From Lachnospiraceae bacterium (GTDB lineage: Bacteria > Bacillota > Clostridia > Lachnospirales > Lachnospiraceae), in the NCBI GenBank assembly GCA_017470985.1, contig JAFUXA010000009.1:1-64000 (forward strand): a stretch of DNA of 64,000 bases. Direction: 5' to 3'. Shown piece by piece: positions 1 to 64,000 of the stretch. The stretch's first letter is position 1; the number at the start of each line of letters is the position of its first letter. Under the pieces are notes generated by a model. That model had not been told where the DNA came from, searched no databases, and saw nothing but the letters and a program-made list of their open reading frames with translations. Made by a program: the position numbers and the translations under genes.

Positions 1-47
1 ATCATATCTATTGATGCGATAAGGATTTCTTTTAGTTGATTATTCAT
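1..47 (-). CDS. 5' end of a gene leaving the window, possibly a TetR-type regulator
   Basis: On the minus strand an ATG at 47 follows an AAGGAAAATAAG ribosome site and reads MNNQLKEILIASIDM before the window ends. Only 15 residues are visible, so the family cannot be read from the protein. The start resembles the first helix of TetR-family repressors, and the inverted repeats just upstream (72-127) look like the operator such a protein would use on its own promoter. The TetR call is inference. Confidence 0.4.
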   Translation of the reverse strand, partial: MNNQLKEILIASIDM

Positions 48-71
48 AACTTATTTTCCTTTCTGTCAAAC

Positions 72-127
72 TAACTGCAACACTAAATTCTTTGTCAGAG
101 TAACTGCAACGGGAGTGTTGCAGTTAC
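72..127. promoter_or_regulatory. Operator-like inverted repeats between the left-edge gene and asnB
   Basis: The 12-mer TAACTGCAACAC at 72-83 is the exact reverse complement of 115-126. Positions 100-110 (GTAACTGCAAC) and 117-127 (GTTGCAGTTAC) form a perfect 11-bp inverted repeat with a 6-bp spacer. The site thus has three half-sites of one motif. It lies upstream of the minus-strand gene start at 47 and about 50 bp upstream of the asnB -35 box, so it most likely serves the leftward gene. Confidence 0.5.
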
Positions 128-176
128 CTTGTAAATTTATCTCATATAAATATTTAAAAAAATTTATGTGAAAATG

Positions 177-205
177 TTGACAATCATTTTAATATAGATT
201 ATAGT
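177..205 (+). promoter_or_regulatory. asnB promoter
   Basis: TTGACA at 177-182, a 17-bp spacer and TATAGT at 200-205 form a near-consensus vegetative promoter. Transcription would start near 212, giving a leader of about 120 nt before asnB that contains two hairpins. Confidence 0.75.
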
Positions 206-223
206 ATGCAACATAAAAGCAAT

Positions 224-260
224 GGCGCTTTGATTCGAAGTAATCAAAGCGCCTTTTTTT
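224..260 (+). terminator. asnB leader hairpin 1 (intrinsic-terminator form)
   Basis: GGCGCTTTGATT (224-235) pairs perfectly with AATCAAAGCGCC (242-253) around the loop CGAAGT and is followed by seven T (254-260). It lies about 12 nt after the predicted start of transcription, so it looks like a leader terminator rather than the end of an upstream gene; the only upstream gene points away. The pyrG leader has a hairpin in the same place preceded by a similar AGCAA sequence. Confidence 0.7.
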
Positions 261-261
261 A

Positions 262-307
262 CGACAAAGGCGTCGGATAGTTTATAAGACTTCCGGCGCC
301 TTTATTT
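262..307 (+). ncRNA. asnB leader hairpin 2 with core shared with pyrG
   Basis: CGACAAAGGCGTCGGA at 262-277 recurs letter for letter at 7461-7476 ahead of pyrG. AGGCGTCGGA (268-277) pairs with TCCGGCGCCT (292-301) with one G-U pair, and a T-rich run follows. I do not recognise it as a named riboswitch. It may be an attenuator or a binding site for an antitermination protein such as the ANTAR protein encoded at 16623-17153, but the loop is not the A-N-N-G hexaloop expected for ANTAR targets. Confidence 0.6.
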
Positions 308-331
308 TTATTTTGGGAAGGAGTCTACAGT

Positions 332-1918
332 ATGTGTTCGATAATGGGTGTGTCGAAGAGACACATAAGCCTGAAGGCCTTTGAAGAAGGTTTTTCTCGA
401 ACTGTTTCAAGAGGTCCTGATATGCAGCGGGTCATTGAAGTGTCTGATTCAGTTTTAGGCTTTCAGAGATTAGCGATTATGGGTTTGGATGAAAGTGGCA
501 TGCAACCCTTTGAGCTGGATGGAAATTACGTAGTATGTAATGGAGAGTTATATGGTTTTAGATCCCAAAAGGAGGAATTGATTTCTAAGGGATATAAATT
601 CTACAGCGATTCAGATTGTGAAATCATATTGCCAATGTACAAGGAATATGGAACAGAAATGTTTGCAAAGCTGGATGCAGAATTTGCTCTTATTATATAC
701 GACAAGGAAATAGATGATTTGATAGCAGCCAGAGATCCAATTGGTATCAGACCTTTGTTCTATGGATATGATGAGCAGCAATCTATAATGTTTGCCTCTG
801 AAGCCAAGAATCTGGTTGGGTTATGTGACAGGATTTATCCTTTTCCACCGGGACATTATTACAAGGATGGACAATTTATATCATACAAGGATGTGGCAGC
901 AAGACAGATATATAGTCAGGATGATTTGGAAACAGCTTGTATACGGATTCATGATTTGCTGGTGGCTGGAGTTGAGAAGAGACTGGATGCAGATGCACCT
1001 GTTGGTTTTCTATTATCCGGCGGTTTAGATTCATCTCTTGTATGTGCCATTTCTCAGAAACTTATGAATAAGCAAATTAGGACATTTGCCATAGGAATGA
1101 ATGAGGATGCCATTGATTTGAAATACGCCAGAGAGGTTGCAGATTATCTTGGAAGCGACCACAAGGAGATTATCATTGATAAAGATCTGGTCTTAAGCAG
1201 CCTGGAGGAAGTAATCGCAGCACTTGGAACATATGATATAACAACTATTCGTGCTTCCATGGGTATGTATCTAATCTGTAAGGGAATCAAGAAGGTAAGC
1301 CCTGATATAAGAGTTCTTCTTACCGGAGAGATATCAGATGAAATATTTGGATATAAATATACTGATTTCGCACCTGATGCAGAAGAGTTTCAGAAGGAAG
1401 CAGAGAAGAGACTTAGAGAGTTATATATGTATGATGTGCTTAGGGCAGACAGATGTATATCAGTAAATTCCATGGAAGCCAGAGTTCCATTTGGAGATTT
1501 GGCTTTCGTAGATTATGTCATGAGTATTAATCCGGAATTGAAAATGAATAAGTACAACAAAGGTAAGTATCTACTCAGACATGCATTTGAGAAGGGAGAT
1601 TACCTTCCACATGATATTTTGTTCAGAGAGAAGGCAGCATTCTCAGATGCGGTAGGACATTCCATGGTGGATTACCTCAAGGAATACGCAGCAAGCATAT
1701 ATACAGATGCAGATGTGGCAGAGGCTTCAGAGAAATATGATTTTGCAACACCATTTACTGCTGAATCACTTCTGTATAGAGAAATATTTGAGAAATATTA
1801 TCCGGGACAGGCCCGGATGGTGGTTGACTTCTGGATGCCAAATAAAAATTGGGAAAACTGTGATGTGGATGATCCAAGCGCCCGAGTCTTGAAGAACTAT
1901 GGAGCCAGCGGAGAATAG
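332..1918 (+). CDS. asnB: Asparagine synthetase, glutamine-hydrolysing (AsnB)
   Basis: Cytoplasmic enzyme making asparagine from aspartate, ATP and glutamine. The protein has 528 residues. It begins MCSIMG, so Cys2 becomes the N-terminal nucleophile of a class II glutaminase domain (about residues 2-190, with RDPIGIRPL near 135). The synthetase domain follows with the ATP-pyrophosphatase loop LLSGGLDSS near 228-236. Length fits bacterial AsnB. The start at 332 follows a GAAGGAG ribosome site. glnN starts 34 bp after its stop, so the two are probably cotranscribed. Its 5' leader carries two hairpins shared in form with pyrG. Confidence 0.95.
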
Positions 1919-1952
1919 CAAAATAAAACAAAAAGAAAAGGAGACCAAGATT

Positions 1953-4049
1953 ATGACAATGAATGTAACTGAATTATTTGGAAGCAAAGTATTTAATGAC
2001 AAGGTTATGAAAGAAAGACTTCCAAAGGAGACTTACAAAGCTCTGAAGAAGACAATTGAAGATGGCGCTGAATTGGAATTGGAAGTTGCCAAGGTTGTGG
2101 CACATGCCATGAAAGATTGGGCTATTGAGCATGGAGCAACACATTTTACACATTGGTTCCAGCCAATGACAGGTGTGACAGCTGAGAAGCACGATTCATT
2201 TATACAGCCAGAAGAGGGCGGCAAAGTAATTATGGCTTTCTCTGGTAAGGAACTTGTAAAGGGTGAGCCGGATGCATCATCATTTCCATCTGGTGGTTTG
2301 AGAGCAACTTTTGAAGCAAGAGGATATACAGCATGGGATCCAACATCTTATGCATTTATCAAGGATGACACACTTTGCATTCCTACGGCATTCTGTTCTT
2401 ACTCAGGAGAGGCCCTTGACAAGAAGACACCACTTCTTCGTTCTATGCAGGCCCTTGATAAGCAGGCAGTGAGAATTTTGAAGCTCTTCGGAAATGAAGA
2501 AGTAAGTAGAGTAATTACAACAGTAGGTCCAGAGCAGGAGTACTTCCTTATTGATTCTGAGATGTACGATGCCAGACCTGATTTGATTTATACAGGCAGA
2601 ACATTATTTGGAGCTAAGCCTCCAAAGGGTCAGGAATTAGATGACCATTACTTTGGTACAATCAAGCCAAGAGTATCTGCTTTTATGAAAGAGTTAGACG
2701 AGGAGTTGTGGAAGCTGGGTGTGCTTGCCAAGACAAAGCACAACGAGGTTGCACCTGCGCAGCATGAATTGGCACCAGTTTTCTCAACCACTAATATAGC
2801 AACAGATCACAACCAGCTCACAATGGAGATGATGAAGACTGTTGCAGCAAGACATGGTATGACATGTCTCTTACATGAGAAACCTTTTGCAGGTGTAAAT
2901 GGTTCTGGTAAACACAACAACTGGTCTATATCAACGGATACCGGAGTGAACCTGTTGGAGCCGGGTAAAACTCCTTCCCAAAACGCTCAGTTCCTGTTGT
3001 TCCTTACAGCAGTAATCAAGGCTGTGGACGATTATCAGGAATTACTCCGTGTGTCTGTTGCTAGTGCAGGAAATGATCATAGACTTGGAGCTAATGAGGC
3101 ACCTCCTGCAATCATCTCAATGTTCTTGGGGGATGAGCTTGAGGCCATTGTAGAGTCCATTATTGATGGTACAGACTATGTGGACAAAAAGAAACAGCTT
3201 ATGTCTATTGGTGCTACTGTATTGCCACCAATTTCACAGGATACAACAGATAGAAATAGAACATCTCCATTTGCCTTTACTGGAAACAAGTTCGAGTTTA
3301 GATCTCTAGGTTCTGCTGCTTCTATCTCTGGTCCAAATATTGTATTGAATACAATCGTGGCAGAGGCACTTGATTTATTTGCAGAAGAATTAGAGGGAGC
3401 CAAGGACTTCGACAAGGCATTAAATGATTTGGTTAAGAGAGAGTTAACTGCTCACAAGAGAATCATATTTAACGGAAATGGATATTCTGCTGAATGGGTT
3501 GAGGAAGCTAAGAAGAGAGGCTTGGCAAATCTCGTATCTACAGTGGATGCGCTTCCAAGCTTCGTATCTCAGAAGTCAATCGATGTATTTACCAAGCATA
3601 AGGTATTTACAGAGGGCGAGTTAATGAGCCGTTATGAGATTGAGTTGGAGAAATATGCCAAGGTAATTGATATTGAGGCACTTACATTTGACTCAATGGT
3701 GAAGAAAGATATCATGGCAGCTGCAACAGACTATGAGGCATTCCTTGCAAATGCTATTAATGCCAAAACTGCTGTAGGAGTTCCAGTGGCAAATACAGTT
3801 GAGAAGAAGAGACTTCAGAGAGCTGCACAGCTTACAGAATCAATGGATTCAGGTCTTGAGAAGCTTGAGGCTGATATTGAAAAGGCAAAAGAGATTGAAA
3901 ATACATATGAGTTGGCTAAGTTCCATCATGATGTGATTTTCGCAGATATGAATGAGCTTCGTCAGGTTGTAGATGAACTTGAAACAGTAATTCCAGGTGA
4001 TATCTGGCCATATCCTACATATGGTGAAATCTTATACAGCGTAAAATAA
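1953..4049 (+). CDS. glnN: Type III glutamine synthetase (GlnN), first copy
   Basis: GSIII makes glutamine from glutamate, ammonium and ATP. The 698-residue length and motifs such as [37 protein letters not shown] and [10 protein letters not shown] are typical of the GlnN family, which forms large dodecamers. The frame is open from 1899, but the ATG at 1953 has the AAAAGGAG site at the right distance, so I use it. It lies between asnB and amt. A closely related second GSIII is encoded at 54561, and a GSI at 15327, so the cell has three glutamine synthetases in this window. Confidence 0.95.
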
Positions 4050-4088
4050 TTATAAGATATAAATATTTGAAGTATATTGTGGCACAAA

Positions 4089-4122
4089 GGGGTGTCTTCC
4101 GGAAACGGGAGATGCCCCTTTT
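4089..4122 (+). terminator. Terminator or attenuator between glnN and amt
   Basis: GGGGTGTCTTCCG (4089-4101) pairs along its full length with CGGGAGATGCCCC (4106-4118), with three wobble pairs and a GAAA loop, followed by TTTT. It sits 60 bp ahead of amt. Its flank GCACAAAGGGGTGTC weakly resembles the CGACAAAGGCGTC element of the asnB and pyrG leaders. Confidence 0.65.
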
Positions 4123-4181
4123 AAAATGGAAGATCATATATTTTCCATTGCATATATAAAACAAACAAGGAGGACTGTGAA

Positions 4182-5930
4182 ATGACAGAACAGATTATGG
4201 AAGCAATCAATTCCGAAGTATATGGCGTATGGTTTCTAATCGGTGCCGCCTTTGTATTTTGGATGCAGGCAGGATTTACAATGTGTGAGGCTGGTTTTAC
4301 CAGATCCAAGAATGCGGGCAATATTATTATGAAGAACCTTATGGATTTCTGTATTGGTACAGTAATGTGGTTTATATGCGGCGCGTCTTTAATGTTGGGA
4401 GAGAATATTTTAAATGGATTCGTTGGAGGATTCACATTTGATGTATTTACAGATTATGCAAACTTCGACTATTCAGCATTTGTATTTAACCTGGTATTCT
4501 GTGCAACAACAGCAACTATTGTATCAGGATCAATGGCAGAGCGTACTAAGTTCTCAAGCTATTGTATTTATTCAGCAATTATTTCAGCTATCATTTATCC
4601 AATTGAAGCTCATTGGACATGGGGCGGTGGATTCTTAGCTGACTGGGGATTCCACGATTATGCTGGTTCAACATGTATCCACATGGTAGGTGGTATATGT
4701 GCACTTATTGGTGCATCAATCCTTGGACCTCGTATCGGTAAGTTCGTAAAGGATAAGAATGGCAAGGTTATCAAGGTAAATGCCTTCCCAGGACACAATT
4801 TGGTGGCAGCAGCTCTTGGTGTATTTATCCTTTGGTTAGGATGGTACGGATTTAATGGAGCAGCAGCAACAGATATTGATACTCTTGGTTCAGTATTTCT
4901 TACAACAACAGTGGCTCCTGCAGTTGCAACAGTAACTTGTATGATTGTAACCTGGGTGAAATATGGTAAGCCTGATGTGGCTATGTGCTTAAATGCTGCC
5001 TTGGCAGGTCTTGTAGCAATTACTGCCCCTTGTGATGTCACAGACTGCTTGGGAGCTGCAATCATTGGATTGGTAGCAGGAGTTCTGGTTATTGTAGGTG
5101 TATGGTTTACAGATTATGTAGTACATGTAGATGACCCAGTTGGTGCTGTTGCAGTACATATGTTTAACGGTATCTGGGGTACAATTGCAGTTGGATTATT
5201 TGCTACTGAGACAGCACCGGGATTTGCACTCGCAGGAATTGAAGAAGGCCTATTCTATGGCGGTGGATTTTTACAGCTTGGAAAACAGCTTGGAGGAATT
5301 GCAGTAACAGCAGCATGGACAGTTGTTCTTGCAACTATTGCTTTTGGAGTAATCAAGAAGACAATTGGACTTAGAGTTTCAGAAGAAGAAGAGATTATAG
5401 GTCTTGATCAGATGGAACATGGACTTCTCTCAGCTTATGCCGGATTTGAAGTTGTAGATGATTCATTTGGTATTGCTTATGATGAAAATGATGATGTAAG
5501 CCAGGTTACAGGCGATGTACCAGAGGTGAAGGCTGTACCGGTTATGGTAGGAAACACAGTGCCTGAGGGCAGACCAAAGATGACCAAGGTAGAGATTCTA
5601 TGCAAAGAGAGAAACTTGGAGAAGTTGAAAAATGCTCTTATGAAACTTGGAATCACAGGTATGACAGTATCCCATGTTATGGGATGTGGTGTACAGAAGG
5701 GAACTCCTGAATACTATCGTGGAGTTGCTGTGGAAGCATCACTTCTTCCAAAGATTCGTGTGGATGTAGTTGTCTGTGCAGTTCCTGTAAAGGATGTAAT
5801 AGAAACTGTGAAGAAGGTTCTCTACACTGGACACATCGGAGATGGCAAAATCTTCGTATATGATGTGGAGAGAGTTGTAAAGGTTAGAACAGGAGAAGAA
5901 AATTTTGCAGCCCTTCAGGATGTGGAATAA
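4182..5930 (+). CDS. amt: Ammonium channel with a fused C-terminal P-II domain
   Basis: Integral membrane protein of 582 residues. Residues 1 to about 410 form an Amt/MEP/Rh channel with about eleven hydrophobic segments (for example MCEAGFTRSKN, EAHWTWGGGF and DDPVGAVAVHMFNG with the conserved pore histidine). A linker of about 55 residues leads to a GlnB/GlnK-type domain from about residue 467, with a T-loop region GCGVQKGTPEYYRG that keeps the tyrosine before Arg-Gly. Amt and P-II are normally separate neighbouring genes; here they are one chain. A dedicated ribosome site AAGGAGG precedes ATG 4182. No separate glnK was found in the window. Confidence 0.93.
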   Translation: MTEQIMEAINSEVYGVWFLIGAAFVFWMQAGFTMCEAGFTRSKNAGNIIMKNLMDFCIGTVMWFICGASLMLGENILNGFVGGFTFDVFTDYANFDYSAFVFNLVFCATTATIVSGSMAERTKFSSYCIYSAIISAIIYPIEAHWTWGGGFLADWGFHDYAGSTCIHMVGGICALIGASILGPRIGKFVKDKNGKVIKVNAFPGHNLVAAALGVFILWLGWYGFNGAAATDIDTLGSVFLTTTVAPAVATVTCMIVTWVKYGKPDVAMCLNAALAGLVAITAPCDVTDCLGAAIIGLVAGVLVIVGVWFTDYVVHVDDPVGAVAVHMFNGIWGTIAVGLFATETAPGFALAGIEEGLFYGGGFLQLGKQLGGIAVTAAWTVVLATIAFGVIKKTIGLRVSEEEEIIGLDQMEHGLLSAYAGFEVVDDSFGIAYDENDDVSQVTGDVPEVKAVPVMVGNTVPEGRPKMTKVEILCKERNLEKLKNALMKLGITGMTVSHVMGCGVQKGTPEYYRGVAVEASLLPKIRVDVVVCAVPVKDVIETVKKVLYTGHIGDGKIFVYDVERVVKVRTGEENFAALQDVE

Positions 5931-6035
5931 ATAATTAAAACTACTATGATGCAGTAATTGAATGTCATAATAAGATTTTAGTATTCAATTTTAAGGTCAT
6001 GGTATATAATGAAAAATAATTTTAGAACCAATGGA

Positions 6036-6061
6036 CCGGGCAGAAACTATGCCCGGCCTTT
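6036..6061 (+). terminator. Hairpin in the amt-dapL gap
   Basis: CCGGGCA (6036-6042) and TGCCCGG (6050-6056) form a stable stem with a short CCTTT tail. A TATAAT-like box at 6005-6010 lies just upstream, so this may be a leader hairpin of dapL rather than the amt terminator. No clear -35 box was found. Confidence 0.45.
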
Positions 6062-6079
6062 GGCGTGAAAGGATGTAAA

Positions 6080-7303
6080 ATGGTAAAAATAAACGATAAT
6101 TATACAAAACTCCCTGGATCATATCTTTTTTCAGATATAGCCAAAAGAATTGCCCGCTATTCAGAGGCTAATCCTGACAAGAAGATTATAAGACTTGGAA
6201 TCGGAGATGTAACTCAACCTCTTAGTAGTTCAATTATAGATGCTTTGCATAAATCTGTAGATGAGATGGCAGATGCAGATACATTTCGCGGATATGCACC
6301 TGACCTGGGCTATGAATTCTTAAGAAATGCTATTGCAGAAAATGATTATAAATCCAGAGGATGTGATATCTCACCAGATGAAATCTTTGTATCTGATGGT
6401 GCGAAATGTGATTGCGCAAATATTCAGGAAATATTTGCCACAGACAATGTAGTTGCTGTATGTGACCCGGTATATCCTGTATATGTGGATTCCAATGTGA
6501 TGGCAGGTAGAGCCGGCGAGTATGATGCCAATAAGGGCTTGTTTGATAAGATTGTATATATGCCATGTCTGGAGGAAAATGGATTTGCTCCTCAGCTTCC
6601 ACAAAAACAGGCCGATCTGATTTATCTGTGTTTTCCAAACAATCCTACAGGAGCTGTTATTACCAAGGATGAGTTGCAGAAATGGGTTGATTATGCCAAT
6701 GAGACTGGCAGTGTGATAATCTATGATGCAGCTTATGAGGCATATATTCAGACCGAGGGAATTCCGCACAGCATCTATGAGTGCGAAGGAGCCAAGACCT
6801 GTGCTATTGAGTTACATTCATTTTCCAAGAATGCTGGATTTACAGGAGTGAGACTTGGATATACAGTAATCCCTCATGAGTTGGTAAGAGATGGAGTGGA
6901 GCTTCATTCTCTCTGGGCTAGACGCCATAGCACAAAGTACAATGGTGCCCCTTATATTATTCAAAGAGCCGGCGAGGCAGTATACTCTGCAGAAGGACAG
7001 AAGGAAATCAAGGAGTTGATTGCTTATTATATGAGAAATGCTTCTTATATTCTTGAGGGATTAAAGGAAGCAGGATACAGCGTCTCTGGTGGAGTGGATG
7101 CACCTTATATCTGGTTGAAGACTCCAGAGGGTATGTCCAGCTGGGATTTCTTCGATTATCTGTTGGAAAATGCTAATGTAGTAGGAACTCCAGGTTCTGG
7201 ATTTGGTCCTCATGGAGAAGGTTATTTCAGACTGACAGCATTTGGAAGTTATGAAAATACTGTAGAGGCAGTGGATAGAATCAAGAAGTTAGCAGACAGA
7301 TAA
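6080..7303 (+). CDS. dapL: LL-diaminopimelate aminotransferase (DapL)
   Basis: Pyridoxal-phosphate enzyme converting tetrahydrodipicolinate to LL-diaminopimelate with glutamate as amino donor, for lysine and peptidoglycan synthesis. The protein has 407 residues from ATG 6080, preceded by AAAGGATG; the frame also opens with GTG at 6065. Fold type I features include CFPNNPTGA (near 190), YDAAYEAYI, and the PLP lysine in [19 protein letters not shown]. The N-terminal KLPGSYLF is typical of DapL. Its place in a glutamate/glutamine cluster fits its use of glutamate. Confidence 0.92.
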
Positions 7304-7362
7304 TTTGCATTTACTATAAATATAAGCATAAGATTTTATTGTGGTAATATAGAAAAATATAA

Positions 7363-7391
7363 TTGACTTTTGTCTGTAATAGTAATATACT
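7363..7391 (+). promoter_or_regulatory. pyrG promoter
   Basis: TTGACT at 7363-7368, a 17-bp spacer and TATACT at 7386-7391. Transcription would start near 7398, giving a long leader of about 210 nt with two hairpins. The 304-base gap between dapL and pyrG is fully accounted for by this promoter and leader. Confidence 0.75.
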
Positions 7392-7413
7392 TTCTACATG
7401 TTTTAGAAAGCAA

Positions 7414-7450
7414 GGGCGCTTCAACTATGGTTGAAGTGCCCACTTTTTTT
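7414..7450 (+). terminator. pyrG leader hairpin 1 (intrinsic-terminator form)
   Basis: GGGCGCTTCAAC (7414-7425) pairs with GTTGAAGTGCCC (7430-7441) around TATG, and a run of seven T ends at 7450. It corresponds in position and in the preceding AGCAAGGGCGCTT to hairpin 1 of the asnB leader. Confidence 0.7.
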
Positions 7451-7460
7451 AGAAATATTG

Positions 7461-7518
7461 CGACAAAGGCGTCGGATTAGGTTGGTGAGAAGCCAGCCTT
7501 CTTCGGCGCCTCTTTTTT
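7461..7518 (+). ncRNA. pyrG leader hairpin 2 with core shared with asnB
   Basis: The core CGACAAAGGCGTCGGA (7461-7476) is identical to 262-277. AGGCGTCGGA pairs with TTCGGCGCCT (7502-7511), and the interior adds a second stem AGGTTGG/CCAGCCT (7479-7485 and 7492-7498). A T-rich run follows. The outer stem and core are shared with asnB while the interior differs, as expected for a selected RNA element. Confidence 0.6.
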
Positions 7519-7606
7519 ATGTCACAGGAGATACATGGCGCAGGTAAGTGCGGATATGTATCAGTTATAACCACAAATATTTATTGAGAGGGAAGGAAAT
7601 AAGTAA

Positions 7607-9217
7607 ATGGTTAAGTACGTATTTGTAACAGGTGGAGTAGTATCAGGATTAGGAAAGGGAATTACAGCCGCATCTCTGGGCAGATTGCTGAAGGCAAGAG
7701 GATATCATGTGACTATGCAGAAGTTTGATCCATATATCAATGTGGATCCGGGCACCATGAATCCTATACAGCACGGAGAGGTTTTCGTAACTGACGACGG
7801 AACAGAGACGGATCTGGACTTAGGTCATTACGAGAGATTTATCAATGAGAGTCTGGATAGGAATTCCAATGTGACTACAGGAAAGATTTATTCGGCTGTG
7901 TTGAGCAAGGAGCGACATGGTGATTATGGCGGAGGAACAGTACAGGTTATTCCCCATATAACCAATGAAATCAAAGATAGATTCTATAAAGCAAAATCAG
8001 AGAATGAGGAGACAATCTCAATTATAGAAATCGGTGGAACTGTTGGAGATATAGAGAGTCAGCCATTCTTAGAGGCTATAAGACAGTTTCAGACTGAGGT
8101 TGGCAGGGAGAATGCCATTGTGATTGAGGTTACTCTGATTCCATATCTCAAGGCTTCAGGAGAAATGAAAACCAAGCCGACTCAGATGAGCGTGAAGGAA
8201 TTACAACGAATGGGAATATGGCCTGACATATTGGTATGTAGATCGGATTATCCGGTGGATGATGATATGCGTGCCAAGATAGCACTGTTTTGTAATCTGG
8301 ACAAGAGCCATGTGTTACAGAATTTGGATGCACCATCACTTTATGAGGTGCCACTGATGATGGAGGAGGAGAACCTGGCCAAGGCTGTATGTGAATGTCT
8401 CCATATTGATTGCCCAGAACCGGATTTAACTGAGTGGAATGTCATGGTGGAGAATCTCCATAACTCTCACAAGGATGTAACCATTGGTCTGGTTGGTAAG
8501 TATGTAGCACTTCATGATGCTTATTTGTCAGTGGTTGAGGCTCTGCATCACGGTGGAATCGCCGAGAGAGCCAAGGTCAACATAAGATGGATTGATTCGG
8601 AGGAGATAACTCCTGATACGGTGGAACAGTATCTGCATGATGTGGATGGAATTATTGTACCGGGAGGTTTCGGAACCAGAGGAATAGAGGGCATGATATG
8701 CGCCATTAATTATGTGAGAGAGAGACGCATCCCATTTCTTGGAATATGTCTGGGAATGCAGTTATCCATAATTGAGTTTGCAAGAAATGTATTGAATCTG
8801 CCTGACGCATCAAGCGTGGAATTCGATGAGAACACAGCTAATCCTGTCATTCATCTAATGCCAAGCCAGGAGGGCGTGACAGACTTAGGCGGCACCCTTA
8901 GACTTGGAGCTTATCCATGTAAATTGGCAGAGGATAGTCTGGCTTATAAATTGTATGGCAAGGATGAAATATCAGAGAGACACAGACATAGATATGAAGT
9001 AAACAACGATTACAGACAGATGCTTGAATCAAAAGGGATGAAGTTGTCAGGCATTTCTCCGGATAATCGAATAGTAGAAATGGTTGAACTTACTGATCAC
9101 CCATTTTATATAGCGACACAGGCGCATCCGGAATTTAAGTCAAGACCGGATGTGGCACATCCACTTTTTAGAGGATTAGTAAAAGCAGCGTTAGAGTACC
9201 AGTCCAAGGAGGAATAA
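7607..9217 (+). CDS. pyrG: CTP synthase (PyrG)
   Basis: Makes CTP from UTP, ATP and glutamine. The protein has 536 residues, the normal length. The N-terminal synthase domain starts [16 protein letters not shown] and contains [13 protein letters not shown]. The C-terminal class I glutaminase has VPGGFGTRG and the nucleophile in FLGICLGMQ, with the catalytic His-Glu in [13 protein letters not shown] 7607 follows GAGAGGGAAGG. gltB begins one base after its stop, so pyrG and gltBD are probably one transcript, an unusual partnership that joins two glutamine consumers. Confidence 0.96.
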
Positions 9218-9218
9218 A

Positions 9219-12200
9219 ATGAATCAGGAAAACTATCATAATCAGCAGCAGGGGTTGTATAACAAGGAATTTGAACATGACAATTGTGGTATTGGTGCAG
9301 TTGTAAATATTAAGGGAATCAAGAGTCATCAGATTGTGGATGACGCTTTGAAAATAGTAGAAAACTTAGAGCATAGAGCTGGTAAGGATGCTCTTGGCGA
9401 GACAGGAGACGGTGTTGGAATTCTGACACAGATTCCACATAAATTCTTTGCCAGAATCTGTAAAGAAGAAAATATAGCTATAGGTGGAGAAAGAGAATAC
9501 GGTGTTGGTATGTTCTTCTTCCCACAGGACGAGCTGAAGAAGCGTCAGGCTATGAAAATGTTTGAAGTAATTGTTGAGAAGGAAGGCCTCACATTTCTTG
9601 GATTCAGAAAAGTATTAACTTATCCCAAGGTATTAGGACAGAAGGCCATAGATTCAATGCCTGAGATATATCAGGGATTTATTGCAAGACCAGCTTCTGC
9701 CAAGACTGATTTGGAGTTTGACCGTAAGCTTTATATTATTCGACGAGTATTTGAACAGAGCAGTGACAAGACATATGTGCCTTCGCTGTCATGTAGAACT
9801 ATTGTATACAAGGGTATGTTTCTGGTGGGACAGCTTCGCACCTTCTTCGCGGATTTGCAGGATGAGGATTTCGAGTCTGCCATCGCCATGGTTCACTCTC
9901 GATTCTCAACCAATACCAATCCTAGTTGGGAGAGAGCTCATCCAAACCGTATGCTGGTTCACAATGGTGAGATCAACACTATCAAGGGAAATGCTGACAA
10001 GATGCTGGCCAGAGAGGAGACATTGCATACAGATGCATTTAGCTCAGAGGATATGACCAGATTACTTCCAGCAATCTCACAGTCAGGTTCTGATTCGGCA
10101 ATGCTTGATAATACATTGGAATTTCTTACAATGTCAGGAATGGATTTGCCATTGGCTGCAAGTATTTTGATTCCTGAGCCATGGGCTCATAATGATACCA
10201 TTTCACAGGAGGAGAGAGACTTCTATCAGTACTATGCAACTATGATGGAGCCATGGGATGGACCTGCTTCAATCCTCTTTTCAGATGGAGATGTAATGGG
10301 TGCAATTCTTGATAGAAATGGATTGCGTCCTTCAAGATATTATGTGACTGATGATGATAGATTGATTCTGTCTTCTGAGGTAGGTGTTCTTGAGATTGAT
10401 GAGAGTCATATCCTCACCAAGGAGAGATTACATCCTGGTAAAATGTTGCTGGTGGATACTGTGGCAGGCCGAATTGTATCAGACACAGATCTGAAGCAGA
10501 AGTATGCAGCCAAGGAGCCATATGGTGAGTGGCTTGACAGTAATCTGATTAAGCTGAAGGATCTGTCTATTCCAAATATCAAGACTCCGGCATATAGCGA
10601 CGAGGAATTGCATAGATTGCTGAAATCCTTTGGATATACTTATGAGGAGTATATGGAGGAGATTGAAAATATGGCCCTTAACGGCAGCGAGCTTATAGGT
10701 GCCATGGGAGTTGATACACCCCTTGCAGTTTTGTCGAAGCAGTATCATCCTTTATTTGATTATTTCAAGCAGCTGTTTGCACAGGTTACAAACCCACCAA
10801 TTGACTCTATCCGTGAGAAGATTGTCACTGCTACAACTGTATATCTGGGCAAGAATGGAAATCTCTTGGAGGAGAAGGCAGAGAACTGTAATGTGTTAAA
10901 GATTGAAAATCCAATTCTGTCTGATTTGGATTTAATCAAGATCTGCTCTATGGATAAGCCGGGATTTAAGGTATCCAAGGTGTCTATTCTCTACTACAAG
11001 AGCACTCCTATTGAGAGAGTTTTGGAACAGCTTTTTGTGGCCGTAGACAAGGCTTATGAGAAGGGTGCCAATATATTAGTACTTTCAGATAGAGGAGTGG
11101 ATGAAAATCATGTGGCATTGCCATCATTGCTGGCAGTGGCAGCAGTTCATAAGCATCTGGTTCAGACCAAGAAATGTACTTCTATGTCATTGATTTTAGA
11201 GTCAGGTGAGCCTAGAGCAGTTCATCATTTTGCAACTCTCTTGGGATTTGGTGCATCTGCTGTTAATCCATATTTGGCTCATGCTTCAATTGCAAAGCTT
11301 TGTAACAGCGGACTTATGGACAAGGATTATTATCCATCAGCAACAGCTTATGACAAGGCAGTGATTTCAGGAATCGTAAAGATTGCATCCAAGATGGGTA
11401 TATCTACAATTCAGTCTTACCAGGGTTCGAAAATGTTTGAGGCTATAGGAATATCCCAGGATGTTATTGATAGATATTTTACAGGAATAGTAAGCCCTAT
11501 TGGTGGAATCACTTTGGAAGACATTGCGCAGGCTACTGACAGACAGCATTCCAAGGCATTTGATCCGCTTGGATTGGGAAGTGATCTGGCTATTTCATCA
11601 GTTGGTAAGCACAAGATGAGAGCCCAGGGCGAGACTCATAGATATAATCCACAGACTATTCATATGCTCCAGAAATCTACAAGAGATGGAAGCTATGAGG
11701 AGTTCAAGCAATATACTGCAATGGTGGATAAGGAGGAGACAGGTTATCTGAGAAGTCTCATGGACTTCAATTATCCAAAGCAGGGAATTGCTATTGATGA
11801 AGTTGAGAGTGTGGAAAATATTGTTCGTAGATTCAAGACTGGTGCCATGTCTTATGGTTCTATCTCAGAGGAAGCTCATGAGGCCCTGGCCATTGCCATG
11901 AACCGTCTCCATGGTAAATCCAACTCCGGAGAAGGTGGAGAGAGCGATGAGAGAATAGAGTCTGCAGGAACAGATAATGATAGAAGCTCAGCTATCAAGC
12001 AGGTAGCATCAGGTAGATTTGGAGTTACCAGTAAGTACTTGGTATCAGCCAAGGAAATACAGATTAAGATGGCACAGGGTGCCAAGCCTGGAGAGGGAGG
12101 ACATCTGCCGGCCAAGAAGGTATATCCATGGATTGCCAAGACCAGACATTCCACTCCTGGTGTGAGCCTTATCTCACCTCCACCTCACCATGATATCTAT

Positions 12201-13763
12201 TCAATTGAGGATTTGGCTCAGCTTATATATGATTTGAAAAACGCCAACAAGAACGCCAGAATCTCTGTGAAATTGGTATCAGAAGCCGGAGTTGGAACTA
12301 TAGCTGCCGGCGTTGCCAAGGCCGGAGCACAGGTAGTGCTTATCTCTGGTTATGATGGAGGAACAGGTGCTGCACCGCTTTCATCTATTCATAATGCAGG
12401 TCTGCCATGGGAGCTTGGTCTTGCAGAGACACATCAGACTCTTATGCAAAATGGTTTGAGACAGCGTGTTGTTGTTGAGACTGACGGAAAGCTTATGAGC
12501 GGTAGAGATGTGGCTATAGCAGCAATTCTGGGTGCTGAGGAATTCGGTTTTGCAACTGCACCTCTTGTGACATTGGGATGTGTCATGATGAGAGTCTGCA
12601 ACCTGGATACATGTCCTATGGGTGTGGCTACACAGAATCCTGAGCTTCGCAAGAAGTTCATTGGCAAACCTGAGTATGTGGAGAATTTCATGAAATTTAT
12701 TGCTCAGGAGCTTAGAGAATATATGGCTGCTCTTGGAGTGCATACAATAGATGAACTTGTAGGAAGAACAGACCTTCTGAAGAAGAAGGAAGATTTAAGC
12801 GGTGCTGCTTCCAAGATAGATTTAGGTGCAATTCTAGCAGCTAATCCTGATGAAGCCAACACATTTGACGAGACTAAAGTATATGACTTTGAGCTTGAGA
12901 AGACTATAGATGAGAGAGTTCTGTTGAAGGACAGAGATATTGCTGCTGCTGTAAGAGATGGCAGAAAGGCCAAGAAGAATGTGCATATCATTAATACAGA
13001 CCGAAGCTTCGGTACTCTTCTTGGAGCTGATATTACAAGAAATCATAAGGATGGAATGAAGGAAGATACAATCGTATTGAATTGTACAGGTGCGGCTGGT
13101 CAATCCTTTGGAGCATTTATCCCATCAGGTCTTACATTGAAATTGGAAGGCGATGCCAATGATTACTTTGGTAAAGGTCTCTCAGGTGGAAAGCTTATTG
13201 TAAGAGCTCCTGAAAATGCCGGATATGAGGCAGAGGACAATATTATTGCTGGAAATGTAACTCTATATGGAGCTACATCAGGCGAGTGCTATATTGCTGG
13301 TAAGGCAGGCGAGCGATTCTCTGTAAGAAATTCAGGAGCATACGCAGTAGTTGAAGGCGTAGGCGAACATGGATGTGAGTATATGACAGGTGGCCGTGTT
13401 GTTGTAATTGGTGAGACAGGCAAAAACTTCGCAGCAGGTATGTCAGGCGGAGTGGCTTATGTATATGACAAGAATAGTCAGTTATATAGAAACCTGAACA
13501 AGGAACTTGTTCTTATGGAGAAGGTGGAGAATAAAACTGACTGTGAAGAATTGAAGACAATGCTCAAGAAACATTTGAAATACACCGGTTCGAAGAAGGC
13601 CAAGAAGATATTGGATGATTATGAAAATGAGTTGCAGTATTTCAAGAAGATTATTCCTGAGGATTACAAGCGCCTTGTGACTTCTACAACTAAGTATGAA
13701 GAGCAGGGAATGAGTCGTGAGGATGCACAGATTGAAGCATTCTATGAGTGCGTAGGAAAGTAG
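9219..13763 (+). CDS. gltB: Glutamate synthase large subunit (GltB)
   Basis: Transfers the amide of glutamine to 2-oxoglutarate, giving two glutamates. The protein has 1514 residues. The mature N-terminus would be Cys23 in FEHDNCGIGAVV, the class II glutaminase nucleophile, after a short propeptide. The central domain and FMN-binding synthase domain follow, with the 3Fe-4S cysteines in CVMMRVCNLDTCPMG near 1122-1136 and the GXGXG beta-helix at the C-terminus (GANITRN..., GLSGGKLIVR). Translation uses AAGGAGG overlapping the end of pyrG. gltD follows after 13 bp. Confidence 0.96.
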   Translation: MNQENYHNQQQGLYNKEFEHDNCGIGAVVNIKGIKSHQIVDDALKIVENLEHRAGKDALGETGDGVGILTQIPHKFFARICKEENIAIGGEREYGVGMFFFPQDELKKRQAMKMFEVIVEKEGLTFLGFRKVLTYPKVLGQKAIDSMPEIYQGFIARPASAKTDLEFDRKLYIIRRVFEQSSDKTYVPSLSCRTIVYKGMFLVGQLRTFFADLQDEDFESAIAMVHSRFSTNTNPSWERAHPNRMLVHNGEINTIKGNADKMLAREETLHTDAFSSEDMTRLLPAISQSGSDSAMLDNTLEFLTMSGMDLPLAASILIPEPWAHNDTISQEERDFYQYYATMMEPWDGPASILFSDGDVMGAILDRNGLRPSRYYVTDDDRLILSSEVGVLEIDESHILTKERLHPGKMLLVDTVAGRIVSDTDLKQKYAAKEPYGEWLDSNLIKLKDLSIPNIKTPAYSDEELHRLLKSFGYTYEEYMEEIENMALNGSELIGAMGVDTPLAVLSKQYHPLFDYFKQLFAQVTNPPIDSIREKIVTATTVYLGKNGNLLEEKAENCNVLKIENPILSDLDLIKICSMDKPGFKVSKVSILYYKSTPIERVLEQLFVAVDKAYEKGANILVLSDRGVDENHVALPSLLAVAAVHKHLVQTKKCTSMSLILESGEPRAVHHFATLLGFGASAVNPYLAHASIAKLCNSGLMDKDYYPSATAYDKAVISGIVKIASKMGISTIQSYQGSKMFEAIGISQDVIDRYFTGIVSPIGGITLEDIAQATDRQHSKAFDPLGLGSDLAISSVGKHKMRAQGETHRYNPQTIHMLQKSTRDGSYEEFKQYTAMVDKEETGYLRSLMDFNYPKQGIAIDEVESVENIVRRFKTGAMSYGSISEEAHEALAIAMNRLHGKSNSGEGGESDERIESAGTDNDRSSAIKQVASGRFGVTSKYLVSAKEIQIKMAQGAKPGEGGHLPAKKVYPWIAKTRHSTPGVSLISPPPHHDIYSIEDLAQLIYDLKNANKNARISVKLVSEAGVGTIAAGVAKAGAQVVLISGYDGGTGAAPLSSIHNAGLPWELGLAETHQTLMQNGLRQRVVVETDGKLMSGRDVAIAAILGAEEFGFATAPLVTLGCVMMRVCNLDTCPMGVATQNPELRKKFIGKPEYVENFMKFIAQELREYMAALGVHTIDELVGRTDLLKKKEDLSGAASKIDLGAILAANPDEANTFDETKVYDFELEKTIDERVLLKDRDIAAAVRDGRKAKKNVHIINTDRSFGTLLGADITRNHKDGMKEDTIVLNCTGAAGQSFGAFIPSGLTLKLEGDANDYFGKGLSGGKLIVRAPENAGYEAEDNIIAGNVTLYGATSGECYIAGKAGERFSVRNSGAYAVVEGVGEHGCEYMTGGRVVVIGETGKNFAAGMSGGVAYVYDKNSQLYRNLNKELVLMEKVENKTDCEELKTMLKKHLKYTGSKKAKKILDDYENELQYFKKIIPEDYKRLVTSTTKYEEQGMSREDAQIEAFYECVGK

Positions 13764-13776
13764 GAGGTGCGCTAAT

Positions 13777-15282
13777 ATGGGAAAGACAACTGGATTTATG
13801 GAATATAAGCGCATGGATGGCGCTGTAGTTAAGCCGGAGGATCGTATACAGAACTTTGAGGAATTTCATCTGAGATTAAGTCAGGAGGATCAGCAGATTC
13901 AGGGAGCCAGATGTATGAGCTGTGGTGTGCCATTTTGCCAGGCAGGTGCTATGATTGCCGGAATGGCAAGTGGATGTCCTCTTCATAACCTTGTTCCGGA
14001 AACTAATGACCTGGTATATAGAGGAAAATGGGAGGCTGCATATAATCGCCTGTCCAAGACTCATGGACTACCGGAGTTCACATCTCATGTATGTCCTGCA
14101 TTATGTGAAAATGCTTGTACTTGTGGACTGAATACTGAACCGGTATCCACCAAGGAAAATGAGAAGGCTATTATAGAATATGCCTATGAGCATGGTCTGG
14201 TAAATGAAGTGGCTCCAAAGATTAGAACAGGCAAGACTGTTGCGGTTATTGGAAGTGGCCCTTCAGGATTGGCTACTGCACAGCTCCTCAACAGAAGAGG
14301 ACACAAAGTGACTGTATTTGAGAGAAGTGACAGAGTGGGTGGTTTGCTGAGATATGGCATTCCAAATATGAAGCTTGATAAGAGAATAATTGATAGAAGA
14401 ATTGATCTCATGGAGAAAGCCGGTATTGAATTCAGATGCAATATTAATGTGGGCGTAGATATAACAGGAGATGAATTGCTTAAGGAATATGACAGAGTAG
14501 TCTTGTGTTGTGGAGCGTCAAATCCTAGAGATATCAATGTGACAGGAAGAGATGCCAAGGGAATATATTTTGCAGTGGATTTTCTGAAGGAAGTATCCAA
14601 GAAACTTATGGATTTAAATTATGATTCCGCTGCTCTTATGAATTCTACTGATTTCAGCTTCAAGTCCCTCAAGGGCAAGAAGGTTATAGTAGTAGGTGGT
14701 GGTGACACAGGAAATGATTGTGTGGGAACCAGCATTAGATTGGGAGCTGAGAGCGTAGTGCAGTTGGAAATGATGCCAAAGCCTCTTGAAACTCGAGCAG
14801 AATCAAATCCATGGCCAGAGTGGCCAAAGGTCTTGAAGACTGATTATGGCCAGGAGGAAGCTATATATAAATTTGGTTCAGATCCACGAGTATATCAGAC
14901 TACTATCACAGAATACATCAAGGATAAGAAGGGCAATTTAAAGGCAGTTAAGTTGGTATCACTAGAGTCCAAGAGAGATGAGAAGACCGGCAGAATGATA
15001 ATGGCCCCTGTTGCCGGAAGTGAGCGAGAGGTAAAGGCAGATATTGTATTAATTGCTGCAGGATTTTTGGGCTCAGAGGGTTATGTTCGAGATACTTTTA
15101 AGGTAGAATGTAACGAGAGAACAAATGTAATGACTCGTAAGGATTATGACACAACCAGAGATAGAGTATTTGTTGCAGGAGATATGCATAGAGGACAGTC
15201 TCTGGTAGTGTGGGCGATTGCAGAAGGTCGCGGCTGCGCAAGAGCAGTAGATGAGTCTCTTATGGGCTATTCAAATTTATAG
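13777..15282 (+). CDS. gltD: Glutamate synthase small subunit (GltD)
   Basis: NAD(P)H-dependent partner that feeds electrons to GltB. The 501 residues include the N-terminal cysteine clusters ARCMSCGVPFC and CPALCENACTCGL for two 4Fe-4S centres, the FAD-binding loop GSGPSGLATAQ near 152, and the NAD(P)H loop GGGDTGNDC near 307. ATG 13777 has a TAGGAGGTG site. A weak hairpin with a short T run lies between it and glnA (about 15285-15307), which may lower read-through. Confidence 0.95.
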   Translation: MGKTTGFMEYKRMDGAVVKPEDRIQNFEEFHLRLSQEDQQIQGARCMSCGVPFCQAGAMIAGMASGCPLHNLVPETNDLVYRGKWEAAYNRLSKTHGLPEFTSHVCPALCENACTCGLNTEPVSTKENEKAIIEYAYEHGLVNEVAPKIRTGKTVAVIGSGPSGLATAQLLNRRGHKVTVFERSDRVGGLLRYGIPNMKLDKRIIDRRIDLMEKAGIEFRCNINVGVDITGDELLKEYDRVVLCCGASNPRDINVTGRDAKGIYFAVDFLKEVSKKLMDLNYDSAALMNSTDFSFKSLKGKKVIVVGGGDTGNDCVGTSIRLGAESVVQLEMMPKPLETRAESNPWPEWPKVLKTDYGQEEAIYKFGSDPRVYQTTITEYIKDKKGNLKAVKLVSLESKRDEKTGRMIMAPVAGSEREVKADIVLIAAGFLGSEGYVRDTFKVECNERTNVMTRKDYDTTRDRVFVAGDMHRGQSLVVWAIAEGRGCARAVDESLMGYSNL

Positions 15283-15326
15283 TAATCATTAGATGTAATG
15301 GTTTTTCATGGGAAGGAGAACAACAA

Positions 15327-16610
15327 ATGAGAAGTAAGATGGATATTATGAATTTAATTGACGAGGAGGATGTTGAATTCATTCGTCTGCAGTTCACAGA
15401 CATTTTGGGTAATTTGAAAAATATTGCTATCACTCCAAATCAGTTGGAGCGTGAGTCGGGGGATATGTATCCATTCAAGGCAGGAGCCCTGTTTGGAGAT
15501 GATTTTAATTATCCCGGTGTGTTGTATCTGCATCCAGATTATGAGACATTTGAGATTCTGCCATGGAGACCACAGCAGGAAAAAGTTGCAAAGCTTGTGT
15601 GCGATGTATGTGGCAAGAATGGAGAAAATATAGAGCTCAGCCCTCGTAAGATTTTGAAAAATGTATTGCAGGAAGCTGAGAAGGAAGGTTATTCATTTAT
15701 GGTAAATCCAGAGTGTGAATTCTTCCTGTTCCACACAGATGAGGATGGACTTCCTACAGCGAAATCTCATGACAGAGCTGGATATATGGATGTGGGTCCT
15801 GTGGATTTTGGCGAGAATGCCAGAAGAGAAATTGTACTTATGCTGGAGAAGATGGACTTCAATGTATTGTCATCTCATCATGAGAATGCACCTGCTCAGC
15901 ATGAAGTTGATTTCTCAGAGAGAGAGGCGCTAAATGCAGCAGATGCCATTCAGACATTTAGATTTGCAGTCAGATCTGTAGCCAAGAGATTTGGACTCTA
16001 TGCCACATTTATGCCAAAGCCAAAGTCTGGAGATGCGGGCTCCGGTATGCATACCAACTTTGTAATGATGAAGGATGGGAAAAATATTTTTAGAGCAGAA
16101 GATGGTCACATTTCACAGATTGCATATGAATTCGTGGCAGGTGTTTTGAAGCATGCTCATGCCTTAAGTGCTATTTCAAATCCGACTGTTAATTCATACA
16201 AGAGACTATTGGGTGGTTTCGGTGCTCCAACTACAGTGGGCTGGTCATTAGAAGATGATAGAGCCATGATATCAATTGATGAAAGCTTCGGTGATGTGAA
16301 GGTGAAGATTCGCACACCTGATGGTTCAAGTAATCCATATTTGCTTATTGCAGGAGTTGTTGCTGCCGGAATTGATGGTATTAGAAATCATATGGATGCA
16401 GGAGCAGATCTTCAGGAGGTTGATTCGAATAATCTCTTGCCGGAAGATTTGGGACAGGCTATAGAAGCATTTACTGCAGATGAATGTATGAGACAGACTT
16501 ACGGACAGGAATTTGTAGATATATATACAGATGTGAAGAGACAGGAGTGGCAGGAATATGTCAGAGCTGTGTCAGAATGGGAACTAGATAGATATTTGGA
16601 GAGAATATAG
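15327..16610 (+). CDS. glnA: Type I glutamine synthetase (GlnA)
   Basis: GSI of 427 residues, slightly shorter than the roughly 440-470 of many GSI enzymes but normal for Firmicutes. Motifs include NPECEFFLF, SHHENAPAQHEVDF, GSGMHTNF, the ATP-binding KPKSGDAGSGMH and NSYKRLLGG. It lacks the C-terminal adenylylation tyrosine region of proteobacterial enzymes. ATG 15327 follows GGAAGGAG. The ANTAR gene begins 12 bp downstream, which suggests joint transcription and regulation of or by glutamine synthesis. Confidence 0.95.
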   Translation: MRSKMDIMNLIDEEDVEFIRLQFTDILGNLKNIAITPNQLERESGDMYPFKAGALFGDDFNYPGVLYLHPDYETFEILPWRPQQEKVAKLVCDVCGKNGENIELSPRKILKNVLQEAEKEGYSFMVNPECEFFLFHTDEDGLPTAKSHDRAGYMDVGPVDFGENARREIVLMLEKMDFNVLSSHHENAPAQHEVDFSEREALNAADAIQTFRFAVRSVAKRFGLYATFMPKPKSGDAGSGMHTNFVMMKDGKNIFRAEDGHISQIAYEFVAGVLKHAHALSAISNPTVNSYKRLLGGFGAPTTVGWSLEDDRAMISIDESFGDVKVKIRTPDGSSNPYLLIAGVVAAGIDGIRNHMDAGADLQEVDSNNLLPEDLGQAIEAFTADECMRQTYGQEFVDIYTDVKRQEWQEYVRAVSEWELDRYLERI

Positions 16611-16622
16611 TGGAGGCCTAAG

Positions 16623-17153
16623 ATGGGTAGTATTATTATCTCATTGCCCAAATTAGAGAAGGCCATCTCTCTTAGAGATTTAATAAAATCATGTGGCTTG
16701 TGGGAGGATATAATTATATGTCACCATGGAGCAGAGATTTTGAATATGGTTGATAATCAAGACATAGGTCTCATTATATGTGTGAGAAAGCTTCGCGATA
16801 TGGGATATGAAGAGTTGGTAAATTATCTCCCAAGGAGAGTGAAGGTTATTTTGCTAACCAGAGAATCTCAAGAAGTTCCTTTTGCGGAAAATGTAAGCCA
16901 TCTTGTTATGCCATTTAGAAAGGATGAATTGATAAATGCAATTCAAAATGTCCTGCCTTATAAGTCCAAAGAGAAGAAGAAAAGATTTAGAACTCCTCAG
17001 GAGCAGCAGATGATAGATGATGCCAAGGCATATATTATGGAGCAGATGAATATGACTGAGCCAGATGCATTTCGTTATATTCAGAAGATTAGTATGGATA
17101 CCAGGCAGAGTTTTGTGGAGGTTGCCCGTAGGATTCTAGAAGAAAATGGCTGA
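16623..17153 (+). CDS. ANTAR-domain response regulator (NasT-like antiterminator)
   Basis: 176 residues. The N-terminal 110 residues have a receiver-like alpha/beta pattern, but where the phospho-acceptor Asp would lie the chain reads LIICVRKLRD, so phosphorylation is doubtful. After a basic linker, residues about 120-175 form the three-helix ANTAR RNA-binding domain (EEQ-like start, DAKAYIMEQMNMTEPDAFRYIQ split around residue 135, then SFVEVARRIL). ANTAR proteins bind paired hairpins in leaders and prevent termination. Adjacent to glnA, it is the best candidate regulator for the leaders in this cluster. Confidence 0.88.
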   Translation: MGSIIISLPKLEKAISLRDLIKSCGLWEDIIICHHGAEILNMVDNQDIGLIICVRKLRDMGYEELVNYLPRRVKVILLTRESQEVPFAENVSHLVMPFRKDELINAIQNVLPYKSKEKKKRFRTPQEQQMIDDAKAYIMEQMNMTEPDAFRYIQKISMDTRQSFVEVARRILEENG

Positions 17154-17220
17154 TTTGGGTTTGTTTATAGAAACTGAATTGGTACCAGAAAATATAGAAG
17201 AAAATAAAAGGATATAAAAT

Positions 17221-17255
17221 AAGAGGATTCATCTATTGGTTAGGTGAATCCTCTT
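17221..17255. terminator. Bidirectional terminator after the nitrogen cluster
   Basis: AAGAGGATTCA (17221-17231) and TGAATCCTCTT (17245-17255) form an 11-bp perfect stem between the convergent ANTAR and prepilin genes. Confidence 0.8.
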
Positions 17256-17259
17256 GTTG

Positions 17260-17838
17260 TTAATTAATATTAATTCGGATACTGTACTTTGGTTCATTGG
17301 GCTTATTTTGTCCTCCAACGTATTTTCCTGCGTTTGATCCTTTCGTATCCTTCCAGTATATATCCACATGAGGTTTTGCGGCATTGGGATAAATCGCAAT
17401 CATAACAACCGCATTTGTGTAATCATCAGTGGACGAGTAAGCGCCGCGATCATTCCCCATCGTATAACTCGTCCCTCCGTCTGTTTTCGTTCCTTTTCCG
17501 TAACACAGTTTTTTAGCTTCATTTGAATTCGACTTGTAAGGAAGAAATTCTCCTGCAGACGGATCATAAATACCGAAGGCGTTGTCTCCTTCTGCGCCGC
17601 CATTATTCCACAAAAGTCCTACGGACGATGCCGTGTCTTTCGTCACTCCTGCGTAATATAATTCGACAGCTGCGGAAGCCGCCTGACGCATTGTGGCAAT
17701 ATCATAAGCCTCTCGTGATTTTTCTAGTTGTTTATTAAAAATCGGAATGGCAACTGCTACAAGCACTGCGATAATCGCAACTACGATTAGAAGCTCTGCC
17801 ATTGTAAATCCGTTTTTCTTAGTAATTTTATCTTTCAT
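17260..17838 (-). CDS. Type IV prepilin-like protein (solitary)
   Basis: 192 residues from ATG 17838, preceded by GGGGAAAAG; the frame extends to 17889 but those codons are unlikely to be used. The N-terminus MKDKITKKNG/FTMAELLIV has the class III prepilin signal: a basic leader, Gly before Phe, Glu at +5 and a long hydrophobic helix. The rest is a globular domain rich in Gly, Tyr and Asn. No prepilin peptidase, assembly ATPase or platform gene is in the window, so it would depend on machinery elsewhere. Its codons appear more GC-rich than those of its neighbours, which may mean acquisition. Confidence 0.85.
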   Translation of the reverse strand: MKDKITKKNGFTMAELLIVVAIIAVLVAVAIPIFNKQLEKSREAYDIATMRQAASAAVELYYAGVTKDTASSVGLLWNNGGAEGDNAFGIYDPSAGEFLPYKSNSNEAKKLCYGKGTKTDGGTSYTMGNDRGAYSSTDDYTNAVVMIAIYPNAAKPHVDIYWKDTKGSNAGKYVGGQNKPNEPKYSIRININ

Positions 17839-18040
17839 TTCTTTTCCCCGACCTATGTTTTTCTTATATATATAAGGTAATACCACCATAGATTTATGTC
17901 AAATTTTTTGATGAAATAGATTTAGAAGGACTAAATAATATGATGAAATAGTAGCTTAATCCTCATATATTATATCGGAATTATTTATGAATATGTTATA
18001 CTGATGAGAAAGTGGGAGATTTACAGGAGGTATGTGGTCA

Positions 18041-19150
18041 ATGAAGAAATGGATTGAGAAACTGGATCAGAAATATTTGAAAATATGTCTATACGCAGCT
18101 ATGACTGTACTTATAACTGTGGGTCTTGGAGCTTTGATTTTTAGTACAGGAGGATTCTGGTTGAAACTATGGACCATTATAACTGCTGTGCTTAAACCAA
18201 TTATTATTGGTGGAATAATCAGCTATTTATTTTCACCTGTTGTGAATAAGTTGGAGGGATTATTTAACAGAAAAAAGAAGCATAAGTGGTCCAGAGGGCT
18301 TAGCGTGCTTCTGACTTTTATAATGGTACTTGTGGTCGTTGCCCTTGTTATATTGCTGATTGTGGCGACAGTTTATAGAAATGTGGAATCCATCAATATA
18401 GAATCTATCAAGAATCTGGCGTATACATTGCAAAACGAATATCAGACAATCTGGAATTATTTCTACGATAAGATACGATCATTGAATATACAGTCTGCTA
18501 ATTGGGGACATGTAATTTCTATTGTGACAGATATAGTGAAGAGCTTCATGTCTGGATTGATTTTTGGTGTGATTTTTGCGATTTATTTTATGATGGATGG
18601 CAAGAGAATTTCAACCTATTGGGAGCGGGTATTTAGAGTGACCATAGGCAAGAAGAATGAGGACAGATGTAAGCAATTTATAGCAGATGCGGATAGAGCA
18701 TTCTCAGGATATATCAGAGGGCAGTTTGTAGATGCCATGATAATAGGTGTGCTGTCTACAATTGCATTGCTTATAGGCGGAGTGCCAAGTGCTATATTGG
18801 TAGGGCTCTTTGTGGCTATTGGCAATCTGATTCCTTATGTGGGACCTATTGTGGGATATTTCATGGTGATTATTGTATGTATTCCGTCTGCATCATTTGA
18901 CAAGATGCTGGTGGGAATTATTATCCTGACGGTTCTGATGTTTATTGACGGCAATATTATCAATCCGAAGCTCCTGTCCAATGCTGTTTCTGTGCATCCA
19001 CTGCTGGTAGTTGCAGCCCTGATTGCTGGTGGAGCAATCGGTGGAATTGTGGGTATGATTGTGGCAGTGCCTACTGCAGCCCTGATTAAATTGCAATTTG
19101 ATCGATATATTGACAAGGCGGAAAAGGAGCAGGGGAAACATATAGAATAG
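18041..19150 (+). CDS. AI-2E family permease
   Basis: Membrane protein of 369 residues with about seven to eight hydrophobic segments, of the AI-2E/YhhT/PerM family, whose members export or exchange small solutes or ions; substrate not predictable. Segments include the N-terminal pair near 17-37 and 45-65 and the C-terminal block from about 230 with GNLIPYVGPIVGY, a family signature. An AGGAGG at 18025-18030 is one base from ATG 18032 but ten from ATG 18041, so I use 18041. An extended -10 box TGTTATACT lies near 17994-18001. Confidence 0.88.
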   Translation: MKKWIEKLDQKYLKICLYAAMTVLITVGLGALIFSTGGFWLKLWTIITAVLKPIIIGGIISYLFSPVVNKLEGLFNRKKKHKWSRGLSVLLTFIMVLVVVALVILLIVATVYRNVESINIESIKNLAYTLQNEYQTIWNYFYDKIRSLNIQSANWGHVISIVTDIVKSFMSGLIFGVIFAIYFMMDGKRISTYWERVFRVTIGKKNEDRCKQFIADADRAFSGYIRGQFVDAMIIGVLSTIALLIGGVPSAILVGLFVAIGNLIPYVGPIVGYFMVIIVCIPSASFDKMLVGIIILTVLMFIDGNIINPKLLSNAVSVHPLLVVAALIAGGAIGGIVGMIVAVPTAALIKLQFDRYIDKAEKEQGKHIE

Positions 19151-19171
19151 TATCGGGAATACTATTCTATA
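19141..19171. terminator. Hairpin between convergent permease and fliB genes
   Basis: TATAGAATAGTA (19141-19152) and TACTATTCTATA (19160-19171) are perfect 12-bp arms that include both stop codons. The stem is AT-rich without a long T run, so its strength as a terminator is uncertain. Confidence 0.5.
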
Positions 19172-20213
19172 GTTCGCTTTCGAAGAAGGTAATCAATGCA
19201 TCTACATTTAAGTCAGAGTGCTCCACTTCTCTGGAATATAGATATATGATGGAATTTAAGTCCTTGCAATGGTTGGCATAGTAAAGCATCATAAGCCAAC
19301 GGGTGGATTGAACTGCAATCATTGCGCGGGCGTAAATCTGACCATCATATACTGCACCACAGAAGTATGTATATAGTAATGATTCAAATATTTTCTGGAA
19401 AATAAATTCTGTATTGGAGTCAGGGAACATGGCGGATTTACATATTTGTGTATCATTGGAATTGCGCTTCCAATATTTTTGCGCAGAGATAATGGAATCT
19501 CGCCATGATTCTTCCAGTACTTCCATATTGATTAATACATCCATTGATTTGATGGAGTAATCTAATGTGCTCTTAATATTGTCGCTATTAGAATAAGCAA
19601 CTGATGATATGCTATCCATCTCGAAGATGTCTCCCTGGTCATAACATTCCTGCAGCGCTAACGCCATAGAAGCAGTTTGATTTAGTCGCTCCCAGAGAGG
19701 CCGGTTGTTGTTTTTGGCGATATGAAGCATTTTGTCTCTTGCAAAATTTAACTTGTCAAAAAGTATGAAGTCATAATCTTCGAATTCATCCGGATCATCT
19801 AGGAGGTCATCTTCATTTTCAATAATATCAAATCTATAGGAAGGCTCCATAAGCATCCTTACAAATTCAGGGCATGCCAGAGATAGAGAGTATTCCCGTA
19901 TATCCTGAAATTCTTCTACATGTCTTGGAAACACTTTACAGGTATAACAAAGTGATTCTTCTCCGAGAGAGGAGTGCAAATCGCATAGACCATTATCATT
20001 TAACATAGCGCAGCGAGAATTGTTTTGCAGAAAACATTGCTCTGTGAAGTTGATGGATTCTAGCAGCCGCTGTCCAAAATGACCGGACTCATTCTGGTAT
20101 CGATCAATACTATCGTCATCTATCATTATTTGCCATCCCTCGCAGCAGGATTTAGGACATTTGTCTGCTATACATTTGAAGGCATCATAGCCGGATTGCT
20201 TTCTGTGAATCAT
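19167..20213 (-). CDS. fliB: FliB-like flagellin lysine N-methylase
   Basis: 348 residues. The N-terminus has the family cysteine pattern FKCIADKCPKSCCEGW and later CAMLNDNGLCDLHS with CYTCKVFPR, residues thought to hold an iron-sulfur cluster. FliB methylates surface lysines of flagellin. The remainder is helical. It stands alone with no flagellin or flagellar gene nearby; a chemoreceptor (38412) and YjfB (62660) elsewhere in the window also point to a motile cell. The start at 20213 is reached by an ACTCAGGAGTAAT context. Substrate is inferred from family only. Confidence 0.85.
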   Translation of the reverse strand: MIHRKQSGYDAFKCIADKCPKSCCEGWQIMIDDDSIDRYQNESGHFGQRLLESINFTEQCFLQNNSRCAMLNDNGLCDLHSSLGEESLCYTCKVFPRHVEEFQDIREYSLSLACPEFVRMLMEPSYRFDIIENEDDLLDDPDEFEDYDFILFDKLNFARDKMLHIAKNNNRPLWERLNQTASMALALQECYDQGDIFEMDSISSVAYSNSDNIKSTLDYSIKSMDVLINMEVLEESWRDSIISAQKYWKRNSNDTQICKSAMFPDSNTEFIFQKIFESLLYTYFCGAVYDGQIYARAMIAVQSTRWLMMLYYANHCKDLNSIIYLYSREVEHSDLNVDALITFFESEL

Positions 20214-20437
20214 TTTATTACTCCTGAGTTATTAAGATGGGAATAGTATAGTATAGAGCAGTGGAATTGGCAATCGGGCTACCACAGAGGCGGAAAATGA
20301 GCGATTTGGTAGCTGGAGCTAGAATGATGAATCATATAGCAGTTCTTATGAATACTGGATGTCGTATATATTTGACAAAAAGAAAATAAAATGTTACTTT
20401 TAAGCTGATATAGATCATTTGCAAGAGGAGAATAGAT

Positions 20438-20965
20438 ATGGAGAAGATGTTTTTTATTATAATATTATTAGTGATGGTTTTAGTGATAGGACTGTTTGTA
20501 GCTATAGAAGCGAAATATAATGAGACACGATATGATGAAATGCAGGAATTAGCCAGAGGCCGTGGATTTAAAATGGGATACACATGTATGACATTTGTTT
20601 TGGTTGGATATATTTTCTATGATTATATTGCCCCTCGAAGTGCTATTAGATTGGATACGCCGTGTTTTGCACTGCTTGTAGTAATGATGGGATATGTGGT
20701 TTCTGAAGTTTATTGCGCTGCAAAGAATGCATATTCTCCGCTGGGACATAGCTCAAAATTAATGGCTATTACAGATTTATTATTATGTGCGTGCTCTTTA
20801 TTTAACTTTTTTATATCTTTATTGGATCAGTCGGATTATATTGTAGATGGAGTTTTGGTATTTAAAGAGATATATGTGCAACTTTCCTTGGGGATTGCAT
20901 TTGGTTTAACAGGTATTATGCTGCTTATAAGATTGTTAATGAACAAAAGAGAGCAGGAGGATTAA
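20438..20965 (+). CDS. Small multi-helix membrane protein
   Basis: 175 residues with about five hydrophobic helices (near 4-24, 47-66, 75-95, 108-125 and 148-168) and a charged loop EAKYNETRYDEMQELARGRG after the first helix. That loop and the gene order with a following short XRE regulator are a common Firmicutes pair of unknown role. ATG 20438 follows GCAAGAGGAG. The next gene starts two bases after its stop, so the two are translationally linked. No function assigned. Confidence 0.75.
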   Translation: MEKMFFIIILLVMVLVIGLFVAIEAKYNETRYDEMQELARGRGFKMGYTCMTFVLVGYIFYDYIAPRSAIRLDTPCFALLVVMMGYVVSEVYCAAKNAYSPLGHSSKLMAITDLLLCACSLFNFFISLLDQSDYIVDGVLVFKEIYVQLSLGIAFGLTGIMLLIRLLMNKREQED

Positions 20966-20967
20966 TA

Positions 20968-21174
20968 GTGAAAAACTTAAAAATGAAATCTGCTCGCGCA
21001 GCAAAGGATTTATCACAGGAGCAATTGGCAAATATTTGTGATGTTTCCAGGCAAACTATAAATGCTATTGAAAAAGGTGATTATAATCCGTCAATAAAAT
21101 TGTGCATTGCAATTTGCCGGGCATTGGATAAGACTTTGGATGAATTGTTTTGGGAAGATATAGGAGACATGTAA
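20968..21174 (+). CDS. XRE-family transcriptional regulator
   Basis: 68-residue helix-turn-helix protein starting at GTG 20968, chosen because GCAGGAGG lies seven bases upstream inside the end of the previous gene. The HTH spans about residues 15-60 (LSQEQLANICDVSRQTI, then INAIEKGDYNPS). It has no extra domain and probably regulates the pair it belongs to. Confidence 0.88.
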   Translation: MKNLKMKSARAAKDLSQEQLANICDVSRQTINAIEKGDYNPSIKLCIAICRALDKTLDELFWEDIGDM

Positions 21175-21208
21175 AATCTACAGATTTGAGAGAAATGATC
21201 TGCTATAT

Positions 21209-21841
21209 TTATTTCCGTTTAGTAAATCCATAAACCGCTAATACTCCAGTATAGATGGTTACGCTGTATGTACTGAATCTTTCAAAAACTCCAAAATACT
21301 CCTTTGGTGCATTCTGGCTTCCAACCACCCCGAAAAACATAGATGCAAGTGTGACTATCGACATAATTCCAAGCAACCAATATTTTTCCTTGAAGCTGCC
21401 AATCGAAATCATAATTAAAGAAATAATAGACAATAACACAACCAGTATCGTCAGTATATAAACGTGGATGAAAGACTGTGCCGAACCATCATATCCGCTA
21501 CCAGTAAGTGGGAAGAGCGAATACCCTATAGCTGAAATACCTTGCATTATTGAAAAAAGATATATTCCGATTCTCAGACTTTTTCTTTTATTTCTCATCA
21601 GAATAGGAAGACAGGCGCAGCATATACATGTGAATATCTTATATATGGTTACATATCCACTTGCAATTACAAATGACGGCGCATCAGTTGCGGTCAGATC
21701 ACTTACAGCCTGTTCCATCCAGTGATACCCCGGATAATTTGCCCCGCCGATAATATCGTGTAAAAAGTAAAATGGTATCGCCAGGATCCCACATATCAAA
21801 GTTAAGACCCACATTTGGTTTTTGGTTTGATTGTTTTCCAT
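21209..21841 (-). CDS. DUF998 family membrane protein
   Basis: 210 residues, about six transmembrane helices (near 11-31, 60-80, 88-106, 115-140, 150-170 and 185-205), matching the DUF998 family. Motifs include PGYHWMEQAVSDLTATDAP in the first loop. ATG 21841 with GGAGAAATAACT is preferred over the ATG at 21874, which lies inside the upstream TetR gene. It starts 11 bases after that gene and is probably controlled by it. Function of the family is unknown. Confidence 0.85.
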   Translation of the reverse strand: MENNQTKNQMWVLTLICGILAIPFYFLHDIIGGANYPGYHWMEQAVSDLTATDAPSFVIASGYVTIYKIFTCICCACLPILMRNKRKSLRIGIYLFSIMQGISAIGYSLFPLTGSGYDGSAQSFIHVYILTILVVLLSIISLIMISIGSFKEKYWLLGIMSIVTLASMFFGVVGSQNAPKEYFGVFERFSTYSVTIYTGVLAVYGFTKRK

Positions 21842-21852
21842 AGTTATTTCTC

Positions 21853-22446
21853 CTACTCCCCGTATATTTTGCAAAATTCATTAATATAGCCTTGAAGCAT
21901 ATTATTTTCAGTTACTGTATCGGAATGAATGAGATCACATTCGTAATCTATGATTGAATGAATAGCCATTGCAAAGGAAAATGCTGCAGCATCAATATTC
22001 TCAAAATGAGCTTTACCTTTGATCTGCAATGCGTAGAAAAGCATTTTTGTAGCATTGATCATGGTTCTTGTTTCTGTAACCATAATCTCTGCAGCAGATT
22101 TATTGATTGCTCTCTCTGACATGATGATTTTATAAAACATAAGCATCTGCGGCTCCATACACATTTTTCTATAGGATTCAACAGTTTCCGCTAGGATTTC
22201 ACACATAGACCGATTGTCTATTAGGCTGTCTACATCAAAAGAATCCATACCAATATTTTTCTTGGAACTATCCCGGAGATAGTGATACATCGCTTCAATA
22301 ATCTCATCCTTGGATGAAAAATGATTATATAAGGAGGCTTTGGTGATACCAACTTTGTTTGCTATCTGTTGCATAGATACTGCCCCTAAACCCTTTTCCG
22401 ATGCAAGTTCCATTAAAGCAGATACAATTTCCTTTTTTCTATCCAT
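21853..22446 (-). CDS. TetR/AcrR-family regulator
   Basis: 197 residues from ATG 22446 (MDRKKEIVSAL). The DNA-binding region is classical: ALMELASEKGLGAVSMQQIA, then KVGITKASLYNHFSSKDEII. The rest is a helical ligand-binding domain. The alternative ATG at 22473 lies at the -10 box of the promoter and is rejected. An operator-like sequence lies between the -35 and -10 boxes, so the gene is probably self-repressed together with the DUF998 gene downstream. Confidence 0.9.
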   Translation of the reverse strand: MDRKKEIVSALMELASEKGLGAVSMQQIANKVGITKASLYNHFSSKDEIIEAMYHYLRDSSKKNIGMDSFDVDSLIDNRSMCEILAETVESYRKMCMEPQMLMFYKIIMSERAINKSAAEIMVTETRTMINATKMLFYALQIKGKAHFENIDAAAFSFAMAIHSIIDYECDLIHSDTVTENNMLQGYINEFCKIYGE

Positions 22447-22465
22447 TTTCAAATTCCAACCTTTC

Positions 22466-22501
22466 GGTAGCATAATACTACCAATCGGTAATATGTGTCA
22501 A
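22466..22501 (-). promoter_or_regulatory. Promoter with embedded operator for the tetR-DUF998 pair
   Basis: On the minus strand TTGACA (22501-22496) and TATTAT (22477-22472) are 18 bp apart. GGTAG/CTACC arms at 22466-22470 and 22478-22482 and the overlapping TACC-N4-GGTA at 22479-22490 occupy the spacer and -10 box, the usual place for a TetR operator. Confidence 0.6.
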
Positions 22502-22620
22502 GTTTGTAGTTACTTTATCATTTCCAACGTTTTTCTTATACTATTTCGAATTGTGTATTCCGTGATGGATGCGCATTCGGTATAATGAGAGAAATGATAA
22601 TTAAATTTAGGGAGGGTTTT

Positions 22621-23397
22621 ATGGGAACAGTATCTACAGTATCAATGATTGGAATGGGTGTGACGTTTTTGATTGCTATTGGTTTACCAATAGGACTGCT
22701 GATTTATGCGCGGACGAAATTGGGAGCAAATATTATTTGGGCAGGAATTGGCGCAGTAACATTTATAGTATTTGCTCTTCTTCTTGAACAGATTTTGCAT
22801 ACCATAGTATTTGGCTTATTTGGCGAAACGATGAACGGAAATACTTTTATTAAAGCAATCTATGGAGGTCTTGCAGCAGGAGTCTTTGAAGAGGTTGGCC
22901 GTTTCATTTCTATGAATCTATTTAAGAAGAAAAATCTCTCAAAGCAAAATGCATTTATGTATGGTGTTGGACATGGTGGTATCGAGGCCATAATCATAGT
23001 TGGACTTACCAGCATTTCTAATCTGGCTACATCTGTTATGATTAATACGGGAGTGCTTGAAACATCCCTTTCAGTGCTTGATGAACAGACCAGGGAAGCT
23101 ACATTAAATCAGGTTTCATTATTATGGACATCTCACCCGTCTATATTTTACCTGGGTGGTGTGGAAAGAGTTTTTGCAATTGCATTGCAGGTTTGTCTGT
23201 CATATATAGTTTATAGAGCAGTCAAGGATGGAAAAATTCAATTACTGTTTTTGGCAATCGGCTTACATGCATTTGTTGATTTTGTGACAGTTTTGGTAAA
23301 TGCATTTGCTCCAGCTATAGTGGTGGAGCTTGTGCTTATAGTAATTGTTGCAATAATAGCACCACTTGTTTATAAAAAATATTCTGACGAGGAGTAG
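22621..23397 (+). CDS. YhfC-family putative intramembrane metalloprotease
   Basis: 258 residues, about seven transmembrane helices. Two conserved membrane motifs are visible: FEEVGR near 93 and GHGGIEA near 118, the Glu-Glu and His/Glu sets expected of this protease-like family. ATG 22621 has GGGAGGG upstream; the upstream ATG at 22585 overlaps a TATAAT box at 22581-22586, which is more likely the promoter. The next small gene starts four bases after its stop. Target unknown. Confidence 0.8.
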   Translation: MGTVSTVSMIGMGVTFLIAIGLPIGLLIYARTKLGANIIWAGIGAVTFIVFALLLEQILHTIVFGLFGETMNGNTFIKAIYGGLAAGVFEEVGRFISMNLFKKKNLSKQNAFMYGVGHGGIEAIIIVGLTSISNLATSVMINTGVLETSLSVLDEQTREATLNQVSLLWTSHPSIFYLGGVERVFAIALQVCLSYIVYRAVKDGKIQLLFLAIGLHAFVDFVTVLVNAFAPAIVVELVLIVIVAIIAPLVYKKYSDEE

Positions 23398-23401
23398 AAA
23401 A

Positions 23402-23683
23402 ATGCATTTGAATATTTCACTGGATAAAATTAGAGAAAAGGCTTGCAAAGATGCTGATTTTAAAGCAAGAATTTTGGATGCTTACCTGGGACAAAAATCT
23501 ATTGTGGATTTCTGCAGGGAGTGCAATAAGGCAGGAATTGAAATATATCCAATGGATATAGCGGATGCTGATGAGAGCGTCTATGCCGCTATGAGAAGAA
23601 GTACAAATGGCGGCGGTGAGAATTCTCCACATTTATCATGGGAAGAAAATATAATAGAAGAATTTGTGAAAGAGTTGCAGTAA
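23402..23683 (+). CDS. Small soluble protein, Nif11-like in its N-terminal half
   Basis: 93 residues from ATG 23402 with GACGAGGAG upstream. Residues 1-60 (KIREKACKDADFKARIL, then AYLGQKSIVDFC and NKAGIEI) recall the helical Nif11/nitrile-hydratase-like leader fold of some peptide natural products, and a Gly-rich stretch NGGGENSP follows at about 72-79. The similarity is by eye and weak. It is translationally linked to the YhfC-type protease and lies 27 bp before the DUF1848 gene. Confidence 0.6.
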   Translation: MHLNISLDKIREKACKDADFKARILDAYLGQKSIVDFCRECNKAGIEIYPMDIADADESVYAAMRRSTNGGGENSPHLSWEENIIEEFVKELQ

Positions 23684-23710
23684 TAAAGAAGAGTATTTGG
23701 TGGCAATGTA

Positions 23711-24658
23711 ATGATTATAAACACAGGGATGCGCACGGATATTCCGGCGTTTTATTCAGAATGGTTATTAAACAGAATACGAGAAGGTTATGTGCTTGTA
23801 CGTAATCCTTATAATCCATTTCAGGTGACAAAATATAGTCTGTCACCGGAGGTGGTAGATCTGATTTCTTTTTGTACGAAGAATCCGGCACCAATGCTAC
23901 CACGCATGGATATTTTAAAACCATATGGACAGTACTGGTTTGTGACAATTACACCTTATGGGCGAGATATTGAACCGAATGTTCCTGAAAAGCAAAAGGT
24001 GATGGAAGATTTTAAGATGCTATCAGATACAGTAGGTGTTGATAGCGTTGGTTGGCGTTATGATCCAATATTTGTTGATGGAGAACATTCTGTAGAGTGG
24101 CACATTGGAGAGTTTGAACAGATGGCCAAGAATCTTGCGGGATATACAAGGACTTGCGTAATTAGTTTTATCGATATATATAAGAAGGTGGAACGCAATT
24201 TTCCAGAAGCCAGAGAAGTATATAATAGTGATAGGTTAACTCTGGGGAAAGCGTTTATTGATATTGCGAAGAAGTATGATATAACAATTCGGCCGTGTGC
24301 AGAAGGAAATGACCTTGAACCATACGGGGCAGATTGCAGTGGTTGTATGACGGTAAAGACCTTTGAAACAGCGCTGCATGCAAAACTTGATGTCCCGAAG
24401 AGAAGTAAGAATCAACGTAACGGGGAATGTGCCTGCCTACTGGGGACGGATATTGGAGCTTATGATACCTGTGGGCATCTATGCAGATATTGTTATGCAA
24501 ATACAAATCCTGAACTTGTAAAAGAAAATATGAAAATACATGATCCGAAGTCACCATTTCTTTTGGGACATGGCACGCCGGAAGATATTATCCATGTGGC
24601 AAAACAGCAAAGCTGGATTAATCAACAGATTTCTATGTTTGATTTGAATTTGGTGTGA
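23711..24658 (+). CDS. DUF1848 family protein
   Basis: 315 residues. The N-terminus NTGMRTDIPAFYSEWLLNRI and VRNPYNPFQ, the middle DPIFVDGEHSVEWHIGEFEQ and the C-terminal cysteine cluster ECACLLGTDIGAYDTCGHLC followed by RYCYANTNP match the DUF1848 family, which is distantly related to radical SAM-type photoproduct lyases by fold predictions. The cysteines probably bind a metal cluster. Biochemical role unknown. ATG 23711 follows TTGGTGGC. Confidence 0.85.
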   Translation: MIINTGMRTDIPAFYSEWLLNRIREGYVLVRNPYNPFQVTKYSLSPEVVDLISFCTKNPAPMLPRMDILKPYGQYWFVTITPYGRDIEPNVPEKQKVMEDFKMLSDTVGVDSVGWRYDPIFVDGEHSVEWHIGEFEQMAKNLAGYTRTCVISFIDIYKKVERNFPEAREVYNSDRLTLGKAFIDIAKKYDITIRPCAEGNDLEPYGADCSGCMTVKTFETALHAKLDVPKRSKNQRNGECACLLGTDIGAYDTCGHLCRYCYANTNPELVKENMKIHDPKSPFLLGHGTPEDIIHVAKQQSWINQQISMFDLNLV

Positions 24659-24684
24659 AATATTGAAAGTATGAAGGTAAATGT

Positions 24685-24813
24685 TTATTTGACATATCCT
24701 GCTTCGATAGCTTGTGTGATTTTCAATGCCCAATAAATGTAGAACACATTCAGGCGCTCTATATCCGATTTGAAGGCTCTGGTAAGTTGGATTTTATGAA
24801 GATGAAGTTCACT
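24685..24813 (-). pseudogene. C-terminal remnant of an unidentified gene
   Basis: On the minus strand 42 codons stay open up to a TAA at 24685 and read as a plausible protein tail (SELHLHKIQLTRAFKSDIER, then LNVFYIYWALKITQAIEAGY and VK). There is no start codon and the frame is closed upstream. It looks like the end of a deleted gene. Family not recognised; could be chance. Confidence 0.3.
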
Positions 24814-24869
24814 TTATCTTAGGGAGTCTGCAAGAATTGCGAGGGTTTTATTATTACGGAGGAATTACT

Positions 24870-25270
24870 ATGATTTATATTACCGGAGATACGCATGCCG
24901 GCTTTAAACATAGATTTAATATGGATAATTTCCCTGAACAAAGGGAAATGACTAAGGATGATTATGTGATTATTTGCGGTGATTTTGGTGGGAACAGGAA
25001 CTTGCGAATGAAGAAGAGATGGAAGAAGGCAGAAACAACTTGCGAAAGCATGATTATACTGTGGATTTTATTATTACACATTGTTGTTCTAGTAGTACGC
25101 AGCTGTTATTGGGAGGCGCTATGTATAAGCCGGATAGAGAGACGGATTATTTGGAGTTTATAAAAAACAATGTGAACTATAAAAAGTGGTTCTTTGGACA
25201 CTACCACGATAATAGAAATATATTAGATAAAGAGATTTTAATCTATGAACAAATGATTCGAATCTCATAA
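24870..25270 (+). pseudogene. Metallophosphoesterase gene with internal deletion and frameshift
   Basis: ATG 24870 with GGAGG upstream begins MIYITGDTHAGFKHRF and continues to DDYVIICGDFGG, the start of a calcineurin-like phosphoesterase. At about 24992-25000 the reading frame changes; the next frame continues ELANEEEMEEGRNNLRKHDY, DFIITHCCSS and KKWFFGHYHDNRN to the stop at 25270, the family's C-terminal half. The central metal-binding part (GNHE region, roughly a hundred residues in relatives) is missing. No functional enzyme is expected. An intact, different metallophosphoesterase lies at 31046. Confidence 0.8.
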
Positions 25271-25314
25271 AAAGTGATGACTATACTAAATCCGAAGCTT
25301 GTGGAGGGAATGAC

Positions 25315-25770
25315 TTGATTAATTATCATAAAACAACGGAAGATGAAAAATATGAAATATGTGGATGGAAATATGAAGGTGAATACGCTATTTATAATAC
25401 ATCGACATATGAAGAGCAGCTGAAAGACAAGCGCGGATTTGCTAATCCAATTAACAATTATTATACAGTGTTTGATGGAAAACAGTTGGTTGGCTTTTTT
25501 AACTTGATTGATGAAGAGACAGAAGTTTTCTTTGGGATTGGTGTGGCTCCAGATTGCTGCAATAAAGGTTATGGGCGAGAAATATGTGAGGAAGCGCTTG
25601 AATTATCTCGTGAATTATATCCCGGTAAGACGATTTATCTTGAAGTTAGAACATGGAATTTAAGAGCTGTTAAATGTTATGAGAAGGCGGGTTTTAGCAT
25701 CGATGGAGAACCAATTAAACAAACGACTTCTATAGGTGAAGGTGTGTTCTATCGTATGGTGGCGCATTGA
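25315..25770 (+). CDS. GNAT-family N-acetyltransferase
   Basis: 151 residues starting at TTG 25315, supported by GTGGAGGG nine bases upstream. The acetyl-CoA-binding motif is GIGVAPDCCNKGYGREI near 82-98 and the late motif NLRAVKCYEKAGF near 121-133 is typical of Rim-like GNAT enzymes. Acceptor unknown. It follows the decayed metallophosphoesterase in an accessory region. Confidence 0.85.
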   Translation: MINYHKTTEDEKYEICGWKYEGEYAIYNTSTYEEQLKDKRGFANPINNYYTVFDGKQLVGFFNLIDEETEVFFGIGVAPDCCNKGYGREICEEALELSRELYPGKTIYLEVRTWNLRAVKCYEKAGFSIDGEPIKQTTSIGEGVFYRMVAH

Positions 25771-25898
25771 TTTCAGAAAAATGATCCCATCGTGACCACA
25801 AGTTGAATAAGAGTGATTTAAAGATAACTTTTGGTCCGCATCCCCGGGGAAAATGCGCCCCTTACTCCGTACCCAAAGGATCAAAAGGAGGAAGAATT

Positions 25899-27512
25899 AT
25901 GACTAGAGTAAATGAAATGATCGAGTTGACATTTGAAGGAGTAGAGCCAGCTGGCTCGCATGTGGCAGTTAATGTGAAAGCTGTTTTTACAAAGGGAGAT
26001 TTTAGTAAGGAAGTGCTTGGCTTTTATGCGGGAAATGGCACATACAAAGTTAGATTTTTAGCTGAGGAAGCAGGGCGATATACATATCAGGTTAGCGGCT
26101 TGGTATCAGGTCAAGGCACAATTGATGTGGAGGAGGCAGATGAGAAGCATCATGGTATTGTCAGACCTGATGGTACAAAGTTGCGCCATGCGGATGGTAC
26201 ATATATCACAACTTTTGGTACAACAGTGTATGCATTGGCACACCAGACAGATGAACTTACAGAGGAAACATTCAAGTCGTTAGAGTGTGGCGCATTTAAT
26301 AAAATTAGAATTTGCCTTTTCCCAAAACATTATGCATACAACAAAAATGATCACAGATATTTCCCATTCTATTATGATGAAAATGGTCAGAACATAGAGT
26401 TCACTGATAACTTGGGTGAAAAAAGAAGTGTAAAACCAATCGATACAAATCACCCTTGCTTTGAATTCTGGGATGAGTTCGAGGGCAAACTGAATAGACT
26501 TTTTGATATGGGTATCCAGGTGGATTTGATTTTGTTTCATCCATATGACAGATGGGGGCATAGCTATATGAGTCAGGAAGCAAATCTCACATATTTGGAT
26601 TTTGCCATCCGTAGATTGGCAGCCTTTCCAAATATTTGGTGGTCAATGGCTAACGAGTATGACTTATTCTTCAACTGGAAGATTGAGCAATGGCACGAAG
26701 TGGATGAGTTTATTGGTAAAAATGATCCATATGGTCATATGCTTTCAAATCACAATTGTTTTCCACTCTATGATTTTGAACGTGATGCAATCACCCATGT
26801 ATCAATTCAAAATAGAGCTATGAACAGGGTGAAAGAATTACAGGCAAAATATAATAAACCAGTATGCTATGATGAGTGCGCTTATGAGGGAAATTTAAAG
26901 GAAACATGGGGCTCAATCTCAGCTAAGGAGATGGTTAATCGTTTCTGGAAGGTTACAGTAACAGGTGGATTCTGTACTCACGGTGAAGTATTACTAGATG
27001 ATGATATCGAGACATCAGAGCAGCAGGATAATGCAGTTCTTTGGTGGGCAAAGGGTGGTAAGCTCAAAGGTCAGAGTCCGGAGCGAATTAAGTTTTTACG
27101 AGAAGTGGTTGAGTCCTTACCTGGACCAATTGAAGGAGATGTGGTTGGTCTCGGAAGAATGCTCGCAATGTCAGATCAGGAACGCGAGATGTCATTAAAA
27201 TACACACCAGAAAGCATGCGCGGATTCATAGAAACTATTGGCAGAATGGATGCATCTGAGATACTATATCATATAATACCATCATTTGAATATGCAGGTC
27301 ATTGTGGTGAGAATGTATTTATTTTCTATCTTGGAACAGATTGTTGTGCAAGATATATGCCACAGCTGCCACAGGGTAAGACATTTACCATAGAGGTAGT
27401 TGATGCTTGGAATATGACAAGAAGTCAGACAGCAACTGGAGTGAAGATGGGAGATGAAATCAGACTCCCAGGCCATGAATATATTGCTGTAATTGCTACA
27501 GCTGAAAACTAG
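25899..27512 (+). CDS. Intracellular glycoside hydrolase-like protein (DUF5060/DUF5605 type)
   Basis: 537 residues from ATG 25899 with AAAAGGAGG; the frame runs upstream to 25803 without a better start. Residues about 1-75 form a DUF5060-type beta sandwich (ELTFEGVEPAG), followed by a TIM-barrel resembling the DUF4038/apiosidase-like clan: LFHPYDRWG near 245, WWSMANEYDLFF near 280 with the likely acid/base Glu, YDECAYEG near 360 with the likely nucleophile, and a C-terminal beta domain. No signal peptide, so it should act on imported oligosaccharides. No sugar transporter lies next to it. Substrate not predictable. Confidence 0.8.
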   Translation: MTRVNEMIELTFEGVEPAGSHVAVNVKAVFTKGDFSKEVLGFYAGNGTYKVRFLAEEAGRYTYQVSGLVSGQGTIDVEEADEKHHGIVRPDGTKLRHADGTYITTFGTTVYALAHQTDELTEETFKSLECGAFNKIRICLFPKHYAYNKNDHRYFPFYYDENGQNIEFTDNLGEKRSVKPIDTNHPCFEFWDEFEGKLNRLFDMGIQVDLILFHPYDRWGHSYMSQEANLTYLDFAIRRLAAFPNIWWSMANEYDLFFNWKIEQWHEVDEFIGKNDPYGHMLSNHNCFPLYDFERDAITHVSIQNRAMNRVKELQAKYNKPVCYDECAYEGNLKETWGSISAKEMVNRFWKVTVTGGFCTHGEVLLDDDIETSEQQDNAVLWWAKGGKLKGQSPERIKFLREVVESLPGPIEGDVVGLGRMLAMSDQEREMSLKYTPESMRGFIETIGRMDASEILYHIIPSFEYAGHCGENVFIFYLGTDCCARYMPQLPQGKTFTIEVVDAWNMTRSQTATGVKMGDEIRLPGHEYIAVIATAEN

Positions 27513-27530
27513 AATTCCATTCGTGTTTTA

Positions 27531-27546
27531 TTCATCTGCTACGGCA
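27531..27546 (+). repeat. 16-bp near-repeat, left copy
   Basis: TTCATCTGCTACGGCA differs at one base from TTCATCTGCCACGGCA at 32790-32805, inside the 5' end of the tyrosine phosphatase gene. The two copies enclose the defence-like operon. They may be traces of an attachment site or of a duplicated phosphatase gene start; neither is proven. Confidence 0.35.
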
Positions 27547-27638
27547 GATTATGTCATTTCTTTTAGAAAGCCAATAATGGCAAGGCTTTGCGGGCATGTG
27601 AGATGAAAAAATAACACAAAAATAACACTCTTGCGGGA

Positions 27639-27809
27639 ATGAAAGAGGAACATGAGAAACTAAAACTGCAGGGTGGGAAATGGAACTTTAAGACAATGGA
27701 ATCGGGGATGTGATATAAGGAGAGGATCAGTGAGAGCTGGTCCTTTTTCGATGTAGCTAATTATTTTAATATCGAGTATATAATCAGGGATGGGAAAGAA
27801 TATTATTAA
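27639..27809 (+). pseudogene. Gene fragment with in-frame TGA
   Basis: From ATG 27639 the frame reads MKEEHEKLKLQGGKWNFKTM then ESGM, meets TGA at 27711, and continues in the same frame as YKERISESWSFFDVANYFNI then EYIIRDGKEYY to TAA at 27807. Both halves look like protein, which suggests a gene broken by a nonsense change. Family not recognised. Confidence 0.4.
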
Positions 27810-27940
27810 GGTTAGTAATATTAAAGTATATTTGATGGTAGATATTAGAATTTTGAACTATAAGTCCAATGCATTTGGTTGACTTTAGATTACGATAGAG
27901 TTAGGTGATATTTTATGCATACATGCTAATACGAAAAATA

Positions 27941-28073
27941 TGTTATGTATGACAATTATGTTGAAAAAAACACGTAAATATGTTATTAATAACAATATGG
28001 GAATTCTCAAATGAAAATATGTCATAGAAGACATAAATATAATTATTTTGCAAAAATTATGTTATACTTAACA
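27941..28073. promoter_or_regulatory. Array of four evenly spaced palindromic operators upstream of the XRE-AAA-TOPRIM operon
   Basis: Four 14-mers fit TGTYATNNNNRACA or a one-base variant: TGTTATGTATGACA (27941-27954), TGTTATTAATAACA (27981-27994), TGTCATAGAAGACA (28020-28033) and TGTTATACTTAACA (28060-28073). Start-to-start distances are 40, 39 and 40 bp. Each is preceded by ATA or TTA. The last overlaps an extended -10 box TGTTATACT (28060-28068) and ends 18 bp before the XRE start. The layout predicts cooperative repression by the XRE protein encoded just downstream. Confidence 0.75.
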
Positions 28074-28091
28074 TAAAGAAAGGGCGTCGTA

Positions 28092-28418
28092 ATGAATAAC
28101 GAAGATATGAAAGCTATATTTGAACAGATTGATAATTTAAAGAAACCTGATAAGAAATCAGGAGAGGTAGAAATAAAAATGCCAAATGACACATTAAGTG
28201 AGGTGCTAAAAGGAGTGTCAGAGGAGATACAAAGGGTACTGGATGAGAATAATTATACGCAAGAAGATTTGTGCCGTATTACAAATATGTCTCAATCAAA
28301 CATTAGTAAAATACAAAATGGGAAAGTGGTTCCAAGGATTGAGACATTGCAGAAAATAGCAGTCGCTACACATACAAAGCTCGTAATTAGCTTTGAAAGT
28401 ATGGAAGGAGATGAGTAA
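28092..28418 (+). CDS. XRE-family regulator of the defence-like operon
   Basis: 108 residues. The first 40 are charged and probably disordered; residues about 45-100 form an HTH (IQRVLDENNYTQEDLCRITN, then MSQSNISKIQNGK). The fold is that of antitoxin-like XRE repressors. ATG 28092 follows AAAGGGCG. The ATPase gene begins two bases after its stop. The four palindromes upstream are its likely binding sites. Confidence 0.85.
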   Translation: MNNEDMKAIFEQIDNLKKPDKKSGEVEIKMPNDTLSEVLKGVSEEIQRVLDENNYTQEDLCRITNMSQSNISKIQNGKVVPRIETLQKIAVATHTKLVISFESMEGDE

Positions 28419-28420
28419 GA

Positions 28421-29545
28421 ATGGCAAGTATCAAATTAATTGAGATTAATGGGCTTAGAGGAATTAAAAAGCTTACAGTTTCTGATTTATCAAAAATAAA
28501 TCTCATAGTCGGAGATAACAATAGCGGTAAAACTACGTTTTTAGAGGCAATCCAGCTACTGTTTGCTGAATCACAATTAAGCTCTGTTAAAAATGTTATA
28601 AATCAGAGAACCGTTCTTAATCTTCATGATAATAGTTTTTATACTTCATTTATAAAAATGTTCAATGTGGAGCAGGATAATAAACTATTAGATTTTGATA
28701 TCTATGCAGAAAGCAATAAGGGGCAGATTGTATTTGAAATGAAAGGGCGTGAAAAGGTTGTATCTGGAGATGATGCACTTCAAATATCTACTATGTCATC
28801 ACGTCAAAAGGCAACATATAAAAAATCATCAGCAATTCTTCCAGAAACAGTGAAGGTGTTTTCGGGAAGTATTATTAGTCAAAATGGTAAAAAGCCAATA
28901 GAGAAAGAGATACAGTTTACATCTTTGGATACTACGGTTACAGGACCTGTTATCAAAAAAAAGGTTTACTATATACCTTCTTTTGGACATTTGAGATTTG
29001 ATTTGTTGCAGAATATTGTTGATAACCCTGAATATAAAAAATTAGCTATTAGTATTTTGAAACAGTTTGATGATTCTATTGTAGATATCTGTTATACAAA
29101 GGCAGATGATGGTTCATTTCTTGAATCTGTTATTACGGAGAACGGAGTTATTATGCCTTTCTCTGTTTATGGTGATGGTATTAAGAAAATACTTTATATT
29201 ATGAATAAATTATTTGAAGCATCAGATTCAATTTTATTGATTGATGAAATAGAGACAGGATTACACAAGAAATATTATGAATCATTATTTCCTGTAGTAT
29301 TTGCACTGGCAAAAAAACTGAATGTGCAACTGTTTATTGCAACACATAGCATGGAAGCTATTGATGCAATTCTAAAGTATGGTGAATATGAAGAAAAAAC
29401 AAATGACAATGATCCTATTAAGGTTATTACATTAAAGAAAGTAAATACAGAAAACGGGAAAGGAAGCAATGTAGTTGCCCGAAATGTAACAGGAAAATAT
29501 GTATATGAAAACCGAAAAGCATTTGAATTTGAGGTGCGCCTATGA
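28421..29545 (+). CDS. AAA/OLD-like ATPase, candidate anti-phage sensor
   Basis: 374 residues, an ABC-type ATPase of the AAA_15/AAA_21 (OLD) clan. Walker A is GDNNSGKTT near 30-38, Walker B is SILLIDEIETGLHKK near 269-283, and a switch-type LFIATHSMEAID follows near 304. There is no C-terminal TOPRIM domain as in single-chain OLD nucleases; that domain is encoded by the next gene, which overlaps by four bases (ATGA). Split ATPase plus TOPRIM pairs are the layout of PARIS (AriA/AriB) and related defence systems. Assignment to a named system is not possible from sequence alone. Confidence 0.85.
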   Translation: MASIKLIEINGLRGIKKLTVSDLSKINLIVGDNNSGKTTFLEAIQLLFAESQLSSVKNVINQRTVLNLHDNSFYTSFIKMFNVEQDNKLLDFDIYAESNKGQIVFEMKGREKVVSGDDALQISTMSSRQKATYKKSSAILPETVKVFSGSIISQNGKKPIEKEIQFTSLDTTVTGPVIKKKVYYIPSFGHLRFDLLQNIVDNPEYKKLAISILKQFDDSIVDICYTKADDGSFLESVITENGVIMPFSVYGDGIKKILYIMNKLFEASDSILLIDEIETGLHKKYYESLFPVVFALAKKLNVQLFIATHSMEAIDAILKYGEYEEKTNDNDPIKVITLKKVNTENGKGSNVVARNVTGKYVYENRKAFEFEVRL

Positions 29546-30288
29546 TGACAGAAGTAATGCTTGTAGAAGGCGTAACAGATATCCAGCTCATTAGTTATTA
29601 TTTACAAAATGTATATGGCTGGAAGTATGAAAAAAATAACAATTTAGGAATTGTTCCGTTAGATGAACATGATCACATAGAAAGTTTGTCTAAAGGTGAA
29701 AATCAACTTGTATTATGTGGAGTAGGTGGAAATGGGCGGTTTGCACATTTTGTAGAACAGCACCGCATTAGCAGCATGATAGTAGAGCGAGATATAACTT
29801 CATTAATGGTCGTTACAGATAGGGACGAAGATTCCATTGGGAAAGTAGCACGTAGAATAAGGGGTTCATTAGAAGGAATTACTATACAAGTAGGAGATTG
29901 GGCAGAAAATAAAATAACTGATTCATTTGGACAGGAAAAATGTATGAATACATATCTGCTAATAATTCCTGCAGAAAAGGCTGGAGCATTAGAGAACGTA
30001 ATAATAGATGCATTAAAAGATATTCCTGAAGAAACAGCGTTGATAGAGGAGGTAATTCAGTTTATTGAGTCTTTAAAGGCTGAAATTGTTCCAGAGTTAG
30101 TGCAAACAAATAAAGCTGACAAAGCCAAAGTTGGTACATTTTTTAGCGTGCGAGATCCGAAAAATGCTATGAGATCTTTTGGAGCATTTATCGCTAAAAT
30201 TGATTGGGCGAAGTCAGAATCGTTAAAAGATTTATTTCTACCATTTAAGAGTTTGGGAGAAGAAAAAGAATGCAATACACAAGCCTGA
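29542..30288 (+). CDS. TOPRIM-domain protein (DUF3226/DUF4435-like), candidate effector nuclease
   Basis: 248 residues starting in an ATGA overlap with the ATPase gene. The TOPRIM signature is visible: the acidic motif LVEGVTD with Glu9 and Asp13, and VVTDRDED near 89-96 providing the DxD pair. The middle has CGVGGNGRF near 57. These residues would bind metal for nucleic-acid cleavage. The C-terminal third is helical and charged. With the preceding ATPase it forms a likely sensor-effector pair. A fourth gene starts inside its last codons but is broken. Confidence 0.8.
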   Translation: MMTEVMLVEGVTDIQLISYYLQNVYGWKYEKNNNLGIVPLDEHDHIESLSKGENQLVLCGVGGNGRFAHFVEQHRISSMIVERDITSLMVVTDRDEDSIGKVARRIRGSLEGITIQVGDWAENKITDSFGQEKCMNTYLLIIPAEKAGALENVIIDALKDIPEETALIEEVIQFIESLKAEIVPELVQTNKADKAKVGTFFSVRDPKNAMRSFGAFIAKIDWAKSESLKDLFLPFKSLGEEKECNTQA

Positions 30289-30596
30289 AATCATATAAAT
30301 TGAAAAAGGGAAAATTTATATCTCCGTGGAACGAACTTGCATATTACGTGTAATCCTTTGGACAAAAAACAAAGATTATCTTAGGAATTGCAACATATTC
30401 ATATAAGCGATTGGAAGAAGCAGAAATGCATAACTTATATAATTCTATTTCTGGACGCTCCACAGTAAGAGCTATGATAGAGAATTACATAATGCTGAAA
30501 TATTTGTCTATAAAAGAAAGTGAAAAAGAAAATATATGGGATGATTATGAACAATATGGAATAGGACAATATTGTATTAGCGTTCAAAAAGAATAG
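30270..30596 (+). pseudogene. Broken fourth gene of the XRE-AAA-TOPRIM operon
   Basis: ATG 30270 lies inside the end of the TOPRIM gene and reads MQYTSLKSYKLKKGKFISPW then NELAYYV before TAA at 30351. The same frame continues without interruption as SFGQKTKIILGIATYSYKRL to GRSTVRAMIENYIMLKYL and WDDYEQYGIGQY, ending at 30596. The second part resembles a DUF5677-like domain (Arg and Glu in a helical repeat). It is too short for a whole protein, so a nonsense change and probably a deletion have occurred. A short product from TTG 30411 cannot be excluded. Confidence 0.6.
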
Positions 30597-30613
30597 TTTG
30601 GAAGGGTGAAAGA

Positions 30614-30928
30614 ATGTTTCCTGTAATTTATTTAAAAGAAACCGGAATAAATCTTCGTAGAATCATGGATAAGCGTGGCATTACTGCCAAAGATATTCAA
30701 GAGTATTTGAATCTTGCTAGCGTGCAGAGTGTATATAACTGGTGCAACGGAATCAATATGCCAACAATCGACAATTTGTATGCACTGAGTCAGTTGTTCC
30801 AATTACCGATAGATGCAATTGTGCGAGGAAATAGAAAAGATATTGTTCCTGAGCCAATTATTATGGATGCAAGAGAACGAAGATTATGGATGTATTATAG
30901 AAAAATAAGAGAACTAGCTGTTGCTTAA
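30614..30928 (+). CDS. HTH (XRE-type) regulator
   Basis: 104 residues. HTH from about 12 to 70: NLRRIMDKRGITAKDIQEYL, then NLASVQSVYNWCNGINMPT and LYALSQLFQLPID. The tail ARERRLWMYYRKIREL is helical and may mediate contacts. ATG 30614 follows GGAAGGGTG. It follows the broken defence gene and ends at a strong terminator, so it may be the last gene of that transcript or an independent gene. Confidence 0.82.
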   Translation: MFPVIYLKETGINLRRIMDKRGITAKDIQEYLNLASVQSVYNWCNGINMPTIDNLYALSQLFQLPIDAIVRGNRKDIVPEPIIMDARERRLWMYYRKIRELAVA

Positions 30929-30961
30929 AATTAAAGCACAACTTTAATGACAGGACGTATG

Positions 30962-31009
30962 ACCTCCTACAAAATAGACTTAAGTCATTTTGTGGGAGGT
31001 TTATTTTTG
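30962..31009 (+). terminator. Intrinsic terminator after the XRE gene
   Basis: ACCTCCTACAAAAT (30962-30975) pairs with ATTTTGTGGGAGGT (30987-31000) with one G-U pair, followed by TTATTTTTG. Confidence 0.85.
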
Positions 31010-31045
31010 TGCAGATAGCAAATATTTTTTAGGAGGCGATAAAGG

Positions 31046-31600
31046 ATGATTTTTTATACTAGTGATTTACATTTAGGACATGCCAATGTAATTAGATTCG
31101 ATAAGCGACCTTTCGCTGATGTTGAGGAAATGGACCAATATATTATTACTCGATGGAACAATCGAGTATCAGAAGATGATACCGTTTATATCTTGGGAGA
31201 TATCTGTCATAGAAATAGTCGCGATTCCTCATGGTATTTGAAGCAGCTTAAGGGGCACAAAATTCTTATTCTAGGGAATCATGATAATCCTATTTTGAAG
31301 AATAAAAGGGCATGTAGTTGCTTTGATAAAGTGGACAAAATGATGCAGGTGGTTGATGAAAAGAGGCAGATTACTCTGTGTCATTATCCTATCGTGGAAT
31401 GGAATGCTTATTTTCATGGTTCATGGCATATCTATGGTCACATTCATAACAAGAAAGAAGAAACGTTTAAGATTATGAGTAAAAAAGAACATGCGCTCAA
31501 CGCTGGCTGCATGATAAATAATTATGTGCCTGTTACGTTTGATGAATTAGTTGAAAACAATATGCTTTTTAAAGCTAATGATAACTTGGGGAGGGATTAG
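31046..31600 (+). CDS. Calcineurin-like metallophosphoesterase
   Basis: 184 residues with the complete set of metal ligands: DLHLGHANVI near 7-16, GDICHR near 51, GNHDNP near 77, CHYPIVEW near 111 and IYGHIHNK near 129. Compact single-domain phosphoesterases of this type are common in Firmicutes and on mobile elements; the physiological substrate is unknown. ATG 31046 follows TTAGGAGG. A truncated small gene starts three bases after its stop. Confidence 0.88.
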   Translation: MIFYTSDLHLGHANVIRFDKRPFADVEEMDQYIITRWNNRVSEDDTVYILGDICHRNSRDSSWYLKQLKGHKILILGNHDNPILKNKRACSCFDKVDKMMQVVDEKRQITLCHYPIVEWNAYFHGSWHIYGHIHNKKEETFKIMSKKEHALNAGCMINNYVPVTFDELVENNMLFKANDNLGRD

Positions 31601-31603
31601 TAA

Positions 31604-31684
31604 ATGGCAAGAGAAATCAGTAGAATAGAACCAATGCTTGAGGATATAGAAGAGTTTGCACATAGAAAATCAGATTATCAGTAA
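31604..31684 (+). pseudogene. Short ORF, probable truncated gene start
   Basis: ATG 31604 with GGGAGGG upstream encodes only 26 residues (MAREISRIEPMLEDIEEFAH, then RKSDYQ). It resembles the beginning of the short DUF1040-like proteins whose next residues would be a Gly-Gln-Leu segment; the stop falls just before that. Likely truncated; a real micropeptide is possible. Confidence 0.35.
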
Positions 31685-31714
31685 GTTTTGAAAACTAGAA
31701 AGTGATGGATTGGA

Positions 31715-32377
31715 ATGAGAAGAAGCAAAAGCTATGAAGTAAGAAATCCAATGAATATATGGAATAAATATGATTTTGTCATGTCGGGCCTTGGAAAGAA
31801 AAGTAAAACCTTGGCGAATATAAAACACTTTTTCAAATGCGTAAAGTGGAGTAAACAGCGTATTACAAGGGGCTACTGTGATTACGATGTTTGGGAGATG
31901 TTTTCTTTTCTTCAGACGATTATTCCGGATATGCTACAAACGCTGAAAGATACAAGAATGGGATCGCCAGGATATCTAGGAGAGAATTATACCAATGAAA
32001 ATGGAATTCTTGTAAATGATACCTGCCATGAGGAGTGGAATTGCATTTTAGACAAAATGATATTTTTATGGCGAGAAGCTGATGAAAATACCTGCTCACA
32101 AAAGAATCCGTATGATGAAGAGCATTCCAAAGCAATGGATGAATTTACAGAACGATTTGGATTGTTAGGAAATAAACTTCAAACTGAGAAAGAATTAGAA
32201 GAAAATAGAAAACGCGGTGGTGGAGGAACAATTCATTTTATGGATGAGTTGCCTGAGTATAAAGAAATTTCCGATAAATATCGCGAAGAAGAAGAGCGTC
32301 TGGAAGAATATAGAAGAACTTGTAAGGATGAAGCTATAGATATGCTTAAACAATACTTCTATGACCTGTGGGATTGA
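31715..32377 (+). CDS. Conserved hypothetical protein of phage/plasmid type
   Basis: 220 residues, no membrane segment. A basic, aromatic N-terminal part (IKHFFKCVKWSKQRITRGYC, then DYDVWEMFSFLQTIIPDML) precedes a region rich in Asp, Glu and Trp (CHEEWNCILDKMIFLWREAD) and a C-terminal coiled coil rich in Glu and Arg. Proteins with the RGYCDYDVWE-like motif occur widely in accessory parts of Firmicutes genomes. Function unknown. ATG 31715 has TGGATTGG upstream, a weak ribosome site; another start is possible. Confidence 0.6.
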   Translation: MRRSKSYEVRNPMNIWNKYDFVMSGLGKKSKTLANIKHFFKCVKWSKQRITRGYCDYDVWEMFSFLQTIIPDMLQTLKDTRMGSPGYLGENYTNENGILVNDTCHEEWNCILDKMIFLWREADENTCSQKNPYDEEHSKAMDEFTERFGLLGNKLQTEKELEENRKRGGGGTIHFMDELPEYKEISDKYREEEERLEEYRRTCKDEAIDMLKQYFYDLWD

Positions 32378-32420
32378 GATATTAGAAAATATTTATATTA
32401 CAATAATCACCTTTACATAA

Positions 32421-32573
32421 AAGCGCATAGATGCTAAAGTTGTCTACGGATGGTATTCGATAGAGACACGAAAAAGAAGTACTATTAGGACCATAGTTAC
32501 TTTGGTACTGATGGGGGCATTTCTGGCAATCGTGTATTTTGTCATCGGAAGGCCCATGGTGTCGTACCCATAA
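32421..32573 (+). pseudogene. Remnant of a membrane protein gene
   Basis: Fifty codons stay open from 32421 to TAA at 32571 with no start codon: KRIDAKVVYGWYSIETRKRS, then a hydrophobic helix TIVTLVLMGAFLAIVYFVIG and RPMVSYP. One basic stretch followed by one membrane helix is protein-like. Family not recognised. Confidence 0.3.
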
Positions 32574-32619
32574 CAGTGGACACGGAGGAAAAATCGCCTC
32601 AAACCTGCATAAATACTGA

Positions 32620-32660
32620 GGTATAAATCGAACATTTTTATACCGATTTTTATACCTTTT
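32620..32660. terminator. AT-rich inverted repeat with T run
   Basis: GGTATAAATCG (32620-32630) pairs with CGATTTTTATACC (32644-32656) with a two-base bulge and is followed by TTTT. It may end transcription from the left. Confidence 0.4.
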
Positions 32661-32774
32661 GCTTACAAAAATACGCAAAATTATGCCAATATATGCCATG
32701 TAATCAAGATTCAAGCTCTACATAAAAGCATCGGTAAAGCCTGTAAATACAGCATTTATAAGGAATTTAATACT

Positions 32775-33239
32775 ATGATAAAGGTACTTTTCATCTGCCA
32801 CGGCAATATCTGCCGATCACCAATGGCGGAATTTATTTTAAAAGATATGGTGAAGAAAAAAGGAGTGCAGGATCAATTTGAGATTCAGTCGGCGGCGACT
32901 ACCACCGATGAGATCTGGAATGGAGTTGGAAATCCTATTTACCCTCCAGCCAGGAAATGTTTGGAAAAGCATGGCGTAGAATATTCTGACCAGAAGAGAG
33001 CCAGACTTCTAACAGCGGCCGATTATGAGAGATACGATTATCTGATAGGCATGGATTCTGAGAACAGATATGATATGCGTAGGATTTTAGGCGACGATCC
33101 AGAAGGGAAGGTGTCTCTCCTTTTGGATGCAACAGAGAGTCCTCGCGATGTGGCAGATCCTTGGTTTACAAGAGATTTCGAGGCTACATATCGAGATGTT
33201 GTAGAAGGGTGTGAAGCGTTGCTGGCAAATATTTTGTAA
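32775..33239 (+). CDS. Low-molecular-weight protein tyrosine phosphatase
   Basis: 154 residues. The P-loop is CHGNICRS at residues 8-15 (CX5R) and the general-acid loop is ADPWFTRDF near 128. Such enzymes dephosphorylate tyrosine or arginine in regulation of surface polysaccharides or stress. ATG 32775 has AAGGAATT at a long distance, a weak site. A sequence resembling its first codons occurs at 27518. It marks the return to conserved gene content before the riboflavin operon. Confidence 0.9.
   Translation: MIKVLFICHGNICRSPMAEFILKDMVKKKGVQDQFEIQSAATTTDEIWNGVGNPIYPPARKCLEKHGVEYSDQKRARLLTAADYERYDYLIGMDSENRYDMRRILGDDPEGKVSLLLDATESPRDVADPWFTRDFEATYRDVVEGCEALLANIL
32790..32805 (+). repeat. 16-bp near-repeat, right copy
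   Basis: TTCATCTGCCACGGCA inside the start of the phosphatase gene; 15 of 16 bases match 27531-27546. See that entry. Confidence 0.35.
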
Positions 33240-33258
33240 AATATTTTGCATAATGCTA

Positions 33259-33287
33259 TTGCAAACTTTAAGGAAAAAGGTTAATAT
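33259..33287 (+). promoter_or_regulatory. Promoter of the riboflavin operon
   Basis: TTGCAA (33259-33264), a 17-bp spacer and TAATAT (33282-33287). The FMN riboswitch starts about 12 bases after the predicted start of transcription. Confidence 0.6.
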
Positions 33288-33305
33288 CGTTTAAAACTAA
33301 ACTAA

Positions 33306-33412
33306 ATCTTCAGGGCAGGGTGAAATTCCCTACCGGCGGTATAGCCCGCGAGCCGAAAGGCATGATCCGGTGAGATTCCGGGGCCGACAGTAAAGTCTGG
33401 ATGGGAGAAGAT
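33306..33412 (+). ncRNA. FMN riboswitch (RFN element)
   Basis: ATCTTC (33306-33311) pairs with GAAGAT (33407-33412) to close the aptamer. The conserved blocks are all present: AGGGCAGGGTGAAATTCCC, ACCGGCGGTATAGCCCGCGA, GATCCGGTGAGATTCCGG and GGCCGACAGT near 33382-33392. FMN binding would favour the terminator at 33464-33505 and shut off ribDEBAH. Confidence 0.97.
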
Positions 33413-33463
33413 ACATATGGTAGAGTCTAATTCTCTATCATAGATATATATTATGATTTTTGA

Positions 33464-33505
33464 ACCATCACAGGATGCCCTTAGGCTTTCTGTGGTGGTT
33501 TTTTT
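33464..33505 (+). terminator. Riboswitch expression-platform terminator
   Basis: ACCATCACAG (33464-33473) pairs with CTGTGGTGGT (33490-33499), one G-U pair, followed by seven T. It ends 16 bases before the ribD start. Confidence 0.9.
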
Positions 33506-33521
33506 GTTAGGAGTGAGTGTA

Positions 33522-34691
33522 ATGAAAGAAGAGTATATGTTAAGGGCAATTGAGTTGGCCAAACGAGGCGCGGGATGGACGAGTCCTAATCCTCTGGTGG
33601 GAGCTGTGATTGTGAAAAATGACAGAATTATAGGAGAGGGTTGGCATCATCGATACGGGCAATTTCATGCGGAGCGAGACGCTCTATCCAAGGCCACAGA
33701 AGACCCGGCTGGTGCGACTATGTATGTCACATTGGAACCCTGTTGCCATCATGGCAAGCAGCCACCATGTACTGAAGCATTGATTGAGGCGGGAATCTCA
33801 GAAGTGGTAATTGGGTCCAGAGATCCTAATCCCAAGGTATCTGGTGGTGGAGTTAGAGCTCTTCGTGAGGCAGGCATAGATGTGATTATGGATTTTATGC
33901 GGGATGAGTGTGATGCGATAAATGATATATTTTTTCACTACATTACAACTGCTACGCCATTTATCACAATGAAATATGCCATGACTGCTGATGGTCATAT
34001 CGCCACTGAGACGGGTAAGTCCAGGTGGATCAGCGGAGAAGCATCCAGGGAGGAAGTGCATAGAATGCGCCATCGTCACATGGCAATCATGGCAGGCATT
34101 GGAACGGTTATGGCGGACGATCCTCTTCTCAACACCCGAGTATTGGTAAGAGGCTTTGAGGATGAAACTCATATGGTAAATGGCAGGAATCCGATCCGAA
34201 TAATTCTTGATGACAACTTGAGGATTCCTATGGAAAGTCGTCTGGTACAGACTGCGGAGACTCAACCTGTCATTGTGGTTGCTTCCTCAGAATCAATAGA
34301 AGAGGAGGGCCATCCATTATATATCAAGAAGAAACAGCTTGAAGCCCGGGGACTTCAGATTATGCATATCCCCAAGGATGCCGCTACAGGTCATATTGAT
34401 TTGAATTTATTGATGACAGAATTAGGACGGCAAAATATAGATAGCATCTTATTGGAAGGTGGAGCAGCGGTAAATGCTTCTGCCATCAAGGCTGGAATTG
34501 TCTCTGAGATAGATGCTTTCATAGCTCCTAAATTATTTGGAGGCGGCCCGAGTCCTATTGCATCCCTTGCCATTGACGAACCGTCCCAATCTCCTCTTTT
34601 GGAAATGAAACAATGCAATATTGTAGGAGATGATTTGCTGGTTCGATACAGAGTGGTAAATGATACAAATTCACGGAAAGGAGGCTGCTAA
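33522..34691 (+). CDS. ribD: Riboflavin biosynthesis deaminase/reductase (RibD)
   Basis: 389 residues from ATG 33522 (site TAGGAG); the frame extends to 33453 but that start lies within the terminator region. The N-terminal deaminase has the zinc ligands HAERDAL near 50 and PCCHHGKQPPC near 75. The C-terminal reductase has KYAMTADGHIATETGKSRWI and GGAAVNASAI. It performs the second and third steps from GTP to lumazine precursors. The stop overlaps the ribE ATG by one base. Confidence 0.95.
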   Translation: MKEEYMLRAIELAKRGAGWTSPNPLVGAVIVKNDRIIGEGWHHRYGQFHAERDALSKATEDPAGATMYVTLEPCCHHGKQPPCTEALIEAGISEVVIGSRDPNPKVSGGGVRALREAGIDVIMDFMRDECDAINDIFFHYITTATPFITMKYAMTADGHIATETGKSRWISGEASREEVHRMRHRHMAIMAGIGTVMADDPLLNTRVLVRGFEDETHMVNGRNPIRIILDDNLRIPMESRLVQTAETQPVIVVASSESIEEEGHPLYIKKKQLEARGLQIMHIPKDAATGHIDLNLLMTELGRQNIDSILLEGGAAVNASAIKAGIVSEIDAFIAPKLFGGGPSPIASLAIDEPSQSPLLEMKQCNIVGDDLLVRYRVVNDTNSRKGGC

Positions 34692-35347
34692 TGTTTACAG
34701 GAATAGTAGAGGAGAAAGGCATATTGCTTGAGAAACAAATTCATGGCATCAGCGGTACCCTGCGTATTGGAGCCTCCAAGGTTTTGGAAGGGACTCAAAT
34801 TGGTGATTCGATAGCAGTAAATGGAGTGTGCCTGACAGTCACCTCTCTTGGCGATGGATTTTTCACAGCTGATGTAATGGCTGAGACCATGCGCAGGTCA
34901 TCTATGGGCACATACATGCCAGGGGCTCATATCAATCTGGAGCGGGCAATGATTGCCAATGGTAGATTTGGCGGGCACATAGTCAGTGGTCACATTGACG
35001 GAACCGGCGAGATTTCTTCCATTATCACTGAAGAAAATGCCACCATCATTGGAATACGGACAGATCGGAAAATTTTGGATTTGATTGTGGAGAAAGGTTC
35101 GATTGCCATTGATGGCATCAGCCTCACCGTTGCCTCGGTATCCAAGGAGGATTTCACAGTGTCTATAATCCCTCACACCGGGGACGCAACCATCCTATCT
35201 GAGAGAAAAGTTGGGGATAAGGTTAATCTGGAAAATGATTTGGTAGGCAAATATGTGCAGAAGCTTCTGGGTCTGGTCAATGAGCCTGAGCAAAATACTT
35301 CTGAGTCAGCCCTTTCCATGGATATGCTGGAACAGCTGGGCTTTTAG
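34691..35347 (+). CDS. ribE: Riboflavin synthase alpha subunit (RibE)
   Basis: 218 residues, starts MFTGIVEEKG, and contains two tandem lumazine-binding barrels, each with a characteristic segment (SIAVNGVCLTV near 44 and GSIAIDGISLTVASV near 137; GGHIVSGHIDGTG between). It converts two dimethyl-ribityl-lumazines to riboflavin. Translation is coupled to ribD by a TAATG overlap. Confidence 0.95.
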   Translation: MFTGIVEEKGILLEKQIHGISGTLRIGASKVLEGTQIGDSIAVNGVCLTVTSLGDGFFTADVMAETMRRSSMGTYMPGAHINLERAMIANGRFGGHIVSGHIDGTGEISSIITEENATIIGIRTDRKILDLIVEKGSIAIDGISLTVASVSKEDFTVSIIPHTGDATILSERKVGDKVNLENDLVGKYVQKLLGLVNEPEQNTSESALSMDMLEQLGF

Positions 35348-35431
35348 CACATACTCAATTTCTTGAAGTAGATAATATTTTTTACAAATATAAATCATAA
35401 GTTTTGCGAAATATAAATCTTAGGAGGACAT

Positions 35432-36652
35432 ATGGAAAGAGAATATAAATATGCAACAATACCGGAAGCTTTAGAAGCTTTACGGGCAGGGAAAATGATT
35501 ATGGTGACAGACGATCCGGACAGAGAAAATGAAGGAGATTTAATCTGTGCCGCCGAGTTCGCCACTAAGGAAAATATTAATTTCATGGCAACTTATGCTA
35601 AAGGATTGATCTGTACCCCTATGAGTCAGGAGTTGGCTGATAGTCTGGGGCTGAATCCTATGGTAGATAGAAATACTGATAACCATGAGACAGCATTTAC
35701 CGTATCAGTAGATCATATAGATACTACAACAGGAATATCTGCTGAGGAGAGAGGCTTTACCATGCAGCGCTTGGCAGATTCTGATTCTGCACCGGGGGAT
35801 TTTAGAAGACCTGGACATGTATTTCCTCTTATTGCGCGCAAAGGTGGTGTGTTGGTTCGAGAAGGTCATACAGAAGCCACAGTGGATCTCATGCGTCTGG
35901 CAGGACTGAAACCTTGCGGAGTATGCTGTGAGATAATGCGCGAAGACGGTACCATGATGAGAACCAATGAGCTTCAGCAGATGGCTGATGAGTTTGGACT
36001 CATATTTATTACAATAGAAGACTTAAAAGACTACTGTCGAATTCATGGGCGACATGTACATCAGGAGGCTGCTGCCCACATGCCAACCGCCCATGGAGAC
36101 TTCAGAATGTATGGTTATATAAATGATATCACCGGTGAGCATCATGTGGCTTTGGTGAAAGGCGATATTGGAAATGGTGATGATGTATTATGCAGAGTTC
36201 ACTCAGAATGTCTGACAGGAGATGCCTTTGGTTCTCTCAGATGTGACTGCGGTTTACAGCTTCAGAATTCTATGGAGATGGTGCAGCAGGAAGGTCGAGG
36301 AATTATTTTATACATGCGACAGGAGGGCCGCGGAATAGGTCTCATCAACAAGATCAAAGCATATGAATTGCAGGAGCAGGGATTTGATACAGTGGAGGCC
36401 AATGTGAAGCTGGGATTTGCACCTGACCTTCGTGAGTACTGGGTTGGTGCTCAGATTTTGCGAGATCTGGGTGTTAAGTCCTTGAGATTGCTTACCAACA
36501 ATCCTGACAAGATATATGGACTGAGTGATTTCGGTATAGATATCACAGAGAGAGTGCCAATTGAAATTGAGCCATCGGAATATGATGTTAAATATTTGCA
36601 AACCAAGCAGGACAAAATGGGACACATTTTCAAGAAAATCAAAATCGGCTAG
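35432..36652 (+). CDS. ribBA: Bifunctional DHBP synthase / GTP cyclohydrolase II (RibBA)
   Basis: 406 residues. The N-terminal domain has the acidic loop [16 protein letters not shown] near 28-43 and [14 protein letters not shown] of DHBP synthase. The C-terminal domain carries the GTP cyclohydrolase II signature [20 protein letters not shown] (zinc cysteines) and [20 protein letters not shown]. Supplies both precursors of lumazine. ATG 35432 follows TAGGAGGAC. Confidence 0.96.
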
Positions 36653-36742
36653 AGATAAATATTTAATAAAGATACAAGCTAAATAAAAATGCCTATTAAA
36701 AAATGTAAATTAAATAAATAGATATAAATAAAGGAGTAAATC

Positions 36743-37219
36743 ATGAAAAATTATAATTTGGTAGAAGGAAAAGTTGTAGCAGATGAGAAGATGAAGGTGG
36801 CTATTGTAGCTTCCAGATTCAATGAGATTATTGTCAATAAACTCTTAGGAGGAGCAGTTGATGGTCTGGTAAGACACGGAGTGCTTGATGATAATATTAC
36901 AGTAGCCTGGGTGCCGGGAGCATTTGAGATTCCTCTGGCTGCGCAGAAGTTTGCCGAGTCTGGAAAATATGATGCCGTAATTTGTGTGGGTGCAGTTATC
37001 CGAGGTCAGACATCCCACTATGATTATGTATGCAACGAGGTTAGCAAGGGCATAGCACAGGTTTCTCTAAACAGCAAGGTTCCAGTTCTCTTTGGAATTG
37101 TCACTACAGAAAATATTGAGCAGGCTATCGCCAGAGCAGGAAGCAAGGCTGGTAACAAAGGCTATGATTGCGCCCTTTCTGCCATTGAGATGGTTAACCT
37201 GTTGCACCAGATTCAATAA
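36743..37219 (+). CDS. ribH: 6,7-dimethyl-8-ribityllumazine synthase (RibH)
   Basis: 158 residues with [20 protein letters not shown] near 28, VPGAFEIP near 60, [14 protein letters not shown] near 84 and [13 protein letters not shown] near 116, all typical of the capsid-forming enzyme that builds the riboflavin precursor. Last gene of the riboswitch-controlled operon. ATG 36743 follows AAGGAG. Confidence 0.96.
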
Positions 37220-37238
37220 GTGCATTAATTATAATATG

Positions 37239-37270
37239 CCAGTCCGCTGCAGTAGCGGACTGGTGCATTT
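37239..37270. terminator. Terminator after the riboflavin operon
   Basis: CCAGTCCGCT (37239-37248) and AGCGGACTGG (37254-37263) form a perfect stem, followed by TGCATTTT. It lies between convergent ribH and the radical SAM gene. Confidence 0.8.
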
Positions 37271-38178
37271 TAAACCAGTCCTCTGTCACGGAGGGCTTTA
37301 TTCATTGCATTTAACACAGCCTTTTTGTTGCCAGACCACTGGGGTTCTACCAGCAATGATTTTGGACCGTCTCCTGTGATACGGTGCAGGATGATATTTT
37401 CCGGCAACAGCTCTATGCAGTTGCACACCAGATCTATATATTCATCCTGGGTGTATATGTGAAATGGATTTTCATCATAATAACTATACAAATCTGTGCC
37501 TCGTAGTATATGAAGCAGTTGCAGCTTGATGCCGAACATTATGGATGTATCGCATGGGGCGAGACTGGATACATATTTTACACTTTCATATATATCTGCA
37601 TTGCTCTCCCCAGGCAATCCCAGTATCAGATGGGTTATGACTCCGATTTTTCGTTCAAGAAGTGCTTCCACAGCAGATTTATAGACAGGTAATTCATAAC
37701 CTCTTCGCATCCATATTGCGCTGCCTTCGTGGATGCTTTGCAGTCCTAACTCCACCCAGACTGGTTTGATCCGGTTGAGTTCTTCTAATAGATCCAGTAC
37801 ATCACTTGGCAGACAATCCGGTCTGGTTGCAATGGACAGGATTACAACATCAGGATGGGATATGGCTTCGGTAAATATTTTCCGCAAATATTCTACAGAA
37901 CCATAAGTGTTGGTATAGGCTTGAAAATATGCGATAAATTTACGGCATTTAGGCGCTTTGGCCTGGATTCGTTCTTTGGCGGATTCGATTTGTTCGGTGA
38001 TGGACATGGATGCCGGTGTGGCAAAATCTCCTGAGCCTCCGGCGCTACAGAAGATACATCCTCTAGTGTCCAGTTTTCCATCCCGATTAGGACAGGTCAT
38101 TCCACCATTTATGGAGAGGCGATATACCTTCTCACCAAACTCATTTTTCAGATAATCATTTATCATAAGATGTCGCAT
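37270..38178 (-). CDS. TIGR01212-family radical SAM protein (YtqA-like)
   Basis: 302 residues. The iron-sulfur motif is CPNRDGKLDTRGCIFC near 29-44, spaced as in the TIGR01212/YhcC family (longer than the usual CxxxCxxC). SGDFA, FQAYTNTYG, RPDCLPSDVLDLL, ELGLQSIHE and THLILGLPGE follow in order. Family members have been linked to RNA or protein modification but the substrate here is unknown. The first ATG has GGGAGTG upstream on the minus strand. Confidence 0.9.
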   Translation of the reverse strand: MRHLMINDYLKNEFGEKVYRLSINGGMTCPNRDGKLDTRGCIFCSAGGSGDFATPASMSITEQIESAKERIQAKAPKCRKFIAYFQAYTNTYGSVEYLRKIFTEAISHPDVVILSIATRPDCLPSDVLDLLEELNRIKPVWVELGLQSIHEGSAIWMRRGYELPVYKSAVEALLERKIGVITHLILGLPGESNADIYESVKYVSSLAPCDTSIMFGIKLQLLHILRGTDLYSYYDENPFHIYTQDEYIDLVCNCIELLPENIILHRITGDGPKSLLVEPQWSGNKKAVLNAMNKALRDRGLV

Positions 38179-38411
38179 AAATTCACTCCCGATTTACTGT
38201 AGGTAATTAACATGGATTTAATTCTATAAGAAATACATAAAAAAGGCAAAAATAACGGATTTTACACAAGAAAAATCTTTTATATTGCCATGTCATATTG
38301 TATAATTTTCGTAGTTGTAATGAGGCTTGATATGATGTGTTGAGGGGCATATTAGGTATTCAGTACGAACAATGAGATGGGGAGACATTATAATAATTAG
38401 GGGGTATAGTC

Positions 38412-39947
38412 ATGTCGTACATGGAAATCTTGAGGAAGAAAAACAAAGTGCTGGCTGTTACGCTGGCCATCTGTATTATTTTGCGTTGTGTTGTCAACGC
38501 ATTTTTCGTAGGAATCGCGCAAGTCATTCCAATGGGGATTGGAGGACTTATCTTCACAGGAATATTATATTTCCTGTCATCCAAAATCAATCCGGTAGTT
38601 ATGTCATATATGATGGTAGGACTTATGTCTGTTATAAGCATTTTGCTTATGAATGCATTTCCATGTACTACCAATTATCTGATGTTCTTTTTGACAATTT
38701 TCTTCATTGTAATTTATGAAGATATAAGACCAATCGTGTTACAGTCAGCTATCAGTGGAGTATGTATGATTTATTTCTATTATAAATATACTGATAAGCT
38801 TGCTGAGACCTGGACACCAGATGCTATGGCAATGTGCGTGGTATATATTGTCAGTGGAATGCTGGTTTATATTTCTCTCTGTAGAATGACAAGAGCTCAG
38901 TTCAAGGATATGAAGAGAACTCAGAAGGAAAGTGAGAAGGCCAGAAAGCAGGCTGAGAAGCTTCTGGGTGAAATTGCTAAGTCAGTGGGAGTTCTTGATA
39001 CTACAAGCGGTAAGATCAATGAGAATATTACAGTTACAAGTGATATTTCTAATCAGATTGCTACAGCTTCAGAGGACATTTCCAAGAAGACTCTCTCTGA
39101 AGTGGAAGATATTGAAGCTATTAAATCCATGGTGCAAAATGGTGTATCTCAGATTCAGGCTATGGCTACAAGTTCCAATGATATGGCTACAGCCTCAGGG
39201 GAGACCAATAATCAGGTGCAGCAGGGTGGATTGCTGGTAAATAATCTGGCTGGTCAGATGTCAGAACTTAATTTGAGAATGGAATCAGTAGCCCATGCTA
39301 TCTCTTCTCTGGCTGAGCAGAATAATAATATTGCAGAAATTTTGGAGACAGTAAATCAGATTACTTCTCAGACCAATCTCTTGTCTTTAAATGCATCTAT
39401 TGAAGCTGCAAGAGCAGGAGAGCACGGCAGAGGCTTCGCAGTTGTTGCAACAGAGATTCGTCAGCTGTCAGATGATACTGCATCATTTACTGATCAGATC
39501 AATGAAATACTCCAGGGTATAGCAAAGCAGACTCAGGATGTGCAGAAAGAAATAGAGAAGAGCAGACAATCTGTACAGGAATGTGCCAACAATGCTGATG
39601 AGGTCAATAATTCCTTCCAGCTTATTGCGGAAAATGCTTCTATGGTTCTGTGTCAGGCCAATGCTATTAAGCGTGACTCAGGTGAGTTGGAAAGCCTTAT
39701 GAACAAGACCTTGGATAATGTTAACAATATTAATGATAATGTTGAATCCACATCTGCAGCAATGGAAGAGATATCTTCAAGCATTATGGATCTGCATGGC
39801 AACATCGGCTCCGTTGTAGAGGGATATCAGGATATTAATGATATAACAGCTTCCTTGGTTGAGGCTTCATCTCCGGATAAGGAAGAGACTGACGAGGAGA
39901 CAAAGCGTCGCCGTGGAATCAAGGCTTTGATTCGAGAAGAAATGTAA
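38412..39947 (+). CDS. Methyl-accepting chemotaxis protein
   Basis: 511 residues. The N-terminal 190 residues hold about six membrane helices without a large extracellular sensor domain, so it may sense within the membrane or the cytoplasm. No clear HAMP domain was recognised. The C-terminal signalling domain carries the hairpin tip [20 protein letters not shown] then [16 protein letters not shown] near 318-355. It ends [17 protein letters not shown] 38412 has an unusual G-rich site (TTAGGGGGTATAGTC). No other chemotaxis gene is nearby. Confidence 0.92.
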
Positions 39948-39973
39948 TACTACATATAAAGGCAATAAAATAT

Positions 39974-40033
39974 GCGGAAGTTTAGTGATACTTATGATTA
40001 TGTCAGAAGTATAAGCTGGACTTCCGCTTTTTT
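39974..40033 (+). terminator. Terminator after the chemoreceptor gene
   Basis: GCGGAAGT (39974-39981) pairs with ACTTCCGC (40020-40027); an inner ATACTT/AAGTAT pair extends the structure; TTTTTT follows. Confidence 0.7.
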
Positions 40034-40096
40034 GTATTTTGAGGGGCTGTTTCCATATTTTGAGGGGCTGTTTCCGTATTTTGAGGGGGCGTTCCC
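40034..40096 (+). repeat. Three tandem 21-bp repeats
   Basis: Units at 40034-40054, 40055-40075 and 40076-40096. The first two differ only in the first base; the third has small changes near its end. Core of the unit is TATTTTGAGGGGCTGTTTCC. They lie directly after the terminator and about 40 bp before the promoter of the ABC importer. Role unknown. Confidence 0.85.
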
Positions 40097-40134
40097 ATAA
40101 ATGAAAATGCGCCGATAAAGGTGACGTCATACAA

Positions 40135-40163
40135 TTGACTTTGCCGCTTTAAAGTGCTATAGT
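40135..40163 (+). promoter_or_regulatory. Promoter of the ABC importer operon
   Basis: TTGACT (40135-40140), 17-bp spacer, TATAGT (40158-40163), followed by a ribosome site AGGAGG ahead of ATG 40198. Confidence 0.75.
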
Positions 40164-40197
40164 GTAAAAAGATTTTTACTAGGAGGAAGTATATTGT

Positions 40198-41181
40198 ATG
40201 AAGAAGAAAATAATTGCAATGGCTATGCTGATGACATTGGCCCTTACCAGCTTTGCAGCTTGTGGTAAGTCTGGAGCAGAGACAAATCCGGACGCCAAGT
40301 ACAAAGTAGGCGTATGTCAGTTGGTTCAGCATGCAGCTCTTGATGCTGCTACAGAGGGATTTACAGCAGCACTAAAGGACGAGCTTGGGGATGAAGTCAC
40401 AGTTGAAGTGCAGAACGCTTCAGGTGATTCAGCTACTTGTGCTACAATCTGTAACACATTTGTGTCAGAGGGCGTAGATCTTATTATGGGAAATGCTACA
40501 CCTGCACTTGTATCTGCATCACAGGCTACAGCTACAATTCCAATTGTAGGTACATCTATTACAGATTATGCTACAGCTCTTGATATTTCAGACTGGAATG
40601 GCAAGACAGGCATCAATGTAACAGGAGCATCTGATTTGGCTCCACTTGATAAGCAGGCAGAACTTCTGAAAGAGCTCTTCCCTGATGTTAAGAAGGTGGG
40701 GATTGTATATTGTACAGCAGAGGCTAATTCAAAGTATCAGTCTACAGAGATTACCAAGACATTGAAGTCTATGGGTTATGAAGTGACAGAATTCACTTTC
40801 TCTGATTCTAATGATATTCAGAGCGTAGTGACCAATGCTTGCTCAAACAGTGATGTATTATATATCCCTACAGATAATCAGGCTGCTGCAGCTACAGAGA
40901 CAATCAACAATGTAGCATTGGCTGCAAAGGTTCCAATCATCTGTGGTGAGGAAGGCATCTGCGAAGGATGTGGTGTGGCAACACTTTCAATCAGCTACTA
41001 TGACATGGGATACAACGCAGGCAAGATGGCTGCCAAGATTTTGAAGGAGGGTACTGATCCTTCTACAATGGATATTCAGTATTCAAGCGAGTTTACCAAG
41101 AAGTACAATGCAGAGATTTGCAAGGAACTTGGTATTACACCTCCAGAAGGATATGTAGCTATTGAGCCAAGCGAGGAGTAG
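40198..41181 (+). CDS. ABC transporter substrate-binding lipoprotein (TrpX-type)
   Basis: 327 residues. Signal peptide with lipobox TSFAAC, lipidated Cys22. The mature protein matches the ABC_sub_bind family (PF04392): YKVGVCQLVQHAALDAATEG, ATIPIVGTSITD, VKKVGIVYC and PTDNQAAAATETI. Family members bind aromatic amino acids such as tryptophan or tyrosine. Next genes encode the permease and ATPase. Exact ligand is inference. Confidence 0.9.
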   Translation: MKKKIIAMAMLMTLALTSFAACGKSGAETNPDAKYKVGVCQLVQHAALDAATEGFTAALKDELGDEVTVEVQNASGDSATCATICNTFVSEGVDLIMGNATPALVSASQATATIPIVGTSITDYATALDISDWNGKTGINVTGASDLAPLDKQAELLKELFPDVKKVGIVYCTAEANSKYQSTEITKTLKSMGYEVTEFTFSDSNDIQSVVTNACSNSDVLYIPTDNQAAAATETINNVALAAKVPIICGEEGICEGCGVATLSISYYDMGYNAGKMAAKILKEGTDPSTMDIQYSSEFTKKYNAEICKELGITPPEGYVAIEPSEE

Positions 41182-41212
41182 AATATCTTATAAAAATAAT
41201 ATACAAACATTC

Positions 41213-41239
41213 AACCGGATGCGCTATACGTGTCCGGTT
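41213..41239 (+). terminator. Hairpin between binding protein and permease genes
   Basis: AACCGGA (41213-41219) and TCCGGTT (41233-41239) form a stem with a 13-base loop and a short T-rich tail. It may reduce read-through so that more binding protein than permease is made. Confidence 0.45.
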
Positions 41240-41265
41240 AGATTTATTTTAAGGTGGTAAATATT

Positions 41266-42189
41266 ATGGACATTTCAGCATTATTTGCAGCTTTGCCGGG
41301 AGATGTGGCGCAGGGCATTATATGGGGAATAATGGCATTGGGAGTTTTCTTCACATTTAGAATATTGGATTTTGCGGATTTGACAGTTGACGGTTCCTTT
41401 GCAACAGGAGGAGCTGTTGCTGCAATGCTTATAACCAATGGTTATGCAGTTCCTGTGGCTTTGATTGCTGCTACATGTTGTGGAACATTGGCGGGAATAG
41501 TTACAGGATTGCTTCATACCAAACTTGGAATTCCTGGAATTCTTGCAAGTATTTTGACTCAGATTTCTCTGTATTCTATCAACTTAAATATTATGCAGGG
41601 CATGGCCAATGTGGCAATCAATGGTAACAAGTACAAGCTCATAGTATCTCTTCGATACATTCCACAGGCTATATTGGTTTCTTCACTATTTGCCCTTGCA
41701 ATTGTTGCAGCAGCTTACTGGTATTTCGGTACTGAGCAGGGAAGCGCAATCCGTGCAACAGGAAGTAATCCTAATATGAGCAAGGCTCAGGGAATCAATA
41801 TCAATGCTATGACAGTTCTCACACTTGGAATTTCCAATGGTATTGTAGCTCTTGCAGGAGCTCTTGTGGCTCAGTATCAGGGCTTCGCAGATATCAACAT
41901 GGGAAGAGGAGCAATTGTAATTGGACTTGCAGCTGTTATTATCGGTGAAGTGTTAGGACATGCAATCTTTGGCAAGAGAATGAATTTCGCTGTGAAGATG
42001 ATCTGTGTAGTTTTAGGTGGCGTTGTCTACTATATCGTAATTGGTATTGTATTGTGGTTGCGCATGCCGACAAATGATTTGAAATTATTTACAGCAATAA
42101 TTGTTGCTATATTCCTGGCAGTTCCTTATCTCAAGGGCAAGGCAAATAATTCCTTTAGAAAAGCAGCACGCAGAGGAGGGGCAAGATAA
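41266..42189 (+). CDS. ABC transporter permease (TrpY-type)
   Basis: 307 residues, eight to nine membrane helices, BPD_transp_2-like family. FFTFRILDFADLTVDGSFAT near 26-45 is the conserved segment of this family. Start at ATG 41266, seven bases after AAGGTGG; the GTG at 41254 overlaps the ribosome site. The stop overlaps the ATPase start (TAATG). Confidence 0.9.
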   Translation: MDISALFAALPGDVAQGIIWGIMALGVFFTFRILDFADLTVDGSFATGGAVAAMLITNGYAVPVALIAATCCGTLAGIVTGLLHTKLGIPGILASILTQISLYSINLNIMQGMANVAINGNKYKLIVSLRYIPQAILVSSLFALAIVAAAYWYFGTEQGSAIRATGSNPNMSKAQGININAMTVLTLGISNGIVALAGALVAQYQGFADINMGRGAIVIGLAAVIIGEVLGHAIFGKRMNFAVKMICVVLGGVVYYIVIGIVLWLRMPTNDLKLFTAIIVAIFLAVPYLKGKANNSFRKAARRGGAR

Positions 42190-42989
42190 TGATGTTACAG
42201 GCAAATAATATACACAAGACATTTAACGCAGGAACAATTAACGAGAAGGTGGCCTTAAACGGTGCTACTTTGGAGCTTAATGAGGGCGAATTCGTCACAG
42301 TTATCGGTGGAAATGGTGCTGGTAAATCAACCTTCCTCAATGCAATCGCAGGAGTGTGGCCGGTGGATGGCGGTTCTATTGTCATTGACGGCGAAGATGT
42401 AACCGGCCTCAATGAGTACAAGCGAGCTAAGTATCTCGGCAGAGTGTTCCAGGATCCTATGAATGGAACTGCAGCTGATATGGAAATTATTGAAAACCTG
42501 GCTTTAGCAGCAAGACGCGGACAGAAGCGTGGCCTTGGATGGGGAATCACCAAGCAGGAGAAAGAACAGTATCATGAGCTTCTAAAAGAGTTGGATCTGG
42601 GATTGGAGGACAGAATGACAACCAAGGTTGGATTGTTGTCCGGCGGACAGCGCCAGGCGCTTACACTTCTCATGGCAACTTTGCAGAAACCCAAGGTATT
42701 ACTTCTTGATGAGCATACAGCAGCTCTCGATCCCAAAACTGCAGCTACAGTTTTGGAAGCAACTGATAGAATTGTTACAGAGCACAACCTGACAACGATG
42801 ATGGTTACTCACAATATGCGTGATGCAATTGCTCACGGTAACAGACTTATTATGATGAACGAGGGCAAGGTCATTTTAAATATTGCCGGGGAAGAGAAGA
42901 AGAATCTTACAATAGAAGATTTGCTTCATAAATTCGAGGAAGTTTCCGGTACAGAATTTACCAATGACAAGGCTATTTTATCGAAATAG
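42189..42989 (+). CDS. ABC transporter ATP-binding protein (TrpZ-type)
   Basis: 266 residues. Walker A GGNGAGKST near 38-46, signature LLSGGQRQAL near 151, Walker B VLLLDEHTAAL near 174, switch His in MMVTHN near 207. ATG 42189 overlaps the permease stop; ATG 42192 is also possible. Energises uptake by the two preceding proteins. Confidence 0.93.
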   Translation: MMLQANNIHKTFNAGTINEKVALNGATLELNEGEFVTVIGGNGAGKSTFLNAIAGVWPVDGGSIVIDGEDVTGLNEYKRAKYLGRVFQDPMNGTAADMEIIENLALAARRGQKRGLGWGITKQEKEQYHELLKELDLGLEDRMTTKVGLLSGGQRQALTLLMATLQKPKVLLLDEHTAALDPKTAATVLEATDRIVTEHNLTTMMVTHNMRDAIAHGNRLIMMNEGKVILNIAGEEKKNLTIEDLLHKFEEVSGTEFTNDKAILSK

Positions 42990-43050
42990 ACAAGTGTATA
43001 AAATATTTATAAAATTATTCAGAAAAATATATTAAACCTATCCCGCGCCC

Positions 43051-43079
43051 TTGCTTTTGAAAAGTCAGTAAAATATAAT
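43051..43079 (+). promoter_or_regulatory. ftsH promoter
   Basis: TTGCTT (43051-43056), 17-bp spacer, TATAAT (43074-43079). It separates ftsH from the ABC operon. Confidence 0.65.
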
Positions 43080-43111
43080 AGGTGGGAGCGAAAGGAGTAC
43101 GGGAGGTACAG

Positions 43112-45103
43112 ATGGACAATAGATATTCAGGACCTGGAAATAATAATTCCGGTGACAATAAAGATAATAACAACGGCAACAACAGAAGACAGCCGTTTAT
43201 GGTATTTATAGTATTGGCATTGATCGCTATGTTTTTGACAAGTTTGTTCTATAGCGGAGCAGGGTCAAATACATCCCAGTCAATGACATACTCAGAATTT
43301 CTGAACCTGGTTGAGAAGGATCAGGTTGAGAAGGTGGTTTTTGACGGTGATCAGATTAATATTAAATTAATCAAGGATACTACTTATAAAGGTAAAGAAG
43401 AAGCTAGTACAATGGCTGAACTTTATAAGCAAAATACCGGTCAGTCAATGAAGACTACCTATTATACAGCTTATCTAAGAGATGATGGGGCCAGACTTAT
43501 CAGCCTATTACTGGAGCACAATGTCAAGATTGACGGAGAGATTTCAAATTCTACTTCAGTAATCATTTACAATGTGCTATCAATGATTATTCCATTGGTA
43601 TTACTTTGGATATTCTTCTCATTTATAATGCGTAGAATGGGTGGCGGCGCCATGGGTGTGGGCAAATCCAATGCCAAGGTATATGTGGAGAAGTCTACAG
43701 GAGTGACATTTGCTGATGTTGCTGGACAGGATGAGGCCAAGGAGTCTCTTCAGGAAGTAGTAGATTTCCTTCATAATCCACAGAAATATACAGCTATCGG
43801 TGCGAAATTGCCAAAGGGAGCTCTCCTTGTTGGACCTCCAGGAACTGGTAAGACACTTCTTGCCAAGGCAGTTGCCGGTGAAGCTGGTGTACCATTTTTC
43901 TCACTTGCAGGCTCTGATTTTGTAGAGATGTTTGTAGGTGTAGGTGCATCGAGAGTTAGAGATTTGTTTAAGGAAGCACAGAAGGCTGCTCCATGTATTA
44001 TTTTCATAGATGAGATTGATGCCATTGGAAAGAGTCGTGATTCCAGATATGGTGGAGGTAATGACGAGCGTGAACAGACATTGAATCAGTTGCTGGCTGA
44101 GATGGATGGTTTCGACAGCTCCAAGGGATTGCTTATTCTTGCAGCTACCAACAGACCGGAAGTATTGGACAAGGCTCTTCTTCGTCCAGGTCGATTTGAT
44201 CGTAGAATTATTGTAGACAGACCTGATCAGAAAGGTCGTCTTGAGACTTTGAGAGTTCATGCCAAGGATGTATCAATGGATGAAACTGTTGATTTGGAAG
44301 CATTGGCATTGGCGTCAGCTGGATTGGTTGGTTCTGATTTGGCCAATATTATAAATGAAGCTGCAATTATTGCTGTGAAGCATAATCGTCAGTTTGTAAA
44401 TCAGGAAGATTTGTTTGAGGCTTTTGAGCTTGTGGCTGTAGGTGGTAAAGAGAAGAAAGACCGTGCTATGAGTGAGAAGGAGAGACATATTGTATCTTAT
44501 CACGAAGTCGGTCACGCTCTGGTATCTGCATTGCAGAAGAATACCGAGCCGGTTCAGAAGATTACAATCGTACCTCGTACAATGGGTGCCTTGGGATATA
44601 CACTTCAGACTCCTGAGGAGGAGAAGTTCCTTGAGACCAAGGATGAACTTCTGGCCAAGATTACTACATTTATGGGTGGTCGTGCCGCTGAGGATATTGT
44701 ATTTGATTCACCTACAAGTGGTGCTTCAAATGATATTGAAAATGCTACAAGCATTGCCAGAAATATGGTTACCCGTTTCGGTATGTCAGAGAAATTCGGC
44801 ATGATGGGACTTGCTACAGTTGAGAGTCAGTATTTGGAAGGCAGAGCTTCTATGACTTGTGGTGACCAGACTGCTGCTGAAGTTGACAAGGAAGTATATG
44901 CTATTGTCTCTGATTGTTATGCCAAGGCCAAGGCTATGCTTGAGGAGAATCGTGATGTGCTGGATCAGATTTCCGATTACTTATATGAGCATGAGACAAT
45001 AACTGGTAAGGAATTCATGAAAATCTTCAATCGTCTGAAAGGTATTGAGGACGAGGAAGAAGAAAATCAGGATCCTGATGAATTATTTGAACAGGAAGAT
45101 TAA
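43112..45103 (+). CDS. ftsH: ATP-dependent zinc metalloprotease FtsH
   Basis: 663 residues from ATG 43112 (site GGGAGG); the frame opens 30 bases earlier at GTG. An Asn/Gly-rich N-terminus precedes membrane helix 1 (near 30-50), an extracytoplasmic domain and helix 2 (near 155-175). AAA domain: GPPGTGKT near 243, [11 protein letters not shown], and the arginine-finger LRPGRFDRR. Zinc site HEVGHA near 460. Degrades membrane and regulatory proteins. uvrC follows after three bases. Confidence 0.96.
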
Positions 45104-45106
45104 TAT

Positions 45107-46990
45107 ATGGAGTTTGACATTCAGGCAGAGCTTGCCAAGGTTCCATCATCTCCCGGTGTCTATATTATGCACAATAGCAAGGACGCTATAATCTATGTTG
45201 GCAAGGCCAAGAGTCTGACCAACAGATTGCATCAATATTTTCAACCTAGTCATGATGAGGGAATCAAGAAAGCTCAGATGGTGAAGCAAATTGCATATTT
45301 TGAGTACATAGTATGTGATTCGGAGTTGGAAGCTCTTGTATTGGAATGTAATCTAATCAAGGAGCATCGCCCGAAATATAATACTATGCTTCGAGATGAC
45401 AAGACTTATCCTTACATTAAAGTAACCCTAGGGGAACATTTCCCTAGGGTTTTATTTGCTAGACAATTAAAGAAGGATAAGTCCAGATACTTCGGCCCAT
45501 TTACCAGCGCAGGTGCGGTAAAGGATACCATTGAATTGGTCCAGAAGTTGTATCATCTCAGAACATGCTCTCAGAAATTCCCGGAGAGTTTCGGCAAGAA
45601 GAGACCTTGTCTGAATTATCATATGGGACTTTGTCCGGGTGTATGTACAGGCAAAGTGTCCGAGGAAGAGTATATGACACATATTAATGAGGCTATAGAT
45701 TTTCTGGAAGGACATTACCAGCCGGTGGTGAAGGACTTGGAGGCCAAGATGGGCAAGGCTTCTGCAGAACTTGATTTTGAGAAGGCGGCGGAGTATAGAG
45801 ACTTGTTGCACAGTGTGAAATCCTGCCTCCAGAAGCAGAAGATTACAAGTACAGCCGAGAGCGATGACAGAGATATAATTGCTCTTGCTGTGGAAAATGA
45901 TGATGCAGTCATACAGGTATTCTTCATAAGAAATGGTAAGCTGATTGGCCGGGAACATTTCTTCATGAATGTACGAGTTGAGGAAGGTGAGGCTGATATT
46001 GTCAGTCGTTTTATACAACAGTTTTATGCTGGGACACCATTTGTTCCCAAGGAGATTTTCCTGCAATATGAATTGGAAGATGCAGATGCCTTGGAGAAAT
46101 GGTTGGGAGAGAAACGAGGCCAGAGAGTATACATCAAGGTGCCGGTCCGTGGCCAGAAGAATAAGCTGGTGGAGATGGCTGAGAAGAATGCCCGACTTGT
46201 ACTTGATCAGGACAAGGAGAGAATCAAGAAGGAACAGGGCCGTACCATTGGGGCTGTGAAGGAGATAAGTAAGCTGTTGGGGCTTCCTCATATTGATAGA
46301 ATGGAAGCTTATGATATATCCAATATCAATGGTTATCAGACTGTAGGGTCCATGATTGTATTTGTCCAGGGTAGACCGCTAAAGAGCGATTATCGTAAGT
46401 TTAAGCTGAAAACTGTGACAGGGCCGGATGACTATGGCTCAATGCGAGAGGTTTTGACCAGAAGATTCACCCATGGCATGGAAGAGATGGAACAGTTGGA
46501 TGCCAAGGGCTTGGATGCATCTACAGGAAGTTTCACCAGATTCCCTGATGTGATTATGATGGATGGTGGACGAGGTCAGGTTAATATATGTGAAGAAGTC
46601 TTGCAGGAATTGGGATTGGATATTCCTGTGTGCGGTATGGTGAAGGACGACCATCATAGAACTAGAGGCTTATATTTCCACAATGAGGAGATACCTATTG
46701 ATAAGCATTCAGAAGGCTTCCATCTCATTACACGAATGCAGGATGAGGCCCATCGATTTGCCATTGAATATCATAGAAGCCTCAGAAGCAAAGGTCAGAC
46801 CAGAAGCTTTCTGGATGATATAGAAGGAATAGGCCCGGCTAGAAGAAAGGCTTTGATGAAGAGATTCGCTAGTGCAGATGAGATGGCATCAGCTTCTTTA
46901 GAAGAATTAGAAAATATAGATTCTATGAATGCAGCATCAGCCCAGGCAGTATATAATTATTTTCATGGAAAATCAGAAGAAACAGTTTAG
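45107..46990 (+). CDS. uvrC: Excinuclease ABC subunit C (UvrC)
   Basis: 627 residues. GIY-YIG nuclease [20 protein letters not shown] at residues 17-36, a UVR helical pair near 205-240, the RNase H-like second nuclease ([14 protein letters not shown] and DGGRGQVN) and C-terminal helix-hairpin-helix motifs ([16 protein letters not shown]). Makes both incisions in nucleotide excision repair. Coupled closely to ftsH. A strong terminator-like hairpin lies within the coding sequence at 45424-45457. Confidence 0.96.
45424..45457 (+). terminator. Terminator-like hairpin inside uvrC
   Basis: AACCCTAGGGGA (45424-45435) pairs with TTCCCTAGGGTT (45440-45451), one G-U pair, around a four-base loop, and is followed by TTATTT. 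The codons used are CTA, GGG and AGG, which are uncommon in neighbouring genes, so the nucleotide sequence rather than the protein may be selected. It could cause partial termination about 320 nt into uvrC. Confidence 0.55.
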
Positions 46991-47175
46991 TCTAAGTGTA
47001 ATATCCATTGTGGATTTTATACATAACCGGACTGTTTTTTCTCTATTTTTGGTATTTTAGGCAAATTGACTTTTATTTTATAAGCCCTAAAATATATGTT
47101 ATGTGGTGCAAATTGCGCGTGGGGATAAGCGCCTGATATACGGGTGTTTAAATAAAAAAATAATTGGAGGGTATT

Positions 47176-48117
47176 ATGGAACAGACAGAAGGCGTTAAGT
47201 TATCATTTTTGGCCAAGAAACTTGGTCTGGTAAATTTTACCGAAGAGATGGATTTGGACGAACATGTAGTTCATCTGGCAGATGTTAACAGACCTGCTCT
47301 GCAGCTTCATGGATTCTATGAACATTTTGAGGAGAATAGAATTCAGATTATCGGTATGGTAGAGCATGCCTACCTTGGAAGTAAAACCAAGGAGGAGAGA
47401 GCGGTAATATTTGACAAGCTCTTAAGCTATGACATCCCATGTCTTATTATATGCAGAGATTTCCGTCCGGAAGACACATTGATGGAGAGCGCTCGAAGAT
47501 ACAATGTACCGGTTCTTGGAACAGATAGAGGCACCTCTGAATTTATGTCAGAGTTGATATTTGAGTTGAATAATGAGCTGGCTCCATGCACTACAATACA
47601 TGGAGTGTTGGTAGATGTATATGGTGAAGGACTTCTCATCACAGGTGAGAGCGGAATCGGAAAGAGCGAGGCGGCCCTTGAGCTTATTAAGCGTGGTCAC
47701 AGACTTGTAGCAGATGATGTTGTAGAAATCAGAAAGACAAGCAGCCAGACTCTTATGGGACAGGCTCCAAAGATTACCAAGCATCTCATAGAGCTTCGTG
47801 GTATTGGAATCATCGATGTGAAGAGTTTGTTCGGTGTTGAATGTGTAAAGGAACGCCAGAAGATAGATTTTGTTATTAAATTGGAAGATTGGCGCAAGGA
47901 GGCTGATTACGACAGACTGGGCTTGAACGAAGAATATATGGAGATTCTGGGCCAGAAGGTTGTATGTCATTCCCTTCCAATCAGACCGGGTAGAAATCTG
48001 GCTGTTATTTGCGAGACTGCAGCTGTTAACCATAGACAGAAGAAGATGGGATACAATGCCGCTGAGGAGTTGTATCGTAGAGTGCAGAACAATATTGATT
48101 CAGGAAATATGAATTAA
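47176..48117 (+). CDS. hprK: HPr kinase/phosphorylase (HprK)
   Basis: 313 residues from ATG 47176 (site TTGGAGGG); TTG 47164 is part of the ribosome site. P-loop GESGIGKSEAALEL near 153-166, then VADDVVEI and the C-terminal family motif LRGIGIIDVKSLFG. Phosphorylates Ser46 of HPr (and Crh) under sugar excess and removes the phosphate otherwise. A promoter TTGACT-16-TAAAAT lies at 47066-47093. Its probable substrate is encoded at 52275. Confidence 0.95.
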   Translation: MEQTEGVKLSFLAKKLGLVNFTEEMDLDEHVVHLADVNRPALQLHGFYEHFEENRIQIIGMVEHAYLGSKTKEERAVIFDKLLSYDIPCLIICRDFRPEDTLMESARRYNVPVLGTDRGTSEFMSELIFELNNELAPCTTIHGVLVDVYGEGLLITGESGIGKSEAALELIKRGHRLVADDVVEIRKTSSQTLMGQAPKITKHLIELRGIGIIDVKSLFGVECVKERQKIDFVIKLEDWRKEADYDRLGLNEEYMEILGQKVVCHSLPIRPGRNLAVICETAAVNHRQKKMGYNAAEELYRRVQNNIDSGNMN

Positions 48118-48197
48118 TATATAGATGACAAATATGCTGATGACAAATATAGATAAATGGCATAGATGACTAAAATAATGAACTGGAGGATAAGTTA

Positions 48198-49586
48198 ATG
48201 GAAAGAGAAAACGCATGGAACAAGTACGAAGACAAGACAGAAGTCTTCGAATTTGCAGAAGGATATAGAAAATTTATTTCAGAGAATAAGACAGAGCGCG
48301 AGTGCGCAAGCTTCTTTGAAGAGCAGGCAATCAAGGCTGGATTCAAGGATTTGAAGGAAGTTATCAAATCTGGCAAGGCTATCAAAGCCGGAGACAGACT
48401 TTATGCAATTAATAAAGGCAAGGAAGTGGCACTTTTTGTAATCGGTAAGAAGCCACTTTGCGAGGGACTTAGAATTCTCGGAGCTCATATCGATTCACCT
48501 CGTATGGATTTGAAGCAGAATCCACTTTACGAAGATACAGACATGGCTTTGCTTGACACACATTATTATGGTGGTGTGAAGAAATATCAGTGGGTTACAC
48601 TTCCACTTGCTCTTCACGGTGTGGTTGCCAAGAAGAATGGAGAAGTTATCAAGGTAAATGTAGGTGATGAAGCTGGAGATCCTGTATTTGGTGTTAGCGA
48701 TTTGCTTATTCATTTATCAGAAGAGCAGCTTCAGAAGAAGGGCTCAAAAGTTGTGGAAGGTGAAGACTTAAATGTATTAGTTGGTAGCATTCCGGTTAAG
48801 AAGGATGAGAAGGAAGAAGTAAAGGAATTGGTTAAGGCCAATATTGTGAATATCCTTCAGGAGAAATATGGAATTGAGGAGGAGGACTTCCTTTCAGCAG
48901 AAATCGAAGTTGTTCCTGCTGGTGAAGCTAGAGACTACGGCTTCGATAGATCAATGATCATGGGATATGGCCATGATGACAGAGTGTGCGCTTACCCTTC
49001 ATATGAGGCTATTGCTGCAATGAAGGATGTGGATTATACAAGCGTATGTCTTCTTGTTGACAAGGAGGAAATCGGTTCTGTTGGTGCCACAGGTATGCAG
49101 TCTTCATTCTTTGAGGATATGGTTGCAGAGCTTTGTGCTCTTGAGGGAAATGATAGTAGCGTATACCTGAGAAGAGTTCTCTCTCATTCCAAGGTGTTAT
49201 CTTCTGATGTAAGTGCTGCCTTCGATCCAAATTACCCAAGTGTATTTGAGAAGAAGAATGCTGCTTACTTCGGTAGAGGTGTTGTATACAACAAATATAC
49301 TGGAGCTCGTGGTAAGTCTGGATCTAATGATGCAGGCGCAGAGTATGTGGCATGGGTTCGAAAGGTTATGGATGATGCAGAAGTTGCATTCCAGACAGCA
49401 GAACTTGGCAAGGTAGATGCTGGTGGCGGCGGAACAATCGCTTACATCTTGGCTAACCTTAATATGGAAGTAATCGACAGTGGTGTGGCTGTATTAAATA
49501 TGCACGCTCCATGGGAGATTATCAGCAAGGTTGACTTGTACGAAGCATTTAGAGCGTACAAGGCCTTCCTTACAGCAGAACAATAA
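48198..49586 (+). CDS. M18-family aspartyl aminopeptidase
   Basis: 462 residues, cytosolic zinc aminopeptidase removing acidic N-terminal residues. Metal-binding motifs include GAHIDSPRMDLK near 94 and LLVDKEEIGSVGATGMQ near 282-298, and a C-terminal histidine in NMHAPWEI near 435. ATG 48198 has CTGGAGGAT upstream. Confidence 0.92.
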   Translation: MERENAWNKYEDKTEVFEFAEGYRKFISENKTERECASFFEEQAIKAGFKDLKEVIKSGKAIKAGDRLYAINKGKEVALFVIGKKPLCEGLRILGAHIDSPRMDLKQNPLYEDTDMALLDTHYYGGVKKYQWVTLPLALHGVVAKKNGEVIKVNVGDEAGDPVFGVSDLLIHLSEEQLQKKGSKVVEGEDLNVLVGSIPVKKDEKEEVKELVKANIVNILQEKYGIEEEDFLSAEIEVVPAGEARDYGFDRSMIMGYGHDDRVCAYPSYEAIAAMKDVDYTSVCLLVDKEEIGSVGATGMQSSFFEDMVAELCALEGNDSSVYLRRVLSHSKVLSSDVSAAFDPNYPSVFEKKNAAYFGRGVVYNKYTGARGKSGSNDAGAEYVAWVRKVMDDAEVAFQTAELGKVDAGGGGTIAYILANLNMEVIDSGVAVLNMHAPWEIISKVDLYEAFRAYKAFLTAEQ

Positions 49587-49603
49587 AAACGAGGATTGGT
49601 TAC

Positions 49604-50512
49604 ATGGATAGCTGGATTGAAGATTTGAAAAAACATTTTGCCCAATTGCATATGATGGAAAATGAGCCTATGTGCAAGCATACAACTTTTCGAATAGGCG
49701 GTCCTGCTGATTTATATGTGGAACCGACTATTGAGGAAGTGGGAGATGTCATTTGCTATTGTGTGGAAAATGGTATTCCTCTTACTATTTTAGGAAATGG
49801 CAGTAATGTCTTGGTAAGTGATGATGGTATCCGCGGGGTGGTAATATCCCTGGGTAATCAGATGTCCGATATCAAAGTTGAAGGAAATAAGATTTTCGTC
49901 GAGGCAGGCGCAATGCTTGCCAAGGTGGCAAATGAAGCTGCAGCCCACAGCTTAAGCGGCATGGAATTTGCAGCAGGCATCCCTGGAACCATAGGCGGTG
50001 CGATGATTATGAATGCAGGTGCTTATGGCGGAGAGATGAAGGATATAGTGAAATCAGTAACCGTAGTCAACTATGATGGTGACATGGAAGTGTGGAATGC
50101 TGATGAGTTGGATCTGTCTTACAGACATAGCCGCATGATGGATGAGGATGTAATTGTTCTCAGCGCTGTATTTGAATTGGAACCTGGCGATGAATCTGAA
50201 ATCAGAGCCAAGATGGCAGATTTCAGAGGCCGTAGACAGGATAAACAGCCACTGGAATTTCCTAGTGCGGGAAGTACATTCAAGAGACCGGAAGGATATT
50301 TCGCCGGGAAACTTATAATGGATGCAGGCCTGGCTGGATATACAGTAGGAGGCGCTCAGGTATCTGAGAAGCATTGCGGATTCGTTATAAACCGGGGCTC
50401 TGCAACAGCTGCTGATGTGTGTCAGCTGATGGATGATGTTGCCCATAAGGTGCAGGATAAATTTAATGTCACTTTGGAACCTGAAGTTCGTAAAATTGGA
50501 GATTTCAAATGA
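49604..50512 (+). CDS. murB: UDP-N-acetylenolpyruvoylglucosamine reductase (MurB)
   Basis: 302 residues, type IIa MurB. FAD-binding segments: FRIGGPADLYV, LGNGSNVLVSDDGIRG and GIPGTIGGAMIMNAGAYGGE near 127-146. Active site serine region SAGSTFKRPEG near 224 and a C-terminal glutamate in LEPEVRKIG. Second step of peptidoglycan precursor synthesis. Its stop overlaps the rapZ start (ATGA). Confidence 0.95.
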   Translation: MDSWIEDLKKHFAQLHMMENEPMCKHTTFRIGGPADLYVEPTIEEVGDVICYCVENGIPLTILGNGSNVLVSDDGIRGVVISLGNQMSDIKVEGNKIFVEAGAMLAKVANEAAAHSLSGMEFAAGIPGTIGGAMIMNAGAYGGEMKDIVKSVTVVNYDGDMEVWNADELDLSYRHSRMMDEDVIVLSAVFELEPGDESEIRAKMADFRGRRQDKQPLEFPSAGSTFKRPEGYFAGKLIMDAGLAGYTVGGAQVSEKHCGFVINRGSATAADVCQLMDDVAHKVQDKFNVTLEPEVRKIGDFK

Positions 50513-51381
50513 AGATATTGATTTTGACAGGTATGTCGGGTGCCGGTAAGAGCACTGCGTTCAAAATGTTAGAAGATATTGGATATTATTGCGTTGATAA
50601 TTTGCCGGTGCAACTTCTCAAGAGCTTTATTGATTTGAGCGATAATGGCACCGGAGATCAACAAAAGGTTGCTGTAGGGCTTGATGTCCGTAACGACTCT
50701 CTTCAGTTGTTGAAGGATATCTTGCCGGAACTTCGAGATGACGGCAAGAAGTATTCTATTCTATTTCTGGATGCGGAGGATGAGGTTCTTGTAAAGAGAT
50801 ACAAGGAGACCAGAAGAAATCATCCTTTATCTGGAACAGAACGCATACAGGCAGGTATTGAGAAAGAACGAGCTGAGATTAAGTTCCTGAAGGAACAGGC
50901 AGATTTTATTATCGATACCACTCACTTACTTACAAGAGAATTGAAGGAAGAATTACAGAAGATATTTGTGGAGCAGGAGGATTTCAAGAACCTCTTCGTC
51001 ACAGTTATGTCTTTTGGATTTAAATATGGCATTCCATCAGATGCTGATCTGGTATTTGATGTTAGATTTCTGCCAAATCCATACTATGTTCATGAACTTC
51101 GCCCGAAGACGGGAAATGATGTGGAGATTCAGCAGTTCGTCATGAAAAATGATGAGGCACATGAGTTTCTGAACAAGCTGGAAGATATGATTAAATTCCT
51201 CATTCCAAATTATATAAAAGAGGGCAAGAATCAACTGGTAATTGCCATTGGATGTACTGGCGGTAAACATCGCTCAGTTACTCTTGCCAATGCAATATAT
51301 GAGAGACTCTCTGATGATGATTCTATTGGCATCAAAATAGAACACAGAGATATTGCAAAGGATGCTTCGCGAGGAAAGTAA
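50509..51381 (+). CDS. rapZ: RNase adapter / nucleotide-binding protein RapZ (YvcJ)
   Basis: 290 residues. Walker A GMSGAGKSTA at 8-17, Walker B-like FLDAEDE near 90, and the C-terminal domain with DVRFLPNPYYVHELRPKTG and CTGGKHRSVTLA. In B. subtilis the homologue YvcJ affects competence; in E. coli RapZ directs RNase E to glmS regulators. Between overlapping murB and whiA. Confidence 0.94.
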   Translation: MKILILTGMSGAGKSTAFKMLEDIGYYCVDNLPVQLLKSFIDLSDNGTGDQQKVAVGLDVRNDSLQLLKDILPELRDDGKKYSILFLDAEDEVLVKRYKETRRNHPLSGTERIQAGIEKERAEIKFLKEQADFIIDTTHLLTRELKEELQKIFVEQEDFKNLFVTVMSFGFKYGIPSDADLVFDVRFLPNPYYVHELRPKTGNDVEIQQFVMKNDEAHEFLNKLEDMIKFLIPNYIKEGKNQLVIAIGCTGGKHRSVTLANAIYERLSDDDSIGIKIEHRDIAKDASRGK

Positions 51382-51382
51382 T

Positions 51383-52222
51383 ATGTCCTTTTCTCAGGAA
51401 GTGAAAAATGAGCTGGTTGATCACATTGATAATGGCAGACATTGCCAGATTGCAGAGCTTTGTGGCCTTATAAGCTTCGGCGGAAAAGTGGCACAAAATG
51501 ATGCAGGCTCTGTAATAGAATTTCAATGCGATTATCCTAAAATGCAAAAAAAGTACTTTACTTTATCCAACAAAGCTAATATCATAGGGGGCGATGGCCT
51601 TGAATTTTTCCCTGAGACCCCTGATACATTGGAACAGGTAAAGGGAATTATAGTACAACAGACTTGTTGCAAGCGGGCATATTTACGAGGAGCATTTCTC
51701 ATGGCCGGCTCAATTAGTGATCCTAACAAGGGATATCACTTTGAGGTGGTTTGTAAATCAGAGAAGCAGGCTCAGCAGATACAGTATATAATGACATCTA
51801 TGGATTTGGATGCCAAAATCGTAAATAGGCAGAAGCATTATGTGGTTTATTTAAAAGAAGGGGAGCAGATTGTATCTGCCCTTGGATTTATGGGAGCCAC
51901 CAAAGCATTGATGGACTTGGAAAATATTAGAATTCTCAAGGAAATGCGCAATACTGTAAACAGACGAGTGAATTGTGAGGCGGCAAATATTACCAAGACG
52001 GTAAATGCAGCTGTGAAGCAGATTCAGGATATAAAACTTATTGATGAAATGAAAGGTCTGTCTGCGCTTCCAGAGAATTTAAGGGATATTGCAATTATTA
52101 GATTGGAAAATCCGGATGCTTCATTGAAGGACTTAGGCGAAATGATGACACCGCCTATTGGTAAATCAGGCGTGAATCATCGTTTGAGAAAAATTAGTGA
52201 AATAGCAGATAAGCTTAGATAG
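51383..52222 (+). CDS. whiA: WhiA/YvcL DNA-binding protein
   Basis: 279 residues from ATG 51383 (site GCGAGGAAAG); rapZ ends two bases earlier. A shortened LAGLIDADG-like domain (RGAFLMAGSISDPNKGYHFE near 107-126) precedes the C-terminal HTH (LKDLGEMMTPPIGKSGVNHR). It is somewhat shorter than the roughly 310-residue family norm. In other Firmicutes it affects division and chromosome segregation. Confidence 0.93.
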   Translation: MSFSQEVKNELVDHIDNGRHCQIAELCGLISFGGKVAQNDAGSVIEFQCDYPKMQKKYFTLSNKANIIGGDGLEFFPETPDTLEQVKGIIVQQTCCKRAYLRGAFLMAGSISDPNKGYHFEVVCKSEKQAQQIQYIMTSMDLDAKIVNRQKHYVVYLKEGEQIVSALGFMGATKALMDLENIRILKEMRNTVNRRVNCEAANITKTVNAAVKQIQDIKLIDEMKGLSALPENLRDIAIIRLENPDASLKDLGEMMTPPIGKSGVNHRLRKISEIADKLR

Positions 52223-52274
52223 CTTTTCAATAGAAGAAACAGTCAAACAAGATGCTTTTTGACAGGAGGGCAAA

Positions 52275-52523
52275 ATGAAGAAAGAAGTTACAATTACAAT
52301 GAAAGACACTATGGAGGCAACACCTATTGCTCAGTTAGTGAGCGTGGCAAATCAGTATAGCAGCCAGATTTATCTTGAGATGGATTCTGCCAGAGTCAAC
52401 GCTAAGAGCATTATGGGAATGATGAGTATGGTGTTCTCTACAGGTTCTGTTGTAACAATTGATGCAGAAGGTGATGATGAGGCTACAGCAATTGTTGCTA
52501 TCGAGGAGTTCCTTACTGCATAA
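52275..52523 (+). CDS. HPr/Crh-like protein lacking the phosphotransfer histidine
   Basis: 82 residues with the HPr fold pattern. The region that reads GIHARPAT in B. subtilis HPr is here TMEATPIA, so His15 is replaced by Glu and Arg17 by Thr; it cannot carry PTS phosphate from enzyme I. The regulatory site is kept: VNAKSIMGMMSM contains the Ser46 that HprK phosphorylates. This is the pattern of Crh (which has Gln15). Its position after rapZ-whiA matches that of crh in B. subtilis. ATG 52275 follows ACAGGAGGG. Likely role: carbon catabolite regulation. Confidence 0.88.
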   Translation: MKKEVTITMKDTMEATPIAQLVSVANQYSSQIYLEMDSARVNAKSIMGMMSMVFSTGSVVTIDAEGDDEATAIVAIEEFLTA

Positions 52524-52548
52524 TAGGTAGATTTACGAAGGCTGGAAT

Positions 52549-53454
52549 ATGAGCAAGAAACTTTTATTTATTTTTAATTCTCATTCGGGAAAAGGCAAAA
52601 TAAGAAATAATTTAGTTGAAATAATAGATATATTCGTCAAAGCGGGATATGAGACCACAGTCTATACAACTCAAAGTCAGGGCGATGCAGTGAATAAGGC
52701 TTGTGAGGAAGCAGGTAATTATGACCGTATTGTATGTAGTGGCGGAGATGGAACCTTGGATGAGGTTGTTACAGGTGTGATGAAATCAGATTTCGAAGTG
52801 CCTGTCGGATATATTCCTGCTGGAAGCACCAATGATTTTGGTAATTCTCTGGGCATTGATAAGGATATGATTCATGCAGCAGATATTGCGGCAAATGGTT
52901 ATAAATTTCCTTGTGATATTGGAAAATTTAATGAGGATTATTTCGTATATGTAGCAGCATTTGGCATATTTACGGAAGTATCCTATGCTACAGACCAGGG
53001 ATTGAAAAATATGCTTGGACATACTGCATATATTTTAGAGGGAGCCAAGCAACTTTGGGATATACCTTCATACCGTATGCAGGTGGAATATGATGGTAAT
53101 GTATTATATGACGAGTTTATATATGGTATGATTACAAACTCTATGTCAGTGGGTGGATTCAAAGGAATCATCCCAGGCAACATCAGTTTAAATGATGGTA
53201 AGTTTGAAGTTACGCTGATTCGTATGCCCAAAAATCCAATTGAGTTAAATGATATATTGGCATTTCTTACAGGAATGTCCAAGGACTCTACAATGGTATA
53301 CTCTTTCCAGACAGACCATATAAAGCTTACCAGCAACGAAGTTGTGCCATGGACTTTGGATGGAGAATTTGGTGGAGAACACCAGATTGTAAGACTGGAT
53401 AATTGTAAGCAAGCGTTGGATATAATTGTCGAAGATAAAACAGAGACGAACTAA
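52549..53454 (+). CDS. Diacylglycerol kinase family lipid kinase (YegS/DgkB-like)
   Basis: 301 residues. FNSHSGKGK near 7, the nucleotide site CSGGDGTLDEVVTGV near 63-77 and GYIPAGSTNDFGNSLG near 90-105 define the DAGK catalytic family. Phosphorylates diacylglycerol or a related lipid at the membrane surface. ATG 52549 has a weak site GAAGGCTGG. Ends at a strong terminator. Confidence 0.9.
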   Translation: MSKKLLFIFNSHSGKGKIRNNLVEIIDIFVKAGYETTVYTTQSQGDAVNKACEEAGNYDRIVCSGGDGTLDEVVTGVMKSDFEVPVGYIPAGSTNDFGNSLGIDKDMIHAADIAANGYKFPCDIGKFNEDYFVYVAAFGIFTEVSYATDQGLKNMLGHTAYILEGAKQLWDIPSYRMQVEYDGNVLYDEFIYGMITNSMSVGGFKGIIPGNISLNDGKFEVTLIRMPKNPIELNDILAFLTGMSKDSTMVYSFQTDHIKLTSNEVVPWTLDGEFGGEHQIVRLDNCKQALDIIVEDKTETN

Positions 53455-53463
53455 TAGTAAAGT

Positions 53464-53510
53464 TTCCATACAAAATGGGTAAAAATAGCCTATTTTGTAT
53501 GGAATTTTTT
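53464..53510 (+). terminator. Terminator after the lipid kinase gene
   Basis: TTCCATACAAAAT (53464-53476) and ATTTTGTATGGAA (53492-53504) are a perfect 13-bp stem followed by TTTTTT. Confidence 0.9.
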
Positions 53511-53512
53511 AG

Positions 53513-53541
53513 TTGAATGGATTCTGTAATTAGAATATAAT
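53513..53541 (+). promoter_or_regulatory. fba promoter
   Basis: TTGAAT (53513-53518), 17-bp spacer, TATAAT (53536-53541), directly after the previous terminator. Confidence 0.75.
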
Positions 53542-53581
53542 GTTTTCAGAGTGTTTTATTGAAGAAATGGAGGATATAAAT

Positions 53582-54445
53582 ATGTTAGTTTCTGCAAAAG
53601 AAATGTTGGATAAGGCTAAGGCTGGACATTATGCAGTAGGTCAGTTCAACATCAATAATTTAGAGTGGACAAAGGCTATTCTTTCTACAGCACAGGAATT
53701 GAATTCACCTGTTATTCTTGGTGTATCTGAAGGTGCTGGAAAGTATATGACAGGCTACAAGACAGTAGCTGGAATGGTAAAGGCTATGATCGAGGAGTTG
53801 AATATCACAGTTCCTGTAGCTCTTCACTTGGATCATGGTAGCTACGAAGGATGTCTCAAGTGTGTTGAGGCAGGATTCTCTTCTATTATGTTTGATGGTT
53901 CACACTATCCAATCGAGGAGAATATCGAGAAGACTAAGGAATTGGTAGCTCTTGCTCACAAGAACGGAATGTCTATCGAGGCTGAGGTTGGTTCTATCGG
54001 TGGAGAAGAAGATGGTGTTATCGGTAAGGGTGAGTGCGCTGACCCTAACGAGTGCAAGGCAATCGCTGATCTTGGCGTTGATATGCTTGCAGCTGGTATT
54101 GGTAACATTCACGGTAAGTACCCAGAGAACTGGGAAGGACTTTCATTCGAGACATTGGATGCAGTTCAGCAGCTTACAGGTGCAATGCCATTAGTACTTC
54201 ACGGTGGTACAGGTATTCCTGAGGATCAGATCAAGAAGGCTATCTCTCTTGGAGTATCTAAAATTAATGTTAATACAGAGTGTCAGTTATCATTTGCTGA
54301 CGCAACTAGAAAATATATCGAAGCTGGTAAGGATTTAGAAGGTAAGGGATTTGACCCTAGAAAGCTTCTTGCTCCTGGTACAGAGGCTATTAAGGCTACT
54401 GTAAAAGAGAAGATGGAATTATTCGGTTCTGTTGGACAGGCTTAA
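53582..54445 (+). CDS. fba: Class II fructose-1,6-bisphosphate aldolase
   Basis: 287 residues from ATG 53582 (site GGAGG); the frame opens at 53540 inside the -10 box and is rejected. Zinc and substrate motifs: HLDHGSYEGC near 82-91, EAEVGSIGGEEDG near 134, GIGNIHGKYP near 176, LHGGTGIP and NVNTECQLSF near 231-240. Central glycolytic enzyme. Its codons are strongly biased, as expected of a highly expressed gene. Confidence 0.95.
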   Translation: MLVSAKEMLDKAKAGHYAVGQFNINNLEWTKAILSTAQELNSPVILGVSEGAGKYMTGYKTVAGMVKAMIEELNITVPVALHLDHGSYEGCLKCVEAGFSSIMFDGSHYPIEENIEKTKELVALAHKNGMSIEAEVGSIGGEEDGVIGKGECADPNECKAIADLGVDMLAAGIGNIHGKYPENWEGLSFETLDAVQQLTGAMPLVLHGGTGIPEDQIKKAISLGVSKINVNTECQLSFADATRKYIEAGKDLEGKGFDPRKLLAPGTEAIKATVKEKMELFGSVGQA

Positions 54446-54465
54446 TTTATATTACTTGCATATAA

Positions 54466-54494
54466 AGCTGAGTGGGGCTATGCCCCATTCAGCT
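54466..54494 (+). terminator. Terminator after fba
   Basis: AGCTGAGTGGGGC and GCCCCATTCAGCT (54466-54494) form a stem with a TAT loop; the tail is ATTTAAATAA, only partly T-rich. Confidence 0.65.
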
Positions 54495-54560
54495 ATTTAA
54501 ATAATAGGCAATTGTTTTAAATTTCCTATTATATTTAATAAAAATTGAAAGGACAAACAA

Positions 54561-56681
54561 ATGGAACAGAACTATTTCAACGTTGCTGATATTTTTGGCG
54601 AGAATGTGTTTAATGATTCAGTAATGAGGGAGCGTCTTCCAAAGAAGACATATCAGAAGTTAAAGGAGACAATTCGTGATGGTAAAGAATTGGATTTGGA
54701 AACTGCTGATGTTATCGCACATGAGATGAAGGAGTGGGCTATCGAAAAAGGTGCTACACATTATAGCCACTGGTTTCAACCACTTACAGGTGTTACTGCA
54801 GAGAAACACGATTCGTTTATATCTGCTCCAATGAGCAATGGCAAAGTGCTTATGAGTTTCTCAGGAAAGGAATTGATCAAGGGTGAACCTGATGCATCTT
54901 CTTTCCCATCAGGAGGACTTAGAGCTACATTCGAAGCTAGAGGCTATACAGCATGGGATTGTACATCTCCGGCATTTGTCAGACAGGATGCAGCTGGAGC
55001 TACACTTTGCATACCAACAGCGTTTTGCTCATATAGAGGAGAGGCATTGGACCAGAAGACTCCATTACTTCGCTCTATGGAAGCAATCTCAGAGCAGTCA
55101 GTTCGACTGGTAAGATTGTTTGGTGATGAGACAACTACTAGAGTATTACCTTCAGTAGGTGTAGAGCAGGAATATTTCTTGATTGATAGAGATAAATATC
55201 TTGAGCGCAAGGATTTGATTTATACAGGCCGTACATTGTTTGGAGCTATGCCACCAAAGGGCCAGGAGATGGATGACCATTATTTCGGTGCAATCCCTGA
55301 GCGTATTGAGGCATATATGCGTGATGTAAATATTGAGTTGTGGAAACTTGGTGTATCTGCCAAGACTCAGCACAATGAGGTTGCACCTGCGCAGCATGAA
55401 TTGGCTCCTATTTACGCTGAGTGTAATGTGGCTGTAGATCACAATCAGTTGATTATGGAGACTTTGAAGAAGGTTGCTGTAAGACACAATTTGCATTGTC
55501 TTCTTCATGAGAAGCCTTTCGACGGTGTAAATGGTTCTGGTAAGCATGATAACTGGTCATTGGTTACAGATACAGGACACAATCTGTTGGACCCTGGCAA
55601 GACCTTACATGAGAACTTACAGTTCCAGCTTGTTATTGCATGTATACTTGAAGCTGTAGATGAGCATGCTGATTTGCTTAGAGAATCTGCAGCAGATATT
55701 GGAAATGATCACAGACTTGGAGCTGACGAAGCGCCACCAGCTATTATTTCTGTATTCCTTGGAGCTCAGCTTCAGGATGTGGTTGATCAGCTTATCAAGG
55801 ATGGTGAGGCTACAAGCTCAATTAAGAGTACCAAGATGAAGACTGGTGTTGCTACATTGCCAGACTTCACCAAGGATGCTACTGATAGAAATAGAACATC
55901 TCCATTTGCCTTCACAGGTAATAAATTTGAATTTAGAATGGTTGGTTCTCAGGATTCTGTTGGAGAGCCAAATGTAGTTCTTAATACAATTGTGGCAGAG
56001 GCATTTAAGAAGGCTTGTGACACATTGGAAGGTGCTGAGGATTTCGAGGCTGCTGTAAATGAATATGTAGCCAAGACATTGAAGGATCATGAGCGTATTA
56101 TCTTCAATGGTAATGGATATTCTCAGGAATGGGTAGAGGAAGCTGAGAGAAGAGGCTTGCCAAATATTAAGTCTATGGTTGAGTCTATCAGCGCTCTTAC
56201 AACTGATAAGTCTATTAAGCTCTTTGAGGAGTTCGGAGTATTTACAAGAGACGAGCTTCAGTCCAGAGCAGAGATTGAGTATGTACAGTATGCCAAGGAA
56301 ATCAATATTGAGGCTCGTACAATGATTGATTTGACAGTTAAGCAGATGATTCCTTCAATCATCGCATATGCTACTGAGCTTGGTAATTCAATTAATACAA
56401 TCAGAAGTGCCTGTGATGTGGCAGATGTTAGCACACAGCAGGATATGCTTATTGAGGTTTCAAATCTTTTGAAGGAGGCTAAGCAGGCATTGCTTAAGTT
56501 GCAGGAGGTTACAGCACATGCTGCGACAATTGAGGATAGCAAGGAGAAGGCTTTCTACTGCTATGAAAATGTAACTGTGGCTATGGATGCAGTTAGAGCT
56601 CCTATTGATAAGTTGGAGATGATTGTAGACAAAGAATACTGGCCAATGCCATCATATGGTGATTTGATCTTCGAAGTGTAG
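54561..56681 (+). CDS. glnN: Type III glutamine synthetase (GlnN), second copy
   Basis: 706 residues, clearly paralogous to the protein at 1953 along its full length: [54 protein letters not shown] and NGSGKHDNWSL. Differences include a short insertion around RQDAAGATL near 138. It is monocistronic between two terminators and lacks the paired-hairpin leader of the asnB operon, so the two copies are probably regulated differently. ATG 54561 follows TTGAAAGGAC. Confidence 0.95.
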   Translation: MEQNYFNVADIFGENVFNDSVMRERLPKKTYQKLKETIRDGKELDLETADVIAHEMKEWAIEKGATHYSHWFQPLTGVTAEKHDSFISAPMSNGKVLMSFSGKELIKGEPDASSFPSGGLRATFEARGYTAWDCTSPAFVRQDAAGATLCIPTAFCSYRGEALDQKTPLLRSMEAISEQSVRLVRLFGDETTTRVLPSVGVEQEYFLIDRDKYLERKDLIYTGRTLFGAMPPKGQEMDDHYFGAIPERIEAYMRDVNIELWKLGVSAKTQHNEVAPAQHELAPIYAECNVAVDHNQLIMETLKKVAVRHNLHCLLHEKPFDGVNGSGKHDNWSLVTDTGHNLLDPGKTLHENLQFQLVIACILEAVDEHADLLRESAADIGNDHRLGADEAPPAIISVFLGAQLQDVVDQLIKDGEATSSIKSTKMKTGVATLPDFTKDATDRNRTSPFAFTGNKFEFRMVGSQDSVGEPNVVLNTIVAEAFKKACDTLEGAEDFEAAVNEYVAKTLKDHERIIFNGNGYSQEWVEEAERRGLPNIKSMVESISALTTDKSIKLFEEFGVFTRDELQSRAEIEYVQYAKEINIEARTMIDLTVKQMIPSIIAYATELGNSINTIRSACDVADVSTQQDMLIEVSNLLKEAKQALLKLQEVTAHAATIEDSKEKAFYCYENVTVAMDAVRAPIDKLEMIVDKEYWPMPSYGDLIFEV

Positions 56682-56719
56682 TAATACATAGAGATAATTT
56701 ATAAAGTCTATAAAAAAGA

Positions 56720-56754
56720 AATCCATCCAGATAATTTATCTGGATGGATTTTTC
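56720..56754. terminator. Terminator after the second glnN
   Basis: AATCCATCCAGATAA and TTATCTGGATGGATT (56720-56750) form a nearly perfect stem followed by TTTTT; it may also end the convergent pbp transcript. Confidence 0.85.
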
Positions 56755-56791
56755 TTGTGTAATTTAATCTTTTATTTAAGTGATGAATTAT

Positions 56792-59419
56792 TTATTCATT
56801 AGGGGACTGTGTTCCAGTCTCTGTGGATGTACTGCCTTCACCTGCATTTTCAGGTGTTGTATTAGTTGGTACTTTATCAATTATTGATATAGAACCGGAT
56901 GACTGATTGCTAGGAGCAACAGGCATGGTTGTATGTGTAGTACATCTCTGACTCAGGAATTCCGGTGTCAGCATGAATGGTCCTTCTTCTGTCTCTGTTG
57001 AACCACCTACCAGGAATACTGATGAGGTGACATATGGACAGTACTCTGTTGATATTAGACCTGTCTCATTACATATATTTACACGAACATGGTGATCGCA
57101 TTGCTCAGTAGGTTCTGTGCCTTTTGCGAAGTATTCTTCGTAGATTGTAGAACCTCTTGGATCACAATCACATACACCTTCTACAGGCAACTTGCCGGAT
57201 TCTCTACATACAGCTACCTTTACTATATCAGCGCAACCAGGGAAGCTGGCAGGCTCTAGGTTCTCATGAACTCTAAGCATTATAGCTCTCCATAAATTCT
57301 TGGCATAAGCTGTATATGTCTGTTCTGAATTATCATCATATCCACCCCATACTCCACATGTATAATAAGGAGTATATGCTACAAATACTGTATCACGGTT
57401 CTTGGTTGTGGTACCGGTCTTTCCGGCAACAGACATTCCAGGGATTCCAGCTCCGGCACCTGTACCGGAAGCAATTACATCTTCCATTGCATTGGTAAGC
57501 AACCATGCTGTGGACTCTTTTAATACTTCCTTTGATGTATTATCTGTTGTTGATAGTATTACATTTCCCTGATGATCCAACACTTCTGTATATAATACAG
57601 GCTTATTGTAATCACCCTTGTTGGCAATAGTAGCATATGCTGCTGTAAGCTCGATGTTGGTAACACCATTTGTAATACCACCTAAGCATAAGGACTGGTT
57701 GTTATCGCCGCTTTCCAATGTGCTTATTCCCAGAGCCTGAGCATATTCAAAACCTAATCCTGTACCAATAGCTGTCAGGTTTTTAACTGTTACAACATTT
57801 CGAGACATTCTGATTGCCTCACGAATATTCAGGAAACCTCTGTATACATTATCGTAGTTATTAAGAGGTGTTCCGTTGGCATATGTCATAGGAGCATCGT
57901 CCTGTACACTTGCTAGCGTCATGCCACCTGCATCAAGAGCAGCTGTATAACAAGCAATAACCTTGAAGCAAGAACCTGGCTGACGGGTTATATCCACAGC
58001 TCTGTTTAGCGTACGACTGCCAGTCTTGTCACCACGTCCGCCTACAAGAGCAACTACATGACCTGTTGACTGATCCATAATTGTAGCTGCAGCCTGTGGC
58101 TGTATAGTGAACTGCAAAGTCTCTCCGCCTTCTGCGATAGTATCGCCTTCCTGCATGATTTCCTTTTTGTAGGCTTCAATAGCTTCGCGACATTCTTCCT
58201 CGCTTTTGAAATTAATGTCGTAGTTAGGATTGCTTGCCAGATAGTAGTTCATCATTGTTGCTTCACTGTAGTTCTCTGTAGAACCATCTGATTTCTTTAC
58301 GGTCAGACGGTATGAGAATGAAGTTAATGTATGATCATCATAATTGGCATTATTATTTAACTCCTCCTCGGCGATTTTCTGAATGGCTGAATCCTGTGTG
58401 GATTTAATGGTCAATCCACCACTGTACAACATCTTGTTGGCTTCGCCTTCTGAGTAACCCTCTTCAATGAGATCGTTATATACCTCGTCTGTGAGAGCAT
58501 CTACAAAATATGATGTAGATGAGTTGGCAACAGCATCATCATTTACCACCTGAATACGAGCATATACATCATCAGACAGAGCTGCTTCGTATTGGCTTTT
58601 GGTTATGAAATCCAGATCCAACATCTTTTTCAAGACACGTTTGCGTCTTTCGGCGTTCTTGTCCGGGTTGGTAATTGGATTGTATTTGGTAGGGTTCTGA
58701 GTGATACCTGCAATTGTGGCTGCTTCTGACAGAGTAAGTTCTGAAGCAGATTTGTTGAAATATCTCTCGCTGGCTGCCTCAATTCCCAGGGTATTCTGAC
58801 CTAGGTTAATTGAGTTCAAATAGTTTTCTAAGATTACATCTTTGGAAGTAACCTTTTCCAATTGAACAGCTAAGTACTGTTCCTGAATCTTTCTGTTGAT
58901 TCGGTCTTCAAAGCTGTTTTCCGAAGTCCAGGTTGTGAAGTAATTATTCTTCAGCAACTGCTGTGTGATAGTGGAAGCACCCTGTAGGGATTCGCCACCA
59001 CTGGTAATGCCAGTGAACACAGCTCTTATAATACCTCTTACATCAATTCCGTTGTGATCGTAGAAACGCTCATCCTCAATTGCAACAAATGCATGCTGAG
59101 CATCAACTGGAATCTGGTCCAAAGTTACATATGAACGGTTGGAACCGGATGCTGCAAGTGTTTCTATCTCATTTCCGTCCTTATCTAATATGGTTGTTAA
59201 ATAACCGGAAGGAGTTATATTTACTTCAGAGATATCAGGACACCTTTTTATTAGATTCGAAGCATATAAGCCCACAGCCAAAATTCCAATGGCTACAACA
59301 CAAAGCGCAACTACTAATGCGGCCTTGAGCATAGTGATGGCATGTCTGTTGGTCTGCTTCCTACGTTTGGAGGCAAGCTTATCGCTTTCCTGTTTAACCT
59401 TCTTTTTGCCGTAATTCAT
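56792..59419 (-). CDS. Class A penicillin-binding protein (PBP1A type)
   Basis: 875 residues. Basic cytoplasmic tail, one membrane anchor (near 29-54), then a GT51 glycosyltransferase domain with EDERFYDHNGIDVRG near 118 and QGASTITQQLLKN near 148, and a transpeptidase domain with the SxxK serine in RQPGSCFK near 485, SRN near 540 and KTGTTT near 665. A Cys-containing C-terminal region (CRESGKLPVEGVCDCDPRGS) and a Ser/Thr/Glu-rich tail end the protein. Polymerises and crosslinks peptidoglycan. ATG has AAAGGAG; its promoter region is shared with the divergent yigZ gene. Confidence 0.94.
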   Translation of the reverse strand: MNYGKKKVKQESDKLASKRRKQTNRHAITMLKAALVVALCVVAIGILAVGLYASNLIKRCPDISEVNITPSGYLTTILDKDGNEIETLAASGSNRSYVTLDQIPVDAQHAFVAIEDERFYDHNGIDVRGIIRAVFTGITSGGESLQGASTITQQLLKNNYFTTWTSENSFEDRINRKIQEQYLAVQLEKVTSKDVILENYLNSINLGQNTLGIEAASERYFNKSASELTLSEAATIAGITQNPTKYNPITNPDKNAERRKRVLKKMLDLDFITKSQYEAALSDDVYARIQVVNDDAVANSSTSYFVDALTDEVYNDLIEEGYSEGEANKMLYSGGLTIKSTQDSAIQKIAEEELNNNANYDDHTLTSFSYRLTVKKSDGSTENYSEATMMNYYLASNPNYDINFKSEEECREAIEAYKKEIMQEGDTIAEGGETLQFTIQPQAAATIMDQSTGHVVALVGGRGDKTGSRTLNRAVDITRQPGSCFKVIACYTAALDAGGMTLASVQDDAPMTYANGTPLNNYDNVYRGFLNIREAIRMSRNVVTVKNLTAIGTGLGFEYAQALGISTLESGDNNQSLCLGGITNGVTNIELTAAYATIANKGDYNKPVLYTEVLDHQGNVILSTTDNTSKEVLKESTAWLLTNAMEDVIASGTGAGAGIPGMSVAGKTGTTTKNRDTVFVAYTPYYTCGVWGGYDDNSEQTYTAYAKNLWRAIMLRVHENLEPASFPGCADIVKVAVCRESGKLPVEGVCDCDPRGSTIYEEYFAKGTEPTEQCDHHVRVNICNETGLISTEYCPYVTSSVFLVGGSTETEEGPFMLTPEFLSQRCTTHTTMPVAPSNQSSGSISIIDKVPTNTTPENAGEGSTSTETGTQSPNE

Positions 59420-59505
59420 ATAGTTCTCCTTTGTTTACACAAATTCACTTTATTATATCAGAAAATTACTTTATAATAAAGAACAAACTAGGTTGAGAGG
59501 GTGCC

Positions 59506-60153
59506 ATGGAAGACAGGTATATAGTATATAAAGACGGCGTTGGAGAGATAACTGAAAAGAAATCCCGCTTTATTGCATCAGTAAAATCAGTGAAGTCTCA
59601 GGAGGAGGCTTTGGAATTTATAGAGGGCAAGAAGAAGGAGTACTGGGATGCCAGACATAATTGCTTCGCCTATATTATAGGAAATGAAAACGGGATTATG
59701 AGATGCAGTGACGATGGTGAACCTGCTCAGACTGCGGGACGACCAATGCTTGATGTGCTCATTAACAAGGGTGTGTACAATGTGGTTGTGGTAGTCACCA
59801 GATATTTCGGCGGTGTCCTTCTTGGTACCGGCGGATTGGTTAGAGCATATCAGGGTGCTACCATTGCCGGGCTGGATAATTGTATTCTTATGAAGGAGTG
59901 TCAGGGCTATCAGGTACAGATTACTACAGATTATAATGGCTATGGCAAGATTGAGTACATTCTCAGAGAGAGAAATATACCAATGGGGCAGGTGGAATAT
60001 CTGGACAATGTGAAGATAAGCCTGGTTATCCCGGAAGACCAGATCGGATTTGTGGAGGCCGAAATTGCTGATAAAACAAGTGGTTCGGCAACTTTTGATA
60101 AGGGTGATTTGGTAGAATACGGACTTGATGGCGAGGATGTAATTCTTCTATAA
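59506..60153 (+). CDS. YigZ/IMPACT family protein
   Basis: 215 residues. The IMPACT-type N-terminal domain has KKSRFIASV, CFAYIIGNENGIMRCSDDGE and TRYFGGVLLGTGGLVRAYQG near 100-119, the family signature; the C-terminal alpha/beta half resembles an EF-G fragment. Role in bacteria unresolved (translation-related by analogy). ATG 59506 has GAGAGGG. A TATAAT at 59472-59477 serves it, with a divergent TATAAT for pbp close by. Confidence 0.9.
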   Translation: MEDRYIVYKDGVGEITEKKSRFIASVKSVKSQEEALEFIEGKKKEYWDARHNCFAYIIGNENGIMRCSDDGEPAQTAGRPMLDVLINKGVYNVVVVVTRYFGGVLLGTGGLVRAYQGATIAGLDNCILMKECQGYQVQITTDYNGYGKIEYILRERNIPMGQVEYLDNVKISLVIPEDQIGFVEAEIADKTSGSATFDKGDLVEYGLDGEDVILL

Positions 60154-60218
60154 AAACCTTGTAGAAAACCTGTGAGAAATGATTTGCAAAAACCTGCAAA
60201 AACTTTTTAAAAAAGTGC

Positions 60219-60247
60219 TTGATTTTTTGTGTGGCTTTCTATATAAT
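60219..60247 (+). promoter_or_regulatory. tRNA-Gln promoter
   Basis: TTGATT (60219-60224), 17-bp spacer, TATAAT (60242-60247), 29 bases upstream of the tRNA. Confidence 0.75.
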
Positions 60248-60275
60248 ATCTTTTGTTGACCGAACAACACATTAA

Positions 60276-60347
60276 TGGCCCATCGCCAAATGGTAAGGCA
60301 ACGGACTCTGACTCCGTCATTTCAAGGTTCGAATCCTTGTGGGCCAG
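60276..60347 (+). tRNA. tRNA-Gln (anticodon CUG)
   Basis: A full cloverleaf of 72 nt: acceptor TGGCCCA/TGGGCCA, D-arm GCC...GGC, anticodon stem ACGGA/TCCGT with loop CTCTGAC giving anticodon CTG, and T-arm CAAGG-TTCGAAT-CCTTG. The discriminator is G; CCA is not encoded. It reads CAG, the more used glutamine codon here. Confidence 0.95.
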
Positions 60348-60349
60348 CT

Positions 60350-60379
60350 AAGGAATCTCAGATGAGATTCCTTTTTTTG
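60350..60379 (+). terminator. Terminator after tRNA-Gln
   Basis: AAGGAATCTC (60350-60359) pairs with GAGATTCCTT (60364-60373), followed by a run of T. Confidence 0.9.
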
Positions 60380-60479
60380 TTCTATAGTAAAAATCTGTGG
60401 TTGTGATAATCTTTTTTTATTTCCACATAATTATGTATCATGTTAAAATGTATGCCATAGGGGAAGAAGGCAGGTAGAT

Positions 60480-61181
60480 ATGTATACATTTAAAAGTAGA
60501 GTGAGATTTAGCGAGTGCGATTCCGAAGGCAGATTGACAGTTATTGGATTGATTAACTATTTACAGGATTGCTGCACCATGCAGGCTGAGGATTTAGATA
60601 TTGGTATTTCATATTTGAAAGAGCAGGACCTGGGATGGTTCCTTACAAACTGGGATATATGCATTAAGGAGATGCCTTTTATAGGTGAGGAAATATATGT
60701 GAGCACCTGGCCTTATAAATTTGCCGGATTTATCGGAAGCAGAAATTTCAAGGTGGAAAATGCCCAGGGTGAATTGTTGGCATATGCTGATTCTCTGTGG
60801 GTTCTTATGAATCTCAAGAAGCAGGCGCCAAATAGATTACCTGAGCTTATGAAGGAACGATATACTACAGATCCAGCCTTGGAGACCAACGACATGAAGC
60901 GCAAGCTTCAGCCTACCGGTTCTGATAAGGTGGCCTTGGAATTCAAGGTGGATAAGATGTACTTAGATACCAACTTCCATATGAATAACAGTTATTATGT
61001 ACAGGGAGCCATGGAAGCAGCAGGAGCCAAGAAGTTTAGAGAGATTGTTGTAGAATACAAGAAATCAGCCCAGTATCAGGATTATGTGAAATGTGTTGTA
61101 GGCGACATAGATGGTGGCACACAGGTTGATATGATAAGTGATGCCGGTGACATATATGCTATAGTGCAATTTAAGAATTAG
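60480..61181 (+). CDS. Acyl-ACP thioesterase
   Basis: 233 residues, two hot-dog domains as in bacterial FatA/FatB-like enzymes. RFSECDSEGRLTVIGLINYL at the start, GWFLTNWDICIKEMP near 60, and the second-domain NFHMNNSYYVQGAMEAAG near 163 with the usual Asn-His catalytic pair. Releases fatty acids from acyl carrier protein. ATG 60480 has a weak AAGGCAGG site. Stands alone after the tRNA. Confidence 0.9.
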   Translation: MYTFKSRVRFSECDSEGRLTVIGLINYLQDCCTMQAEDLDIGISYLKEQDLGWFLTNWDICIKEMPFIGEEIYVSTWPYKFAGFIGSRNFKVENAQGELLAYADSLWVLMNLKKQAPNRLPELMKERYTTDPALETNDMKRKLQPTGSDKVALEFKVDKMYLDTNFHMNNSYYVQGAMEAAGAKKFREIVVEYKKSAQYQDYVKCVVGDIDGGTQVDMISDAGDIYAIVQFKN

Positions 61182-61251
61182 TTGATAATTCCTTATAAAG
61201 TATAAGGGTTATGATATATATTTATAATAGAAAGAACGAGGACGGATAGAC

Positions 61252-62088
61252 ATGATGAAATTAGGCGAAATTCAGACATTAAAAGTAGCAAAGAAGGTAG
61301 ACTTTGGAGTGTATCTTGTGGAAAATTCAGGGGATGATAAGACAGTGCTTCTGCCAAAGAAACAGGTACCGGCAGGAGTCTCTATAGGAGATTCAATATC
61401 AGTTTTTCTATACAAGGATTCTGATGATAGATTGATTGCCACAACTACAATTCCTAAATTGACTATGGGTCAATGCGGTGTACTTCAGGTGAAGGAGATT
61501 TCCAAGATTGGTGCATTTCTTGACTGGGGCCTGGAGAAGGATTTGTTCCTGCCTTACAAGGAGATGTCAAGACGAGTAAATGAGGGAGACGAGATATTAG
61601 TTCGTCTCTATATCGATAAGAGTGAGAGACTCTGCGCCAGCACCAAGCATATATATCCATTGTTGGAGAGCAAATCTCCATACAAGGTGGGAGATGAAGT
61701 TGAAGGACGCATATATGAGTTTGGACATGATTTTGGTACTTTTGTAGCTGTAGATGATAAATATTCCGCCATGATTCCAAAGCATGAGGATACTTCTAAT
61801 TATCATTTGGGAGATATTCTGTCTATGGAAGTAACTGGAATCAAGGCTGATGGCAAGTTGGATGTATCTCTGAGAAGCAAGGCTTATATCCAGATGGACG
61901 CTGATGCAGAGCACGTGATGGAGATAATAGATTCCTACGCAGGTGTTCTTCCATTTACGGAGAAGGCAACTCCTGAGATTATATTTAGAGAGACCGGACT
62001 TTCCAAGGCGGCATTTAAGAGAGCAGTAGGCAGATTGTATAAAGAGCGCAGAATTACTATTAATGATGGAAAGATTCGCAAAAATTAG
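61252..62088 (+). CDS. cvfB: S1 RNA-binding domain protein (CvfB-like)
   Basis: 278 residues: S1-like barrels near 1-65, 70-130 (GQCGVLQVKEISKIGAFLDW) and 140-205 (GDEVEGRIYEFGHDFGTFVA), then a C-terminal winged helix (SKAAFKRAVGRLYKERRI). CvfB binds RNA and affects virulence gene expression in staphylococci. ATG 61252 or 61255 can start; GAACGAGGACG is a weak site. Confidence 0.9.
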   Translation: MMKLGEIQTLKVAKKVDFGVYLVENSGDDKTVLLPKKQVPAGVSIGDSISVFLYKDSDDRLIATTTIPKLTMGQCGVLQVKEISKIGAFLDWGLEKDLFLPYKEMSRRVNEGDEILVRLYIDKSERLCASTKHIYPLLESKSPYKVGDEVEGRIYEFGHDFGTFVAVDDKYSAMIPKHEDTSNYHLGDILSMEVTGIKADGKLDVSLRSKAYIQMDADAEHVMEIIDSYAGVLPFTEKATPEIIFRETGLSKAAFKRAVGRLYKERRITINDGKIRKN

Positions 62089-62163
62089 CTAGAATAAATA
62101 TGTTATAAATCAAAAGACTCAAATTATTTCAATATTGTAGTTTGAGTAGGAAGTGAGGAAGAA

Positions 62164-62538
62164 ATGAAAAACGTAATTAAAACAGACAAGGCACCGGCAG
62201 CAATCGGACCATACTCACAGGCTATTGAGGTAAATGGTATGGTATATACATCCGGAGTTATTCCGGTTGATCCTGCTACAGGTAATATTCCAGAGGGTTC
62301 AGTTGCTCAGGCTGATCAGGCTTTTAAAAATATGTCAAATCTTTTGGAAGCTGCAGGTACAAGCATGGCAAATGTTGTAAAGACTACAGTATTTATCAAG
62401 GAAATGAATGATTTTGCTGCAATCAATGAAGTATATGCAAAATATTTTCCAGAGCCATATCCAAGTAGAAGCTGCGTGGAAGTGGCTCGTCTTCCAAAGG
62501 ATGTAATGCTTGAAATTGAGGTTATTGCTACAAAGTAA
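62164..62538 (+). CDS. ridA: RidA family enamine/imine deaminase
   Basis: 124 residues with the complete RidA signature: KAPAAIGPYSQAIEVNGMVY at the start, TSGVIPVDP, and the active-site arginine in PSRSCVEVARLPKDV near 105. Hydrolyses reactive 2-aminoacrylate and related imines from PLP enzymes. ATG 62164 follows GAAGTGAGG. Confidence 0.95.
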   Translation: MKNVIKTDKAPAAIGPYSQAIEVNGMVYTSGVIPVDPATGNIPEGSVAQADQAFKNMSNLLEAAGTSMANVVKTTVFIKEMNDFAAINEVYAKYFPEPYPSRSCVEVARLPKDVMLEIEVIATK

Positions 62539-62578
62539 TAACTGAATATTGATTAGAGATATATTGATGGACATAAAA

Positions 62579-62611
62579 ATAGCGTAGCAGTATGGGGGGC
62601 TGCTACGCTAT
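62579..62611. terminator. Terminator between ridA and yjfB
   Basis: ATAGCGTAGCAG (62579-62590) and CTGCTACGCTAT (62600-62611) are perfect arms. A T run follows on the minus strand, so it mainly ends the yjfB transcript, and it can also act on ridA. Confidence 0.75.
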
Positions 62612-62659
62612 TGGTCCAACTATAGGATGTCGTGTCGAGAAAAGCTCGACTCTAGGTAT

Positions 62660-62860
62660 TTATATGGTTAGGTCGATATTTCGACCGATGGAAGGGTTCA
62701 CCAGAGTTTCAAGCGAAGGCGATGGTGCTGAATTAATAATCTCAGCCATTCCCTGACTCTGCATCCTCTGGGTATCAAGTGCCTGGTCAAGTACCGCTAC
62801 TCCAACGTTTTGTAATGTTTGAGCTTGACTCATATTCATAGATAGTCTTGCGATATCCAT
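62660..62860 (-). CDS. yjfB: YjfB family putative motility protein
   Basis: 66 residues, MDIARLSMNMSQAQTLQNVG then VAVLDQALDTQ, matching the short YjfB family annotated as a putative motility protein; its members are often found in flagellated Firmicutes. Strong ribosome site AAAGGAGG before ATG 62860. Monocistronic. Molecular role unknown. Confidence 0.85.
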   Translation of the reverse strand: MDIARLSMNMSQAQTLQNVGVAVLDQALDTQRMQSQGMAEIINSAPSPSLETLVNPSIGRNIDLTI

Positions 62861-62971
62861 AGCCTAATCCTCCTTTCCTCTGATTACATTGTAATTATGA
62901 CACGGAGATTAGGACAAAACAAGGACAATAATTTATAAAAATGTTTTTAAATATTATTTCTTAAAATACAT

Positions 62972-63000
62972 TTGACAAACGGGGGAAAATAGATTATATT
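62972..63000 (+). promoter_or_regulatory. trxB promoter with inverted repeat at the start site
   Basis: TTGACA (62972-62977), 17-bp spacer, TATATT (62995-63000). ACACAA/TTGTGT arms at 63003-63008 and 63014-63019 lie at the likely transcription start and may be an operator. Confidence 0.7.
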
Positions 63001-63055
63001 GTACACAACTTAATTGTGTGCAATGTCTTATTTGAGTTTTTAGGAGGCGATATAT

Positions 63056-63958
63056 ATGTATGATGTAACAATAGTTGGAAGCGGTCCTGCTGGAATGGCA
63101 GCAGCAATTTATGCAAAGAGAGCAATGCTTGATACATTGGTAGTTGACAAGACATCTGTCAGTGGTGGTCAGATTTTAAATACTTATGAGGTGGACAATT
63201 ATCCGGGACTTCCAGAGGTTACAGGAATGGATCTTGGTCAGAAGTTCAAGGATCATGCTGTAAAGCTGGGAGCAGAATTTACTAGAAATACAATTACTTC
63301 CATTGAGGATAAGGGTGAATACAAGATTCTCCATGGTAAGAAAGGCGATATTGAAACCAAGACAGTTATCCTGGCTATGGGAGCTAGCAATCGTAGACTT
63401 GGAGTTCCTGGTGAGGATGAGTTGGTTGGAATGGGCGTATCATACTGCGCTACCTGTGACGGTGCATTCTACAAGGACAAGGTTGTAGTTGTTGTCGGTG
63501 GTGGAGATGTGGCACTTGAGGATGCTATCTATCTGGCAAGAGGATGCAGCAAAGTATATCTGGTACATAGAAGAGATGAGTTCAGAGGCGCCAAGGTTTT
63601 GGCTGATGAAGTGAGAAATACAGCCAACATTGAGTTGGTTCTTGACTCTGTAGTAGATAGAATTGTAGGAACCAATGGCGTAGAGTCAGTTGAAGTATCC
63701 AATGTGAAGACTGGCGAGAAGAGAACTCTTGATGTACAGGGTGCATTTATTGCAGTTGGTACACTTCCTCAGACTGATAAGATTGAGGGACTTCCTGATA
63801 TGGATGAGAGAGGTTATATTATTGCTGGTGAAGATGGAGTTACAAGCATACCTGGTATATTTGTAGCAGGAGATTGTAGAACCAAGCAGTTGCGTCAGGT
63901 TGTGACTGCAGCATCTGATGGAGCAAATTGTGTTGTTTCAGCAGAGAGATATCTGTAG
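63056..63958 (+). CDS. trxB: Thioredoxin reductase (TrxB)
   Basis: 300 residues, a normal length. FAD loop GSGPAGMAAAIYAKR at 8-22, redox-active CATCDGAFYKDK near 131, NADPH loop GGGDVALEDA near 150 and the C-terminal FAD motif GIFVAGDC near 267. Reduces thioredoxin with NADPH (or a ferredoxin-linked donor). ATG 63056 follows TTAGGAGGCG. The last 42 bases of the window after its stop hold nothing recognisable. Confidence 0.95.
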   Translation: MYDVTIVGSGPAGMAAAIYAKRAMLDTLVVDKTSVSGGQILNTYEVDNYPGLPEVTGMDLGQKFKDHAVKLGAEFTRNTITSIEDKGEYKILHGKKGDIETKTVILAMGASNRRLGVPGEDELVGMGVSYCATCDGAFYKDKVVVVVGGGDVALEDAIYLARGCSKVYLVHRRDEFRGAKVLADEVRNTANIELVLDSVVDRIVGTNGVESVEVSNVKTGEKRTLDVQGAFIAVGTLPQTDKIEGLPDMDERGYIIAGEDGVTSIPGIFVAGDCRTKQLRQVVTAASDGANCVVSAERYL

Positions 63959-64000
63959 AAAATATAATATATGAATGTGTACAAGGGCGCGGTCTCTATT

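What the first reader, a model, noticed from the sequence alone, without database searches (positions are those of the whole stretch)
28092..30288. Candidate anti-phage system: XRE regulator, OLD-like ATPase and TOPRIM protein
The three genes overlap or nearly touch. The ATPase has Walker A and B but no TOPRIM domain; the next gene supplies a TOPRIM domain with EGVTD and DRDED. Known split systems such as PARIS use an ATPase sensor with a TOPRIM effector. The added XRE regulator with its operator array and a fourth gene distinguish this locus. It sits among gene fragments, typical of defence islands.
Basis: partly seen in the sequence, partly recalled or inferred. Interest (0 to 1): 0.75.

Follow-up and report, generated by a model that had tools for sequence, protein, structure and literature searches.

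The report
Self-repressed ATPase–TOPRIM defence module
Three overlapping bacterial genes look like a virus-defence device, a sensor plus a nucleic-acid cutter, probably kept in check by its own repressor through a row of evenly spaced DNA switches; the two-protein core was already catalogued as an untested defence candidate, and the switch layer is what makes this variant interesting.

Summary
Window 28092-30288 encodes an XRE regulator, an ABC/OLD-type ATPase without TOPRIM, and a TOPRIM (DUF3226) protein. The last two match PADLOC's candidate pair PDC-M38 full length (A 9e-124, B 9e-136), so the pair is not new; passages of one paper call such candidates unvalidated. It may work like PARIS but fails its Pfam rule (DUF3226, not DUF4435). 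What stands out is a conserved three-gene operon: XRE precedes the ATPase in 18 of 20 related loci (one XRE truncated; two loci lack that side), and XRE-bearing ATPases form one clade (99/99). Upstream lie up to four TGTYAYNNRTRACA sites; 36 of 43 neighbouring spacings are 37-41 bp, 6 of 43 are 28-30 bp. The last overlaps a probable extended -10. This predicts autorepression by a HigA-like protein that also bears a conserved N-terminal peptide on a variable linker. The 'fourth gene' is a broken DitA remnant. Defence is inferred: relatives sit beside Pycsar-like or Wadjet genes in 2 of 4 loci chosen by eye. Structure prediction never ran.

The parts
27941..27954 (+). Operator O4 (TGTTATGTATGACA)
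   Evidence: 40 bp from O3
27981..27994 (+). Operator O3 (TGTTATTAATAACA, perfect palindrome)
   Evidence: 39 bp from O2
28020..28033 (+). Operator O2 (TGTCATAGAAGACA)
   Evidence: 40 bp from O1
28060..28073 (+). Operator O1 (TGTTATACTTAACA), containing a probable extended -10 (TG-T-TATACT; hexamer 28063-28068)
   Evidence: the 20-mer TTATGTTATACTTAACATAA is identical in L004/L058. The promoter is inference: no -35 is evident and the scan did not list it
28092..28418 (+). XRE/HigA-like regulator: conserved N-terminal peptide (7-19), variable linker (20-36), HTH and C-terminal strand
   Evidence: HTH_3 2.4e-10; profile hits HigA 6af3_B E 0.0011; regional conservation
28421..29545 (+). ABC/OLD-type ATPase, PDC-M38A; predicted sensor and partner of the TOPRIM protein
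   Evidence: PDLC04608 9.1e-124, residues 1-373; AAA_21/AAA_15
29542..30288 (+). TOPRIM (DUF3226) protein, PDC-M38B; predicted effector nuclease
   Evidence: PDLC04622 9.1e-136, residues 1-244; DUF3226 1.8e-17; invariant E9, D13, D93, D95, E151
30270..30596 (+). Remnant of a DitA-family gene (not part of the module): first piece matches DitA 2-23, later piece 273-349 of 486, stop between, C-terminus missing
   Evidence: pieces scanned apart, (E 0.0068, weak, and 5.6e-32)

Best explanation
A chromosomal, probably horizontally acquired three-gene anti-phage module of the split OLD/PARIS kind. The XRE protein binds the phased operator array, covers the probable extended -10 and holds the operon at a low level. 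The ATPase assembles and holds the TOPRIM protein inactive (as AriA does AriB). A phage-made disturbance changes the ATPase, the TOPRIM nuclease is released and cuts nucleic acid, most likely RNA such as tRNA, stopping growth before phage is made. Shown here: gene content, motifs, conserved linkage, conserved phased operators, purifying selection. Inferred: repression, the inhibitory complex, trigger, substrate and abortive outcome.
For: Full-length match of both proteins to PDC-M38A/B. ATPase profile (13 rows) hits solved PtuA 4.2e-12, AriA 6.7e-8, OLD 2.1e-7. Acidic residues of TOPRIM type invariant in 12 rows, ATPase motifs in 13 rows. 4-nt ATPase/TOPRIM overlap in 18 of 18 loci that keep that junction, window included. 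XRE upstream in 18 of 20 related loci, one of them truncated. 62 operator matches upstream of 19 XRE genes against a mean of 5.1 (maximum 13) in 100 shuffle rounds; 33 of 43 spacings at 38-42 bp against 0.02. Operators 74-87% identical, DNA between 31-40% (15 loci). The phased pair pattern occurs only here in the own genome, reversed control 0. Patchy spread: 16 of 397 genomes of a family sample, own included; 0 of the 2 other genomes of the genus. Low-GC stretch. Defence neighbours in L042 and L048. PARIS mechanism: passages of PMC12409363. AAA proteins neutralising TOPRIM_OLD toxins in two Firmicutes pairs: passages of PMC10440598.
Against: I found no phage or toxicity data for any member. 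PDCs described as unvalidated (passages of PMC12988326). No structure was predicted. The TOPRIM protein alone and its close-family profile find no TOPRIM chain in the PDB; only the diverse profile reaches PH0156 (2.2e-5) and, not significantly, retron Ec67 (0.58). The AriA model is unspecific: it rings in 14 of 14 control genomes. Of the 4 loci whose neighbours I scanned, chosen by eye, L047 gave nothing and L052 only UvrD-type helicase matches. 9 of 22 ATPases in the tree have no XRE directly upstream, so the core does not need the regulator. Loci compared are homologous and not independent, so shuffle counts overstate the evidence.
Confidence: 0.68

Rival explanations
1. The XRE protein is a third working part: a HigA-derived antitoxin whose conserved N-terminal peptide, on a flexible linker, binds the ATPase or TOPRIM protein, so that the state of the complex feeds back on the operator array (conditional cooperativity, or release on infection).
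For: Residues 7-19 are 75% identical among 14 rows while linker 20-36 is 26% and the HTH 82%; HigA 6af3_B is the second hit of the XRE profile, E 0.0011.
Against: No partner shown; the peptide could serve XRE self-association on the array; autorepression alone explains the linkage.
Confidence: 0.25
2. A toxin-antitoxin-like genome stabiliser with no phage role: the ATPase neutralises the TOPRIM toxin, XRE sets the dose.
For: TA-like order and coupling; AAA/TOPRIM pairs behave as TA in assays (passages of PMC10440598).
Against: No TOPRIM match in 72,556 plasmid records or 50,697 phage records or in two IMG/VR TOPRIM scans; defence neighbours in 2 of 4 loci scanned.
Confidence: 0.15
3. A non-defence ATPase/nuclease operon, for instance in DNA or RNA repair.
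For: An archaeal OLD-family ATPase, Cran1, acts in the cell cycle (start of abstract in the listing).
Against: Patchy presence: 3 of 295 (order), 16 of 397 (family), 4 of 398 (phylum), own genome included each time; absent from the 2 other genomes of the genus; decayed copies L059, L060, L061.
Confidence: 0.1

Closest known systems
PADLOC candidate system PDC-M38 (PDC-M38A/PDC-M38B)
   Same: Both proteins match over 366 of 367 and 244 of 246 profile positions
   Different: PADLOC's system rule was not visible to me, so whether it mentions a regulator is unknown. 9 of 22 sampled ATPases of the kind have no XRE directly upstream
PARIS (AriA/AriB)
   Same: Separate ABC ATPase and TOPRIM genes (passages)
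   Different: TOPRIM is DUF3226, not DUF4435; ATPase prefers PDC-M38A (9e-124 against 7.8e-23) and no AriB-named model is among the TOPRIM protein's 6 PADLOC matches; XRE and array
AbiL (AbiLi/AbiLii, RloB-type)
   Same: AbiLi is the best non-PDC match of the ATPase (8.5e-41); two-gene abortive infection plan (passages)
   Different: No AbiLii- or RloB-named match of the TOPRIM protein
HigA antitoxins / XRE autorepressors
   Same: Profile positions 36-102 align with HigA 6af3_B 26-93; autorepression expected
   Different: No HigB-like gene among the ORFs I inspected beside it (by eye); partners are ATPase and TOPRIM; array of up to four phased sites
Repressors of defence systems (BrxR/CapW, CapH, RptR)
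   Same: Dedicated repressor encoded with a defence system (passages of PMC12255303)
   Different: BrxR/CapW are WYL proteins (same passages); here a HigA-like XRE with up to four evenly spaced sites

Membership tests
PDC-M38 | ATPase matches PDC-M38A over its length | tested here: met
   PDLC04608 9.1e-124, protein 1-373, profile 1-366/367
PDC-M38 | adjacent TOPRIM protein matches PDC-M38B over its length | tested here: met
   PDLC04622 9.1e-136, profile 1-244/246
PDC-M38 | anti-phage activity | not testable with these tools
   PDCs described as unvalidated (passages); no paper naming PDC-M38
PARIS | AAA_15 or AAA_21 above the published cut-off (32 and 27; PMC9122126) | tested here: met
   AAA_21 75.6 bits, AAA_15 74.2 bits
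PARIS | DUF4435 partner | tested here: not met
   partner is DUF3226, 64.3 bits; DUF4435 not among its 4 matches at E up to 1
AbiL | AbiLi-type ATPase | tested here: inconclusive
   8.5e-41, but PDC-M38A far better
AbiL | AbiLii/RloB partner | tested here: not met
   no such name among the matches at E up to 1
One-chain OLD nuclease (OLD, GajA) | ATPase and TOPRIM in one chain | tested here: not met
   two ORFs with 4-nt overlap, likewise in the 18 of 18 loci that keep the junction
HigA-type antitoxin | HigA-like HTH by sequence | tested here: met
   6af3_B E 0.0011, HTH_3 2.4e-10; modest scores
HigA-type antitoxin | neutralises a cognate toxin | not testable with these tools
   contact with TOPRIM or ATPase untested

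The most novel reading that the evidence does not exclude
A tripartite defence module in which a HigA-like XRE protein is both a cooperative repressor on a helically phased array of up to four operators and, through a conserved N-terminal peptide on a flexible tether, a direct partner of the ATPase/TOPRIM complex, so that infection both releases the nuclease and switches the operon on.
Probability: 0.25. Interest if true: 0.65.

Novelty: new variant of a known kind. Interest (0 to 1): 0.45.

Why it matters
How split ATPase/TOPRIM systems are dosed is, as far as I know, little studied. This clade offers a compact, testable case: a dedicated regulator, a conserved array with spacings near three or four DNA turns, and a comparison group of the same core without the regulator. 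It also gives PDC-M38, a catalogued but untested candidate, a defined operon, residues to mutate and named isolates to test (Butyrivibrio sp. Su6, VCD2006, AE3009; Fusibacillus kribbianus; titles).

Tried and rejected
Fourth gene as a component: rejected; two pieces of a DitA-family gene with a stop between, ORF homologue in 0 of 20 related loci and in none of the unnamed loci searched. The DitA name is PADLOC's; that it belongs to the Aditi system is my recall, and a paper search did not confirm it. PARIS membership: rejected on DUF4435. Phage or plasmid carriage: no TOPRIM match in plasmids, phages or IMG/VR; the IMG/VR ATPase scan gave 28 remote ATPases that I did not follow. Empty-site comparison: failed; flank DNA matched the two other genomes of the genus only in short stretches or not at all. 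A regulon elsewhere: 7 single sites in the own genome, two of them here, against 5 for the reversed control, so no evidence. RNA-repair-like genes near two relatives (read by eye as RtcB and an RNA ligase) were not tested. Structure prediction: every try answered 'busy', so no fold search was run. One search was a failed script, repeated.

Rows dropped: three near-identical Butyrivibrio loci (L046, L048, L050) were anchored on over-long starts, so only their outer two operators were counted; L049 of the same group shows four. These three and L060 (truncated XRE, no array) were left out of the operator conservation count (15 of 19 loci), and L046 out of its XRE count (14 of 15 rows). Four loci kept there (L045, L051, L055, L059) are 86-89% alike in pairs. 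A8 and A9 left out L048, L050, L059 and L060; A7 left out L057 and L059-L061. The tree used 10 of the 18 named XRE loci, the window and 11 unnamed rows; L032 and L034 are long branches there. Broken or partial distant copies (such as L035, L037, L038, L041) were not used.

Full report
Observation. The ATPase carries Walker A (GDNNSGKTT), a signature-like YGDGIKK, Walker B (ILLIDE) and ATHS, core residues invariant or nearly so in 13 diverse rows, and no TOPRIM match. The next protein has EGVTD and DRDED; E9, G10, D13, D93, D95 and E151 are invariant in 12 rows, ten of them at 22-26% identity to it and one at 70%. Pfam names it DUF3226 (64.3 bits, cut-off 27); OLD-like_TOPRIM scores 19.1, below its cut-off of 23.2. 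dN/dS against three relatives is 0.04-0.24 for the three genes, with dS above 1 in eight of nine comparisons and so rough.

Identity. PADLOC-DB 2.0.0 holds both proteins as a candidate pair, PDC-M38A (9.1e-124) and PDC-M38B (9.1e-136), full length; the best other names for the ATPase are AbiLi (8.5e-41) and AriA (7.8e-23). The AriA hit by itself means little: that model rings in 14 of 14 control genomes. No held paper names PDC-M38 or DUF3226. Passages of PMC12988326 describe PDCs as found by guilt-by-embedding and unvalidated. By profile, the ATPase's nearest solved chains include PtuA 4.2e-12, AriA 6.7e-8 and OLD 2.1e-7. The TOPRIM protein alone, and its close-family profile, find no TOPRIM chain; the diverse profile finds PH0156 (2p62) at 2.2e-5 and, not significantly, retron Ec67 at 0.58.

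Linkage. A scan of one genome per species with a TOPRIM alignment gave 20 loci, 16 of them titled Lachnospiraceae or Butyrivibrio. XRE lies directly upstream of the ATPase in 18 of 20 (truncated in L060); L057's contig begins inside the TOPRIM gene and L061 keeps only its end. The 4-nt ATPase/TOPRIM overlap is present in 18 of 18 loci that keep that junction, window included. L046, L048, L049 and L050 are about 97-98% identical over kilobases and count as one. In a tree of 22 ATPases the 13 with XRE lie on one side of a branch with 99/99 support and the 9 without on the other; absence of XRE was judged from the ORFs upstream and a search with the window's XRE. So the regulator joined the pair once, or was kept by one clade. 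Homologues are patchy: 3 of 295 genomes (order), 16 of 397 (family), 4 of 398 (phylum), own genome included each time and some matches partial; 0 of the 2 other genomes of the genus. L059 has a split TOPRIM gene, L060 a truncated XRE and broken ATPase, L061 a remnant: copies decay.

Operator array. In the window four copies of TGTYAYNNRTRACA (at most one mismatch) start at 27941, 27981, 28020 and 28060, 40, 39 and 40 bp apart. Upstream of 19 XRE genes there are 62 matches with at most two mismatches, against a mean of 5.1 and a maximum of 13 in 100 rounds of dinucleotide shuffles; 33 of 43 neighbouring spacings are 38-42 bp against a mean of 0.02. In full, 36 of 43 are 37-41, 6 of 43 are 28-30 and one is 72; four of the six short ones come from the one near-identical Butyrivibrio group, the others from L055 and L058. 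Both classes fit whole helical turns, so sites would lie on one face; that step is inference. The loci are homologous, so these counts are not independent, but operators are 74-87% identical between 15 loci and the DNA between them only 31-40%. The promoter-proximal site reads exactly TGTTATACTTAACA in 8 of the 15 loci where it was captured; it contains TG-T-TATACT, an extended -10. No -35 is evident and the sigma-70 scan did not list it, so the promoter is inferred. In the own genome the phased pair pattern occurs only here (two overlapping matches, control 0). A remote XRE locus, L027, has a different sequence repeated three times about 29-30 bp apart (read by eye): the same plan with other letters.

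Regulator. The XRE profile's first two PDB hits are DBP48 (8tac_A, E 0.00092; a designed protein by my recall) and the HigA antitoxin 6af3_B (E 0.0011). Conservation is bipartite: residues 7-19 at 75%, linker 20-36 at 26%, HTH 82% (14 rows). A conserved short peptide on a variable tether suggests a binding partner, perhaps ATPase or TOPRIM; nothing here tests it.

Surroundings. GC is 0.31-0.35 over 27.5-32.5 kb, 0.35-0.40 on the left and 0.40-0.46 from 32.5 kb on the right, as for an acquired stretch. Of 10 neighbours scanned with PADLOC, a DUF1848 protein matched RTasDUF1848 (4.9e-37), a phosphoesterase PDC-S10 (1.8e-6) and an XRE gene RmrA (2e-5); seven gave nothing. In relatives, L042 has PycC and PycTM matches next door and L048 JetB3/JetC3 upstream and a type IV restriction match downstream; L047 gave none and L052 only UvrD-type helicase matches (8 proteins of 4 loci, chosen by eye, so a biased sample).

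Mechanism. From passages of PMC12409363: AriA hexamers hold AriB inactive, phage proteins trigger release, AriB cuts tRNA. From passages of PMC10440598: AAA proteins neutralise TOPRIM_OLD toxins in two Firmicutes pairs, and AbiLii is a TOPRIM-type effector. By analogy the ATPase here is sensor and brake and the TOPRIM protein the effector; the XRE protein and array add a transcriptional brake. The analogy is not membership: the PARIS rule (AAA_15 or AAA_21 with DUF4435; passages of PMC9122126) is not met, nor is an AbiLii/RloB partner found.

Verdict. A conserved, selected operon; the core is an already catalogued candidate, the XRE/array clade a variant of it. Defence is likely but unproven. 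Searches for a published description of an XRE-controlled ATPase/TOPRIM pair (listings; passages of PMC10568477, PMC9519451, PMC12255303, PMC10440598) showed none, which is not proof of absence; preprints are not held and PADLOC's own system rule was not visible.

Noticed in passing
window 23711-24658: DUF1848-type protein matching PADLOC RTasDUF1848 (4.9e-37); no reverse transcriptase was looked for beside it.
   Followed up: no
window 31715-32377 and L044 7946-8608: The same phage-type gene family (phrog_11543, unknown function; 1e-8 and 2.9e-7) flanks the module in the window and in UBA3804, perhaps shared cargo.
   Followed up: partly
window 24837-25270 and 31046-31600: Two phosphoesterase-like genes: the first (by eye only) seems split into two overlapping ORFs, the second matches phage phosphoesterases (phrog_547).
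   Followed up: no
L048 192-5262: Wadjet type III-like JetB3/JetC3 pair upstream of the module in Butyrivibrio.
   Followed up: partly
L042 2873-5667: Two genes both matching PycC on either side of a PycTM-like gene: a Pycsar-like cluster with two cyclases.
   Followed up: no
L027 upstream of 8654 (minus strand): Three copies of an AT-rich palindrome-like element 29-30 bp apart before a remote XRE gene (by eye): same array plan, different operator.
   Followed up: partly
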